A stretch of DNA of 50,519 nt. It comes from Bacteroidaceae bacterium. Lineage in GTDB: Bacteria; Bacteroidota; Bacteroidia; Bacteroidales; Bacteroidaceae. Under the pieces are notes generated by a model, which had not been told where the DNA came from, searched no databases, and was given only the letters and a program-made list of their open reading frames with translations. Where the stretch lies: contig JAGAAL010000065.1 in NCBI GenBank assembly GCA_017615245.1, forward strand, positions 1 through 50,519. The letters are read 5' to 3'. The position numbers were made by a program, and so were the translations under genes. Positions 1 to 50,519 of this stretch are shown piece by piece. Every line of letters begins with the position of its first letter. Position 1 is the stretch's first letter.

Positions 1-849
1 AGTAAGCTGCTTCAGACCGAGTGCAATGCGCTTCTTCTCTTCATCGAAGTCGAGGATTACAACGTTAATCTTCTGGTCGAGTTCTACGACTTCCTTAGGA
101 TCGCTTACGCGGCCCCATGAAAGGTCTGTAATGTGGATGAGACCGTCAACGCCACCGAGGTCAATGAATACACCGTAAGATGTGATGTTCTTAACGATAC
201 CTTCAAGAATCTGACCCTTCTCGAGCTTGCCGATAATCTCTTTCTTTTGTGCTTCAATTTCTGCTTCAATAAGAGCTTTGTGTGATACGACAACGTTCTT
301 GAAGTCCTGATTGATCTTCACAATCTTGAATTCCATTGTCTTACCAACGAATGTATCATAGTCGTGGATAGGCTTCACGTCGATCTGGCTTCCTGGGAGG
401 AATGCTTCGGTTCCGAGAATGTCGACAATCATACCACCCTTAGTGCGGCACTTGATGAATCCCTTTACAATTTCTCCGCTGTCGTATACTGCGTTTACGC
501 GGTCCCAAGAGCGAGCCTGACGTGCTCTCTTGTGAGAAAGAATCAGCTGACCTTTCTTGTCTTCCTGGTTTTCGATGTAAACCTCTACTTTGTCGCCAAC
601 AGCGAGTTCTGGGTTATAACGGAACTCATTGCGAGGAATGATACCGTCTGATTTGTAGCCGATGTTTACGACCACTTCGCGGTCGTTCATAGCTGTTACT
701 GTACCATCAACTACTTCGTTGTCGTTGATGTTGTTCAAAGTGCCTTCGTAAGCCTTTGTCTCTTCAGCAATGTTTGCTGGGTTTTTTCCGTGTTCGAACG
801 CTTCCCAATCGAAGTCTTCCAACGGTTGAATGTTCTTTGTTTCTGTCAT
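1..849 (-). CDS. rpsA: 30S ribosomal protein S1, N-terminal part (runs off the left edge)
   Basis: The 283 visible codons begin MTETKNIQPLEDFDWEAFEH, a typical Bacteroidota S1 start, and contain successive S1 OB-fold repeats: about residues 45-110 (VVDGTVTAMNDREVVVNIGY), 125-200, and a third from about 212 (GQILEGIVKNITSYGVFIDL, then GGVDGLIHITDLSWGRV). S1 binds mRNA on the small ribosomal subunit and helps load messages that lack strong Shine-Dalgarno sequences, which fits the weak ribosome-binding sites across this window. The C-terminal repeats lie outside the window. A TAATTTTG promoter box lies about 90 bp upstream, and the next gene upstream is a separate unit, so rpsA probably has its own promoter. 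Identity is secure; the total length is unknown. Confidence 0.97.
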   Translation of the reverse strand, partial: MTETKNIQPLEDFDWEAFEHGKNPANIAEETKAYEGTLNNINDNEVVDGTVTAMNDREVVVNIGYKSDGIIPRNEFRYNPELAVGDKVEVYIENQEDKKGQLILSHKRARQARSWDRVNAVYDSGEIVKGFIKCRTKGGMIVDILGTEAFLPGSQIDVKPIHDYDTFVGKTMEFKIVKINQDFKNVVVSHKALIEAEIEAQKKEIIGKLEKGQILEGIVKNITSYGVFIDLGGVDGLIHITDLSWGRVSDPKEVVELDQKINVVILDFDEEKKRIALGLKQLT

Positions 850-935
850 AATTTAAATTCTTTTTTTACTTTTGACATGTTAGACATTATGTTGAGTTAT
901 GCGCGCATGTATGCACACGACACGCAAATCGGCTG

Positions 936-943
936 CAAAATTA
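936..943 (-). promoter_or_regulatory. rpsA promoter, -7 box
   Basis: Read on the minus strand this is TAATTTTG followed by CAG, matching the Bacteroidota -7 consensus TAnnTTTG. It predicts a start near 930 and a leader of about 80 nt before the rpsA ATG. No clear TTTG box sits at the usual spacing upstream. Confidence 0.6.
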
Positions 944-1104
944 CAAAAAATCTGTGACATAGCAGCTCTTTCCCTGTGTTTTTTTGAAAAAATAATCGAT
1001 AAAGGGGAAAATCTGGCGATTTTTTTACTTTAGGCGTTAGACTTTAACCGCTGGTTTTCGCTTTTTGCCCTTTTTACATTTAACATTTTACATCGCCCTT
1101 TGGG

Positions 1105-2055
1105 CTAACCGTTCACTACATTCTGCGGTTTGTCATTTAGGAAAGCCTTAACGTTTTCGATGCAGATATCTATCAGTCGTTGGCGGGCTTCTTTGGTAGC
1201 CCAAGCGATATGTGGAGTGAGGAAGCAGTTCTTGGCCGTGAGGAGAGGATTGTCTTTCCGCGATGGTTCGATAGATACCACATCGGCTCCAAATGCAGCA
1301 ATCTTGCCTTCGTTGAGTGCTGCGGCAACATCAGTTTCGTTGATCACAGGCCCTCTGCTGGTGTTGATTAGGATGGCGGAGGGTTTCATCATGTCCAATC
1401 GTTCTTTGTTGACCAGTCCTTGCGTCTCTTTGGTGAGCGGGCAATGCAGGCTGACGATGTCGCTTTCTTTGAATACTTCATCCAACGATGCTTTTTCCAT
1501 CCCTTCGGGTAGTTTGTCTTTTGATGTGTAGGCGATGACATTCATTCCGAATGCTTGTGCGATTCGTGCTGTAGCCATACCTGTGTTACCCATTCCTACG
1601 ATACCCATCGTCTTGCCTGCCAGTTCGTTGTGGGTGAAGTCGTAATAGCAGAAATCTTTGCTATTTGTCCACCGTCCCTTTGCATTTTCCTCAGCATAAT
1701 GCCCCACACGATTGGTGATGTTCAGGATATGCGCCCATACCATCTGTGCCACGCTATTGGTGCTGTAGGCGGGTATATTCGTTACGGTAATGCTTTGTCG
1801 AGTAGCCACTTTGAGGTCTACAACGTTATATCCAGTTGCCAATACTCCGATATACGTGAGGTGAGGAAGTTGGTTCAATATTCCGGCATCGAGTACAACC
1901 TTATTGGTCAGAACGATTTCCGCTCCTTTGCAACGCTCTACTACTTCATCGGGTGTGGTGCGGTCGTAGACTGCGAGGTCAGCCATCGTGTGTAAAGGAT
2001 GCCACGATAGGTCGCCGGGATTTACGGTATATCCGTCAAGAATTACGATTTTCAC
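1105..2055 (-). CDS. D-2-hydroxyacid dehydrogenase (glycerate dehydrogenase type)
   Basis: This 316-residue protein has the length and motifs of the NAD-dependent D-isomer 2-hydroxyacid dehydrogenases. The dinucleotide-binding loop is G151-IVG-M-G156-NT-G159. The catalytic triad is visible as R234 (NTSRGPV), E263 (VVSIEPS) and H282 (LTPHIAW). The family oxidises or reduces 2-hydroxy acids in the cytoplasm. The overall form resembles HprA-like glycerate/hydroxypyruvate reductases of Bacteroidota, but the substrate cannot be read from the sequence. Its ATG overlaps the stop codon of the Crp-family gene by four bases (ATGA), so the two are probably translationally coupled. It is the last gene of the minus-strand operon that starts at 3815. 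No convincing terminator was seen downstream. Confidence 0.9.
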   Translation of the reverse strand: MKIVILDGYTVNPGDLSWHPLHTMADLAVYDRTTPDEVVERCKGAEIVLTNKVVLDAGILNQLPHLTYIGVLATGYNVVDLKVATRQSITVTNIPAYSTNSVAQMVWAHILNITNRVGHYAEENAKGRWTNSKDFCYYDFTHNELAGKTMGIVGMGNTGMATARIAQAFGMNVIAYTSKDKLPEGMEKASLDEVFKESDIVSLHCPLTKETQGLVNKERLDMMKPSAILINTSRGPVINETDVAAALNEGKIAAFGADVVSIEPSRKDNPLLTAKNCFLTPHIAWATKEARQRLIDICIENVKAFLNDKPQNVVNG

Positions 2056-2654
2056 TGTTCACGATTGTTTACTTTGTTTCTTACTCTGCTCAGAGTCTCG
2101 GGAGCCATTCTCAGATACCAAGCTACGTATTTCAGAGGCGTGCGTCTGATGATTTCGCTGTCAGCATCCATCAATGCCAGATAGCGTTCCATTGGCGGAA
2201 GGTCCAGATAGTGCTGTCGTGCCGCCATTCGCATGATGCAGCGCTCGAGTATTCTGGTGAGTAGCTCATTGATTTCCGGAAGTTTGCTTGCCAGGAATTT
2301 CAGTTCCTGATAGTCTATCTCATAGAGGATGGTTGGCTCGAGGGTCTGAATGTACAGAGGAGACGGTGTTTGGCTGATGAGGCTTTCCATACTGAACAGG
2401 ATATCGTCCTCGTGGCACACATCATACATGATGTCGCATTCGTCCGAAGGTTGGTATTGTCGAATCAGTCCTTTCGCAACGAATGCAATGGTGGTTGTGG
2501 TTTCGCCAGGCGTTTGTATGAAAGTCCTGTGACGGTATTTCTGAGGGCGGAGCAGAGCTGTGAGGTTGCTCAGCGCATCAAAGCTCAGTCGCATGTCCAC
2601 AATACGGGCAATCTCGCGAGCTGCATCTTTTGAATTGTCTACTACTAATCTCAT
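2052..2654 (-). CDS. Crp/Fnr-family transcriptional regulator
   Basis: This 200-residue protein has an N-terminal cyclic-nucleotide-binding-like beta fold (about 35-120; FIQTPGETTTTIAFVAKGLI) and a C-terminal helical region (about 130-195) ending in a recognition-helix-like YLRMAPETLSRVRNK. This is the usual layout of the small Bacteroidota Crp-like proteins. No cysteine cluster for an Fnr-type iron-sulfur centre is evident, and the ligand is unknown. The true start could be the internal Met near residue 21 (MRLSFDALS), since family members often start there. It lies 37 bp downstream of the YggS-like gene and overlaps the following dehydrogenase by four bases. It may regulate the operon or respond to its metabolite, but that is inference. 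Confidence 0.85.
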   Translation of the reverse strand: MRLVVDNSKDAAREIARIVDMRLSFDALSNLTALLRPQKYRHRTFIQTPGETTTTIAFVAKGLIRQYQPSDECDIMYDVCHEDDILFSMESLISQTPSPLYIQTLEPTILYEIDYQELKFLASKLPEINELLTRILERCIMRMAARQHYLDLPPMERYLALMDADSEIIRRTPLKYVAWYLRMAPETLSRVRNKVNNREQ

Positions 2655-2691
2655 TGTGCTTGTGTGTTAGGTTTGTGTTGTATGTTTTTTT

Positions 2692-3366
2692 TCAGTAGTT
2701 CCTCTCCCCGAATATCAGACTACCCACTCTGATCATCGTGCTTCCTTCCTCGATAGCAATCCTGTAGTCATCACTCATGCCCATCGACAGCTCACAGAAT
2801 GCCTCGTTAGAACTGAAGTATTGCGCTTTCAGTTCTTCGAACAGTTGTCTCACTTCGCAGAACTCACGATGTATCTGCTGCTCGTCGTCAGTATTGGTAG
2901 CCATACACATGAGGCCACGAATCCTTACGTGCGTCAATTGTTTCCATTCACCCTCGTTCAGCATCTCACGTAGCTCGTCGGGCAGGAAACCGAATTTCGT
3001 TTCCTCTTGTGCCACATGCACTTGCAGCAGGCAGTCAATCACACGTTCTGCTTTTTCGGCTTGCTTGTTTATCTCCTTCAGCAGTTTCAGGGTGTCGACA
3101 GCATGTATTAATGACACATAAGGTGCCAGATACTTCACCTTATTCGTCTGAAGGTGGCCGATGAAGTGCCATTCGATGTCTGTTGGAAGGACGTTATGTT
3201 TTTCCTCCAGTTCTTGCACATGACTCTCGCCAAAGATGCGCTGTCCGGCATCGTAGGCTTCGCGGAGCATCTCCACAGGGTGATACTTCGATACCGCTAC
3301 CAACTTCACGTTCGTTCCGCCGAGTTCTTCGCGGAGCTTGTCCAGATTATGCTCTATCTGTGTCAT
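2692..3366 (-). CDS. YggS-family pyridoxal-phosphate homeostasis protein
   Basis: This 224-residue, single-domain protein has the fold-type III PLP-binding family signature: KLVAVSKYHPVEML with the PLP lysine at K27, IFGESHVQE, WHFIGHLQTNK, and MGMSDDYRIAIEEGSTMIRVG near the C-terminus (phosphate-binding and fold signature). YggS/PROSC proteins bind PLP without a known catalytic activity and control vitamin B6 and amino-acid balance. Length is normal. Its ATG shares one base with the stop of the upstream DUF4494 gene (TGATG), indicating tight coupling. This pairing with DUF4494 is common in Bacteroidales as far as I recall. Confidence 0.95.
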   Translation of the reverse strand: MTQIEHNLDKLREELGGTNVKLVAVSKYHPVEMLREAYDAGQRIFGESHVQELEEKHNVLPTDIEWHFIGHLQTNKVKYLAPYVSLIHAVDTLKLLKEINKQAEKAERVIDCLLQVHVAQEETKFGFLPDELREMLNEGEWKQLTHVRIRGLMCMATNTDDEQQIHREFCEVRQLFEELKAQYFSSNEAFCELSMGMSDDYRIAIEEGSTMIRVGSLIFGERNY

Positions 3367-3815
3367 CAGTCTTCCTGTACTGCAAAGGGGAATACGTCCA
3401 TCAGGGGAGTTTCTTGAATCGATACAATTTCGTAATCCACCAGAGTACCCTTCATTCCCTCCACAAATCTGTCGAGTGCACCGCGGAAATCGGCAGCCTG
3501 CACCAGCGTGTAGAATGTCTTACGCTTCTCCGTTTCCGTTTTCTCGTCTATGGTGATTTGGTTGTGTTTCACTTTGTACCACTTGTCTGCATCATCGGCT
3601 TCGTTTGTAAAAAGCTCGGTAATGTTCGATGGAGTGATGTTCTTGATGATGAGCGATCCGTTGCAGAACGGTGCTATCTCCTTGGTGATACGTGCCTCTG
3701 CGTCCGTAAAATTGAGCGCATCCACCATATACGACTCTTTGAAAACCTTGTTCATACCACCTTCAGCAGCCTTCTCTGCTTCTACCTTACACTCATACCA
3801 GTTTGTTCCTATCAT
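3366..3815 (-). CDS. DUF4494 domain-containing protein
   Basis: I chose the start at 3815 (MIGTNWYECKVEAEKAAEGG), giving 149 residues. A longer reading to 3881 exists, but it would run back across the promoter box at 3851-3858. The protein matches what I know of DUF4494, a small cytoplasmic Bacteroidota family of unknown function that typically opens with W-[YF]-x-[CT]-K-V and contains KVFKESYMVDALNFTDAEARI. There is no signal peptide or membrane segment. It is the first gene of the operon with yggS-like, crp-like and dehydrogenase genes. No biochemical role can be assigned. Confidence 0.85.
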   Translation of the reverse strand: MIGTNWYECKVEAEKAAEGGMNKVFKESYMVDALNFTDAEARITKEIAPFCNGSLIIKNITPSNITELFTNEADDADKWYKVKHNQITIDEKTETEKRKTFYTLVQAADFRGALDRFVEGMKGTLVDYEIVSIQETPLMDVFPFAVQED

Positions 3816-3850
3816 ATCTATTCGTTTTTTATTGATTCTGAAATTTACTG

Positions 3851-3858
3851 CAAAGGTA
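3851..3858 (-). promoter_or_regulatory. Promoter -7 box for the DUF4494-yggS-crp-dehydrogenase operon
   Basis: The minus strand reads TACCTTTG followed by CA, matching TAnnTTTG. It implies a start near 3845, about 30 nt before the chosen ATG, which excludes the longer N-terminus. A TTTG lies only 12 bp upstream, too close for a canonical -33 box, so only the -7 part is certain. Confidence 0.6.
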
Positions 3859-3961
3859 AGAAACAATTTACAAACAACCATTTACTATTTAAATTTTTTA
3901 TGATTTCAATTCTTCAATTCTTCAATTTTCTCACTTTTTCTCACATTTTTCCCTGAAAAAG

Positions 3962-3993
3962 TTTGGAAGATAAACAGTTTTTTTGTACCTTTG
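3962..3993 (+). promoter_or_regulatory. Complete promoter with no obvious gene downstream
   Basis: TTTG at 3962-3965 and TACCTTTG at 3986-3993 are 20 bp apart, an ideal Bacteroidota sigma-factor site. Upstream lies CATTTTTC followed by GAAAAA, a block also found before the promoters at 4821 and 46819. Nothing protein-like follows on this strand until 4881. The transcript would run through an ACACAG/CTGTGT hairpin (about 4006-4037) into the 11-bp repeat array. It may drive an untranslated RNA or be left from a lost gene. Confidence 0.6.
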
Positions 3994-4059
3994 CATCAGA
4001 ATAAAATACACAGCGTTCCACCTGTCTCTACTGTGTGAAAAACACAAGGACAAAAAATC

Positions 4060-4158
4060 GGAATCAAGTCTATACCAACTCTATATCAACCCTATACCAA
4101 CTCTATGGTAACTCGCAGGTAACTCAAGGGAATTTCCAATGTATCTCCAATGCAACTC
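4060..4158. repeat. Degenerate 11-bp tandem array (nine units)
   Basis: From 4071 the sequence splits evenly into 11-bp units ending in AACTC or similar: TATACCAACTC, TATATCAACCC, TATACCAACTC, TATGGTAACTC, GCAGGTAACTC, AAGGGAATTTC, CAATGTATCTC, CAATGCAACTC. One more related unit lies at 4060-4070. The units drift progressively but the 11-bp register is kept throughout. No open reading frame of note crosses the array. Confidence 0.75.
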
Positions 4159-4216
4159 ATGTCTTCCACATATTGCCCTCTATGGTTAGTCACCTTTATA
4201 CCTATATAGTCAACAA

Positions 4217-4260
4217 GAGGAAAAGTAGAGGTAAATAGGAGGAAAGGTAGAGTAAAGTAT
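4217..4260. repeat. Second 11-bp tandem array (four purine-rich units)
   Basis: Four consecutive 11-bp units read GAGGAAAAGTA, GAGGTAAATAG, GAGGAAAGGTA and GAGTAAAGTAT. They share the period of the array at 4060-4158 but not its sequence. The array sits between that one and the dispersed hairpin element at 4274. Confidence 0.65.
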
Positions 4261-4273
4261 GTGTAATATATAC

Positions 4274-4387
4274 GCGAGTGTACTCCGTCACTTGTTGGAG
4301 TGTTCTCGCACAAAATGATAGAATGCACTCCAGCAATTCACGCACAATGCGAAAAGTTTGGATGCTCCAAACGCTTTGAATTCTGCG
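4274..4387. repeat. Dispersed hairpin element, copy A
   Basis: Positions 4274-4362 are a close copy of 31467-31554. Shared blocks include GTCACTTGTTGGAGT, GCACTCCAGCAATTCACGCA and AATGCGAA. TTGTTGGAGTG (4292-4302) pairs with CACTCCAGCAA (4326-4336), an 11-bp stem with one G-T pair. In this copy the right end continues into a second imperfect palindrome with 22-bp arms (4341-4362 and 4366-4387), which copy B lacks. The rest of 4388-4566 shows only a partial direct repeat around GAACTAAGC and a perfect 8-bp hairpin (AAAGGAAC at 4502-4509, GTTCCTTT at 4520-4527). Confidence 0.75.
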
Positions 4388-4566
4388 TAAATTCTCCTTG
4401 GATTTAGGCTCAAAACTCGGTTGGCTCTTATTTTTGGTCACGCCCCCTTTCCCATCTACTCCCCAAAAACGAACTATCCATAAGAACTAAGCGACCCACT
4501 TAAAGGAACTAAGCCGCTTGTTCCTTTCTCATGGAGCCGACTTCACAGTCTTCATTACAGACACAA

Positions 4567-4795
4567 GGGGACAGGGGGACAAGGGGACAAGCTTTTTCTG
4601 CGGTGTCACCCTGTCTCCTTTATTATCATCTACTACTAATCTTTAGATATTTAACTTAATTATTAATACAACTCACTTGTATATATCTCATTAATTAACT
4701 TACACGTTATAATACTAATGTCATACTATCAGTATTAGAATAAATAAAATGGTGTGCACCGTAAATTTTTGCTGTCCCCTTGTCCCTTTGTCCCC
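4567..4795. repeat. 229-bp inverted-repeat element with A+T-rich core
   Basis: The left arm, 4567-4610, is built from iterated GGGGACA(A) units, a T-run, then CGGTGTCACC. The right arm, 4751-4795, is nearly its reverse complement (inner GGTGTGCACCG, outer TGTCCCC iterations). The roughly 140-bp core is very A+T-rich and holds a hairpin, TAATACT ... AGTATTA (about 4710-4738). It encodes nothing. It lies just upstream of the cassette promoter and has the same architecture as 46508-46688. It is a possible non-autonomous mobile element or protein-binding site; nature unknown. Confidence 0.7.
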
Positions 4796-4820
4796 ATATT
4801 TCGCATTTTTCTTGAAAAGA

Positions 4821-4852
4821 TTTGGAGGGTAATAAGATTAGTTGTATCTTTG
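4821..4852 (+). promoter_or_regulatory. Promoter of the IF2-N/nuclease cassette
   Basis: TTTG at 4821-4824 and TATCTTTG at 4845-4852 are 20 bp apart. The predicted start is near 4858, about 20 nt before the mini-ORF at 4881. An upstream block, CATTTTTCTTGAAAA (4804-4818), resembles those before the promoters at 3962 and 46819. Confidence 0.75.
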
Positions 4853-4880
4853 CAATCCAAAAGAAAGAACATTAAGATAT

Positions 4881-4934
4881 ATGGCAAGTAAGCTACAGCA
4901 GGCATTAGACCTGTGTAATAATAAAAAGCAATAA
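4881..4934 (+). CDS. Possible 17-residue leader peptide or gene remnant
   Basis: The first ATG after the cassette promoter opens MASKLQQALDLCNNKKQ and stops one base before the ATG of the IF2-N gene (TAAAATG). Its position suggests translational coupling or leader control, or the stump of a deleted first gene. Nothing in the peptide is recognisable, and the call rests on position alone. Confidence 0.35.
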   Translation: MASKLQQALDLCNNKKQ

Positions 4935-4935
4935 A

Positions 4936-5445
4936 ATGGCAATAAGGATAAGCAGTGTGATAAAAGAATTAAACGTTGGACTTCAGACCATTTTGGATTT
5001 CCTTTCCAGTAAGGGATACAAAATGCGAATAAGCCTTAACACAAAAATATCAGACGAACAATACGAACTTATCTGTAAGGAGTTCTCTTCTGATGCAAAT
5101 CTTAAGAAAAAGACCACTAAAAAGCTGTTGTCCCGTTCGATACTGTACGATTTCCTGGATGAACAAAAACCTCTTGATACTGAAGATAAAATCGATAAGT
5201 TGTTTGAACTATGTTACCAGATACATAAGCATATAAGTGAAGAAATATTTACAGATATACTAAAAAATACAGAGATAAGTTTACACTCTTATTTAGGCAG
5301 AAAGAAATTAGATTATGAAAAAAGCCAAATTAAACTCAAAATAAAAAAGAAGAAATTAGCAAATAAAAGAAAGCGTTCTGTATCGCCTTATAATAAAGAT
5401 GAGATAGTATATAAGAGAATACGAATTATTAGCACAGCGATGTAA
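4936..5445 (+). CDS. Stand-alone IF-2 N-terminal (IF2_N) domain protein
   Basis: Residues 1-57 (MAIRISSVIKELNVGLQTIL, then DFLSSKGYKMR and NTKISDEQYELICKEFSSD) look like the N-terminal domain of Bacteroidota translation initiation factor IF-2. The remaining 110 residues contain none of the GTPase or other IF-2 domains. The tail is helical in appearance and strongly basic (KLKIKKKKLANKRKR near 133-147), suggesting nucleic-acid or ribosome contact, which is inference. The gene is A+T-richer than the flanking housekeeping genes. It leads a cassette with the unknown protein at 5454 and the broken PD-(D/E)XK gene. It is too short and diverged to be infB, and I cannot assign a function. Confidence 0.7.
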   Translation: MAIRISSVIKELNVGLQTILDFLSSKGYKMRISLNTKISDEQYELICKEFSSDANLKKKTTKKLLSRSILYDFLDEQKPLDTEDKIDKLFELCYQIHKHISEEIFTDILKNTEISLHSYLGRKKLDYEKSQIKLKIKKKKLANKRKRSVSPYNKDEIVYKRIRIISTAM

Positions 5446-5453
5446 ATTATTTC

Positions 5454-6224
5454 ATGGCACTTGGAAATCACAAGTACAGGTACCTTGATTCAATAATAAT
5501 AGTTAACAGTTGTGCCCGACACGAAAAATTTCGTTCACAATTTATGATAGTAGACTCAATGACATATACAGAAATCCTTGAACATTTGAAAAAGGACTTA
5601 AAGATCGTGATGCATAAGTACGAGGAAGGTACTAAGCACTATCAGAAGTATGTGCGTTCGGCTAAGAACAGGGAACGTGTGTATTACGAGCCTATGAGGT
5701 TCAAGAGTGCTTGCGGTTTCAACTATGTAGTTTTATTCTTCAACGAAGGGGTTAACGTGCCTTCTAAACAACGATTGGGTAAAACGTTTTATGCTTGGTA
5801 TATACAAAAGAGAGGTTTCTATGCTATCACTTTTTCGTTGCTTGAAAAAGCAGTCTGGCATTTCACCATCTATACACCTCACTTTGTGGATCGATACAAA
5901 CTAAGAGTGTTGAAAGATATGTCTATCAGTAAGGCTGATGCATTCCATCAATATATAATGAAAAATATGAGGGTGGTTTCGCAAAAAGTAAAGAATCCTA
6001 GCGAGAAATATCCTAAAGATTACTGGACGGCTTGCAATGAAGGTCTATGTTTGTGTAATCAAATGGAGCAGCTTATTGTAGAGGTGAAGACAATCATTTC
6101 CTGGGATATGCTGAAACCGGATGAACAAGAATTTGCAATTAACGGGAAGCTACATATGCTTTCAAAAGGCTTTGATTTAGCACTCCCAGACGAAATATTT
6201 AGTGAGTATACAGAGGAAGAATAA
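5454..6224 (+). CDS. Uncharacterised protein of the IF2-N cassette
   Basis: The reading frame from 5454 gives 256 residues. The true start may be the internal ATG at 5544 (MIVDSMTYTEIL) or 5559 (MTYTEILEHLKKDLKIV), because the first 30 residues look unlike a conserved N-terminus and a short palindrome, ACGAAAAATTTCGT, lies just before 5544. The protein looks soluble, with mixed helix and strand and no signal peptide. One recognisable element is YTPHFVDRYKLRVLKD (about residue 133), which resembles a segment I associate with uncharacterised proteins in Bacteroides accessory regions; that is recollection, not a search. It begins 8 bp after the IF2-N gene and ends 24 bp before the broken nuclease gene. 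Function unknown. Confidence 0.7.
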   Translation: MALGNHKYRYLDSIIIVNSCARHEKFRSQFMIVDSMTYTEILEHLKKDLKIVMHKYEEGTKHYQKYVRSAKNRERVYYEPMRFKSACGFNYVVLFFNEGVNVPSKQRLGKTFYAWYIQKRGFYAITFSLLEKAVWHFTIYTPHFVDRYKLRVLKDMSISKADAFHQYIMKNMRVVSQKVKNPSEKYPKDYWTACNEGLCLCNQMEQLIVEVKTIISWDMLKPDEQEFAINGKLHMLSKGFDLALPDEIFSEYTEEE

Positions 6225-6248
6225 AATATTACAACAATACCTAATCAT

Positions 6249-7250
6249 ATGGAGAAAATAGCTAGATTGTGTTGGAACACAAAAGAATGGAGACGACCTT
6301 CGGGTAGGAAGGGGAAATCTGGATTAAAAGAATCATATGAAAATGAAAATGGTTTTGGTCATGAAGAATGGTTGCTAGACGATTCGAAAATCATGCCTGA
6401 CGGATATCATTATGGTTTTCTTGAGCAGCTTAGAATACAAGGGACAAAACATCATGGTAAGGTTTACGATATTCATCTCTACACCTTTAGCCCTACCAGA
6501 CAATGGGTGTATATTGGTTGCTTAAAGAAGGCAATCGGGGTATCGCCCATTGAGAGCTAAGAGGTCTATGACTATTATGAAAAGATGGGTTGGATAGAGG
6601 ATATGAAAAAAGATGTCCTATATGCAAAAGGAACTGTCAAAGACTTTACTGCCACATTTATGTTTAATGTGAAATTTAAATTTGAGGATGCAGTAATTAA
6701 CTATTCAAATCAACCAATTCTTGCAAAAAGCAGTATCCCTTCCCCTAGATATAACTTCATGGACAAAAAAAGAGGGTTCGTTTTTGAGAAGAATAAGGAT
6801 GGTAATACCATGATGTTAGATACAAGTATCTTTGAGCGAGTTGTTGAGGGTGGTAAGATTCAGATAGACCCATTGCATAAGAGAATACAGAATGCTGTTG
6901 TAGAGATACTGAAAGGACAATACACGAATCTACAATTAGAGACAAATCCTGATGATGCGGCTGATCAACGAATAGATATAAAGGGGTATTCAAAGAAAGA
7001 CCAAGAGTGGCATTTTTTTGAAGTAAAGACAGTATCCGCAAAAAGATGTATTCGTGAGGCATTAGGGCAGATACTGGAATATGCACATTATCCGAATGTG
7101 GCTCGAGCTAAGAAGTTTTTCATCATAGGTCCAAACCCTCCAGACGATAACGATAAGGCATATATGGAGTTGTTGCGTAAGAGATATAATTTGCCTATCT
7201 GGTTCAGATGGTATTCTTCAACGGAAAACAAATTGCATGAAAGAGTATAA
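6249..7250 (+). pseudogene. PD-(D/E)XK nuclease-family gene split by an in-frame TAA
   Basis: Two open segments, 6249-6560 and 6585-7250, are in the same frame. The bases between them read without a shift: ...VSPIES, stop (6558-6560), EVYDYYEKMGWIEDM.... Removing the single ochre codon gives one continuous 333-residue protein. The N-terminal half carries WNTKEWRRPSG, GKSGLKESYE and GFGHEEWLLD. The C-terminal half has a restriction-endonuclease-like core: D in RIDIKGY, then FFEVKT (E-x-K), then AKRCIREALGQILEYAHYP. Either the gene is inactivated, or the C-terminal segment restarts at ATG 6585 as a 221-residue nuclease. It is the last gene of the IF2-N cassette and is followed by a terminator at 7429. 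The biological role is unknown; restriction or defence is a guess from fold and context. Confidence 0.75.
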
Positions 7251-7382
7251 AGATATGCCGACGAAGAAATGGAGAAGGAAAGAAGGCACATTGGAAGAGG
7301 GGGGAAAAAGAATTGGTATGGAATTCCTATTTTTAAATGAGGCGAGGAGTTGATTCCGTTTAAAAAGAAATAATATGGATCA

Positions 7383-7403
7383 CCTCCCCCCCCTTAGGGG
7401 GAG
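7383..7403. repeat. CCTCCCCC/GGGGGAGG hairpin, dispersed family
   Basis: CCTCCCCC ... TTAGGGGGAGG forms a strong G+C stem in otherwise A+T-rich DNA. Related blocks occur at 23981-24020, 31562-31586 and 42411-42435, each near a gene end. Confidence 0.5.
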
Positions 7404-7428
7404 GAATAAAGTTGAAAATTGAAAATCA

Positions 7429-7466
7429 GGGACTTTGAGAGCAAATCTCAAGGTCCCTATTTTTAT
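7429..7466 (+). terminator. Intrinsic terminator of the IF2-N cassette
   Basis: GGGACTTTGAGA (7429-7440) pairs with TCTCAAGGTCCC (7446-7457) across a 5-nt loop, 12 bp with one G-T pair, followed by TATTTTTATATTT. It lies 180 bp after the last cassette gene. The A-rich flank also makes it usable from the minus strand, after the flavodiiron gene. Confidence 0.8.
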
Positions 7467-7513
7467 ATTTCCACCACAATATGCTGTGGCGAGATGTTGA
7501 AAACTTTTAATAA

Positions 7514-7550
7514 CTTTTCATTGCGGAATGAAAAGAAATGCTTAGCTTTG
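7514..7550 (+). promoter_or_regulatory. Orphan promoter with a palindromic operator-like site
   Basis: A perfect 9-bp inverted repeat, CTTTTCATT-GCGG-AATGAAAAG (7514-7535), covers the region where a -33 box would be. TAGCTTTG follows at 7543-7550. Downstream, an ATG at 7607 opens METILKIASELSYQMGC and stops inside the 3' end of the convergent flavodiiron gene. The site therefore looks like the front end of a lost gene, or a regulated antisense transcript. Confidence 0.5.
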
Positions 7551-7637
7551 CAGCCAGTTTTGAATTGAGTAAAGAAACATCCAAATACTTACTGAAAAGA
7601 AGCTCGTATGGAAACAATTTTGAAAATTGCCAGCGAA

Positions 7638-8849
7638 CTATCCTATCAGATGGGCTGCTAATTGCTTCAAGTCTTCGATGGTCTTGGCCTTCACGGTCGA
7701 CTCTACGGTGACCATTGGCTCAATGATGGTGATACCTTTCATTGCCTCGAATGCCTCATGCATCTTCTTTCCTGCCATCGGTGCCCAAGAGCCGTTCTCG
7801 ATGATAGCAACTTTGCGATTTTGGTAGGCTTTGATGGCGAGATGATGGATGAAGTCGTTCATGATAGGCATGAGACCGCCGTCGTAGGTTGGTGCTGCTA
7901 CTACAAGACGGTCGTAGCGGAATGCGTCTTCGATGGCTTCTGCCATATCGTCGTGGCGGAGGTCGGATATGGATACTTTAACATCGGGTGCCTGCTCCTT
8001 GATAATGTCTGCCAACTTCTGGGCAGCTTGCTCTGTGTTACCGTGCAGGGATGAGTAGGCGATGAAGATGCCTTGATTCTCTGGTGTGTAACTCGACCAT
8101 GTGTTGTAGAGGTTGACGAAGTAGGGTAGGTCATCGTGGAGTATCGGGCCGTGCAGCGGACAGATGTACCGGATGTCGAGACCGCAGAGTTTCTTCAGGA
8201 GGTTCTGCACCATCGCTCCGTACTTGCCTACGATATTGAAGTAATAACGACGGGCTTCGCATGCCCATTCTTCCGTAGCTCCCCACATTGAGCCGATTCC
8301 TTTGCTGCCGTCGGCTGTGAGTGAGTAGGCTCCGAACTTACCGAATGCATCGGCTGAGAACAGAATCTTCTCGCTTTGCTCGTACGACACCATCACTTCG
8401 GGCCAATGAATCATCGGAGCCATGAAGAACTGGAGTGTGTGGGTTCCGAGTGAAAGGGTTTCGCTTTCCTTCACCACTTGGATGCGACCTGAGAAGTCTG
8501 TGTCAAAGAACCGTTGCATCATTGCTACGGCTTTCTGTGAACATACGGCGGTGAGGGTAGGGAACTTTTCCATCAGCAGGCGGATGTTAGCTGCGTGATC
8601 GGGTTCCATGTGGTGCACGATGAGGTAATCTGGGGTACGACCATTGAGTTCGCGCTCCAGATTTGCCATCCATGCGTCAGTCTTGCGCTGGTCGATAGTG
8701 TCGAGCACGGCTATCTTCTCATCGTCGATGAGATAAGAATTATAGGTGATGCCTTCGGGCACGATATACTGTCCTTCGAAAAGGTCTAAGTCGGTGTCGT
8801 CGGCACCGATGTACTTAATTCCTGGTGTAATGATGTTTGATTCTTTCAT
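7638..8849 (-). CDS. FprA-type flavodiiron protein (oxygen/NO reductase)
   Basis: This 403-residue protein has the standard two-domain layout. The metallo-beta-lactamase-like diiron domain (about 1-250) carries H80-x-E82-x-D84-H85 in HHMEPDHAAN, with further ligands expected in MIHWPEVM and CPLHGPILH. The flavodoxin domain starts at about 258 (FIAYSSLHGNTEQAA, the FMN phosphate loop). Such proteins reduce O2 to water, or NO to N2O, in the cytoplasm of anaerobes, usually fed by rubredoxin or NADH-rubredoxin systems. The rubredoxin-like domain of the rubrerythrin at 14128 could serve, though that is inference. It starts 9 bp after the stop of the TonB-dependent receptor gene, so the two are co-transcribed. 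Confidence 0.95.
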   Translation of the reverse strand: MKESNIITPGIKYIGADDTDLDLFEGQYIVPEGITYNSYLIDDEKIAVLDTIDQRKTDAWMANLERELNGRTPDYLIVHHMEPDHAANIRLLMEKFPTLTAVCSQKAVAMMQRFFDTDFSGRIQVVKESETLSLGTHTLQFFMAPMIHWPEVMVSYEQSEKILFSADAFGKFGAYSLTADGSKGIGSMWGATEEWACEARRYYFNIVGKYGAMVQNLLKKLCGLDIRYICPLHGPILHDDLPYFVNLYNTWSSYTPENQGIFIAYSSLHGNTEQAAQKLADIIKEQAPDVKVSISDLRHDDMAEAIEDAFRYDRLVVAAPTYDGGLMPIMNDFIHHLAIKAYQNRKVAIIENGSWAPMAGKKMHEAFEAMKGITIIEPMVTVESTVKAKTIEDLKQLAAHLIG

Positions 8850-8858
8850 ATTTTTATT

Positions 8859-11228
8859 TTATAGTTCGATTAATATTCGTGCATTGATTTGCCGTCCGGT
8901 GAGGTAGTTCGGTACGGCATATTGGTTGTTTGTAATATCTGTCACCCAATAGTATGAGTTCACATTCTTCACGTCGAGGATATTGAACGCATCAAGTCCA
9001 ACCCAAACGTTGCGGACTTTCCAACGACTGGTACTGCGTTCGTTTTCCTTGAGCAGACGATAAGAGATACCGAGGTCGACACGTTTGTAGGCCCGCATGC
9101 GGAACACTTGCTTCTCGCGTCCCGTATGTGGAGGTCCGAATGGGAGTCCGTCGGCATAGTGGCCCTTGACGGTTACCTTCCATTTGTCGGTGTTGGGGAA
9201 GTAGTCGGAGAAGAGCATGTTGAAATTGATGAGCTGGTCGGTCGGACGTGGTACGGTCTTGCCGTGAATCTTTTCCTTTGTCGACATAATGCCGATGCTG
9301 ACCCAAGAATCGGTTTTCGGCACGAATTCTCCGTATATTTTCAGGTCAAGTCCAAGGGCATAGCCGGTTGCGCAGTTTTCGCCGTAATAGGAAAGGCGTA
9401 CGTTGTCGACGTTGTAAGGGTTGATGTCTGACAGAATCTTATAGTATGCTTCGCCTGTAGCCTTGAACGGACGGTTGTTGATGCGGAATTTATATTCCGT
9501 ACCAAAGAGGAAGTGAATAGATTTCTGCGACTTTATGTTCTGGTTGAGAGTGACGCTGCCGATACCGCTTACGTTTGTCGTATCCTTTAGTTCCTTGTAG
9601 AAGGGAGCCTGATAATAGACGCCAGTTGAGAATCGGAAGGTCCACTCTTCGTGGTTGGCAGGTATGAAAGCAACGGTGGCACGGGGCGAGATGATGGTTT
9701 CCTTGTTGTACGACCAGTTGGCAAGGCGCACTCCGTAGTGGATGACGAGTTCGCCTTCTGCATACTCCTTGCGCCATGTATCCTGTACGTAGGCTTCGAG
9801 CCGGTTCGACTTGATGCTGTTTTGTGAGCGAAGGCTGTAGATGAGGTCGAGGCGGTTATCGGAGTGTGGAAGTGAATAGCCTGCAGAGTCGCGCATTTCC
9901 CATTCACGAACTGATTCGTCAATATGCTCGTTCTTAATGAGTATGCCGTAACGGATATCGTGAGCGGTTAACCGGCTTCGTCCTGTAATTCCAATAGACT
10001 TAACGGTGGCGGTAAGGCGGTTGCGTGCGTGCTCTTTGTAAGTTCCAATCTGGTAGTCGGAACCATCGAGCCAGTATTCACCTTGAATGTCGTAAGTCTC
10101 AGCTTCCTTGGTTTGGAAGGCTGAATAGTTGAGAGTGATTTGGTGCTGATCGTTGAACTTATGGGTCAACGATGCTGCGCCAAAATAGGTGTGAAACTTA
10201 TCCTGCTCCTTTCCATCGAAATACACTTTGAACTCGTGGGCTTGCTCTGCCGTTCCAAACTTGGTAGTACGGTCGGCTGGCGTGAAATTATAGTCGTTTT
10301 GTGCTATATTTCCAATGAGGTCAAAAGTCCATCGTGAGGTTGGACTCCAAGAAATATATGTCTGATAATCAAGGTCACGAGGGTCGTACTCTCCATGGGT
10401 ATCGGTAGTACCGAGGAGGTTCTTTGTGGTTTTGTGGCGAACAGCATGGGTCATCGAGAATCGCTTCGTGCCATAACCAACATAAGCAGCTGCTCCAAGG
10501 AGCGATGCTGAGGCTGACGCTTCGAGTTGGGTGGGGCGTTTATAAGTGATATCGAGCACGCTCGACATCTTGTCGCCGTAGTTAGCATCGAATCCACCCG
10601 CGGAGAACTGTACTTTTTCCACCATATCGGGGTTGATGACCGAGAGTCCTTCCTGTTGTCCAGAACGGATTAAGAGTGGACGATATACCTCGATACCATT
10701 GATATAGACGGAGTTCTCGTCGAAAGAGCCTCCGCGGACGTTATATTGATTAGAGAGTTCGTTGTGTGTGCTCACGCCTGCTTGAGTGGCGATAATTTGT
10801 TCAATACCCTGACCTGATGCATTACCCATGTGTTTTACATCGTTCAGGTTTACGTCGGTCATAGCGTTGGTCTGGGTACGGACTTCTTTGATTTCCACCA
10901 CATCGATATCGAAATTGAGGTTTGGCAGCATGATATCAAGCTGTACGGTGTCACGTGGCTCTTTCAATGTCCGCTTCCGTGTCTGATAACCTACCATCGA
11001 GAATACGACGGTGAGCGAGTCGGCTGCATTGCATTTCAATTCGTATCGTCCCTTCAGGTCGGTGTGCGTGCCGACAAGGCTTTCACCTTCGATGCCTACA
11101 GTAGCCAGTTCGATGGGCTGTCGATTGTCGTCGACCACGGTTCCGCGGATGGTCACCTTCCTCTGAGCGTTGATGCAGAGTGTAGTGAGCATCATAACCA
11201 TCATCACTATAATATATCGTTGTTTCAT
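8859..11228 (-). CDS. TonB-dependent receptor with carboxypeptidase-regulatory-like N-domain
   Basis: This 789-residue protein begins with a signal peptide (MKQRYIIVMMVMMLTTLCINAQ). A carboxypeptidase-D-regulatory-like domain follows (about 25-105; GTVVDDNRQPIELATVGIEG), then the plug (about 115-235; ASGQGIEQIIATQAGVSTHN and NVRGGSFDENSVYINGIEV) and an outer-membrane beta-barrel to the end. It ends ARILIEL without the usual terminal aromatic residue. The substrate is unknown. It is not paired with a SusD gene, so glycan uptake is not implied; metal, heme or a siderophore is possible. It heads an operon with the flavodiiron gene. The 184 bp before it, shared with the divergent uxaB-like gene, contain a direct AAAACGTC repeat and a GGAG 9 nt before the ATG. 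Confidence 0.93.
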   Translation of the reverse strand: MKQRYIIVMMVMMLTTLCINAQRKVTIRGTVVDDNRQPIELATVGIEGESLVGTHTDLKGRYELKCNAADSLTVVFSMVGYQTRKRTLKEPRDTVQLDIMLPNLNFDIDVVEIKEVRTQTNAMTDVNLNDVKHMGNASGQGIEQIIATQAGVSTHNELSNQYNVRGGSFDENSVYINGIEVYRPLLIRSGQQEGLSVINPDMVEKVQFSAGGFDANYGDKMSSVLDITYKRPTQLEASASASLLGAAAYVGYGTKRFSMTHAVRHKTTKNLLGTTDTHGEYDPRDLDYQTYISWSPTSRWTFDLIGNIAQNDYNFTPADRTTKFGTAEQAHEFKVYFDGKEQDKFHTYFGAASLTHKFNDQHQITLNYSAFQTKEAETYDIQGEYWLDGSDYQIGTYKEHARNRLTATVKSIGITGRSRLTAHDIRYGILIKNEHIDESVREWEMRDSAGYSLPHSDNRLDLIYSLRSQNSIKSNRLEAYVQDTWRKEYAEGELVIHYGVRLANWSYNKETIISPRATVAFIPANHEEWTFRFSTGVYYQAPFYKELKDTTNVSGIGSVTLNQNIKSQKSIHFLFGTEYKFRINNRPFKATGEAYYKILSDINPYNVDNVRLSYYGENCATGYALGLDLKIYGEFVPKTDSWVSIGIMSTKEKIHGKTVPRPTDQLINFNMLFSDYFPNTDKWKVTVKGHYADGLPFGPPHTGREKQVFRMRAYKRVDLGISYRLLKENERSTSRWKVRNVWVGLDAFNILDVKNVNSYYWVTDITNNQYAVPNYLTGRQINARILIEL

Positions 11229-11381
11229 TTCTTGCTCCTTAAAACGTCAAAACGTCGTTTCGACTCCTTATATATTATATATGATAACGTAAACTTCCGT
11301 TTTTTATTGTGTACGGTGATGATTCTTTGTTTATTTAGCTAAAAAGTTTAAAGTTCATTGTATAATATCCGTTTTTTTTCT

Positions 11382-11389
11382 TACCTTTG
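11382..11389 (+). promoter_or_regulatory. Promoter -7 box of the tagaturonate reductase/pectate lyase operon
   Basis: TACCTTTG lies 23 bp before the ATG at 11413. The best upstream partner is ATTG at 11357-11360, 21 bp away, a weak match to TTTG. Confidence 0.65.
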
Positions 11390-11412
11390 CACGTCATTTA
11401 AAATATAGAAAT

Positions 11413-12882
11413 ATGAAAGCTCTGAACAAACGTACAGCGCCGAAAAGTGTAGCGCCTGAGAGAATAATTCAGTTTGGCGAGGGAAATTTCCTGCGCTGTT
11501 TTGTCGATTGGATTGTGTATAAGATGAATCGTAAGACCGATTTCAATGCCAGTGTAGTGGTGGTACAGCCTATAGAGCGTGGTATGGTGGATTGGTTGAA
11601 CGGGCAGGATTGCCTATATCATGTGAACCTGCAGGGCCGACTCGGTGGTGAGGTGGTGAATAAGCTGACGCGTATCGACTGTATTAGTCGTGCATTGAAT
11701 CCTTACACGCAGAACCAGGCATTCATGGCGTTGGCAGACCAGCCAGAGATAAGGTTTGTCATCTCGAACACTACCGAGGCAGGAATCGCCTTCGATCCTG
11801 CATGTAAACTTACAGATGCACCGGCATCCTCCTATCCCGGCAAACTAACCCAGTTACTCTATCGTCGCTATAAGACTTTCAATGGTGCAAAGGACAAGGG
11901 TCTCATCATCATGCCCTGCGAACTTATCTTCCTTAATGGCCACCACTTGAAAGAATGTATCTATCAGTACATCGAACTATGGAAACAGGATTTCGGAACT
12001 GATTACGAAGGTTTCAAAGCATGGTTCACCGACGATTGCTATGTATGTGCGACGTTGGTTGACCGGATTGTACCAGGTTTCCCGAAGAAGGACATCAAGG
12101 AAATTCAGGAAAAGATATGCTATGAGGATAATCTCGTAGTGCAAGGTGAGGCATTCCATCTATGGGTCATCGAGAAACCTGAGAATATGTCGATTGAACA
12201 GCTCAAGGCAGAGTTCCCTGCAGAGAAAGCTGGATTGCACGTGCTAATTGCAGAGAGCGAGAAACCATATCACGAGCGGAAAGTGACGTTGCTGAATGGT
12301 CCGCATACTGTGCTCAGCCCGGTAGCGTTCCTTAGCGGTATTAATATCGTTCGCGATGCTTGTAACGACCCTGTGGTTGGTAAATATATCCACAAAGTGC
12401 AGTTTGACGAGTTGATGCAGACGCTCAATCTTCCGATGGATGAACTGCAGCAATTTGCTGCTGACGTACTTGAACGCTTTAACAATCCGTATGTCGACCA
12501 TCAGGTAACGAGCATCATGCTCAATTCGTTCCCTAAATATGAAACGCGCGACCTGCCTGGTCTCAAGACCTATCTCGAACGCAAGGGCGAACTGCCGCAG
12601 GGCCTGGTATTCGGACTTGCCGCCATTATCACATATTACAAAGGTGGTAAACGAGCTGATGGTGCCGAAATCATTCCGAACGATGCTCCCGAGATTATGC
12701 AACTGTTGAAAGACCTTTGGGCTACAGGCGATACACAGAAAGTGGCAGAAGGAGTGCTCGCAGCCGAGAATATCTGGCACGAGAACCTCAATGCTATCCC
12801 TGGCCTTACAGCCCTTGTTAAGGCCGACCTCGATAAGATTCAGCAACTCGGAATGCTGGAAGCAGTCAAGACCATCCTTTAG
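11413..12882 (+). CDS. uxaB: Tagaturonate reductase (altronate oxidoreductase), mannitol dehydrogenase family
   Basis: This 489-residue protein belongs to the long-chain mannitol dehydrogenase family. The nucleotide-binding N-terminus reads RIIQFGEGNFLRCFVDWIV, and later motifs include VISNTTEAGIAF, LIIMPCELIFLNG, VDRIVPGFP and the catalytic-region KVTLLNGPHTVLSPVAFLSG (lysine and histidine as expected). UxaB reduces D-tagaturonate to D-altronate with NADH, a step in galacturonate breakdown. Length matches family members. A pectate lyase gene follows 31 bp downstream, which supports a role in pectin use; a KDPG aldolase later in the pathway lies at 40741. No other uxa genes are present in the window. 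Confidence 0.93.
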   Translation: MKALNKRTAPKSVAPERIIQFGEGNFLRCFVDWIVYKMNRKTDFNASVVVVQPIERGMVDWLNGQDCLYHVNLQGRLGGEVVNKLTRIDCISRALNPYTQNQAFMALADQPEIRFVISNTTEAGIAFDPACKLTDAPASSYPGKLTQLLYRRYKTFNGAKDKGLIIMPCELIFLNGHHLKECIYQYIELWKQDFGTDYEGFKAWFTDDCYVCATLVDRIVPGFPKKDIKEIQEKICYEDNLVVQGEAFHLWVIEKPENMSIEQLKAEFPAEKAGLHVLIAESEKPYHERKVTLLNGPHTVLSPVAFLSGINIVRDACNDPVVGKYIHKVQFDELMQTLNLPMDELQQFAADVLERFNNPYVDHQVTSIMLNSFPKYETRDLPGLKTYLERKGELPQGLVFGLAAIITYYKGGKRADGAEIIPNDAPEIMQLLKDLWATGDTQKVAEGVLAAENIWHENLNAIPGLTALVKADLDKIQQLGMLEAVKTIL

Positions 12883-12913
12883 GCGAAATCCCGTAATAAC
12901 GACATAACGAAAG

Positions 12914-14035
12914 ATGAGAAAGTCAATAGTTCTTCTCCTTTTCGTGATATGCACGACCTTGTCGGCTCAGATACCAGTCGACACGGTCGCTTTCGTTCCT
13001 ATGTCGTGGAACCAAGCCCGACGCCAGACTAAGTATGAGTGGTTTGTGTCGAAGCAGGCCAAAGCAATAGCCGACAGCATCGTGAAGTACCAGCTCCCCA
13101 CAGGTGGTTGGGTGAAGAATCAGGACTGGGGCTTGAACCCTGATAGTGTCTATATCAGCCAATGCATAGAGACAGGTATAGGCGGAACCATCGACAACGG
13201 TGCAACGTATCATGAGATGGAGTTCCTCGCCAAGATGTACTATTACACGAACCTCGTCGAGTACCGTATAGCTTTCCTTAATGGTCTCGAATATTTGCTT
13301 AGGATGCAGTATCCGAATGGAGGATGGCCGCAATTTTATCCCGCCCGAGGCCCCGACCATTATTCCAGCCATATCACCTTCAACGATGATGCTATGGTCA
13401 ACGTTATGAAGTTTCTTCTCGACATCTCGCGCAACGTAGAACCTTATGATATGCTTTGGCTCAAACCCGAACAGCGTGAGATTTGCAAAAAAGCATACGA
13501 TCGAGGTGTGGAGTGCATCCTCAATTGCCAAATCATGGTCGACGGGCAACCTACTGTATGGTGTCAACAACATGACGAGTACACACTAAAGCCCGCCCAA
13601 GCCCGAGCTTACGAACTTCCATCTTACTGCGGTGCAGGTGAGACTGTCACCATTATTGACCTGCTGCTTTCCCTGCCCAATCCTGACGAGCGACTTATCC
13701 TTGCCATTGATGGAGCTATTCGTTGGCTTGAAAACCATAAGATTGAGGGAAAAGCTATCGAACGTTTCACAAACGACCAAGGTCAGCCGGACATCCGTCT
13801 TATTGATAAACCAGGTGCTCCGGCACTATGGGCACGGTTTTACGATCTTGTTAATGGTGAGCCGCTATTTTGTGGACGAGATGGAATTCCCCGTAAACAT
13901 ATTGAGGAGATAGAATACGAACGTCGAACTGGTTACAGTTGGTTCGGTACCCAACCCCAGCACCTCATCGACCTTTACAAAGACTGGTCTGCCAGGGTTC
14001 TCGACCAATATATTTTAATCGACGATGAAAAATAA
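12914..14035 (+). CDS. Pectate lyase, polysaccharide lyase family 10
   Basis: This 373-residue protein starts with a signal peptide (MRKSIVLLLFVICTTLSAQ) and consists of one alpha-alpha toroid-type PL10 domain. Supporting motifs are GGWVKNQDWGLNPDS, GTIDNGATYHEMEFLA, YPNGGWPQFYP, TFNDDAMVNVMKFLLDI and KIEGKAIERF. PL10 enzymes cleave polygalacturonate by beta-elimination; the Asp residues of the NDDAM motif probably bind substrate calcium or act in catalysis, from family knowledge. The protein is exported, probably to the periplasm or surface. It is cotranscribed with tagaturonate reductase, linking pectin cleavage to uronate metabolism. No carbohydrate-binding module is attached. Confidence 0.93.
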   Translation: MRKSIVLLLFVICTTLSAQIPVDTVAFVPMSWNQARRQTKYEWFVSKQAKAIADSIVKYQLPTGGWVKNQDWGLNPDSVYISQCIETGIGGTIDNGATYHEMEFLAKMYYYTNLVEYRIAFLNGLEYLLRMQYPNGGWPQFYPARGPDHYSSHITFNDDAMVNVMKFLLDISRNVEPYDMLWLKPEQREICKKAYDRGVECILNCQIMVDGQPTVWCQQHDEYTLKPAQARAYELPSYCGAGETVTIIDLLLSLPNPDERLILAIDGAIRWLENHKIEGKAIERFTNDQGQPDIRLIDKPGAPALWARFYDLVNGEPLFCGRDGIPRKHIEEIEYERRTGYSWFGTQPQHLIDLYKDWSARVLDQYILIDDEK

Positions 14036-14046
14036 TTCACTATTTA

Positions 14047-14078
14047 TTTGGTAGATGAAATAATTTATCGTATCTTTG
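14047..14078 (+). promoter_or_regulatory. Rubrerythrin promoter
   Basis: TTTG at 14047-14050 and TATCTTTG at 14071-14078 are spaced 20 bp, a near-consensus site. The leader to the ATG at 14128 is about 45 nt. Confidence 0.8.
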
Positions 14079-14127
14079 CAGCGATTTTAGGAAATATCTA
14101 TTATTAACAATCAAACGAAGAAAAATT

Positions 14128-14694
14128 ATGGCTAAGAAATGGATTTGCCCAGTATGCGGCTATGTTCACGAAGGCGACACTCCACCCGAGAGATGTCCAC
14201 AATGTAAAGTTCCGGGAAGTAAGTTTAAAGAAATGGTAGAGACTGAAGGCATTCAGTTCGCTTGCCAGCACGAGTTAGGCGTAGCAAAGGCCATCCCTGA
14301 TACAGACGAAGGCAAGTTTGTCCTCCAAGGATTGAAGGATCATTTTACAGGCGAATGCTCAGAAGTTGGTATGTATCTCGCTATGAGCCGTCAGGCCGAC
14401 CGCGAAGGCTACCCAGATGTTGCAGAGGCATTCAAGCGCTATGCATTTGAGGAGGCAGAACATGCAGCTAAGTTCTGCGAACTGCTCGGCGAGATATGCT
14501 GGGACACCAAGACTAATCTTGAGAAACGTATGATGGCTGAGGCTGGTGCATGCGAAGGTAAACTCGAAATTGCTAAGGTGGCAAAGAAACTCAATCTTGA
14601 CGCTATTCACGACACCGTTCATGAAATGGCGAAAGACGAAGCACGTCATGGAGCAGGATTCCAGGGACTCTTCAACAAGTATTTTAAGAAGTAA
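14128..14694 (+). CDS. Rubredoxin-rubrerythrin fusion (reverse rubrerythrin, peroxidase)
   Basis: This 188-residue protein has an N-terminal rubredoxin-type iron centre ([10 protein letters not shown] and [11 protein letters not shown]) followed by a ferritin-like diiron four-helix bundle with ExxH motifs ([14 protein letters not shown] and [10 protein letters not shown]). Having the rubredoxin part at the N-terminus is the arrangement called reverse rubrerythrin. The family reduces hydrogen peroxide to water with electrons from NAD(P)H-linked partners, protecting anaerobes from oxidative stress. It is a single-gene unit with its own strong promoter and a terminator at 14709. It lacks a signal peptide and should be cytoplasmic. 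Confidence 0.95.
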
Positions 14695-14708
14695 ATAAAT
14701 CTAAACCT

Positions 14709-14749
14709 AAGAGCTGGGGGATGTGACTCCAGCTCTTCCTTCTTTTTAT
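14709..14749 (+). terminator. Rubrerythrin terminator
   Basis: AAGAGCTGG pairs with CCAGCTCTT (14709-14737), followed by a T-rich tract (CCTTCTTTTTATA). The stem has nine perfect pairs. Confidence 0.8.
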
Positions 14750-14770
14750 ATACTTTAATTTATTTTTGTT

Positions 14771-16660
14771 ATGAACAGAAATGTAACTCTGGTTGCAGCC
14801 CTTGCGGTCGTAACCATGTGGGTGGCGGATCTCCATGCCGGGCCCACGGACTCAATCTATGGAGGAAAACTGAACGAAATCGTAGTCACGGGAGCTCGTG
14901 GGTCGGTCGATGCGCGACACATCCCGATGACGGTAACTACTCTTACACGCGGCATGCTGACGAAGGAAAACCGTATGTCTGTATTGCCAACGCTTATGGA
15001 ACAGGTGCCTGGATTGATGATAACCAGTCGTGGCATGATGGGTTATGGTGTCAGTACAGGTTCAGCTGGTGGAATGATGATGCGCGGCCTGTCATCAGGA
15101 ACGGGACAGGTCATGGTGCTCATTGACGGACACCCTCAATATCAAGGCATCTTCGGTCATAGCATTGCCGATAGCTATCAGACGATGGCTGTAGAGCGGG
15201 TTGAGGTCGTCCGCAGTCCTGCTTCGCTCCTTTATGGTTCTAATGCGATGGGCGGAGTCATCAATCTCATCACCCGTAAAAACTATGTCGACGGCGTTAA
15301 CACCGATGTTATCCTCGGAGCTGGCAGCTATGGAACCGTTCAGGCCGAAGCCTGCAATCAGGTACGCAGTGGTAAGTTCAATAGCACCGTAGCTGCGCAA
15401 TATGGACGAAGCGACAATCATCGACGTGATATGGGCTTTGAACAGTATGGCGGATACGTGAAACTCGGCTATGATATTAACGATAACTTCGATATCTACG
15501 CTGACCTCAATCTTACGCATTTCAACGCTTCCAATCCTGGTTCTGTGACGCAACCCAAGCTCGAGAACGATCAGTGGATTACACGCGGGGCAGCAAGTCT
15601 GGTACTCAGTAACCACTTCGATGGGACATCGGGTGCTATTCACATCTACGACAACTTCGGTCGTCACAAAATCAACGATGGCTATAATGTAGGTGGTACG
15701 CCACAGACCGATCTTTTCCGGTCGAAGGATGCGGTTGCAGGTGTCTCAATCTATCAGAACGTCTCACCTTTCGAGGGTAATACCACGACATTCGGATTCG
15801 ATTATCAGCATATCTACGGACATGCATATTACACAGATAGAGCTACCAATCAGGTGGTAACCACACCTCAGCGATTGATGCAGAGTTGTCATTCGCATGA
15901 GAACGAGGTGGCTGGTTACATCGATATCCGTCAGGACATCGCCGACATTCTTACCCTTGATGCAGGTATTCGCTACGACCATCACTCACAAGCAGGTGGT
16001 GAATGGGTTCCTGCCGCAGGTATCGTGGTTCGCCCCGTTAACAATGGTGAAGTGAAATTGGCAGTCAGCAAAGGTTTCCGCAACCCAACTCCGAAGGAAA
16101 TGTTTCTCTACAAGCCAGCCAATGACTCACTCAATGCTGAGCGTATGACGACCTATGAACTATCATGGAAGCAGCGTCTCTTGGACGGACGTCTGAAATA
16201 TGGCATCAGCTTCTTCCTTAACGACGGAAAGAACATCATCCAGACCATTGCTATGAAGAACGTTAATTCGGGCGACTTCCTGCATCGTGGTGTCGAACTC
16301 GAAGCTTCGTATGTGGTGTCTGATCATCTTGCGCTCAATACCAACCACAGTTACCTCCATATGCACAATCCACTCGTGGCTGCACCAGAGTACAAAGGAT
16401 TCATTGGCGCTAATTATCGTCAGGATAGATGGACCGCTAATGCTGGTCTGCAATATGTGGCAGGATTGTACACGTCAGTGGGTGCAACAGAGACCAAAGA
16501 GAATTTCTGTCTGCTCAACCTCTCGCTGAGCTATCAGTTGACTGACAACCTGAACCTCTGGGCCAGAGGAGAGAACCTGTTGGCACAGGAGTATGAAATC
16601 AATCTTGGCTACCCAATGCCTCGCGCAACATTTATGGGTGGAGTGAAAGTCAACTTCTAA
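14771..16660 (+). CDS. TonB-dependent receptor (small, no N-terminal regulatory domain)
   Basis: This 629-residue protein has a signal peptide (MNRNVTLVAALAVVTMWVAD). A plug domain follows (about 35-155; NEIVVTGARGSVDARHIPMT, then GQVMVLIDGHPQYQGIFGHS and LLYGSNAMGGVINLITRK). The barrel ends GGVKVNF, with the C-terminal Phe expected for outer-membrane assembly. It has the size of BtuB/heme/siderophore receptors rather than SusC. The ligand is not evident. It lies just past the rubrerythrin terminator and has no obvious promoter of its own, so it may depend on read-through from the rubrerythrin promoter. A link to iron acquisition is plausible but unproven. Confidence 0.92.
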   Translation: MNRNVTLVAALAVVTMWVADLHAGPTDSIYGGKLNEIVVTGARGSVDARHIPMTVTTLTRGMLTKENRMSVLPTLMEQVPGLMITSRGMMGYGVSTGSAGGMMMRGLSSGTGQVMVLIDGHPQYQGIFGHSIADSYQTMAVERVEVVRSPASLLYGSNAMGGVINLITRKNYVDGVNTDVILGAGSYGTVQAEACNQVRSGKFNSTVAAQYGRSDNHRRDMGFEQYGGYVKLGYDINDNFDIYADLNLTHFNASNPGSVTQPKLENDQWITRGAASLVLSNHFDGTSGAIHIYDNFGRHKINDGYNVGGTPQTDLFRSKDAVAGVSIYQNVSPFEGNTTTFGFDYQHIYGHAYYTDRATNQVVTTPQRLMQSCHSHENEVAGYIDIRQDIADILTLDAGIRYDHHSQAGGEWVPAAGIVVRPVNNGEVKLAVSKGFRNPTPKEMFLYKPANDSLNAERMTTYELSWKQRLLDGRLKYGISFFLNDGKNIIQTIAMKNVNSGDFLHRGVELEASYVVSDHLALNTNHSYLHMHNPLVAAPEYKGFIGANYRQDRWTANAGLQYVAGLYTSVGATETKENFCLLNLSLSYQLTDNLNLWARGENLLAQEYEINLGYPMPRATFMGGVKVNF

Positions 16661-16674
16661 CATAAAACTAAAGG

Positions 16675-16712
16675 AATGCAGGAATTAACGAAAGTTTTCC
16701 TGCATTTTCTTT
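16675..16712 (+). terminator. Terminator after the TonB receptor
   Basis: AATGCAGGAA (16675-16684) pairs perfectly with TTCCTGCATT (16697-16706), followed by TTCTTTG. The T-tract runs directly into the -33 box of the next promoter. Confidence 0.75.
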
Positions 16713-16740
16713 GTCCGCTCCGATTATCTTCGTATCTTTG
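16710..16740 (+). promoter_or_regulatory. GH97 gene promoter
   Basis: TTTG at 16710-16713 and TATCTTTG at 16733-16740 are 19 bp apart. The promoter lies inside the longest reading frame and so rules out starts before about 16747. Confidence 0.8.
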
Positions 16741-16776
16741 TCGTCGAAAACGATAAAACAATTAAATAAACAACTC

Positions 16777-18552
16777 ATGAAACGAATAGTATTAGCAATT
16801 ATCTGTGCCGCATGTGGTATCAGTATGTCTGCTCAGACGTCTCCCAATGGGCGTCTTAAGGCTGAGAAATTCAACGATCACATTACTGTCAGCTATAGGC
16901 TGAACGGGAAGTGGCAGGAAATCTATACGGCAAAGTTCGATGGTATAAATGGAGGTGATACCCGTAGCATCAAGGACGATTATATGATGATATCAGGCAA
17001 ACGCCTACATTGTGTGAACAAGGGCAAGGAGTCGGTTTACTCGCTTCATAGTGGGGGAGTACTCTTCGTCCGTGTCTATAATAACGGAGTGGCTTTCCGT
17101 AAGGTCGGTCGCGAGAGTATGGGCGACAAAGCTGAGACGGACGTGCCAATCACTATACCTTATTATATTAATACATGGATGATGCGTTGGACGGACGGAG
17201 CAGAGGAATTCTACCCGAAGAACCGCTCGTTCAAAGCTGGTGACCGTCTGGCTTATCCTGCTTTGTTTGAGTTCCCAAACAACGTATTCGGATTGCTGAC
17301 CGAGGCTGACATTCATGCTGATCAGGCAGCATCGTCGTTCTATAGCGTGGACGGCAAGACAGAGTTTAACATCCGTCACGACCAAAATGAGCAGTTTGCT
17401 AAGCAGAGTTCGTGGAAGGTGATGATGATAGGTCAATTGAGCGATGTGGTGGAATCGACGTTGGTGACTGACCTCAGCACTCCATGCAAACTGCAGGACA
17501 CGAGCTGGATCCATCCAGGCGTAGTTTCTTGGGTTTACTGGGCATATAATCATGGTTCAAACGACCTGAATATCATCAAGAAATACGTTGACTTAGCGGC
17601 AACGTTGGGACTCCCATACGTGCTGATTGATGCTGAGTGGGACGAGATGAAAGACGGGAAGAGTGTTGTGGACGCCGTAAACTACGCGAAGGAGAAGGGC
17701 GTAAAGCCGATGATTTGGTACAACTCATCAGTAGGATGGGTGAATGGTGCTCCAGGTCCGAAGTATCGTCTAAACAAGCCTGAAGATCGCGAAAAAGAAT
17801 TTGCTTGGTGTGAGAGTATTGGCGTGGCAGGCGTGAAGATAGACTTCTTCAGCGGTGACAACAATATGAACATGTCTTATTGCATCGACTTGATGGAGAG
17901 TGCAGCCAAGCATCATTTGCTAGTGAATTTCCACGGAGCGACTTTCCCACGCGGATGGATGCGTACCTATCCCAATCTCTTGAGTACGGAGGGTGTCTAT
18001 GGTGCCGAATGGTATAACAATGTACCGACGTTCACCAATCGCGCTGCGGCCCATAACGCTACTTTGCCATATACCCGTAATGTAGTCGGTTCGATGGACT
18101 ATACACCATGTGCTTTCAGTGACTCACAACATCCGCATATCACCTCTCATGCTCATGAGCTGGCGCTCACTGCGCTCTACGAGAGCGGTTTGCAACATTT
18201 GGCTGACCGTCCGGAGAGTTTCCTCGCTCAACCAAAGGAAGTGCAGAACTATCTGGGTGAGTTGCCTGCTGCATGGGATGAGACCGTTTTCCTTGGTGGC
18301 TATCCAGCCGAGAGTGCCATCATCGCCCGCAAGAGCGGCACGACATGGTATATCGCTGGCATCAATGGAACCGATCAGGAGCAGACCCTTACGTTCAGCA
18401 CGAAACGTTTGAAGGGTCTTGGTAAGCATGTTACCCAGTTCCAGGATAGCGGCGATAAGAACAGCCCATGGAACATCACTCGCAGCAATTCCGTCGAGAC
18501 GGTGCAGAAGTGTCAGCCTCGTGGCGGATTTGTTATCGTAGTGAAGAAGTAA
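16777..18552 (+). CDS. Glycoside hydrolase family 97 (alpha-galactosidase/alpha-glucosidase type)
   Basis: I place the start at ATG 16777 (MKRIVLAIICAACGISMSAQ, a signal peptide), giving 591 residues; the frame is open to 16711 but the promoter lies within that stretch. The layout matches GH97: an N-terminal beta-sandwich (about 20-270), a catalytic TIM barrel (about 275-530) and a short C-terminal sandwich. GVKIDFF places an Asp at 356, where retaining GH97 enzymes have their nucleophile; STEGVYGAEW carries a conserved acid. Inverting SusB-like members use Glu residues instead, so the retaining, galactosidase-like mode is inferred. The protein is exported, probably periplasmic, and acts on alpha-linked sugars. 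It is a single-gene unit bounded by its own promoter and a terminator. Confidence 0.92.
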   Translation: MKRIVLAIICAACGISMSAQTSPNGRLKAEKFNDHITVSYRLNGKWQEIYTAKFDGINGGDTRSIKDDYMMISGKRLHCVNKGKESVYSLHSGGVLFVRVYNNGVAFRKVGRESMGDKAETDVPITIPYYINTWMMRWTDGAEEFYPKNRSFKAGDRLAYPALFEFPNNVFGLLTEADIHADQAASSFYSVDGKTEFNIRHDQNEQFAKQSSWKVMMIGQLSDVVESTLVTDLSTPCKLQDTSWIHPGVVSWVYWAYNHGSNDLNIIKKYVDLAATLGLPYVLIDAEWDEMKDGKSVVDAVNYAKEKGVKPMIWYNSSVGWVNGAPGPKYRLNKPEDREKEFAWCESIGVAGVKIDFFSGDNNMNMSYCIDLMESAAKHHLLVNFHGATFPRGWMRTYPNLLSTEGVYGAEWYNNVPTFTNRAAAHNATLPYTRNVVGSMDYTPCAFSDSQHPHITSHAHELALTALYESGLQHLADRPESFLAQPKEVQNYLGELPAAWDETVFLGGYPAESAIIARKSGTTWYIAGINGTDQEQTLTFSTKRLKGLGKHVTQFQDSGDKNSPWNITRSNSVETVQKCQPRGGFVIVVKK

Positions 18553-18558
18553 GATAAT

Positions 18559-18592
18559 CGGGGGTTGCGAAAACAATCCCCGACTTTTTTTC
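18559..18592 (+). terminator. GH97 terminator
   Basis: CGGGGGTTG pairs with CAATCCCCG (18559-18582, one G-T pair), followed by ACTTTTTTT. Confidence 0.85.
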
Positions 18593-18630
18593 GCATTTTT
18601 TCTGCATATTTCAAATTAATGTGCATAAAA

Positions 18631-18662
18631 TTTGTGGGACTGCGAGAAAATTCTTAACTTTG
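18631..18662 (+). promoter_or_regulatory. carB promoter
   Basis: TTTG at 18631-18634 and TAACTTTG at 18655-18662 are 20 bp apart. The predicted start, about 18666-18669, falls inside the 5' arm of the hairpin described next. Confidence 0.8.
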
Positions 18663-18663
18663 C

Positions 18664-18708
18664 AGCCCGAAAACTAAAGGACAGTGATTTGGTTTTCGGG
18701 CTTTTTTT
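18664..18708 (+). promoter_or_regulatory. Promoter-proximal terminator hairpin in the carB leader (candidate attenuator)
   Basis: AGCCCGAAAAC (18664-18674) pairs perfectly with GTTTTCGGGCT (18692-18702) around a 17-nt loop, and seven T residues end at 18708. It is a textbook intrinsic terminator, but it sits 2 bp after the -7 box and 58 bp before the carB ATG. A transcript from the promoter would begin inside the 5' arm, so the stem could be complete or shortened depending on the exact start base. Regulation of carB by premature termination is inferred. Confidence 0.65.
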
Positions 18709-18766
18709 ATGCTCGTCGACCACTTATCACGAAGGAACATAACACAGATAAATTTACATTATTCTT

Positions 18767-21700
18767 ATGGACAAGCAACTCAAGAAAGTTCTGGTTCTCG
18801 GCTCTGGCGCGTTGAAGATTGGTCAGGCTGGCGAATTCGATTATTCAGGCTCTCAGGCTCTCAAGGCTTTACGGGAAGAGGGCATCAGTTCAGTTTTGGT
18901 TAACCCAAACATCGCTACTATCCAGACAAGTGAAGGTATTGCTGACAAGGTCTATTTCCTCCCAGTGACACCTTTTTTTGTAACTGAAATTATCAAGAAG
19001 GAACGTCCCGACGGCATCTTGTTGGCCTTCGGCGGACAGACGGCATTGAACTGTGGAACCGAACTCTTCACCAACGGTACGCTGAAAGAGTACGGCGTGC
19101 AGGTGCTTGGCACTTCGGTCGAGGCTATCATGAACACAGAAGACCGTGACCGCTTCGTGAAGGAGCTTGACAAGATTGCCATCAAGACTCCGGTGAGCCA
19201 TGCCGTTGAGAACATGGAGGATGCCTTGAAGGCTGCTCACGAGATAGGTTTCCCAATCATGATCCGTTCGGCCTATGCGCTTGGCGGTCTCGGCAGCGGT
19301 ATCTGTCCTGACGAGGAGACGTTCAAGGCTATCGCCGAGAGTGCTTTCACGTTCGCCCCTCAGATTCTGGTGGAGGAATCGCTGAAGGGATGGAAGGAAA
19401 TCGAGTTTGAAACCATCCGCGACAAGAACGACCATTGCTTCACGGTGGCTTCGATGGAGAACTTCGACCCGCTCGGCATCCACACCGGCGAATCCATCGT
19501 TGTGGCTCCTACTTGCTCATTGACTGATGAGCAGGTGAAGCTGTTACAGGATCTGACCATCAAGACGGTACGTCATCTGAACATCGTCGGCGAGTGCAAC
19601 ATTCAGTTTGCGTTCAATGCAGAGACCAACGACTACCGCGTCATCGAGATCAATGCTCGTCTGAGCCGTTCATCGGCCCTCGCTTCGAAGGCAACGGGTT
19701 ATCCATTGGCTTTCGTGGCAGCGAAGATTGCGCTCGGATACACACTCGACCAGATTGGCGAGATGGGAACTCCAAACTCTGCATACGTCGCTCCATCGCT
19801 CGACTACATGATCTGCAAGATTCCGCGCTGGGACCTCACGAAGTTCACGGGCGTGAGCCGTCAGATTGGTTCGTCGATGAAGTCGGTGGGCGAAATCATG
19901 TCCATCGGTCGTACGTTCGAGGAGATGATTCAGAAGGGCTTGCGTATGATAGGGCAGGGCATGCACGGCTTTGTGGGCAATGACCACGTAAGGTTCGAAA
20001 ACCTCGACGAGGAGCTGGCGAACCCGACCGACCTGCGCATCTTTGCCATCGCACAGGCCTTGGAGGATGGCTACAGCGTGGAGAAGATTGAGGACCTGAC
20101 GAAGATCGATGCTTGGTTCATCAGTCGACTGAAGCACATCGTGGACTTGAAGCATGAGTTGCAGAAACTGAACTCCCTAAGCGAGATCAGCGAAGAATTT
20201 ATGCGTGAGGTGAAATCGTGCGGATTCAGCGACTTCCAGATTGCACGCTTCGTGCTCAAGCCCCAGGGCAACATGGAGCAGGCAAATCTCGAGGTGCGCA
20301 AGTTCCGCAAGGAGATGGGCGTGCTTCCTGCCGTGAAGCGCATCGAAACCGTTGGCGGCGAACATCCCGAACTGACCAATTATCTCTATATGACCTACTG
20401 CACTCAGGGCTACGACGTCAATTACTACCACAACGAGAAGTCCGTTGTCGTGCTCGGATCGGGTGCTTACCGCATCGGCTCGAGCGTGGAATTTGACTGG
20501 TGTTCGGTCAATGCCATCAACACAGCCCGCAAGCTCGGTTACAAGAGTATCATGATCAACTACAATCCCGAGACCGTGTCGACCGACTACGACATGTGCG
20601 ACCGCCTCTACTTCGACGAGCTGTCGTTTGAGCGCGTGCTCGATGTCATCGACCTCGAACAGCCTCGCGGTGTCATCGTCAGCGTGGGCGGACAGATTCC
20701 TAACAACCTCGCTATGAAGCTCTATCGTCAGGACGTGCCAATCCTCGGAACCTCGCCAGTGAACATCGACCGTGCAGAGAACCGCGACAAGTTCTCGGCT
20801 ATGCTCGACAAGCTCGGCATCGACCAACCTGCTTGGCGCGCCCTCACCAGCCACGAGGACATCAAGGAGTTCATCAAGGAAGTAGGCTATCCAGTCCTTG
20901 TCCGTCCGTCGTACGTCCTCTCTGGCGCTGCCATGAACGTCTGCTACAGTGACGAGGAGCTCGACCGCTTCCTCAACATGGCCACCGAGGTCAGCAAGGA
21001 CTATCCTGTGGTTGTCAGCCAGTTCATGCAGGATACGAAGGAGATTGAGTTCGACGCCGTAGCTCAGCAGGGTGAGATTGTAGAGTATGCCATCAGCGAG
21101 CACATCGAGTTCGCAGGTGTTCACTCGGGCGACGCAACCCTCGTCTTCCCGGCACAGCAGATCTACTACTCGACCATCCGTCAGCTCAAGAAGATCAGCC
21201 GTCAGATTGCCAAGGAACTGAACATCTCCGGACCGTTCAACATCCAGTATCTGGCCAAGGGACAGACCGTCAAGGTCATCGAGTGTAACTTGCGTGCCTC
21301 ACGTTCGTTCCCGTTCGTATCGAAGATTCTCAAGCACAACCTCATCGAGACTGCCACGCGCATCATGCTCGATGCTCCTTACACGAAGCCCGACAAGAGC
21401 GAGTTCGACATCGACCGCATCGGCGTGAAAGCCTCTCAGTTCTCCTTCGCCCGTCTCCAGAATGCCGATCCAGTGCTTGGCGTCGATATGAGCTCGACCG
21501 GTGAAGTAGGTTGTCTCGGCGACGACATGAACGAGGCGCTCCTGAATGCGCTCATCGCCACCGGCTACCGCTTGCCGAAGAAGGCTATCCTGATTTCATC
21601 GGGTGGTGCGCGTGGCAAGATGGACCTGCTCGATGCGTGCAAGATGCTCAACGCCAAGGGCTACGACATCTACGGCACACACGGAACCGCCAAGTATCTG

Positions 21701-21979
21701 AACGAGAACGGAGTGCCTACGACTGCTGTTGCATGGCCTGACGAGGAGGGTGAGAACGTGCTCGACTTGATTGCCCAGCACAAGTTCGACCTCATTGTCA
21801 ACGTTCCGAAGAATCAGACGAAGCGCGAGCTGACCAATGGCTACAAGATACGTCGTGCCGCCATCGACCACAACATTCCGTTGATGACCAACGCGCGTCT
21901 CGCCAAGGCGTTCATCGAAGCGTTCACGGAGAAGAGCCTCGCCGACCTCCAGATTAAGAGTTGGCAGGAATACGCATAA
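18767..21979 (+). CDS. carB: Carbamoyl-phosphate synthase large subunit
   Basis: The 1070-residue length is normal for the family. It has two homologous halves, each with a pre-ATP-grasp and an ATP-grasp domain. The first begins KVLVLGSGALKIGQAGEFDY. The second begins near 560 with VVVLGSGAYRIGSSVEFDWC. A C-terminal MGS-like allosteric domain starts at about 940 (KKAILISSGGARGKMDLLDA). The enzyme makes carbamoyl phosphate from bicarbonate, ATP and glutamine-derived ammonia for pyrimidine and arginine synthesis. The partner carA is not adjacent. Codon use is G+C-richer and more biased than neighbouring genes, consistent with high expression. A promoter and terminator-like leader precede it, and a strong terminator follows. 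Confidence 0.98.
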   Translation: MDKQLKKVLVLGSGALKIGQAGEFDYSGSQALKALREEGISSVLVNPNIATIQTSEGIADKVYFLPVTPFFVTEIIKKERPDGILLAFGGQTALNCGTELFTNGTLKEYGVQVLGTSVEAIMNTEDRDRFVKELDKIAIKTPVSHAVENMEDALKAAHEIGFPIMIRSAYALGGLGSGICPDEETFKAIAESAFTFAPQILVEESLKGWKEIEFETIRDKNDHCFTVASMENFDPLGIHTGESIVVAPTCSLTDEQVKLLQDLTIKTVRHLNIVGECNIQFAFNAETNDYRVIEINARLSRSSALASKATGYPLAFVAAKIALGYTLDQIGEMGTPNSAYVAPSLDYMICKIPRWDLTKFTGVSRQIGSSMKSVGEIMSIGRTFEEMIQKGLRMIGQGMHGFVGNDHVRFENLDEELANPTDLRIFAIAQALEDGYSVEKIEDLTKIDAWFISRLKHIVDLKHELQKLNSLSEISEEFMREVKSCGFSDFQIARFVLKPQGNMEQANLEVRKFRKEMGVLPAVKRIETVGGEHPELTNYLYMTYCTQGYDVNYYHNEKSVVVLGSGAYRIGSSVEFDWCSVNAINTARKLGYKSIMINYNPETVSTDYDMCDRLYFDELSFERVLDVIDLEQPRGVIVSVGGQIPNNLAMKLYRQDVPILGTSPVNIDRAENRDKFSAMLDKLGIDQPAWRALTSHEDIKEFIKEVGYPVLVRPSYVLSGAAMNVCYSDEELDRFLNMATEVSKDYPVVVSQFMQDTKEIEFDAVAQQGEIVEYAISEHIEFAGVHSGDATLVFPAQQIYYSTIRQLKKISRQIAKELNISGPFNIQYLAKGQTVKVIECNLRASRSFPFVSKILKHNLIETATRIMLDAPYTKPDKSEFDIDRIGVKASQFSFARLQNADPVLGVDMSSTGEVGCLGDDMNEALLNALIATGYRLPKKAILISSGGARGKMDLLDACKMLNAKGYDIYGTHGTAKYLNENGVPTTAVAWPDEEGENVLDLIAQHKFDLIVNVPKNQTKRELTNGYKIRRAAIDHNIPLMTNARLAKAFIEAFTEKSLADLQIKSWQEYA

Positions 21980-22025
21980 TAATCCGATGACGTAGATCCG
22001 TCCGTTTCACTACGTCGTCACTACC

Positions 22026-22066
22026 GGCCGAGCCTACTGCCGCCATAATCAGGCTCGGCCATTTTT
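22026..22066 (+). terminator. carB terminator
   Basis: GGCCGAGCCT (22026-22035) pairs perfectly with AGGCTCGGCC (22051-22060), followed by ATTTTTG. Confidence 0.85.
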
Positions 22067-22085
22067 GTGTCCATACGTCACTTGC

Positions 22086-22171
22086 GCAATTGTGTTTTCC
22101 ACAATTATACCATCCATCCACGTTTCGTGCATTTGTTGTTTGCACAATTGCACCATCCACCCCTGCTTCGT
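22086..22171. repeat. Two 43-bp direct repeats
   Basis: Positions 22086-22128 and 22129-22171 are adjacent imperfect copies. Both hold TTGT, CACAATT, ACCATCCA and TTCGT at the same places. The first copy has an internal AATTGTG/CACAATT palindrome. No gene lies here. Confidence 0.6.
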
Positions 22172-22186
22172 ATAATCATGATTTGT

Positions 22187-22312
22187 GAGTTTGTACCTAC
22201 GCTTCATCGAGGTATAAACTCATTTTGTGAGTTTGTTCCTCCGTTTCAGCGAGGTGAAAACTCATTCCATGAGTTTGTTCCTCCGTATCACGGAGGTGCA
22301 TTCTAATGCAAC
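22187..22312. repeat. Three 42-bp tandem hairpin units
   Basis: Units start at 22187, 22229 and 22271, exactly 42 bp apart. Each opens GAGTTTGT and has an inner stem such as CCTCCG ... CGGAGG or CCTC ... GAGG. In the first two, GAGTTT also pairs with AAACTC at the end of the unit. The third has lost the outer arm but has a perfect inner stem. They follow directly after the 43-bp repeats and precede the HTH gene promoter. Confidence 0.7.
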
Positions 22313-22393
22313 TTTATATACCTCCGTCAGCCGTTTGTGCAAAAAAGTTTCCCTTTTTTGCCTATTTTTCTTGTCGATGTCAATTCTTTTCCT

Positions 22394-22401
22394 TATCTTT
22401 G
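22394..22401 (+). promoter_or_regulatory. Promoter -7 box of the small HTH gene
   Basis: TATCTTTG is followed by CAGCG and the ATG at 22433. A TTG about 21 bp upstream may serve as the -33 element. It rules out the longer frame starting at 22337. Confidence 0.7.
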
Positions 22402-22432
22402 CAGCGTCAAACCCTCAAACATCGTTTCGCTT

Positions 22433-22900
22433 ATGACTCACAAGCCCCAATTCACCCTCGAACAGCTTTATATCTCGCCGTTCACCGGCCAGCGACACTA
22501 CGACGACGAAGGTCGCAAGTATTACACCCCCCTCGAGCGCAACCTCACGCCTTCGGGCATCCATGTGATGGACCGCTACCTGCAGTTCCTCATGTCGGGC
22601 GGCTTCTATCGTCCAACCTTCTGCACTGCCGAAGGCATTACCACGGCTCAGTTGGCTGCCCTTGTCACTGTGCTCACCGGTTATAACGTAGTTGAGTTCC
22701 AGAACCTCTACGTCATCCAAGTGGCCGAGCAACTGATGCGCTACACGAGCCTGAGCATCGATTACATCGCCCGCAACTATGGCGGCATCAACGCGTCGAA
22801 CTTCTGTCGCATGTATAAACGTATCAAACACGTCTCGCCCGGCCCTCGTCGTGCCGCCATGAGGCAGCCCGGCGACGAGGACAGGTACACGATTAAATAA
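22433..22900 (+). CDS. Small helix-turn-helix protein (AraC-like DNA-binding region)
   Basis: Starting at 22433 (MTHKPQFTLEQLYISPFTGQ) gives 155 residues. The C-terminal part (about 95-145; EQLMRYTSLSIDYIARNYGG then INASNFCRMYKRIKHVSP) resembles the second helix-turn-helix of AraC-type regulators, with the typical S-x-F-x-R-x-[FY]-[KR] pattern. The N-terminal part has no recognised ligand domain. It is a single-gene unit between the tandem hairpin array and a bidirectional terminator. The gene is G+C-rich like carB. A DNA-binding regulator is likely; its targets are unknown. Confidence 0.65.
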   Translation: MTHKPQFTLEQLYISPFTGQRHYDDEGRKYYTPLERNLTPSGIHVMDRYLQFLMSGGFYRPTFCTAEGITTAQLAALVTVLTGYNVVEFQNLYVIQVAEQLMRYTSLSIDYIARNYGGINASNFCRMYKRIKHVSPGPRRAAMRQPGDEDRYTIK

Positions 22901-22901
22901 C

Positions 22902-22932
22902 AGACATCCGCTGACTGGGTCGGCGGATGTCC
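22902..22932. terminator. Shared hairpin between convergent genes
   Basis: ACATCCGC (22904-22911) pairs with GCGGATGT (22923-22930), extendable with a one-base bulge to ACAG/CTGT. It sits between the HTH gene and the convergent phytase-like gene. The T-tracts are weak on both sides. Confidence 0.55.
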
Positions 22933-22942
22933 TGTTTCTGTG

Positions 22943-23971
22943 TTATGGGAGGATGATAAGCTTGAGGTAGTCTTTCAGTCGGATAAGACGGTTGCCTTGA
23001 CGGTTCTGGGAGTCGTTGATGAGCAGAATGGTCTGACGCCCATCGCTGAGCTTGGGGCCGAGGCACATCCCTTCGTAGTTGGCGTAGTTGACTTGGCCGA
23101 TGCGGATGTGCGTGCGGAAGCTGGTCACGAGTTCCTTCGTTACGGGGAGGTTCATATCCTTCTCTGCTGCTTCGAGAGCCTCACGACTGACGCGATAGAG
23201 CTTGATTTCGACGTAAGAGCCGATGATTTTCCGCGGACTGTACAAGCTGCGCTCCATGACGATGATGCTGCCGTCGTCCATGGCGATGAGGGCGGGCACG
23301 CCGTGGGCGTAGAACTTGGTGCTGGCCTTCCGCGCCTTGCGGGGAGGGTCGAGACGATAGATGTAATGCTCGTCGGGCTGGAGGTCGTCGCCGAACCGCT
23401 GGAGATGAACTTTGAGCGGGTCGCTGGCCTCGTCGCGCTTCAGTGCCGACTCGTTTGCCGTCCAGAATTTGCGGGTCGCGTGGTTATACGTAAGGGCCTC
23501 GAAGCCTCGGTTGCGCACGATGCTGTCCGTACCGAACATGCCGGGCACACGGAGTTCCCTGCCAGTCGGCTTGCCATCCATGCCGAACTCACGGATGCGC
23601 TGGTCGGCCTCGTTCGATATGAACACCGTGCCGCTGATATCGTTCGGAACGAAGCAAATGCCCTCCATGTCGAGACTGGGAACTGTCCGACTGCCGCCAT
23701 TAATCCTGTACGATTCGACGCTGAGAATCTTGTCCCTCGTCTGGTTCGGGTAGATGTAGAAGACGTAGAATCCGTCGGTCGAATCCTTGTCGCTCACCAC
23801 CGCGTACATGTTGTTCTCCAACCGCGTGATGCCACTGTAGTTCCCCGGCGGAATCCCCATCCTGCTGATGTTGGTCTGCCGCCGCACAGTTTGAGCAGTT
23901 GCTCCCGTACTGATCAGCACGAGAGCAAGCATAAAGTTAATAGTTGATAGTTTAAAGTTTATTGTACTCAT
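22943..23971 (-). CDS. Exported esterase-like-activity-of-phytase family protein
   Basis: I choose the start at 23971 (MSTINFKLSTINFMLALVLI, a signal peptide ending STGATAQ), giving 342 residues. The frame is open further upstream, but that stretch overlaps pepD and a dispersed hairpin. The mature protein has a beta-propeller-like pattern (ISRMGIPPGNYSGITRLENN, LDMEGICFV, VFISNEADQRIREF, GFEALTYNHATRKFWTANES, NYEGMCLGPKLSDGRQTILL), typical of the phytase-like esterase family. Members are secreted, and their substrate is uncertain in most cases. It lies 55 bp after pepD on the same strand and may be cotranscribed. Confidence 0.82.
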   Translation of the reverse strand: MSTINFKLSTINFMLALVLISTGATAQTVRRQTNISRMGIPPGNYSGITRLENNMYAVVSDKDSTDGFYVFYIYPNQTRDKILSVESYRINGGSRTVPSLDMEGICFVPNDISGTVFISNEADQRIREFGMDGKPTGRELRVPGMFGTDSIVRNRGFEALTYNHATRKFWTANESALKRDEASDPLKVHLQRFGDDLQPDEHYIYRLDPPRKARKASTKFYAHGVPALIAMDDGSIIVMERSLYSPRKIIGSYVEIKLYRVSREALEAAEKDMNLPVTKELVTSFRTHIRIGQVNYANYEGMCLGPKLSDGRQTILLINDSQNRQGNRLIRLKDYLKLIILP

Positions 23972-23980
23972 ATTCCAGTT

Positions 23981-24025
23981 CCCTCCCTTGAGGGGAGGGT
24001 TAGGGAGAGGCTTTGGGGCCGTGGC
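23981..24025. repeat. Dispersed G+C-rich hairpin at a gene 3' end
   Basis: CCCTCCCTTGAGGGGAGGG (23981-23999) followed by TTAGGGAGAGG lies directly after the pepD stop. It resembles the block at 42411-42435 and the hairpins at 7383 and 31562. Confidence 0.5.
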
Positions 24026-24026
24026 C

Positions 24027-25466
24027 TTAAATACTTTCAATGATTGCCACCAGATGACGCCACACCATCTCCACCGTAGGAATGAGTAGCTTCTCGTCGG
24101 GCGAGTGCACACCGCGCAGGGTAGGACCAAAGCTCACCATGTCGAGGCCCGGATACTTCTCGGAGAAGAGGCCGCACTCCAGTCCGGCGTGGATGGCACG
24201 CACCTTCGGTTCCTTGCCGAACAGTTCCTTGTACTTCTCGACCGTAATCTTCAGCAACTCGCTGTCGGGATTGGGCTTCCAGCCAGGGTAGCCCTCGTTG
24301 ATGAGCACGTCGGCACCAGCCAGATTGAACGCCGAAGCCACCACGTTGCAAACGGCATCGAGCTGACTCTTTGTACTGCTTCGCTGGCTTGCCACGATCT
24401 TGATTTTACCCTCCTCAGGCATCTTCACGCTCGCCAGGTTCGATGACGTCTCGACGAACTGAGGGATGTCCTGACTCCATTCGTACACGCCATTGTGAAC
24501 GGCATTGAGCGCAGCAATAAGGTTGTTGGCAGTGATGTCGTCAATGGTCGTCTCAGGCAGTTCGACACTCTCCATCACGAACTCAGCGTTCGGCTCGGTC
24601 GTGTGGTACTCATCCTGAATGGCAGCAGCGAAGATGTTGAAGTCGCTGCGCACCTCGTGCTTCTGGTCGTCGGGCACCGCAATCACTGCCTCGGCATGGC
24701 GAGGGATAGCATTGTGGAGGTTGCCTCCGTCGATGCTGCACAGCTTCACGTCGTACTTGCCGCCGATGTCGTAGAGGAACCGTGCCAGGATCTTATTGGC
24801 ATTGGCACGGTTCTTGTTGATGTCGTCGCCCGAATGTCCGCCTGTCAGCTTGTCCACGACAACCTTCATAGCCACATAGCCCTCAGGCATCGTCTCAGCG
24901 TAGTACTCGAACTCGATGTCGGTATTCACGCCGCCTGCACAACCGATGAAGATTTCGCCCTCATCCTCGCTGTCGAGGTTGATGAGATATTTTCCGGTCA
25001 TGAAACTAGGCTCAATGGCGAATGCGCCCGTCAGTCCGGTCTCCTCGTCGCGGGTGAACAGGCACTCGATAGGTCCGTGCTTGATGCTCTCATCCGTCAG
25101 GATGGCCATGGCAAGAGCCACGCCGATGCCGTCGTCAGCCCCGAGCGTCGTGCCTTTGGCACGCATCCATTCGCCTTCGATGAAGGTCTCGATGGGATCG
25201 TTCTCGAAGTCAATCACACGGTCGCTCCGCTTCTCGCACACCATGTCCATGTGCCCCTGAAGCACGACAGTCGGACGGTCTTCCATCCCCGCCGTGGCAG
25301 CTTTGGCAATCAGCACGTTGCCGACCTCGTCGGTCTTGAACGCAAGGCCGTTCTTCTCGGCAAATCCCTTCAGGTACGCAATCATTTTCTCCTCGTGTTT
25401 CGAAGGCCGAGGCACCTTGTTGATTTCTGCAAAGTATTCAAATACTGCTTTAGGTTTCAGTTCCAT
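24027..25466 (-). CDS. pepD: Aminoacyl-histidine dipeptidase (cytosol non-specific dipeptidase, M20 family)
   Basis: This 479-residue protein matches the PepD/M20C layout. The zinc-binding catalytic domain carries VVLQGHMDMVCEK (metal His and catalytic Asp), GTTLGADDGIGVALAMAIL (bridging Asp), TRDEETGLTGAFAI (catalytic and metal Glu), LINLDSEDEGEIFIGCAGG and, near the C-terminus, AIHAGLECGLF and GPTLRGVHSPDE. A lid/dimerisation domain sits between about 200 and 390, with GGHSGDDINKNRANA. It hydrolyses dipeptides such as Xaa-His in the cytoplasm. The start at 25466 is well placed. It lies upstream of the phytase-like gene on the same strand. Confidence 0.95.
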   Translation of the reverse strand: MELKPKAVFEYFAEINKVPRPSKHEEKMIAYLKGFAEKNGLAFKTDEVGNVLIAKAATAGMEDRPTVVLQGHMDMVCEKRSDRVIDFENDPIETFIEGEWMRAKGTTLGADDGIGVALAMAILTDESIKHGPIECLFTRDEETGLTGAFAIEPSFMTGKYLINLDSEDEGEIFIGCAGGVNTDIEFEYYAETMPEGYVAMKVVVDKLTGGHSGDDINKNRANANKILARFLYDIGGKYDVKLCSIDGGNLHNAIPRHAEAVIAVPDDQKHEVRSDFNIFAAAIQDEYHTTEPNAEFVMESVELPETTIDDITANNLIAALNAVHNGVYEWSQDIPQFVETSSNLASVKMPEEGKIKIVASQRSSTKSQLDAVCNVVASAFNLAGADVLINEGYPGWKPNPDSELLKITVEKYKELFGKEPKVRAIHAGLECGLFSEKYPGLDMVSFGPTLRGVHSPDEKLLIPTVEMVWRHLVAIIESI

Positions 25467-25570
25467 TGTTTTTGTTGTATTACAGATGATTTGTATGTGA
25501 ATAAACGTTATTTTTTAGTAATTCGGCTCGTTTTAGTGGCAAAACAACAAACTAATTCGTGATTAATTCG

Positions 25571-25578
25571 TATATTTG
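25571..25578 (+). promoter_or_regulatory. Promoter -7 box before the small membrane protein
   Basis: TATATTTG followed by CACAC lies 22 bp before the ATG at 25601. No clear TTTG was found at the right spacing. Confidence 0.6.
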
Positions 25579-25600
25579 CACACAAAATTAGTAAATTATA

Positions 25601-25804
25601 ATGAAAGTATTCCTGTTTTCGGCCATAATTCTTGCGATTTGCATCGTTTTTTTATGCGTAAACATCATATTTAAACGCAAAGGGGAATTTCCGAAGACTC
25701 ATGTATCGTCAAGCAAGGCGATGAGAAAGCGAGGCATCGGATGTGCACAAAGCCAGGACCGAATGGCGAGAATGGAGAACAAAAGAGCAATTAAAGAATT
25801 TTAA
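25601..25804 (+). CDS. Small single-pass membrane protein
   Basis: This 67-residue protein has one N-terminal transmembrane helix (about 3-23; VFLFSAIILAICIVFLCVNI) followed by a basic cytoplasmic-type tail with KGEFPKTHVSSSKAMRKRGI and GCAQSQDRMAR. The pattern membrane helix, KxGEFPxTH, RGIxCA resembles a small Bacteroidota family of unknown function that I recall only loosely. It has its own promoter and precedes the OmpH-like lipoprotein gene by 11 bp, so both are probably on one transcript. A role near the envelope is inferred. Confidence 0.7.
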   Translation: MKVFLFSAIILAICIVFLCVNIIFKRKGEFPKTHVSSSKAMRKRGIGCAQSQDRMARMENKRAIKEF

Positions 25805-25815
25805 ATTAGATAACA

Positions 25816-26445
25816 ATGAAAAGAATGATGATCGGAAGTCTGGCAATGTTTGCGATTGCAGCATTGATGACTTCATGCCAACAGCCGGCACCTACAACCA
25901 CAGAGACTGAAACCCCAGCTGAGGAAACTCAGCCATCGCTCCGAATAGCATACGTGTTGTTAGATTCACTGACAAACCAGTATAAGTACTTCAAGGACCT
26001 GGACAGCATCTTCCAGAAGAAGCAAGCCAATGCCGAGGCTACAATCAACGAGAAAGGACGTAACTTCTCAGCACAAGTACAGGAATTCCAGCGCAAGGTG
26101 CAGTCGAACTCTATCACCCAGCAGCAGTACGAGAACGAGCAGGCTCGTCTGGCAAAGCTCCAGCAGGACATCGACGGCCTTCAGGCACGTCTTTCCAACT
26201 CCCTGCAAGAGGACTATCAGAAAGAGCGTAAGGCCCTCATCGACACTATCAAGGTCTTTGCAGCCACTTATGCCAAGGAGAAGGGCTACGACTATGTGCT
26301 CTGTACCAGTAGCGACATCGACAATGTCCTCTACGGTGCTCCTCAATACGACGTGACCAACGAGGTGGTGATTGCCCTCAACAAACGTTACGAAAAAGCG
26401 GAGAAACAGACAAGCACTGAACCTGACAAGAAAAAAAAGAAATAA
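25816..26445 (+). CDS. OmpH/Skp-family lipoprotein
   Basis: This 209-residue protein has a lipoprotein signal peptide ending ALMTSC, with the lipid cysteine at C21. A Pro/Thr/Glu linker follows, then the OmpH core: IAYVLLDSLTNQYKYFKDLD, a long coiled coil (about 65-140; rich in K, E, Q and A), and DYVLCTSSDIDNVLYGAPQY near the end. Skp/OmpH proteins are trimeric periplasmic chaperones that hold unfolded outer-membrane proteins; Bacteroidota have several, some lipidated. The C-terminus is a lysine run. A terminator follows immediately. Confidence 0.9.
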   Translation: MKRMMIGSLAMFAIAALMTSCQQPAPTTTETETPAEETQPSLRIAYVLLDSLTNQYKYFKDLDSIFQKKQANAEATINEKGRNFSAQVQEFQRKVQSNSITQQQYENEQARLAKLQQDIDGLQARLSNSLQEDYQKERKALIDTIKVFAATYAKEKGYDYVLCTSSDIDNVLYGAPQYDVTNEVVIALNKRYEKAEKQTSTEPDKKKKK

Positions 26446-26457
26446 ACTCACAACGTC

Positions 26458-26485
26458 ACGCTCCTCATCATGGGGAGCGTTTTTT
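26458..26485 (+). terminator. Terminator after the OmpH-like gene
   Basis: ACGCTCC (26458-26464) pairs with GGAGCGT (26474-26480), followed by TTTTTG. Confidence 0.8.
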
Positions 26486-26515
26486 GTCCCCTATAGTTTT
26501 TTTTTGCCGTTTTGT

Positions 26516-26546
26516 TTTGTCATATCCGAATTAGTTCGTATCTTTG
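26516..26546 (+). promoter_or_regulatory. Promoter of the giant phosphatase gene
   Basis: TTTG at 26516-26519 and TATCTTTG at 26539-26546 are spaced 19 bp. The leader to the ATG at 26595 is about 43 nt. Confidence 0.75.
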
Positions 26547-26594
26547 CGGTGAAAATGATATCAATTAACTAATGACACTTAATACTTACAGGAA

Positions 26595-29500
26595 ATGAGA
26601 AAAATCTATTTAGCAATCATGGCGTTTGTGGCTGTACTGCTTGCCAGCTGGGCTACAACGAGTGTGTTTCTGCAACAGGATGAGGGTACGGACCTCACGA
26701 GTAAAATCACCAATCCTAATCTGGACGATGGACTGAACGGCTGGACTCAGGTGACGGCAAGCGGACAGAGTCTTGGCGTAAAAGCTGCTAGTACGGGCAA
26801 TCCTGTGTACACATGTTATAAAGGAGTGTTCGAATTCTATCAGATTCTCGAAGACTTACCTGCAGGTTCTTACACGCTGAAGGTGCAGGCGTTCTCGCGG
26901 CCGACAAGCAATGCAAGTTCTGTCGAGATGGTTGCAGCAGGCGAGGAACAGGAAAACTATTGTGTTATCTATGCAAACGATGTTGAGGTACATGCAGTTG
27001 CACTTACTAGTGAATGGCTGACGTCAAGCGGTTCTGGATCATGGTCGAGCCATACTTTGAATGGCCAGACCATATACCTCCCAAACGCATCGGATGCATT
27101 TGCTGATGCATTCAAACGTGGCATGTACGATAATGAACTAGATGTTGTCGTAGGTGAAGATGGTAAGCTGAAGATTGGTATAAAGAATACTGAGGCAACA
27201 AGTTCTAAAGGGGACACATACACAGGCTTCGACAACTTCCGCTTATACTATAATGGCCCTATCTCTGACATTACGGACGAGATGGTTACTGCATTGTTAA
27301 GTACTATCCCGACTGGGGCTATGAACGCAACAGTAGAGGAAAACATGAATGCGGCAGTGGCTGCACTTAAGGCAAACAAATCAAAGGACAATTACACGGC
27401 TGCGGTGAATGCTATAGCTGATGCAATAGCAAGTGTAACTGCTTATGCAAGGGTAAAAGCTGCGTTCGACAAGGCTGAAGCTACGACCCTCTCGGCAGAG
27501 TCGAAGGCAACATATACTGCTGCTGTGAAAGATATTAAGGCTGCATACGATGCAAAGACGATTGAGGGCGATGGAGCGACAGAGGTGGCCGCAGTTGAGG
27601 CTGCTCTCGATGCTGCTGTAAAGGCGGATATAGCAAATAGCAAGGATAAGACAGGTCTTATCAAGAACGCACAGTTCAACGATGGTAAGGACGGATGGCA
27701 AGGCGACTTCGGTAACGGTGCTAAGAAGGGTGCTGCAAGCAACTATGTCATCACCAGCTATGGTGGAGGCTTCGACATCTATCAGACTATCGAAGGACTG
27801 GAGCCGGGCATCTATCTTGTTCAAGCTCAAGCTTTCACACGTCCTACCGATAATACAGCCACATGGAACGCTGTACAAGCAAACGAAGAGGTCGTCAACA
27901 AGACTTATCTCTATGCTAACGGGTCGGAGAAGGCTGTGAAGCTCATTGTTGACGATTATATGTCACCGAAGCCAAGTAGCGGCACTTGGAGTGAGTTCAG
28001 TCTCAATGGTACGGCTGTCTTTGTTCCGAACAACTCGGATGCATTTTCCATTGCTTTCACAGCAGGTCTTTACGAGAACGAGGTGTATACCATCGTGAAG
28101 GAAGATGGTAAGCTGACATTTGGTATTAAGAACGAAGACACAAGCAACGGGGCATCCTATGCAGGCTTTGACAATTTCCGCCTTACGTTTGTGGGTAGTT
28201 GCGACATTACAGACAAACTGCAGAATCCGAACCTGAACGACGGCCTGAACGGATGGACCGTTGAGAAGTCGGAAGGCGGTAGTGTGGGAGTGAAGGCTGC
28301 CGATACAGGTAACCCTGTTTACACCTGCTACAACGGAGTATTCAACATCTACCAGACGCTGACTGGTCTGACACCAGGTACCTACAAGTTGCAGGTTCAG
28401 GCATTCTTCCGCCCATGTGTGAACGATGAACTTGATGCATTGCTGTCATCAGGCAAGGAACTGGAGAACTTCTGCTATATCTATGCTAACGATGAGGAAA
28501 TACAGCCCGTACAGCTCTCAAGCCAGTGGCTCACATCAGCAGGTTCGGGTACATGGCGTAGTCACACGATTAGCGGTAAGACGGTATATCTGCCTGACAA
28601 CTCATCGGCTTTCGCTGATGCCTTCAAGCGTGGTATGTACGACAATGAGTTGGAGGTATCGGTTGGTGCTGAAGGTAAACTTACCGTCGGAATCCGCAAT
28701 GAGACCGCAACAGGTAGTCAGGGCATCACTTATGCTGGCTTCGACAACTTCCGTCTGACTTACATCAGCACAGAGGTGAAAGAAAAGACAGAGACTGAGG
28801 ACGTTGAGACTGTGGAGGACTTCATTGCTCAAGCTGATGCATGTAAAGCGATTGCTGCTCAGGCTAAAGACCACGCTGCCTTTGATGATGCCTATAACGC
28901 TACGATAGCTGTTTACAATGATGCTAATGCAAGCGACGAGGCCATTGCTGCTGCTAAAGAGTCGATGATGGCTGCATTCCGCACGCTGCTGAAGACAGGT
29001 GAGACCGAGACGGGGCAGTTCGACCTCACGGCTCTCATCACAAATCCGACGTTCGACAAGAATGCTGACGGATGGAAGATAGAGAACAAAGCGTTCAAGC
29101 AGAATAGCATCGGTGTACTGCAAGGCCAGAACATTACCGATGGCGCTCAAATGATGCAGGTGCTGAAGGGTATGCCTGCCGGTAAATACATCCTGAAGGT
29201 GCAGGGCTACTATCAAGCTCAGGCTTGGAAGCAAGCGCTCTATGATTACGAACACGGCCTGTATGAGGGCAAGCTAAGTCTGACATTGAATAATGAATCG
29301 AAACGCATCAAGAGTATCTTCGACGATGCACGCAACACGCTTGCTTCTGCTTGTGTATCCAGAGTGGAAGATGTTGGTGCAATGGTTGACGGACGCGGCT
29401 TCCCATTATTATTAGATAAGGTGTCAGAGTCACTTACTCCAGGCGGCTATTGGAACTACGTTGAAGCTACGGTGACAGCTGATGGCGATGTAACTATCGG

Positions 29501-31196
29501 TGTGACCCTCGACGCTACGACGCTGAAGAACAACTGGGTCATCCTCGACAACTTCCGTCTGTACTACGGCGAACGTAAGCCAATCGTTGTGAAGACAAGT
29601 GTTCCTGTAACCGACGATACACCTGCCGAGGTGAAGATTGTGCCTAATACACCGTTTGCTGCCAACACACTCTTGCCATTCTCCGCACCTTGCGACATTC
29701 CTGGTAGCAAGTTTAAGGCCGTTTACGAAATCGGTTCGCTCGATGCATCGACCGCACGCAAGGCTGTCCTCTTCCCTGTGGAGAATGTTCGTGCCGGCAT
29801 CCCTTGCTATGTAGAGTTTGCCGAGCAGACCGACACGCTGTTCGTAGGACAGACCGTACTGAAACCAGAGAAGCCTGACACCTACCAAATCAATTGGGAC
29901 GGCGGTGCCATCTATCCGTACTATTCTGGTATGTTCAACTGGCGCATGACCGAATTCAAGAAGGCGACGCGTCCAGGTAGCTTCTTCTCGACTGTGGAGA
30001 TTCAGGATCTCAACAACATGAACATCACGGGCAATATCGAGAACTATCAGGTTCGTATGTTCGTGAACCAGAAGTACACGCAGTCGACAGAATCAGTTGT
30101 AAGCACCTACAACGCCATCGTACCGGCTCGTCGTGACCTACCGCATGCTATCGGTATTCCTGTTCCTGCGAGCAAAGCCGAGGGAGCTGTGGTGAAGTAC
30201 AGCTTGAATGCCGATATGTCGGATGCAAAGGAAGTGGCTGTTATCAATGCCGCTACGATATGCTACCTCACAAACCTCATCCCCGACAACAAGTACTACT
30301 TCGCAGTAGAGTCAGCCGGAAAGGCCGTTGTGAAGGGTGAGCTGAATGTCGAGGGTCCGGTTCGTATGCTCTATGCTCCAAGCGTTTACAACCTTCGTGA
30401 TTTGGGCGGATGGACCGTACAGGACGGCAAGACCATTCGCTACGGATTGCTCTATCGTGGCGGTGAGGTGAATGGTTACCATGCTCCGGTATTCGACGAC
30501 CTCAAGTCGCTGATGGCATTAGGTATCGGTGCCGAAATCGACCTCCGCTGGCGTGACGACTATGATCAGGACCGTGAGACCAACAAGTCGGGTTATGGAT
30601 TCGTGAAGGGCGATACATACTACTTCGCAGGAGCGAATGACTACACGGCAGCCAACCTCAGCGAGGCTGCAACGCTGAATCGTTTCAAGGAAGAGTTCCA
30701 CTTCCTTATGAAGCATATCCGTCAGGGTAGGGGAGTTCACTTCCATTGTGTCTTCGGAGCCGACCGTACCGGTTTGCTGGCAGTATTGCTTGAAGGCTTG
30801 CTGGGTATGGACCTCAACTCACTCTATCACGACTATGAGTTCACCTCGTTCGCAGCACCTGCAGGCAATCGCAACAAGAGTGCCATCCAGGAACGTATTG
30901 CAGTCGTACAGAAAGAGAGCGGGTCAACCCTTCGCGATAAGTTCGAGAACTTCTGGATTGGTAAGATAGGCATCACCAAGGCTGATGTAGATGAGTTCCG
31001 CAGCATCATGCTCGTCGATCCAATCGAGACAGCCATCAAAGGTGTAGAACTGCAGGAGAAGGAAAATCTGCAGCCGACCATCAAGGCCGTTTATAACCTG
31101 AACGGTGTGGAGGTTCCGCAGCATTCGCTCAACAATCGTGGAACATACGTAGTCCGCTACAGCAACGGAACATCAAGAAAGGTTGTTGTGAAGTAG
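26595..31196 (+). CDS. Giant exported protein: four beta-rich modules plus a tyrosine phosphatase domain
   Basis: This 1533-residue protein starts with a signal peptide or anchor (MRKIYLAIMAFVAVLLASWA). Four related modules lie at about 33-218, 352-534, 536-725 and 808-993. Each opens like NPNLDDGLNGWT and closes with (F/L)DNFRL(Y/T), resembling carbohydrate-binding jelly-rolls. FIVAR-like helical stretches lie at about 232-342 and 735-797. Residues 1258-1432 form a tyrosine-phosphatase domain of the Y_phosphatase3 type (NLRDLGGW, YRGGEVNG, and the P-loop HCVFGADRTG with C1385 and R1391). The end (about 1493-1533; GTYVVRYSNGTSRKVVVK) resembles a type IX secretion sorting tail. An exported phosphatase acting at a glycan-bearing surface is inferred; the substrate may be phosphotyrosine, a phosphoinositide or other phosphate esters. 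Confidence 0.8.
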   Translation: MRKIYLAIMAFVAVLLASWATTSVFLQQDEGTDLTSKITNPNLDDGLNGWTQVTASGQSLGVKAASTGNPVYTCYKGVFEFYQILEDLPAGSYTLKVQAFSRPTSNASSVEMVAAGEEQENYCVIYANDVEVHAVALTSEWLTSSGSGSWSSHTLNGQTIYLPNASDAFADAFKRGMYDNELDVVVGEDGKLKIGIKNTEATSSKGDTYTGFDNFRLYYNGPISDITDEMVTALLSTIPTGAMNATVEENMNAAVAALKANKSKDNYTAAVNAIADAIASVTAYARVKAAFDKAEATTLSAESKATYTAAVKDIKAAYDAKTIEGDGATEVAAVEAALDAAVKADIANSKDKTGLIKNAQFNDGKDGWQGDFGNGAKKGAASNYVITSYGGGFDIYQTIEGLEPGIYLVQAQAFTRPTDNTATWNAVQANEEVVNKTYLYANGSEKAVKLIVDDYMSPKPSSGTWSEFSLNGTAVFVPNNSDAFSIAFTAGLYENEVYTIVKEDGKLTFGIKNEDTSNGASYAGFDNFRLTFVGSCDITDKLQNPNLNDGLNGWTVEKSEGGSVGVKAADTGNPVYTCYNGVFNIYQTLTGLTPGTYKLQVQAFFRPCVNDELDALLSSGKELENFCYIYANDEEIQPVQLSSQWLTSAGSGTWRSHTISGKTVYLPDNSSAFADAFKRGMYDNELEVSVGAEGKLTVGIRNETATGSQGITYAGFDNFRLTYISTEVKEKTETEDVETVEDFIAQADACKAIAAQAKDHAAFDDAYNATIAVYNDANASDEAIAAAKESMMAAFRTLLKTGETETGQFDLTALITNPTFDKNADGWKIENKAFKQNSIGVLQGQNITDGAQMMQVLKGMPAGKYILKVQGYYQAQAWKQALYDYEHGLYEGKLSLTLNNESKRIKSIFDDARNTLASACVSRVEDVGAMVDGRGFPLLLDKVSESLTPGGYWNYVEATVTADGDVTIGVTLDATTLKNNWVILDNFRLYYGERKPIVVKTSVPVTDDTPAEVKIVPNTPFAANTLLPFSAPCDIPGSKFKAVYEIGSLDASTARKAVLFPVENVRAGIPCYVEFAEQTDTLFVGQTVLKPEKPDTYQINWDGGAIYPYYSGMFNWRMTEFKKATRPGSFFSTVEIQDLNNMNITGNIENYQVRMFVNQKYTQSTESVVSTYNAIVPARRDLPHAIGIPVPASKAEGAVVKYSLNADMSDAKEVAVINAATICYLTNLIPDNKYYFAVESAGKAVVKGELNVEGPVRMLYAPSVYNLRDLGGWTVQDGKTIRYGLLYRGGEVNGYHAPVFDDLKSLMALGIGAEIDLRWRDDYDQDRETNKSGYGFVKGDTYYFAGANDYTAANLSEAATLNRFKEEFHFLMKHIRQGRGVHFHCVFGADRTGLLAVLLEGLLGMDLNSLYHDYEFTSFAAPAGNRNKSAIQERIAVVQKESGSTLRDKFENFWIGKIGITKADVDEFRSIMLVDPIETAIKGVELQEKENLQPTIKAVYNLNGVEVPQHSLNNRGTYVVRYSNGTSRKVVVK

Positions 31197-31215
31197 CAAC
31201 ATTTGAACAAAGTTC

Positions 31216-31254
31216 TGGGCTGGATGCGAGAGTGTCCAGCCCATTTTCTTTTTT
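31216..31254 (+). terminator. Terminator after the phosphatase gene
   Basis: TGGGCTGGA (31216-31224) pairs perfectly with TCCAGCCCA (31235-31243), followed by TTTTCTTTTTT. Confidence 0.85.
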
Positions 31255-31326
31255 GCAGTTTTTCTTAAACATTATATTTTTCTGTACATCCCCCATCAGC
31301 ATTTTATATAGGAAGATTGGCTTTTT

Positions 31327-31389
31327 AAAACAACACCGTTGTTTCGGCATTCCTACGCCGTTCTTTTGATAAAACAACGGCGTTGTTTT
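31327..31389. repeat. Nested palindrome (cruciform-like)
   Basis: An 18-bp arm at 31327-31344 pairs with 31372-31389 with a single mismatch. Each arm is itself nearly palindromic (ACAAC-x2-GTTGT), and the loop holds CGGC ... GCCG. It lies in the gene-free stretch 31255-31466 between convergent genes, in which nothing else was seen. Confidence 0.6.
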
Positions 31390-31466
31390 TCTGCAAGTCC
31401 GTTACTCAATTCTTACTTGATTCGGGTAAAAGGCCATTCGTCTAAAGGATGTCTTTCCTATTTTGT

Positions 31467-31554
31467 GCGAGTGCACTCTGTCACTTGTTGGAGTATACTC
31501 TGACAAGTGTTCGACTGCACTCCAGCAATTCACGCATAATGCGAATCGTTTGGA
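31467..31554. repeat. Dispersed hairpin element, copy B
   Basis: This 88-bp block is the counterpart of 4274-4362, in the same orientation. TTGTTGGAGT (31487-31496) pairs with ACTCCAGCAA (31519-31528). The inner loop has diverged while the stems are kept. The right-hand palindrome extension of copy A is absent. A C-run/G-run hairpin (31562-31586) follows. Confidence 0.7.
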
Positions 31555-31596
31555 ATAAGACCCTCTCCTGTCCCCCGCAAAGGGGAAGATAAGAAG

Positions 31597-31628
31597 CAAT
31601 CAGCACATGGGTGACCATGTGCTGATTG
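31597..31628. terminator. Perfect 14-bp hairpin after the envelope operon
   Basis: CAATCAGCACATGG (31597-31610) pairs perfectly with CCATGTGCTGATTG (31615-31628) around GTGA. It lies 28 bp beyond the stop of the DUF1593 gene. On the minus strand it is followed by CTTCTTATCTT, a weak T-tract. It is probably the terminator of the operon ending at 31657. Confidence 0.65.
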
Positions 31629-31656
31629 TCTCATTATTATGTTATTCTAATAGGAT

Positions 31657-33084
31657 TTACATCACCCTGATGATAACTCGTTGGTAGCCTACGAGATGGA
31701 ATGGTCCGTCATCGTGGACTTCGCAAACGATGTGGAATATTTTACCTGTTGCGTTGGCAGGAATGGCAATCTTTGCTACCGCTGTCTTTGCACCTGCGAT
31801 AGTTAGTTGTGTACCGACGCTGCCTGCTTCAGGCTGTTGCCACCATTGATAGGTGAGTTTGTCTTTGTCGGCATCTTTGGTCTGTTTAGCGCTGAGACGA
31901 AGTGTCTTACCTGCCTTTACTTTCAGTACGAGAGGACGTGACGAATGCTTGCCGTTGATATAGACTTCGGGATTGTGATTGCCCTTGCCGTCCTGTGCCC
32001 ATTGCATCCGAGCACAGAAGTCGTTCAACTCGTCGGGATAGAACCGTTGCTTATAACTCTCGGTAATGCGCTTCTGCATCGGTTCCCAACTGGTCCATGC
32101 GTTGGTCTGCTCATCAGGACTCAGCCCGAAAGTGTGGTAACCTCCCCAGCCTGCCTGATGTGGGTCGTTTGGGTCGCTGAGGCCGTTTGGCATGACATAG
32201 AGGAACGAAGGTGTGTCGCCCTCCACGCCCCACTTGTAGTTCGGGTAGATGCTGCCGAGTGCACTCTTGTTCTGTATGTATTGCTGATGCTTTGCCCAGT
32301 TCTGCTTACCCAGTTCGCATTGCAACTGCCATGTGTTTTCGTCCCAGATGAATTTCAGGTAGTCCTGGAACTCACGACGCATCCACTGATGTGAACTATA
32401 GGCGCGGTTCATTCGCATGCTGTACTGCATGTCCTGGTCGGTGATAGTGTAGATGCGGAACTTGCGCAGGAAAGTTTCCATCTCCTCGTCTGAGTATCTT
32501 TGCTGCATGCGCCAGATGGCTTGAGCCAGCGTGTTGCCGCCGCCCCATGCTGCCACCCAAATAGGACGCGGATCGTCTTCAAGGGCCAGACTGATGAGGA
32601 AGTCGCTACCTCGTGAATCGTTGTCCTCACCAACCACTCCGATGCCACCTCGATGACTGCCTGGCAGGATGCGGCTCCTGATATATTCTACGCTTGGCCA
32701 GTAGCCCATCGGTTGACGCCACGACTCTTCCTCGATGGTCATGAAGCCCTTCTGCTTGGAGCGAGCCTTCAGTCGGTCAACATCCTTACCGTATGCTTCA
32801 ACTACTTGGTCGAGATACTTTGACCACTCTTCGGGATAGGGGTCACAGTTCCAACCAACGGTCGTCATGATGGCCTCGATTTCAAACATGTCGGCATAAG
32901 CCATGAGGCGGATGGCAGACTCCATGTCGTCAGGCTCTACGTCGGCTGGTGCGATGTCGGTCAGCACCACCAGACGAGGTTTCAACTCTTCTCGGTAGTC
33001 GTCATAGTAAACGTCTTGTGTTTCGAACGACAGGACAGTCACCGTTGCCGCAAAAATGAGATATGCGAGATAAGTAGCGTTCAT
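31657..33084 (-). CDS. DUF1593 protein (nucleoside-hydrolase-like fold), exported
   Basis: This 475-residue protein begins with a short hydrophobic segment (MNATYLAYLIFAATVTVLSF) that is probably a signal peptide. The first part (about 35-310) matches DUF1593: RLVVLTDIAPADVEPDDMES, an Asp-rich motif like that of inosine-uridine nucleoside hydrolases, then IWVAAWGGGNTLAQAIWRM and IYTITDQD. A C-terminal Ig-like domain follows (about 370-475; GKTLRLSAKQTKDADKDKLT). Function is unsettled in the family; polysaccharide or nucleoside hydrolysis has been suggested by fold. It is the last gene of the minus-strand envelope operon, 45 bp after the YbaK-like gene. Confidence 0.85.
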   Translation of the reverse strand: MNATYLAYLIFAATVTVLSFETQDVYYDDYREELKPRLVVLTDIAPADVEPDDMESAIRLMAYADMFEIEAIMTTVGWNCDPYPEEWSKYLDQVVEAYGKDVDRLKARSKQKGFMTIEEESWRQPMGYWPSVEYIRSRILPGSHRGGIGVVGEDNDSRGSDFLISLALEDDPRPIWVAAWGGGNTLAQAIWRMQQRYSDEEMETFLRKFRIYTITDQDMQYSMRMNRAYSSHQWMRREFQDYLKFIWDENTWQLQCELGKQNWAKHQQYIQNKSALGSIYPNYKWGVEGDTPSFLYVMPNGLSDPNDPHQAGWGGYHTFGLSPDEQTNAWTSWEPMQKRITESYKQRFYPDELNDFCARMQWAQDGKGNHNPEVYINGKHSSRPLVLKVKAGKTLRLSAKQTKDADKDKLTYQWWQQPEAGSVGTQLTIAGAKTAVAKIAIPANATGKIFHIVCEVHDDGPFHLVGYQRVIIRVM

Positions 33085-33129
33085 ATAAATTGAAAGATTG
33101 TAAAATTTATAAATTGAAGGAAGTACTAT

Positions 33130-33651
33130 TTAATAGAGTTTGATGTATTCATATATGTTGCCTACTGCCGCCAGATACCGATGGAAGTCTTCGTTTGAGA
33201 TAACCACAGTGCCTCGGCAGTCGTTGGGATGGAATGAAAGTAGCGAGGCATCGCGAAGGGTCTCGTCTAGGAACAGATGCACATGATGTTCCGTATCATT
33301 AATCAGACCGAAGGGTGACACACTCCCAGGCTCCAACCCTAAGTAACGCATCATCCGTTCTGGTGATGCGAACGATAGCTTGCCGCATGATGGTAATCCC
33401 TGCGACACCAACGATTCCTTCAGCCGATGTTCCAAGTCGTGAATGTCCAAGTCGTGGTCGCAATGGAAGCACACCAAATAATGCTTGTTTCCCTTATGAT
33501 TACGGAAGAACAGGTTCTTGCAATGCACCGACCCGTCGTCCTTCCACCATTGTTTCGCCTCGGCGATGGTCTTGCCCTCGGGATGATGATAGATGGAATA
33601 CGGAATATCGTGTTGGTTGAGAAAGTCGAGAACGGTTTCTTCGCGTGTCAT
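33130..33651 (-). CDS. YbaK/ProX-type aminoacyl-tRNA deacylase
   Basis: This 173-residue, single-domain protein resembles the prolyl-tRNA synthetase-associated editing domains. Visible motifs are YHHPEGKTIAEAKQWWK, KNLFFRNHKGNKHYLVC (with the lysine of the active site), KLSFASPERMMRYLGLEPGS, VSPFGLINDTEHHVHLFLDE and FHPNDCRGTVVI. Such proteins hydrolyse mischarged tRNAs, often Ala-tRNA(Pro), in the cytoplasm. It is a cytoplasmic enzyme in the middle of an otherwise envelope-directed operon, 20 bp after the SGNH-cyclophilin gene. Confidence 0.92.
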   Translation of the reverse strand: MTREETVLDFLNQHDIPYSIYHHPEGKTIAEAKQWWKDDGSVHCKNLFFRNHKGNKHYLVCFHCDHDLDIHDLEHRLKESLVSQGLPSCGKLSFASPERMMRYLGLEPGSVSPFGLINDTEHHVHLFLDETLRDASLLSFHPNDCRGTVVISNEDFHRYLAAVGNIYEYIKLY

Positions 33652-33671
33652 AGGCTGATAGGTCTTGTGGG

Positions 33672-34940
33672 CTACTTCTTCGTTATCTTTGCTTTGGTGA
33701 TGCGGAAATCATGGATAGGGCGGTCGTGCTGGTCGGTTGTTGCCCGTTCGATTTTCTCCACCACATCCATGCCGCTGACCACACGTCCGAAGACCGTGTA
33801 GCTGCCGTCGAGATGAGCAGCACCACCGACGGTCTTATAGGTCTCACGCATCTCAGGTGTCAACTTGAATGTTCCATTCGTCCATTCATCTATGCGTTGT
33901 TGAGCACGGTCGAGTTTCGCATCGTCCATCACCGAACCTGTCACGATGGTGAATTGTGTCGAAGAACTCTTCTTCTCTGGGTTGGTATCATCGCCCTCAC
34001 GAGCCGCATTCAGCATTCCACGTTGATGGAAATAGAGTGGGGCGCGAAACTCTGCAGGAATCCAATCAGAAGGCTTTTCGTCACCTTCGCCCAGCATCTG
34101 TCCAATTTTGGCATTCTTACTTAGACGGTCGCCAGTCTGGATGATGAATCCCTTGATAACCCGATGCCACAATACTCCGTTGAACGTCTTCGCTTTTACC
34201 TGACGGAGGAAGTTATCGCGATGAAGTGGTGTCTCGTTGAAAAGTTCGACCACGATGTTTCCCAATTCGGTGTAGAACGTCACCTGTGGACGGTTGGTGT
34301 CTTCGCGAATGGCATCGCGGATAGTTTTTGCTATGATGCCGGCACCTTCTTCATTGGGATGGATTCCATCGGGGAACAGACGCGACAACGTAGAAGTTGT
34401 GGTATGCAGATCTACCAGCTGCCACTTGTGACTTGTTGCAATCTGCTTCACGGCAGGAATGATGCCTGCTGAGATGACACTATCGTTGATGGCCCATGCA
34501 TGGCTGAATGCTGTCGCAGGAAGCGCTATAATCATTCGTGGATGTGATGCGAGCTTGCTGAAACTTACGGCAATCTTCTCCAGTCCGCGCTTAAACCGCT
34601 TGGCATCCTTCCAGTTTTGAGGTTTTGAGTCGTTTGTACCGAGTTTGATAATGACAATATCGGGTAGGAATGCCAAAGCATCTGCATACTCCTGTGTCTT
34701 GGTGTATGGGTCGTCGGCTTCGTCTTGTGCACACTTACCGTTGTTCCCGAAGTTCCTGACATCGAATCCGTCACCCAGCAACTGTTGCAACTGAGCAGGA
34801 TAGGTATTTTTGCTACGGTCTTGGATGCCGTGCCCCCATGTGATGCTGTTGCCTACACAGGCCACTTTGACCTTTTGACTTTGCGCCACAGCAACGAGCG
34901 AGAAGAGTAACGCAAGAAGAAAGATTGCCCTTTTGTTCAT
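33672..34940 (-). CDS. SGNH hydrolase fused to a cyclophilin-type prolyl isomerase, exported
   Basis: This 422-residue protein has a signal peptide (MNKRAIFLLALLFSLVAVAQ). An SGNH/GDSL hydrolase domain (about 24-212) has all blocks: GNSITWG with nucleophile S32, the Gly/Asn blocks FGNNG and GTND (N103), and DGIHPN with D191 and H194. A cyclophilin domain (about 218-422) follows, with WHRVIKGFIIQTGD (catalytic R260), STQFTIVTG and HLDGSYTVFGRVVSGMDVV. SGNH enzymes are esterases, often carbohydrate deacetylases; cyclophilins speed proline isomerisation. There is no frameshift between the domains, so the fusion looks real. It lies 34 bp after the porin gene. Confidence 0.9.
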   Translation of the reverse strand: MNKRAIFLLALLFSLVAVAQSQKVKVACVGNSITWGHGIQDRSKNTYPAQLQQLLGDGFDVRNFGNNGKCAQDEADDPYTKTQEYADALAFLPDIVIIKLGTNDSKPQNWKDAKRFKRGLEKIAVSFSKLASHPRMIIALPATAFSHAWAINDSVISAGIIPAVKQIATSHKWQLVDLHTTTSTLSRLFPDGIHPNEEGAGIIAKTIRDAIREDTNRPQVTFYTELGNIVVELFNETPLHRDNFLRQVKAKTFNGVLWHRVIKGFIIQTGDRLSKNAKIGQMLGEGDEKPSDWIPAEFRAPLYFHQRGMLNAAREGDDTNPEKKSSSTQFTIVTGSVMDDAKLDRAQQRIDEWTNGTFKLTPEMRETYKTVGGAAHLDGSYTVFGRVVSGMDVVEKIERATTDQHDRPIHDFRITKAKITKK

Positions 34941-34974
34941 ATTGTTTAGGTATTAATTGCTTGGTTTGATAAGA

Positions 34975-37014
34975 TTAATCGTAGAAGTTCCAACTGATGC
35001 CGAAATGCAGTCCGCCAGGATTCATCGGATAGCCAGGTAACCAGAAGTACCGACCGTCGGATTTATTGATGTGATAGTACTGCAGATAAAAACGAGTGCG
35101 CTTCAGGTCGAAGTTGGCATAAATGCTGATGAGCGGATAGTTGCCTACCTTCTTCTTGTTGTTGGCATTCTGCAGCATGAACTGACTAAGGACAGGTGAA
35201 TAGTCGGGTGCCTCGTATTCTGTGAAGAACTTCACGTCGCCACCCAACTCACAGTTGAGCACTTTGGCAATCTTGAATTCGATGAACAGATTGCTGTAGA
35301 GCGAAAGGGTAGGCAGCGGAATCAAGTCCGACTTCGTGGATTTCTGATACGTGATGTCGTTGTCGAAGTGCAGGATACCGAACTTGAAGTTCTGACACAG
35401 ATTGGCGCTGATGACCTGCACGTTTCCCGAACTCTGACGGGGTGTGATGTTGTTACTGAATCCGTTTGCAGTTGCTATTCCCGTATTCTCGAAATAACAG
35501 TAGTTCTTGATGTTCTCCATCCCTACGGTCAATTTCGTTCGCGTCTTTGGAAAAGAAATCTGTCCTTGAATACGCATACGCCATTCTTTGTCGAAATCGT
35601 AATTCCACCAAGCATGACGCGAATGATAATGCCGCATGTAGTACGACGGTTTCTTGTTTTGAACAAGGGCGTTCACCACTACTTGCGCCGTATCGCCCAT
35701 GATTGGCAGATTGAGTTCGCCACGTCCTGTCACACAGAAATCTCCCAATCGTTCGCCCACGATGGTGAACTCCCCGTTCACATCGTAATGTACCATCGTA
35801 CCCTGTGTGCGAATCAGCTGTCCACCAACTGCGATGTTGTTCTCAGACACCTTATTATTGATGAGGCGGGATAATCTTCCCATTGTACTCGTCAACGAAT
35901 CAGGCTGTTCGAAGCTCATGTGTTCGAAAGCGATATATGCATTGATGCCGGCTGCTGCATATTTGTTGAAGCCTTCACGAAGCGACACGCCCACGGTATT
36001 TCGCATGATGAAGTTCTTTGTGCGGTCGTTGGTTGAGTCGCCCACGAAGTAGTCGTATGTGTGGTAATTGTTAGGGGTGCTGTAGGCAATGTAACCACGA
36101 CGCAGATAGCGAAGTGAGAAGGTGTGGAAGAAACTCGATACTGGCACGAATACTTCCTTCAGATTGGTTGAGTCGCCTTCTGTGCGATAGTATCCGATAT
36201 TGTAATGATGGTTAAAATGAATAACATCATGTTCTTGCTTCGACCATGTGCTCGACAGCCAAACGGGAATGTCGTCAGAACCGTAGTTGCGGCGCATGTT
36301 CTCGGGATGGGTAATATAATTCTCATCGGTGATACCACCATTTTCTGTGAGTTTCATGTAGTTGTGGGTGTAATAGAAGTGGAAATCGTATTTGTCGCCG
36401 AGATACGATGCCCATGCATTTGCACCCATATACGAAGTCGACTGGCTATTGTAGTAGCCTTGGCCGTACATATAGTCGAATAGTCCGCCGATATTGATGC
36501 GCTTTCCTGCGTTCTGAGTGTATATTACCTTGATGTGTTCATCGCCAGTGGTCTTCGAACCACAGGTGTTGTATACCGCATTGAGGTAAGGTGACTTTGT
36601 GTTATAGAAACGAAACTGGTTGGTTGGAACGTAGAATTGGTCGAATGGCCGCAGGAAGATAAACTCGTCATTGTCTTGTCGTTCCAAGAAGATGCGATTG
36701 ATGCGCGGTGAGCCAAGATTACCCAAATGACTGAAATGACCGTTGATTCCTTCCGAAAGATTTGCGTTCTGAAATTGGTGCTGCAGGGTGTCGACAAACG
36801 TGACTGTACGATTACCGAAGGTTTGATCAATGGTCCATGCTTTCACATCCACCGGCACTTTTGGCTTTCCTTCCTTGTCTTTCCCATTGTTGAGTGTGGT
36901 GTCACCAGGCGTCATCAACATATCGGTATTGGCCTCTAACTCTCCGATGATACGTTGAGCAGAGGCTGATAATGTCATAATGATAGTGAGGGAAAGGAAT
37001 AGCAGTCGTTTCAT
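34975..37014 (-). CDS. Putative outer-membrane porin (Porin_10-like)
   Basis: This 679-residue protein has a signal peptide (MKRLLFLSLTIIMTLSASAQ) and a beta-strand-rich barrel with many aromatic residues (YNTKSPYLNAVYNTCGSKTT, GGLFDYMYGQGYYNSQ, YDFHFYYTHNYMKLTENGG). It ends LHFGISWNFYD, close to the aromatic C-terminal assembly signal. The length and pattern match the Bacteroidota putative-porin family. No plug domain is present, so it is not a TonB receptor. It starts immediately after the stop of the 87-residue membrane protein gene, in the same operon. Confidence 0.88.
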   Translation of the reverse strand: MKRLLFLSLTIIMTLSASAQRIIGELEANTDMLMTPGDTTLNNGKDKEGKPKVPVDVKAWTIDQTFGNRTVTFVDTLQHQFQNANLSEGINGHFSHLGNLGSPRINRIFLERQDNDEFIFLRPFDQFYVPTNQFRFYNTKSPYLNAVYNTCGSKTTGDEHIKVIYTQNAGKRINIGGLFDYMYGQGYYNSQSTSYMGANAWASYLGDKYDFHFYYTHNYMKLTENGGITDENYITHPENMRRNYGSDDIPVWLSSTWSKQEHDVIHFNHHYNIGYYRTEGDSTNLKEVFVPVSSFFHTFSLRYLRRGYIAYSTPNNYHTYDYFVGDSTNDRTKNFIMRNTVGVSLREGFNKYAAAGINAYIAFEHMSFEQPDSLTSTMGRLSRLINNKVSENNIAVGGQLIRTQGTMVHYDVNGEFTIVGERLGDFCVTGRGELNLPIMGDTAQVVVNALVQNKKPSYYMRHYHSRHAWWNYDFDKEWRMRIQGQISFPKTRTKLTVGMENIKNYCYFENTGIATANGFSNNITPRQSSGNVQVISANLCQNFKFGILHFDNDITYQKSTKSDLIPLPTLSLYSNLFIEFKIAKVLNCELGGDVKFFTEYEAPDYSPVLSQFMLQNANNKKKVGNYPLISIYANFDLKRTRFYLQYYHINKSDGRYFWLPGYPMNPGGLHFGISWNFYD

Positions 37015-37278
37015 TTAGAACATGAATCGTAAGAAGAATTCAACGAGTTTGATGAGTATCGCCCCAAATCCAAGACTGAAAAACAAGACTTTGTTGTCAG
37101 GGATGGCGAAATAGACAATTACAGCAGCCAGAAAACCAGCCATGAACACAATGTTCAACACTTTCCTGGCGGTAAGTATCTTATCGTGCTTGCTTTGTTT
37201 TCCTCTGCGGTGCCCTCGCTCCTGACGGTCTCTCTCGAGTGCTTCAGCAATGATTTTATCTACTTCGTCTGCTTTCAT
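37015..37278 (-). CDS. Small membrane protein, two predicted helices
   Basis: This 87-residue protein has a charged, basic N-terminus (about 1-36; KADEVDKIIAEALERDRQER) and then two hydrophobic segments (about 40-60 and 63-85), ending EFFLRFMF. No signal peptide or known motif is present. The ATG overlaps the DUF4468 stop by four bases, and its stop abuts the porin ATG. This tight packing supports it as a real gene. Function unknown. Confidence 0.75.
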   Translation of the reverse strand: MKADEVDKIIAEALERDRQERGHRRGKQSKHDKILTARKVLNIVFMAGFLAAVIVYFAIPDNKVLFFSLGFGAILIKLVEFFLRFMF

Positions 37279-37916
37279 TTGATGACGGTCTCTATTTCAG
37301 AGAAGAGTTCGTTGGCAAGGTCAACAGTCTTTACTCTGAACTTTCGGTTCTGCTTGATGAATTTTCCTTTCTTGGTAAATGCCATGTCGTCGGTGATATA
37401 TAGTTCTGCTGTCTTACGTTCCCTTTCGTCTGCGAATGTATAAACATACACGATGTTGTTCATGACGGCTTTCACCGACCCGTCGCTAATCTGGATGGTC
37501 AGTTTGTATTCGACCTCCGTAAAGTCTTTCTCGAGGATTTTACTGGAGAATACCAATTCTTCACATCCTTGACAAACAATCTGTCCCTTTGCTTCGTCGG
37601 CACTTTTCACCGTTGCATATTCCAGGTTGCGGAAATAATCGTGATCGTTCCATTTTCCGTTCTCGACGTTTGGCATATAACGTGCAGAAGCCCATGAGGC
37701 AACTTTGCGGTATAAGTCCTGCTTGGTCTTGCCTGGAGCCGAGATTGTTTTTGTGAATGTCACCAATCCGTTTTCAACGGGAACAGCTCCTTGCATATAA
37801 GGGGAGAAATCAGTTACTTTGGTTGATGTTGCCTTTTTCCCGAAAATACCAGAATTTTGTGCGTTCACATAAAGAGGCAGGATGGCAATCATAAATGTAA
37901 TGATGAGATGTTTCAT
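37275..37916 (-). CDS. DUF4468 domain-containing exported protein
   Basis: I start it at 37916 (MKHLIITFMIAILPLYVNAQ, a signal peptide), giving 213 residues, because the longer frame overlaps the promoter box at 37950. The mature part has the DUF4468-type pattern: GLVTFTKTISAPGKTKQDLY, a WA motif (VASWASARY), KGQIVCQGCEELVFSS and YKLTIQISDGSVKAVMNNIV. This is an all-beta or TBP-like domain of unknown function found in Bacteroidota exported proteins. It is the first gene of the six-gene envelope operon. Confidence 0.82.
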   Translation of the reverse strand: MKHLIITFMIAILPLYVNAQNSGIFGKKATSTKVTDFSPYMQGAVPVENGLVTFTKTISAPGKTKQDLYRKVASWASARYMPNVENGKWNDHDYFRNLEYATVKSADEAKGQIVCQGCEELVFSSKILEKDFTEVEYKLTIQISDGSVKAVMNNIVYVYTFADERERKTAELYITDDMAFTKKGKFIKQNRKFRVKTVDLANELFSEIETVIK

Positions 37917-37949
37917 GTTTCCTTCGTTTTTTTGATTTATATTACGATG

Positions 37950-37980
37950 CAAAATTACTTAAAAAAAATATATCGACAAA
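37950..37980 (-). promoter_or_regulatory. Promoter of the six-gene envelope operon
   Basis: On the minus strand, TTTG (37977-37980) and TAATTTTG (37950-37957) are separated by 19 bp. The leader is about 30 nt. Confidence 0.75.
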
Positions 37981-38059
37981 ATTTTCAGGCGCGAACACCT
38001 TATATTTTGAATAAATTAACGCGTAAGTATAGAAAAAAGTCAATTTGTTTGCCATGAGT

Positions 38060-38090
38060 TTTGTCGTTTTAAAAATAATTGTTACTTTTG
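38060..38090 (+). promoter_or_regulatory. Promoter of the secreted nuclease operon
   Basis: TTTG at 38060-38063 and TACTTTTG at 38083-38090 are 19 bp apart. It is divergent from the DUF4468 promoter. Confidence 0.75.
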
Positions 38091-38119
38091 CCGTGGAATT
38101 AAAATGTAAAAGAAACGAT

Positions 38120-39202
38120 ATGAGAAAAGGTTTTATTTCATTGCTAATCATCATGGTTGCCTTGACTGTTATTTCTTGGCGTCCAGAAGTTAAGCAAGAC
38201 CGGACTTTACAAGTGTATGGTGTTGCATTTTACAATCTCGAAAATCTGTTCGATACCATTCATGACGAAGGAAAGAACGATTTTGAGTATCTTCCTGATG
38301 GAACTAACAAGTGGGGAGCGCTGAAGTACACGAACAAACTGAAGAACATGGCGCAGGTGTTGGCAAACCTCGGTACAGAGATGACGATGAAGAACGGTCT
38401 TCAGAAGGTATGCAAAAGTCCGGCTATCATTGGTCTGTCGGAGGTTGAGAACCGTCGCGTGCTTGAAGACCTGTTGAAAGAACCTGTTTTGCAAGATAAG
38501 GGTTGGGACATCATTCATGTGGAAGGCCCTGACAAGCGTGGTGTTGATTGTGCATTCTTATACAATCCTGCCATATTCAAATTGGAGCATTATCACCTCA
38601 CCAACTATGTCTATGAGAATGGTGACACCACTCGTGCTACACGTGGATTCCTCATAGCAAGTGGAACGATTGCTGGTGACAAAATCAGTTTCATCGTTAA
38701 CCACTGGCCTTCACGTGCGGCCGAAAGTGAGTTCCGTGAGATGGGTGGACGTCAAGTCCGTAAGATGATAGATTCCATCTTTGCTGCCAATCCAAAGGAG
38801 AAAGTTGTCATTATGGGTGACTTGAATGACGACCCGAAAGATAAGAGCGTAACCAAGGCGTTAGGAGCCAAACACAACAAGAAGGACTGCAAGCCGGGTG
38901 ATATGTTCAACCCTTGGTACGAGACTCTTTATAAGGTAGGTCAGGGCACCTTGTTATATGACGGTAAGTGGAACCTTTTCGACCAGATTATCATCTCCGA
39001 GAATCTGTTGAATCCTGAGGGTGTGAACGACTATTCTACTTTGAAGTTCCGCAAGCACGAAATCTATCTTCGTGATTTCCTTATCACTCAGGAAGGAAAG
39101 ACCAAAGGCGCTCCTAAACGAACTTGGTCGAGTGGTGTGTGGCTTAATGGCTATAGCGACCACCTCCCAACACAGATATTCTTGGTGAAGGAGGTGAGGT
39201 AA
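38120..39202 (+). CDS. Exported endonuclease/exonuclease/phosphatase family protein
   Basis: The start at 38120 (MRKGFISLLIIMVALTVISW, signal peptide or anchor) gives 360 residues and respects the promoter at 38083. The EEP fold is well marked: VAFYNLENLFDT, IGLSEVENRRVLEDLL (metal Glu), DCAFLYNPAIF, NHWPSRAAESEFR, VVIMGDLNDDPKD (catalytic D and N) and GYSDHLPTQIF (C-terminal Asp-His). The family includes DNases, phosphoesterases and phosphatases; with its partner an extracytoplasmic nuclease is likely. Its stop is one base before the ATG of the EndA-like gene, so the two are coupled. Confidence 0.9.
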   Translation: MRKGFISLLIIMVALTVISWRPEVKQDRTLQVYGVAFYNLENLFDTIHDEGKNDFEYLPDGTNKWGALKYTNKLKNMAQVLANLGTEMTMKNGLQKVCKSPAIIGLSEVENRRVLEDLLKEPVLQDKGWDIIHVEGPDKRGVDCAFLYNPAIFKLEHYHLTNYVYENGDTTRATRGFLIASGTIAGDKISFIVNHWPSRAAESEFREMGGRQVRKMIDSIFAANPKEKVVIMGDLNDDPKDKSVTKALGAKHNKKDCKPGDMFNPWYETLYKVGQGTLLYDGKWNLFDQIIISENLLNPEGVNDYSTLKFRKHEIYLRDFLITQEGKTKGAPKRTWSSGVWLNGYSDHLPTQIFLVKEVR

Positions 39203-39203
39203 T

Positions 39204-40724
39204 ATGAACAGAATCTTCATATTAGTCTTTTCTTTTCTGTCTTTTCTGTCTGTGCTACCAATCGTGGCGCAGCCTTCTGCTACATATTATAATAAGGTGG
39301 ATGGTTTGAAGAAGACAGAATTGAAACTGGCGTTAAAGAATATCATCATCAACCACAAGCAACTCACTTATGGAAGTGAGCTTCCTGCTGCTTATCCGTC
39401 GGTGTATTATATGGACGGGCAGCCATCGATGGTCTATGATTTGTTCTCCACTGAGACTTACGACTATAGTTCGAATAAATGGAATAAGGAGCATGTTATT
39501 CCCAAAAGCTGGTGGGGTGGTGCTGTCAACAAAGCTTATTCGGATATCTTCAGCGTGATACCTTCAGAAACGAATGCCAACACCCAGAAGAGCAACTATC
39601 CGATAGGAACGGTGTATCGTTCTAAGTTCGATAACGGACGTATCAAGGTGGGGAGCCCGATGTCTGGGCAAGGGGGTGGCTATACTACGGTGTTTGAACC
39701 AGCCGATGAGTTCAAGGGAGATTTCGCACGTATCTATTTCTATGTGGCTACTTGCTATTCTGATATAGCCTGGGGCAGCAACAGCAACGTGAAAAGTGAG
39801 CTGGTTCAGGAAGATTGGCCCACGCTGAAACCTTGGCTCTATACACTTCTGCTGAAATGGCATAATGCAGACCCTGTTTGCGAGAAAGAGAAGCAAATCA
39901 ACAACGATGCGGAAAAGGCGCAGGGTAATAGGAATCCGTTTATCGACTATCCGGCCTTGGCTGATTACATCTGGGGCGACTATACGTCTGCCTCATTCTC
40001 TCTTGCCGATGCAAAACTCTACGAGCATGTGACGTCTGGGCAGATTGATCCTTCAGAGCCGTCAGATACAACAGAAATCGTTCTTCCTGTCGATACCACA
40101 GGTGTGCTGATTGTCGGTGAGACCTTGCTTGTTGATACGTTTGAAAGTGCTTCAGAAGGAAACGACGAGGAAACCAGTGGGTCATCCACTCAATGGAGTG
40201 GCGATGACTGGTTCCCTATGGTATCGAATGTCTTTCAGGCAGGAGGAACGCTGCGTTTAGGTTCCTCTAAGAAAACTGGCAGCCTCACCTCTGTCAACCT
40301 CGATTATGCAGGCGGTCCGTTGATTGTTGAACTGACCGTGAAAGGATGGACAAGTATTGAAGGAACATTATTTGTACGTGTGGGTGACGAATCGCAGACG
40401 GTGAGCTATTCTGCAACCATCAGCGATGCCTTTGAACGTGTACAACTCCTTTTCCGTAATGTTCCGAAGAATCCAACAATTACCATATCCACATCAGAAA
40501 AACGATGCTTCATTGGTGAAGTCATCGTAAAAGCATCCTCATATCAACAGGCATCAGTTCTGGAAGATGTGAATGGTGATGGAATTGTCGATACTCAGGA
40601 TGTCCTCGCTGTGTATGAGAAAATGCAGAACAGCATCTACGACAGCCGTGCAGATGTCAACGGAGACGAAGTGATTGACACGCAAGATGTCTTGGCCATT
40701 TATGAGGCGATCCGTAAATTATAG
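39204..40724 (+). CDS. Secreted endonuclease I family protein with dockerin-like C-terminus
   Basis: This 506-residue protein has a signal peptide (MNRIFILVFSFLSFLSVLPI). The EndoI/EndA nuclease domain (about 25-285) carries NKEHVIPKSWWGG, the beta-beta-alpha-metal motif with H97, then FSVIPSETNANTQKSNYPIG, with NRNPFIDYPALADYIW at its end. A middle beta-rich region (about 310-450) follows. Two dockerin type I-like repeats close the protein (DVNGDGIVDTQDVLAVYEKM and DVNGDEVIDTQDVLAIYEAI), each with a calcium-binding D-x-N-x-D loop. Such repeats occur in Prevotella exported proteins; a cohesin partner is not evident here. It probably degrades extracellular DNA. Confidence 0.9.
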   Translation: MNRIFILVFSFLSFLSVLPIVAQPSATYYNKVDGLKKTELKLALKNIIINHKQLTYGSELPAAYPSVYYMDGQPSMVYDLFSTETYDYSSNKWNKEHVIPKSWWGGAVNKAYSDIFSVIPSETNANTQKSNYPIGTVYRSKFDNGRIKVGSPMSGQGGGYTTVFEPADEFKGDFARIYFYVATCYSDIAWGSNSNVKSELVQEDWPTLKPWLYTLLLKWHNADPVCEKEKQINNDAEKAQGNRNPFIDYPALADYIWGDYTSASFSLADAKLYEHVTSGQIDPSEPSDTTEIVLPVDTTGVLIVGETLLVDTFESASEGNDEETSGSSTQWSGDDWFPMVSNVFQAGGTLRLGSSKKTGSLTSVNLDYAGGPLIVELTVKGWTSIEGTLFVRVGDESQTVSYSATISDAFERVQLLFRNVPKNPTITISTSEKRCFIGEVIVKASSYQQASVLEDVNGDGIVDTQDVLAVYEKMQNSIYDSRADVNGDEVIDTQDVLAIYEAIRKL

Positions 40725-40740
40725 GAGAAAATAGGTTCGT

Positions 40741-41406
40741 TTATTTTGCTTTTTGAATGACGTTGAGACATTCGCGACATTTATCGGTGATATACTGCCA
40801 ATCCTCGGCTTCTATCTTGTCTTTCGGGAAGAGTTTGCTGCCCATCCCGACACAATAGACGCCTGCCTTGAACCATGCGGTGAGGTTCTCCTCTGTTGGA
40901 GCAACACCACCTGTCACCATAATCTTTGACCAAGGCATCGGGGCTTTCATGCCTTTCACGAAGGCAGGACCATAGACATCGCCTGGGAACACCTTGCAGA
41001 GGTCGCATCCTAATTCTTGTGCTTTACCCACTTCGCTCACGCTGCCGCATCCAGGGCAGTAGGGGATGAGGCGACGATTGCATACTGGGGCAATGTCGGG
41101 ATTGAACAACGGACCTACGATGAAGCAGGCTCCGAGTTGGATATACAGGGCTGCTGTAGGTGCATCGACTACGCTACCTACACCCATTGCCAACTCAGGA
41201 CATTCCTTTGCTGCGTACTTCACACACTCAGCGAATACCTCGTGAGCAAAGTCACCCCGATTGGTGAACTCAAAGGCACGCACGCCTCCGTCGTAACATG
41301 CTTTGATGACTTTCTTTGCTACTTCTGCATCTTTGTGGTAGAACACAGGCACCATGCCCATTTCTCCTATCTTGGCCATAACGGCCAGTTTATCGAATTT
41401 TGCCAT
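40741..41406 (-). CDS. eda: 2-keto-3-deoxy-6-phosphogluconate (KDPG/KHG) aldolase
   Basis: This 221-residue protein is a class I TIM-barrel aldolase. The Schiff-base lysine is K138 in [14 protein letters not shown], and the catalytic Glu is E46 in RAFEFTNRG; the phosphate-binding [12 protein letters not shown] is also present. It splits KDPG to pyruvate and glyceraldehyde 3-phosphate, the last step of uronate (and Entner-Doudoroff) breakdown. This connects to the uxaB-like and PL10 genes at 11.4-14.0 kb. It lies 3 bp after the nucleoside phosphorylase gene on the same strand. The gene converges with the EndoI gene with only 16 bp between and no hairpin. Confidence 0.95.
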
Positions 41407-41409
41407 AAT

Positions 41410-42291
41410 TTAAATCTTGTCCAATACAATCTTGATCAGGTCGCCAATCTGGTTCTTGTAACCTGTGTTAGCTTCGTGAGCGATGCGGTTGGCAATCACC
41501 ATGCAGACGGTGAGGGCACGATGACCGAGATGTTTGCTCAGTCCTGCAAGGGCTGCGCTTTCCATCTCGAAGTTGGTGATTTTGTATCCGTTCCACTCGA
41601 AGCTGCAAATCTTTTCGTTTCGCTGAGGGTCTGAGAGTGGAATACGAATTACGCGTCCTTGTGGACCGTAGAATCCGCCGCATGAGATGGTGATACCACG
41701 AATCATCCCAACACCTTCTGTGTAGATTTGTTCCAACAACGACTTGTCGTTATCTACTACATAGGGAGACGGCAGGTTGTGATAATCCCAACCGAGATGC
41801 TCTGTAAAGGCTTTCTCGAAGGCAAGGTCACAAATCTCATCGCGTCCTGCATAGTAATTGAGCAGTCCTTCGAAGCCGATAGATTTCTCGCTGCAGATAA
41901 AGGTGCCGACAGGTGTGTTAGCCTGCAGACCTCCACAGGTGCCGATGCGTACGAGGTCCATCTGCGTCAGCTTCTCCTTCAAGGTACGGGTCTTGAAGTC
42001 AATGTTCTTCAGCGCATCCAGTTCGGTCGTCACGATATCGATGTTGTCACATCCGATTCCGTGTGAGAGGGCTGTGATACGTTTGCCCTTGTAGGTGCCT
42101 GTGATGGTGTGGAACTCGCGACTCTGTACATCACATTCTTTGGTGTCGAAAAACGAAGCGATGGTGTCCACTCTGCCTGGATCGCCACACATCACCACCT
42201 TGTCCGCCAATTGGTCGGGGCGGATATGAAGGTGGAACGCGCTGTTATCTTCGTTGATAATCAGTTCGGAAGGTGCAAAATAAGCAGCCAT
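41410..42291 (-). CDS. Nucleoside phosphorylase (uridine/purine nucleoside phosphorylase superfamily)
   Basis: This 293-residue protein has the NP-I fold landmarks: VVMCGDPGRVDTIASFF (phosphate-binding), ALSHGIGCDNIDIVTTELDA, VRIGTCGGLQANTPVGTFI and the ribose-contacting NFEMESAALAGLSKHLGHRA. It cleaves nucleosides with phosphate to give a free base and ribose 1-phosphate. The form resembles the uridine phosphorylase branch, but base preference cannot be decided here. It would use nucleosides such as those released by the secreted nucleases at 38-40.7 kb (inference). It is cotranscribed with eda. Confidence 0.9.
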   Translation of the reverse strand: MAAYFAPSELIINEDNSAFHLHIRPDQLADKVVMCGDPGRVDTIASFFDTKECDVQSREFHTITGTYKGKRITALSHGIGCDNIDIVTTELDALKNIDFKTRTLKEKLTQMDLVRIGTCGGLQANTPVGTFICSEKSIGFEGLLNYYAGRDEICDLAFEKAFTEHLGWDYHNLPSPYVVDNDKSLLEQIYTEGVGMIRGITISCGGFYGPQGRVIRIPLSDPQRNEKICSFEWNGYKITNFEMESAALAGLSKHLGHRALTVCMVIANRIAHEANTGYKNQIGDLIKIVLDKI

Positions 42292-42372
42292 AGTTCTTGT
42301 AAAGTTTAATGTTTAAAGTTTAAAGCCATTTGTGAGCTTCGCTCAGTAGTTTATAGTAGTTAGTTGTAAGTA

Positions 42373-42425
42373 CTCCGCCTTGGTGGCACTATCAACTTAC
42401 TCAACTAAAGCCACCTCTGGGGGAG
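42373..42425. repeat. Inverted repeat directly after the nfn stop codon
   Basis: The left side, CTCCGCC and GGTGGC (42373-42387), pairs imperfectly with GCCACC and GGGGGAG (42410-42425). On the minus strand it begins at the first base after the nfn stop. It has no T-tract. The right side, together with the last nfn codons, matches the dispersed CCTCTCCCTAACCCTCCCC-type block. The remaining 42292-42372 shows only TTTAAAG-type runs. Confidence 0.5.
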
Positions 42426-44786
42426 TTAGAGAGGGGCCAACTTTTCATCCATTGCTTTGGCAGCACGGCGTCCGTCGCCCATAGCGAGGATGACGGTTGC
42501 ACCACCACGTACGATGTCACCTCCGGCAAAGATGGTTGGGATGCTCGATTGCATATCGTCGTTGACGGCGATGGTGTTCTTGCGTCCCAGTTCCAGACCT
42601 TCGATGGACTTTGGTACGAGTGGGTTTGGTGATACGCCTACAGCTACGATAGCCATATCGATATCGAGGGTTTCGATAGCGCCTTCGATTGGCACAGGAC
42701 TGCGACGTCCTGATGCGTCTGGCTCACCTAGTTCCATCTTCTGCAGGCGAACCTGGCATACGTGGCCTTTCTCGTCGGCGATATATTCGATTGGGTTGTG
42801 CAGGGTGAGGAATTCGATGCCCTCTTCCTTTGCGTGCTTCACCTCTTCGAGTCGTGCAGGCATTTCGGCTTCGCTACGACGGTATGCGATGAACACACGC
42901 TCAGCACCGAGTCGCTTGGCTGTACGGCAAGAGTCCATTGCTGTGTTGCCGCCACCTACTACCATCACGCTCTTGGCTTTGCAGATTGGAGTGTCGCTTT
43001 CTGGATTTGATGCATCCATGAGGTTCACACGGGTCAGATATTCGTTCGATGACATGATGCCTGTGCTATTCTCTCCTGGGATGGCCATGAAGTTTGGCAG
43101 ACCTGCACCCGATGCAACGAAGATGCCCTTGAAGCCTTGTTCCTCGAGTTCGTTGACGGTGATGGTCTTGCCGATGATGCAGTCCTTCACGAACTTCACG
43201 CCAATCTTCTCCAAGTTATTAATTTCTACGTCAACGATAGCGTTTGGCAGACGGAACTCAGGAATACCATACTTCAGCACACCACCTATTTCGTGGAGGG
43301 CTTCGAATACAGTTACGTCATATCCGTTCTTCGCCATATCGCCTGCAAAACTCAATCCTGCAGGACCAGAACCTACAACAGCCACCTTGATGCCGTTAGC
43401 TGGTTTGCATTCAGGCAGAGCCATCTTACCGCTCTCGCGCTCATAGTCGGCTGCGAAACGTTCCAGATAACCGATAGCTACAGGCTTGTGACCCATCTTC
43501 ACGTGGATACACTTGCTCTCGCATTGCTTCTCTTGTGGACAAACACGTCCGCAGACTGCAGGGAGCGAAGAGGTCGATTTCAGCACTTTGGCTGCATCGA
43601 GGAAGTGTCCGCGTTCGATGCTCTTGATGAACGATGGTATATTGATGTTGACTGGACAGCCTTCCATACATGATGGCTTCGGACAGTCCAGACAGCGTTT
43701 GGCTTCTGTGAGTGCCTGCTCTTCGGTCAGACCTTGGTTCACTTCCTCAGTACGGGTAGTTGCACGATAAACAGGGTCGAGTTCACTCATCACGCAGCGC
43801 TCAATCAGCGTGCGGTCCTTGGGCTTCATCGTTGCCTGCAGTTCCTTACGCCAAGTGGTGTTGCGATCAACCAACTCTTCGATGGAAGCGATGCCGTCTT
43901 CTGGGTTAATGCTGATAGTTTCACTTGACTTACTAGTTGAACTAGATTGACTAGAAGAACTAGTAATGCTTTGCTCCAATTTCTTCATCTCCTCCAATTC
44001 TTCAGCCTTGAATGCACCCATACGCTTGAACATCTCATCGAAGTCCACCTCATGACCGTCGAACTCAGGTCCGTCCACGCAGACAAACTTCGTCTTGCCG
44101 CCTACGGTGATACGACATGCACCACACATACCTGTTCCGTCAACCATGATGGTGTTCAGCGAAACATCGGTAGGTACGTTATATTTCTTTGTCAGCAGAC
44201 AGCAGAACTTCATCATGATGGCTGGGCCGATAGCGAAACACTTGTCCACCTTCTCGCGCTGGATGACCTGCTCAATACCTACTGTCACTACGCCTTTTTG
44301 TCCGTAGCTGCCGTCATCGGTCATGATAATCACCTCGTCGGAGTGCTTGCGTACTTCGTCTTCGAGGATAATCAGTTCCTTCGTACGACCTGCCAACACG
44401 CTAATGACCTTGTTGCCTGCAGCTTTCAGGGCTTTGATGATAGGAAGCATCGGAGCTATGCCCACACCACCACCTGCACATACTACGGTACCGAACTTCT
44501 CAATGTGAGTGGCCTGTCCAAGCGGACCTACTACATCGGTAATATAGTCGCCTACGTTGAGCGAGCAGAGCTTCGTAGAGCTGTATCCTACGGTCTGTAC
44601 CACTAGCGTGATAGTACCTTTCTCCACATCGCTGTCGGCTATGGTTAATGGAATACGTTCACCCTTTTCGCCAGTACGGACAATTACGAAATGACCTGCA
44701 CGGCGGGCTTTTGCAATAAGTGGTGCTTCAACTTCCAGTTTGAACACCTTTTCACTAAATTGCTGTTTGCTAACAATCTTGTTCAT
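42426..44786 (-). CDS. Fused NfnAB-type NAD(P)H:ferredoxin oxidoreductase / glutamate synthase small-subunit-like protein
   Basis: This 786-residue protein joins two usually separate subunits. The N-terminal part (1-265) is a ferredoxin-NADP reductase/DHODB electron-transfer module with FAD and NAD folds (VVCAGGGVGIAPMLPIIKAL) and a [2Fe-2S] cysteine set (C221, C224, C236). A Ser-rich linker follows (273-291). The C-terminal part (about 320-786) is a GltD/NfnB-like module with two cysteine clusters (C365, C368, C373, C377 and C412, C416, C422, C426), FAD binding (VVGSGPAGLSFAGDMAKNGY) and NADPH binding (VMVVGGGNTAMDSCRTAKRL). NfnAB bifurcates electrons between NADPH, NADH and ferredoxin. Automated annotation often calls such fusions DHODB/glutamate synthase. 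Confidence 0.92.
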   Translation of the reverse strand: MNKIVSKQQFSEKVFKLEVEAPLIAKARRAGHFVIVRTGEKGERIPLTIADSDVEKGTITLVVQTVGYSSTKLCSLNVGDYITDVVGPLGQATHIEKFGTVVCAGGGVGIAPMLPIIKALKAAGNKVISVLAGRTKELIILEDEVRKHSDEVIIMTDDGSYGQKGVVTVGIEQVIQREKVDKCFAIGPAIMMKFCCLLTKKYNVPTDVSLNTIMVDGTGMCGACRITVGGKTKFVCVDGPEFDGHEVDFDEMFKRMGAFKAEELEEMKKLEQSITSSSSQSSSTSKSSETISINPEDGIASIEELVDRNTTWRKELQATMKPKDRTLIERCVMSELDPVYRATTRTEEVNQGLTEEQALTEAKRCLDCPKPSCMEGCPVNINIPSFIKSIERGHFLDAAKVLKSTSSLPAVCGRVCPQEKQCESKCIHVKMGHKPVAIGYLERFAADYERESGKMALPECKPANGIKVAVVGSGPAGLSFAGDMAKNGYDVTVFEALHEIGGVLKYGIPEFRLPNAIVDVEINNLEKIGVKFVKDCIIGKTITVNELEEQGFKGIFVASGAGLPNFMAIPGENSTGIMSSNEYLTRVNLMDASNPESDTPICKAKSVMVVGGGNTAMDSCRTAKRLGAERVFIAYRRSEAEMPARLEEVKHAKEEGIEFLTLHNPIEYIADEKGHVCQVRLQKMELGEPDASGRRSPVPIEGAIETLDIDMAIVAVGVSPNPLVPKSIEGLELGRKNTIAVNDDMQSSIPTIFAGGDIVRGGATVILAMGDGRRAAKAMDEKLAPL

Positions 44787-44826
44787 TTGTCGATTTCTTT
44801 TATATGTTATGTTGTGATTTCGCGTG

Positions 44827-44858
44827 CAAAGTTACACATTATTTATAAAATAGCCAAA
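44827..44858 (-). promoter_or_regulatory. nfn promoter
   Basis: On the minus strand TTTG (44855-44858) and TAACTTTG (44827-44834) are 20 bp apart, giving a leader of about 35 nt. Confidence 0.8.
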
Positions 44859-44929
44859 TAAAAGCCTGGAAAATGCAAGATGCCGAGAGAAAAGGCTCCC
44901 TTCGAGGCTTGTAGTTCGAAATTAATTTG

Positions 44930-44937
44930 TACTTTTG
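44930..44937 (+). promoter_or_regulatory. Promoter -7 box of the duplicated-domain protein gene
   Basis: TACTTTTG lies 25 bp before the ATG at 44963; a CTTG 18 bp upstream may be the -33 box. It excludes the longer frame from 44927. Confidence 0.65.
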
Positions 44938-44962
44938 CGGTTGCAAATATGACAATCATCGT

Positions 44963-45862
44963 ATGAAAAAACTATTTCTATTGTTATTGCTGGGGCTGAC
45001 AACCTCACTTGGGTTTTCACAGACGGCTCCTGAAGGTGAGCTGTTTAGTGCCGCTTGTCAAGTGGGAGCATTCGATTGTGTGATTAAGACGGAAGGGGAG
45101 ATGATTGTGGAGAACGGGCAAAGAGTCATCATCAGACTATCAGAGCCACGAGTAGATGTGACAGAACTTGGTGACAGCGGTCAGGTTCTGTCGAAACGTC
45201 ATTTCTCTATCGAGCAATCGAAGTTAAATGAGCTTCAGCAGTTGGTTCTGAAAAACAAACTGTGGAAGTACAACTACACCCAACCGTTTGAAGGAACGAG
45301 AACGGCATCCCCAGACGACCATATCTATGTGCTGAAATATATGACAGGCGAAGTGCCCGTACTTGCCGTCAATTATAGGGACACACCCAAAGACAAGAAA
45401 GTAGTGAATGCATACGAGACGGTGAAAAGCTTCTTTGAGCAGTTGCTTCAGGAGAATCCAGCCCAGCCCGAGGCGCGACTCATTTATTGCAGTTGTGCGG
45501 AAACTCCGTTCGGTGTTCCCGATCGCGGTAAGGACTATTATGAGTTGATTGCCGACGAAGGGAAGACACCCAAGGTGGTGAAGTGTACGAATGCCGGTTT
45601 GGAGATCCAGACGAAGACAGAGTATCCTGTAACGGATAGCCAAGTGGCTGAATTGCAGCAAAGGTTACAGCGTATGGATGTCAGCGAAATAAATGGTTAC
45701 AATCAAGACGACCAATTGATGGGCGGTTCCATGTATCGCGTCTATATGGAGTACGCTGACGGAAAGAAAATCAATGCCACATGGCAGGCAGAGAAGCCGA
45801 TGCGCAAAGCCGAGGAAATCTACTACGTCATCCTGTCTTATCTGCATAAACTCACCCAGTAA
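44963..45862 (+). CDS. Exported protein with two tandem copies of an unknown domain
   Basis: The start at 44963 (MKKLFLLLLLGLTTSLGFSQ, signal peptide) gives 299 residues. The mature protein appears to hold two related halves of about 130 residues. The first runs from VIKTEGEMIVENGQRVIIRL through SKLNELQQLVLKNKLWKYNY to YETVKSFFEQLL. The second runs from YYELIADEGKTPKVVKCTNA through SQVAELQQRLQRMDVSEING to AEEIYYVILSYLHKL. Each ends in a helix after a (V/I)xYxD or Y-D-G-K strand. I do not recognise the family. It is probably periplasmic and is followed 3 bp later by a 99-residue gene. Confidence 0.75.
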   Translation: MKKLFLLLLLGLTTSLGFSQTAPEGELFSAACQVGAFDCVIKTEGEMIVENGQRVIIRLSEPRVDVTELGDSGQVLSKRHFSIEQSKLNELQQLVLKNKLWKYNYTQPFEGTRTASPDDHIYVLKYMTGEVPVLAVNYRDTPKDKKVVNAYETVKSFFEQLLQENPAQPEARLIYCSCAETPFGVPDRGKDYYELIADEGKTPKVVKCTNAGLEIQTKTEYPVTDSQVAELQQRLQRMDVSEINGYNQDDQLMGGSMYRVYMEYADGKKINATWQAEKPMRKAEEIYYVILSYLHKLTQ

Positions 45863-45865
45863 TCT

Positions 45866-46165
45866 ATGGACCTTACCTATTCCATCTCCGACCGTTTCCT
45901 TTCCATCAAAGAAAGCCACCAATTACAAACTGTGGACGAAATGACTGCATTTCTGAAACGTATTCGTTGTGAAAACGTCGGAAAAGACTATGCCATTCTG
46001 CGACGTACCGATAGCAATATCATCCACGAATGGCGAGCCCACAACCTGTTCTACGATCTCCACGTTCTTCGTGTCCATACTCGCACCGTCGATTTGGAAT
46101 ACCCTCAACGTTGGTGGTTCCGTATTGCCTATTGGCTCGCCTCCCACATCTATCCTCATCGATAA
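45866..46165 (+). CDS. Hypothetical 99-residue protein
   Basis: It starts 3 bp after the stop of the duplicated-domain gene, on the same strand. The sequence is mixed, with no signal peptide. It contains DEMTAFLKRIRCENVGKDYA and an aromatic-rich end (YPQRWWFRIAYWLASHIYPH) that might be amphipathic or membrane-associated. An opposing frame at 45923-46201 looks like a shadow. The spacing supports translation, but the family is unknown to me. Confidence 0.55.
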   Translation: MDLTYSISDRFLSIKESHQLQTVDEMTAFLKRIRCENVGKDYAILRRTDSNIIHEWRAHNLFYDLHVLRVHTRTVDLEYPQRWWFRIAYWLASHIYPHR

Positions 46166-46507
46166 GCTTATTGTCACTCGTTTTTTTGCATCTTTCCCCA
46201 ATAATAGCCACGCATTTTGTGGGGTTGTGAGGTCGTTTCGCTAAGATAAGCGTTGGTTATTACCCAATAAGCGGCACTTATTGATAAATACATGGCCTCT
46301 AAAAAATGAGCCAAATGAGCAGAAAGTGCAGTTATTATCATCGAAAAAGCGGTTTATGCACGTCTTTTGAGGCTTATTAGAGAAGTAATTTGCAATATTT
46401 TGTGCCTTTAGAAGACAATTACATCGTTAGGAACGTGTTGTTGTCTTATTGTAAGTTGTTGCATTGTAGATGATTATATGACTTGTTTAGCCATTTGTTT
46501 TTTCCCG
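46166..46507. other. Gene-free stretch before the second inverted-repeat element
   Basis: About 340 bp without a supportable gene. It contains ATAAGCTTAT followed by a T-run (about 46163-46187, a weak terminator for the 99-aa gene) and the inverted pair AATAAG/CTTATT near 46265-46282. No promoter with proper spacing was seen. The rest is unremarkable, A+T-rich and possibly remnant DNA. Confidence 0.5.
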
Positions 46508-46688
46508 CAGTCTCAAATCTCAAATCTCAATTGTTTTTTAAGATCCCCACACTTCTTCCATATTTATATATTATATTTATAACTAATTAATTATCAATAA
46601 GTTATAAAGATGGTTAAGAGGAAAATTGAAGTTGAATGTCACCTTATTTTTTTTAATTGAGATTTGAGATAACTGAGATTTGAGACTG
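46508..46688. repeat. 181-bp inverted-repeat element with A+T-rich core
   Basis: The left arm (46508-46532) is iterated TCTCAAA. The right arm (46655-46688) is the inverse, iterated GAGATTTGA. The core is nearly all A+T and contains a TTATAACT ... AGTTATAA hairpin (about 46577-46607). A TGTCACC sits just inside the right arm, as in the left arm of the element at 4567. The following 46689-46818 holds no gene. Confidence 0.7.
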
Positions 46689-46818
46689 TTCGTTGTTTAT
46701 CATTCTTCTATAAAGCCTTTGGGTGTCATACGCAACTCATTTCCCCGAGAGTTTTTCTTTATCCTCCAATTATTTCCGAACTTTTCTCATTCTTTCTTGC
46801 ATTTTTCTCGAAAAAACT

Positions 46819-46849
46819 TTTGTTGATTCACGGAAAAATTGTATATTTG
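46819..46849 (+). promoter_or_regulatory. Promoter of the YhcG-type nuclease gene
   Basis: TTTG at 46819-46822 and TATATTTG at 46842-46849 are 19 bp apart. CATTTTTCTCGAAAAAA precedes it, as in the promoters at 3962 and 4821. Confidence 0.75.
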
Positions 46850-46933
46850 CAGGTGATTACTTAATACCCGATTAGCGGCTGATGTGAGGGAGTTGTGGGA
46901 ATCAACGAAATAATAAAGATAAAGAACCGAAAT

Positions 46934-47944
46934 ATGAATGAACTTCAGAACGTAGACAAGCTGCCAAATGTGGAACAGCTCTATGCTAGTGTAAAGGAAA
47001 TACTTGCTACTGCCAGAAAGCGTGCCTATAGTGCAGTAAATTTCGCAATGGTGGAAAGCTACTGGCTCATAGGTCAGCAAATCGTTGAACATGAGCAACA
47101 TGGCGAGGCAAGAGCCGACTATGGAAAGGGACTTTTGAAAGATTTGGCAGAAAGACTGACAACAGACTTTGGCAAGGGATTCGATGAGCGCGAACTACGA
47201 AAGATGCGCCAGTTCTATCAAACATTTCAAAAACGGGACACACTGCGTCCCGAATTGACATGGTCGCACTATCGTCGCTTAATTAGTGTGGAAGATGCTC
47301 AGGCTCGCTTGTGGTATATGAATGAGGCTGCAAATAGCGTATGGAGTACACGACAGATGGATCGCCAGATATCCACACTCTACTACGAACGTCTTCTTGC
47401 CAGCAGAGAAAAGGAATCGGTTGTGGCCGAGGCTCAAGAGAAATTGAAAGATGTTGCTCCTACCCAGTTCATTCACGATCCGTTTGTGTTGGAATTCCTG
47501 GATCTGAAGGATTATCCAGCCCTGCATGAGAGTGACATTGAGCAGGCACTTATTGACCATCTGCAACAATTCTTGTTGGAATTGGGACGTGGATTCTGTT
47601 TTGTAGGTCGCCAACGGAGGATGCGCTATGACGATGAAGACTTCTATGTGGATTTGGTGTTCTATCACAGCATACTGAAATGTCACGTGTTGATTGACTT
47701 GAAACTCGGAAAGCTGACGCATGAGGATGTGGGGCAGATGGACAGTTATATTCGCATGTGGGATGCACTCTATAAGAACGAAGACGACAACCCAACACTG
47801 GGTATCATCCTGTGCTCACAAAAGAGTGAGGCCATCGTGAAATACTCTGTTTTGAATGAGGGCAAACAACTTTTTGCCTCTCGCTATAAGCTCTATCTAC
47901 CCACAGAAGAAGAATTTAAGCATATGTTGGAATCTATAGAATGA
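46934..47944 (+). CDS. YhcG-family (DUF1016) PD-(D/E)XK nuclease
   Basis: I choose ATG 46934 (MNELQNVDKLPNVEQLYASV), giving 336 residues; a GTG at 46895 is possible but less likely. The N-terminal DUF1016 helical domain (about 15-175) has MVESYWLIGQQIVEHEQHG, GFDERELRKMRQFYQTF and LTWSHYRRLI. The C-terminal nuclease domain (about 190-330) has ELGRGFCFVGRQRRMRYDDE, FYVDLVFYH and CHVLIDLKLGKLTHEDVGQM, where D and D-x-K form the metal site. Family members often lie next to type I restriction or other defence genes; no hsd genes are seen here. It is followed by a gene remnant and RecQ. The true target is unknown. Confidence 0.92.
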   Translation: MNELQNVDKLPNVEQLYASVKEILATARKRAYSAVNFAMVESYWLIGQQIVEHEQHGEARADYGKGLLKDLAERLTTDFGKGFDERELRKMRQFYQTFQKRDTLRPELTWSHYRRLISVEDAQARLWYMNEAANSVWSTRQMDRQISTLYYERLLASREKESVVAEAQEKLKDVAPTQFIHDPFVLEFLDLKDYPALHESDIEQALIDHLQQFLLELGRGFCFVGRQRRMRYDDEDFYVDLVFYHSILKCHVLIDLKLGKLTHEDVGQMDSYIRMWDALYKNEDDNPTLGIILCSQKSEAIVKYSVLNEGKQLFASRYKLYLPTEEEFKHMLESIE

Positions 47945-47959
47945 CAACAACTATGAATA

Positions 47960-48115
47960 ATGAACCACAAACGCTTGAAAGAAGAGGGAAATGAAACGGT
48001 GACAAATTGTCACCAGTTGAAACTTCGTGCTGCTGATGGTAAGATGCGTCTGAAAATACAGAAGACAAAACATAATGACATTGCCAAGCATATTGGTGTG
48101 GATGTGAGGAATTGA
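47960..48115 (+). pseudogene. Remnant of a BRO-N/DinD-like (phage antirepressor-type) gene
   Basis: This 51-codon fragment, too short to be a whole gene, reads MNHKRLKEEGNETVTNCHQL then KLRAADGKMRL before diverging. It matches the middle of the BRO-N/DinD-type domain as I know it (RLKxEGNETVTNCHQLKLxAADGK, normally followed by TDxADTE). Everything before it is missing: an in-frame TGA lies 6 bp upstream. The rest is unrelated sequence ending at TGA 48115. The 48116-48234 stretch has no gene. It is a decayed piece of an accessory or prophage-type gene. Confidence 0.7.
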
Positions 48116-48234
48116 AGCAAATCAAAGTAGCTCCCTCTGACTTTCGCAGACATCACTTATAGATAAATTGAAAATAGAAGAGAGTGTGAATACATCAGGA
48201 GTATAAAGAAATTGTATAACAAAAAAATGGAGTT

Positions 48235-50519
48235 ATGATAGCATTTATTGATACGGAGGTTAATCCGCAAACAAAAAAGGTGGCGGATTACGGAGCGGTT
48301 AGGGAAGATGGTGCTGTATTGCACTCTCATTCCAAAGCCGACTTTGATGCCTTTGTGTCAAAATGCGATACTATTTGCGGACATAACATCATCAATCACG
48401 ATTTGAAATATACGGCTTTGAGGGGTAATCCTACGATTATTGACACGTTATTCCTTTCACCGTTATTATTCCCCAAACGACCTTATCATCATTTGGTAAA
48501 AGATGACAAGCTGCAGGTGGATGAGCTGAACAATCCTGTGAATGACTCTATGAAGGCACGCGACTTGCTAAATGACGAGATTGCCGCTTGGAATCAATTA
48601 TCTAATGACAGACAGGAAATCTACTATCAACTGTTGTATGATATTGACCAATTCAAAGGATTCTTTAGATACATTGGGTATTCCTCATCTTTTCAACAGT
48701 CTTTATTGGGTAGACTCTTGAGAACTCAAACCAACTGGACACATTTGATTCTAAAGGAGTTTAAAGGAAAAGTTTGCAGCCATTCGGACTTCGATACATT
48801 GGTTAAACAATACCCAATAGAGTTGGCATATTGCTTGGCTGTGATAGGTGCTGACGATATTTTCTCAATCACTCCTGCTTGGGTGATACGAAACTATCCT
48901 CAGGTGGTCAATGTGATGAACCTGCTGTGTAATACCTCGTGTGGAGATTGTGATTATTGTCATAGTCGATTAGATGCACATAGTGGCCTGAAAGAATTCT
49001 TCGGGTATGATGAGTTCCGAACCTTTGATGGTGTTCCTATGCAGCAACAGGCAGTGGAATCTGCTATACGTGGCGAATCTTTGCTGACCATATTCCCAAC
49101 AGGTGGCGGTAAGAGCCTCACCTTTCAATTGCCGGCTTTAATGGCTGGACGAAATACACATGGATTGACGGTAGTGATTTCTCCATTGCAGTCGTTGATG
49201 AAAGACCAGGTCGACAACTTGGCTGCACGAGGAATTAGTGAGGCGGTAACCATCAATGGACTGCTTGATCCTATCGAACGCGCTACAGCTATCCAACAGG
49301 TGGCCGATGGTACCGCAAACATTCTTTATATCGCTCCTGAGATGCTGCGTAGTAAGACTATTGAGCGGCTGCTATTAGGAAGGCATGTGGTACGTTTTGT
49401 GATTGACGAAGCACATTGCTTCTCTGCTTGGGGACACGATTTCCGTGTGGACTATCTATATATTGGAGATTTCATTCGTGAGTTACAAGAGAAGAAACAC
49501 TTGGAGAAGCCAATTGCCGTGTCGTGTTTTACGGCAACAGCCAAGCAAAAGGTTATCAGCGATATCTGTGACTACTTCAGGACGAAACTTGGTTTAGAGT
49601 TAAAGGTTTTTGCTGCCAATGCTGAAAGAAAGAATCTACGCTATTCTGTTCTCCATGCCGATACTCCTGATGAGAAATACAACCTACTGCGTTCGCTGAT
49701 ACTTGGACACAACTGTCCTTCAATTGTCTATGTTTCACGCACTCGACGAACTCGTGAATTAGCACAGCATTTGGTTAGCGATGGCATACGAGCTTTGCCG
49801 TTTAACGGTAAGATGGAGGCAGCCGAGAAGGTGAAGAATCAGAACGCCTTTATGAGTGGCGAGGCACAGGTGATTGTGGCGACTTCCGCGTTTGGCATGG
49901 GAGTTGACAAGAAAGACGTTGGGCTTGTTGTGCACTATAACATCAGCGACTCGTTGGAAAATTATGTACAGGAGGCCGGTCGTGCAGGACGTGACCCACA
50001 AATGAAGGCAGAATGCTATGTCTTGTATGCTGATAGTGACCTCGATAAGCATTTCATACTTCTGAATCAAACGAAACTTAGTATTAGCGAAATTCAGCAA
50101 GTATGGAAAGCCATCAAGGATCTTACTGCTAAACGAGACAAGGTTAGTTGCTCACCATTGGATATCGCTCGTCAGGCAGGATGGGGGGAAGATGTGGAAG
50201 ACATTGAGACTCGTGTGAAGGCTGCCATTGCTGCACTTGAGGATGCTGGATTCATACAACGAGGCAGCAACTCCCCTCACGTCTTTGCTACTGGCATTGC
50301 AGTAAAAAACATGGATGAGGCACGTCGCAAATTGACTATCTCACCGCTTTTTGATGAACAGTCTCGTGAGGAAGCAGCACGTATCATTAAGTCGCTTATC
50401 AGCGCTCGTGCTACTGCGGAAGGTCGAGGTGCTGAAGCCGAGAGTCGCGTTGATTATCTGGCAGATATCCTTGGAATGAGCAAAGCAACTGTTATTAGGA
50501 ACATTAACCTGATGCGGCA
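48235..50519 (+). CDS. RecQ-family ATP-dependent helicase with N-terminal exonuclease-like domain (runs off the right edge)
   Basis: 761 codons are visible. Residues 1 to about 110 look like a DnaQ-type 3'-5' exonuclease: D6-T-E8 (FIDTEV), GHNIINHDLKY, then DELNNPVNDSMKARDLL, where the usual His before the last Asp appears to be Asn. A four-cysteine cluster (C232, C236, C239, C242 in CNTSCGDCDYC) precedes the helicase. Helicase motifs are FPTGGGKS (K293), VISPLQSLMKDQVD, DEAH (391-394), CFTATAKQK, TSAFGMGVDKKDV and QEAGRAGRD. A winged-helix-like region follows (about 625-760). RecQ enzymes unwind DNA 3'-5' in repair. Placing the exonuclease-like and Cys parts before the helicase is unusual. 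No strong promoter was found before it. Confidence 0.9.
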   Translation, partial: MIAFIDTEVNPQTKKVADYGAVREDGAVLHSHSKADFDAFVSKCDTICGHNIINHDLKYTALRGNPTIIDTLFLSPLLFPKRPYHHLVKDDKLQVDELNNPVNDSMKARDLLNDEIAAWNQLSNDRQEIYYQLLYDIDQFKGFFRYIGYSSSFQQSLLGRLLRTQTNWTHLILKEFKGKVCSHSDFDTLVKQYPIELAYCLAVIGADDIFSITPAWVIRNYPQVVNVMNLLCNTSCGDCDYCHSRLDAHSGLKEFFGYDEFRTFDGVPMQQQAVESAIRGESLLTIFPTGGGKSLTFQLPALMAGRNTHGLTVVISPLQSLMKDQVDNLAARGISEAVTINGLLDPIERATAIQQVADGTANILYIAPEMLRSKTIERLLLGRHVVRFVIDEAHCFSAWGHDFRVDYLYIGDFIRELQEKKHLEKPIAVSCFTATAKQKVISDICDYFRTKLGLELKVFAANAERKNLRYSVLHADTPDEKYNLLRSLILGHNCPSIVYVSRTRRTRELAQHLVSDGIRALPFNGKMEAAEKVKNQNAFMSGEAQVIVATSAFGMGVDKKDVGLVVHYNISDSLENYVQEAGRAGRDPQMKAECYVLYADSDLDKHFILLNQTKLSISEIQQVWKAIKDLTAKRDKVSCSPLDIARQAGWGEDVEDIETRVKAAIAALEDAGFIQRGSNSPHVFATGIAVKNMDEARRKLTISPLFDEQSREEAARIIKSLISARATAEGRGAEAESRVDYLADILGMSKATVIRNINLMR

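Follow-up and report, generated by a model that had tools for sequence, protein, structure and literature searches.

The A+T-rich block at 4.8–7.5 kb of the window (the whole 50,519-nucleotide stretch of Bacteroidaceae DNA that was analysed) is, at roughly even odds, a small acquired phage-defence cassette, in which a restriction-like nuclease would be accompanied by an isolated N-terminal domain of the translation factor IF2 (IF2-N) that serves as a defence binding module. In the best reading of the sequences compared, IF2-N would recur in Bacteroidales phage defence as an accessory or targeting module, the version in the window being split and probably decayed. Two fusions of IF2-N to the same nuclease family, and the defence genes that adjoin three of the five other IF2-N genes found, carry this reading.

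The A+T-rich block and its interrupted nuclease gene

The block has a G+C content of 33–38% over 4.5–7.5 kb (1-kb windows), and higher values are found in its flanks (44–49% at 0–3.5 kb, 40% at 3.5–4.5 kb and 44–56% at 7.5–22 kb), which bears out the A+T-rich cassette described in the first-pass annotation. Its features, all on the forward strand, are the following:

4821..4852 (+), Bacteroides-type promoter motif TTTG-N20-TATCTTTG, read by eye
4881..4934 (+), leader ORF of 17 codons that stops 1 nt before ORF1, from reading of the sequence
4936..5445 (+), ORF1, 169 aa: isolated IF2 N-terminal domain (aa 1–55), uncharacterised middle and basic tail, from BLAST and Pfam
5505..5524 (+), recurrent leader motif AACAGTTGTGCCCGACACGA, lying 19 nt before the probable start codon of ORF2, from sequence comparison
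5544..6224 (+), ORF2, 226 aa: orphan Bacteroidales family with a conserved H-x3-R-x3-R, start by comparison with seven relatives
6249..6560 (+), 5' portion of the interrupted nuclease gene, encoding the N-terminal "GHEEW" module and ending at an in-frame stop, from the ORF and comparison with a sister genome
6585..7250 (+), 3' portion of the interrupted nuclease gene, encoding the PD-(D/E)XK domain, in which every motif residue is kept, from comparison of family motifs
7428..7458 (+), intrinsic terminator, 13-pair stem with T tail

Both boundary signals that had been proposed are present. The motif at 4821–4852, taken as a promoter by its fit to the Bacteroides consensus, is absent from the output of a sigma-70 scan of the region. 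The terminator is credited because its stem is long; the number of sites returned by the terminator scan (four in the region, against 2.3 ± 1.8 in shuffles) is no evidence in itself. The leader motif has no Rfam match.

Where three genes had been annotated, four ORFs were found, the last two of which form one interrupted gene. They lie in the same frame and are split by a stop at 6558–6560. In the sister genome G574 the nuclease is encoded by one uninterrupted ORF of 333 aa, taking as its start the first in-frame ATG, whose Met aligns with that of the window. This intact copy shows that the supposed third gene, called as a PD-(D/E)XK nuclease, covers only the last two thirds of a gene that the stop divides; the domain assignment holds by its motif, which is kept in all family members examined, and the gene as drawn does not. 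The window and G574 proteins are 85% identical (47 differences in 333 positions, including the stop), and dN/dS values of 0.09 and 0.08 in the two gene halves indicate purifying selection. Neither window ORF finds a match among the Pfam, NCBIfam and PADLOC models. The uninterrupted reading frame of an intact restriction nuclease is thus missing from the window, and the nuclease is probably inactive or split there. Because the stop falls between module and cutter, the full enzyme would probably be lost, leaving at best two working pieces.

An error in the assembly or consensus sequence is an improbable source of the stop; the nuclease would then be intact and active. Such an error would fit a genome that is 62% complete and a frame of 333 codons that is open but for this one stop, with a dN/dS of 0.09. 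The window, however, shows no sign of low quality at this position, and the relative from V. tubiashii also reads in two frames, so that breakage is not unique within the nuclease family.

ORF2 was rightly described as an unknown protein, as it belongs to an orphan family and has no significant model match. Its seven relatives have a Met aligned with MIVDSM of ORF2, and their matches begin at residue 18 or later, which places the start probably at 5544 rather than 5454. The neighbours of these relatives are varied, with ordinary-looking genes at five of the seven loci; the B. finegoldii relative is on a record that looks like a plasmid and carries genes for recombinase and integrase. Most probably ORF2 is a passenger unrelated to the other genes of the cassette. 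As a separate observation, the relative in G019 lies about 1 kb from DndD- and DndE-like genes (identified by eye), and these neighbours tell slightly against a pure passenger.

IF2 N-terminal domains outside infB

By homology, ORF1 is an isolated IF2 N-domain. Residues 4–55 are 61.5% identical over 52 aa to the N-terminus of a Bacteroidales infB (BLAST, E 3e-15), and identity to the infB of its own genome is 42% (E 7e-11); over the first 55 residues, BLAST identities to infB N-termini span about 34–61%. The Pfam profile IF2_N (PF04760) scores 13.8 bits (E 0.049), below its cut-off of 25.3 bits. The IF2-N call of the first-pass annotation consequently stands on homology to infB and fails by profile. 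Although aa 1–55 are clearly homologous to the IF2_N domain of Bacteroidales infB, ORF1-type proteins differ from translation factor IF2 in having neither GTPase nor tRNA-binding domains, and stand isolated or fused to a nuclease. The basic tail of ORF1 ends in RIRIISTAM and lacks the SVPFGGM ending seen in two relatives.

Two other kinships of ORF1 were set aside: one with GajB (PADLOC, E 8e-4), which falls on lysine-rich sequence and was judged chance-like, and one between its middle part and a 231-aa neighbour in G440, too weak at E 0.05. Single-sequence and profile searches of solved structures yielded no credible relative of either IF2-N or the nuclease, and the viral contigs scanned with ORF1, the G440 IF2-N protein and the G574 nuclease contained no relative of any of the three.

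The domain was surveyed in 201 genomes of the family with a profile (A1) that contains ORF1. A match was found in 196 genomes, and nearly all of the matches listed lie in frames as long as infB. Seven genomes contain two matches (that of the window, G000, and G409, G440, G457, G562, G579 and G584), the extra one being a non-infB protein in each case. Searches at genus level found two matches in 2 of 37 genomes (G562 and G457), and in a second genus in 2 of 19 (G440 and G608), the second copy in G608 being a truncated infB. Several further candidates were rejected. The short single matches in G396, G427, G580 and G405 are infB-like over nearly their whole stretch; G396 has an additional profile match with an E value of 0.009. 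A phage origin of the match in MT835665 was discarded, the protein being a full infB. The tail pattern VPFGGM[NK]K failed as a family marker, with 0 of 393 genomes of the order; it occurs in 11 stretches of the wider genome contigs, two of which (L112 and L118) are the G440 and G409 loci, and another (L122), when read, is no IF2-N gene.

Apart from the window and the fusion in G584, five non-infB IF2-N genes are available for comparison, and three of these adjoin a BREX (G562), a type III restriction-modification (R-M; G457) or an Eco57I-type R-M locus (G440). The neighbouring proteins (PglZ and BrxL, Mod and Res, the Eco57I-type enzyme) were selected by eye because they looked like defence proteins; their identities are confirmed, and the proportion is not an unbiased rate. 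In G562, the IF2-N gene lies downstream of PglZ and BrxL on the same strand, with two small genes between; the upstream ORFs resemble BrxA, BrxB, BrxC and PglX by eye, and the gene next after IF2-N is on the opposite strand. The position behind PglZ and BrxL is that of a BREX accessory gene, whereas no BREX gene was seen in the window cassette; a BREX part of the IF2-N type was not found in the literature searched on BREX accessory genes. In G457, the gene follows a type III Mod gene, a DUF1016-like gene (by eye), Res and a T5orf172-like gene (by eye), and its frame reaches the contig end, so that the encoded protein may be longer. In G440, it follows an Eco57I-type helicase-methylase and a type II methyltransferase, with AbiD and AbiL-like genes 3–6 kb away, AbiD at about 3 kb. 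No defence gene was recognised by eye at the two other loci, G409, where the start of the gene is damaged, and G579, which is close to a contig end. As a small control, 1 of 10 neighbours of unrelated sites (leader-motif sites in five loci) had a PADLOC match, a WYL-type regulator that also matches Cas3c.

The nuclease family and its N-terminal modules

On sequence comparison, the nuclease belongs to a PD-(D/E)XK family with swappable N-terminal modules, of which the window type is covered by no model in Pfam, NCBIfam or PADLOC, the intact sister protein included. The residues D, E-x-K and Q-x3-Y (D/ExK/QxxxY) are kept in 15 of 15 members, the window included, with a motif whose spacing was loosened after a tighter pattern matched none and with a 96-aa fragment from G162 left out. 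The family is rare (5 of 393 genomes of the order, and 3 of 201 genomes of the family by single-sequence search). The V. tubiashii nuclease is 30% identical to the window ORF over 224 aa (E 2e-20).

The cutting domain is constant and the N-terminal part varies. The GHEEW module is shared by the proteins of the window, G574, Phocaeicola, V. tubiashii and G083, and also forms part of an HNH protein of V. gigantis. A further module is common to the nucleases of Vibrio St2, P. xiamenensis and L162, and the one on L163, G193 and G279 is also found in a McrB-like ATPase. A fourth, which is presumably EVE-like, occurs in L164, in Pseudoalteromonas HL-AS2 and in the middle of the G279 protein. The fifth arrangement consists of IF2-N followed by about 560 residues.

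Two relatives, L163 and L157, match the PADLOC model PD-T4-1 (PDLC04021; 8.8e-30 and 2.8e-33) over the N-terminal module, in L157 extending into the cutting domain, and PADLOC PtuA matches the first part of the G083 nuclease. PD-T4-1 is a single-gene anti-T4 defence. A table in PMC10952713 places it under PD(D/E)XK nuclease. By contrast, the window ORFs and the intact G574 protein carry the GHEEW module and match no model. The family also resembles McrBC-type (type IV) restriction, as one of its N-terminal modules is found on an AAA ATPase beside a McrC gene in Marinomonas; the cassette differs in that an AAA+ McrB with McrC is absent from its ORFs, and in that the module and the cutter of the nuclease are parts of one protein.

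The nuclease genes frequently have R-M, Abi or McrBC-like genes as neighbours, or lie in prophages. The G574 gene is accompanied by PLD-helicase-DUF3427 (PADLOC mREase_IV) and NERD genes, and that of G193 is flanked by HsdR-like and HsdM-like genes. AbiEii is the neighbour in Phocaeicola, annotated AbiH in V. tubiashii and annotated TIR in Vibrio St2; Pseudoalteromonas HL-AS2 has AAA and PDDEXK_7/DUF2357 genes and an annotated HsdS. The genes on L163 and L164 are surrounded by phage genes (by eye), and no evident defence neighbour was found at four loci (P. xiamenensis, G083, G279 and G162); L162 is excluded from this tally. Taken as a restriction-like enzyme, the nuclease would be a PD-(D/E)XK cutter joined to a swappable module that recognises the target.

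A proposed modular association of IF2-N with nuclease and defence loci

IF2-N and this nuclease family are joined in a 756-aa protein of G584, which has the IF2-N domain first and a nuclease domain of the window type at its end. This protein is contained in the profiles A1 and A5; independently of them, its end is 35% identical to the V. tubiashii nuclease over 155 aa (E 3.5e-17). Genes for T5orf172, GmrSD-type and EcoRI-methylase proteins lie 2–5.5 kb away on the other strand. A second fusion, absent from the profiles, is encoded on contig L161 of IMG/VR, close to genes judged by eye to be those of a Mu-like phage, and is 61% identical to that of G584. The identity between the two is 78% in the first 50 residues, 84% at about 496–545, 38% at about 596–645 and 82% at about 696–745; the fusions are thus one lineage, seen in two genomes.

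The first-pass annotation had envisaged a fixed system of three genes and conserved co-occurrence of their homologues, and this is not what the loci reveal. Only the nuclease (6213–7246, 84%) and the leader motif are shared between the cassette and G574, where one contig carries both the nuclease and a region syntenic to 7.7–22 kb of the window, but with the nuclease in a different place and beside other partners. With adjacency judged on stretches of 4–18 kb, IF2-N is present at 3 of 16 nuclease loci (the window and the two fusions) and absent at 13, and the nuclease is absent from all five other IF2-N loci. Since the nuclease gene is split and ORF2 lacks fixed partners, one conserved three-gene system is not supported. 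At the level of genomes, IF2-N occurs in 7, the nuclease in 3 and both in 2 of the 201 (P 0.003, by searches of differing sensitivity), and P rises to 0.06 when the window, which was chosen for the pairing, is left out. An empty site beside the flavoprotein gene was also considered and is unsupported by a BLASTn comparison of six relatives.

These facts lend some weight to chance neighbourhood as an explanation, in which a variable, decaying spot gathered unrelated foreign genes and ORF1 has no connection to the nuclease. The genes, where separate, are not kept together, a stop interrupts the nuclease gene, which in G574 has different partners, and the six relatives (with flanks of differing length) have no common sequence 3' of the flavoprotein gene. 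We nevertheless regard this explanation as unlikely, as IF2-N is twice fused to the same nuclease family and three other IF2-N genes adjoin defence genes. The same two lines of evidence suggest that the link between IF2-N, nuclease and phage defence is a modular association, not a fixed cassette; the earlier idea of phage defence is partly supported in this form.

At the N-terminus of the fusion, IF2-N occupies the position of the McrB-like and other modules, and its likely role is to direct the nuclease or complex. The IF2 N-domain of ORF1 would have departed from translation to become a small binding module for defence loci, guiding the nuclease, or a defence complex encoded nearby, towards nucleic acid or the ribosome. 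We infer that ORF1 and the nuclease would have acted jointly. The N-subdomain of E. coli IF2 has been grouped with small putative DNA-binding folds. The position in the fusion, together with the DNA-targeting systems beside three of the five IF2-N genes, favours IF2-N as a module that docks to or recognises nucleic acid.

A role in sensing translation appears distinctly improbable. IF2-N would in that case mimic IF2 on the 30S subunit, report or block take-over by a phage and activate the nuclease or the neighbouring system, and its resemblance to infB N-termini could mean that a surface for host binding is kept. Yet another N-terminal module of the nuclease is McrB-like, and the IF2-N genes with defence neighbours accompany systems that target DNA; both points favour DNA over translation as the target.

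More broadly, we tentatively propose, at slightly less than even confidence, that IF2-N has been captured by Bacteroidales immunity as a docking module of general use, both as an accessory gene closing BREX, type III and Eco57I-type R-M loci and as the sensor half of a new single-protein PD-(D/E)XK defence nuclease. A link between IF2-N and phage defence was not found described in the literature searched, whose coverage is thin for subscription papers. If the proposal is true, the domain would, judging by that literature, be newly linked to phage defence, and would serve as a marker for accessory genes, so far undescribed, that belong to the BREX and R-M systems of gut bacteria. It would also add a modular nuclease family whose window-type members fall outside the Pfam, NCBIfam and PADLOC models used, and would raise the testable question of why a domain from a translation factor guides or regulates DNA-targeting immunity.

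The leader motif and its spacing to start codons

The leader motif AACAGTTGTGCCCGACACGA, which in the window lies 19 nt upstream of the probable ORF2 start, was found at the following sites.

Window 5505-5524: leader motif
Sequence stretches L035, L037-L045, L051 and L054: further copies

An ATG is located 16–20 nt past the motif core at 12 of 15 distinct sites, and an ORF of at least 83 codons begins at this ATG in 11 of the 12, several of these ORFs resembling secreted proteins or lipoproteins by eye. The motif is usually followed by AAT(N)AGGGTA, and AGGG stands between motif and ATG at all ATG-bearing sites with the sole exception of the window site (11/12). Two of the three sites that lack a spaced ATG (in L028 and L032) look like chance matches inside coding sequence. 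Judged from the sequence, pairing is conceivable between GGG and the CCC in the loop of the hairpin. A search of Rfam revealed no family matching the motif, and a literature search found no paper on it. The motif is a candidate translation-linked leader RNA.

Repeats around the cassettes

In G574, a sister genome with an intact nuclease, two copies of the motif bracket a 2.7-kb defence-like cassette consisting of a 131-aa gene, the nuclease, a 119-aa gene and a NERD gene. The window cassette has an inverted repeat immediately upstream, close to a longer pair of arms of 30 nt each with 83% complementarity.

L009 605 and 3350 (G574): leader motif, two copies in direct orientation
Window 4563-4574 and 4772-4783: 12-nt perfect inverted repeat, ACAAGGGGACAG / CTGTCCCCTTGT

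Relatives of the cassette genes

L056 6046-9721 and 10791-11405 (G019): an ORF2 relative and, ~1 kb from it, genes resembling DndD and DndE by eye
L107 7372-8064 (G440): gene for a 231-aa lysine-rich protein, adjoining the IF2-N gene
L012 7628-8654 (Vibrio tubiashii plasmid): nuclease relative in two overlapping frames
L164 5422-6348 (viral contig): nuclease with an EVE-like front, on the strand opposite to the surrounding genes

The C-terminal tail of the 231-aa protein (KIMYIPSGGQNKKY) resembles that of the adjoining IF2-N protein (RIVSVPFGGMNKK). The overlapping frames of the V. tubiashii gene indicate that a second member of the nuclease family is interrupted or frame-shifted. The L164 nuclease gene is flanked by genes of phage structural type, a placement like that of a prophage-borne cargo gene.
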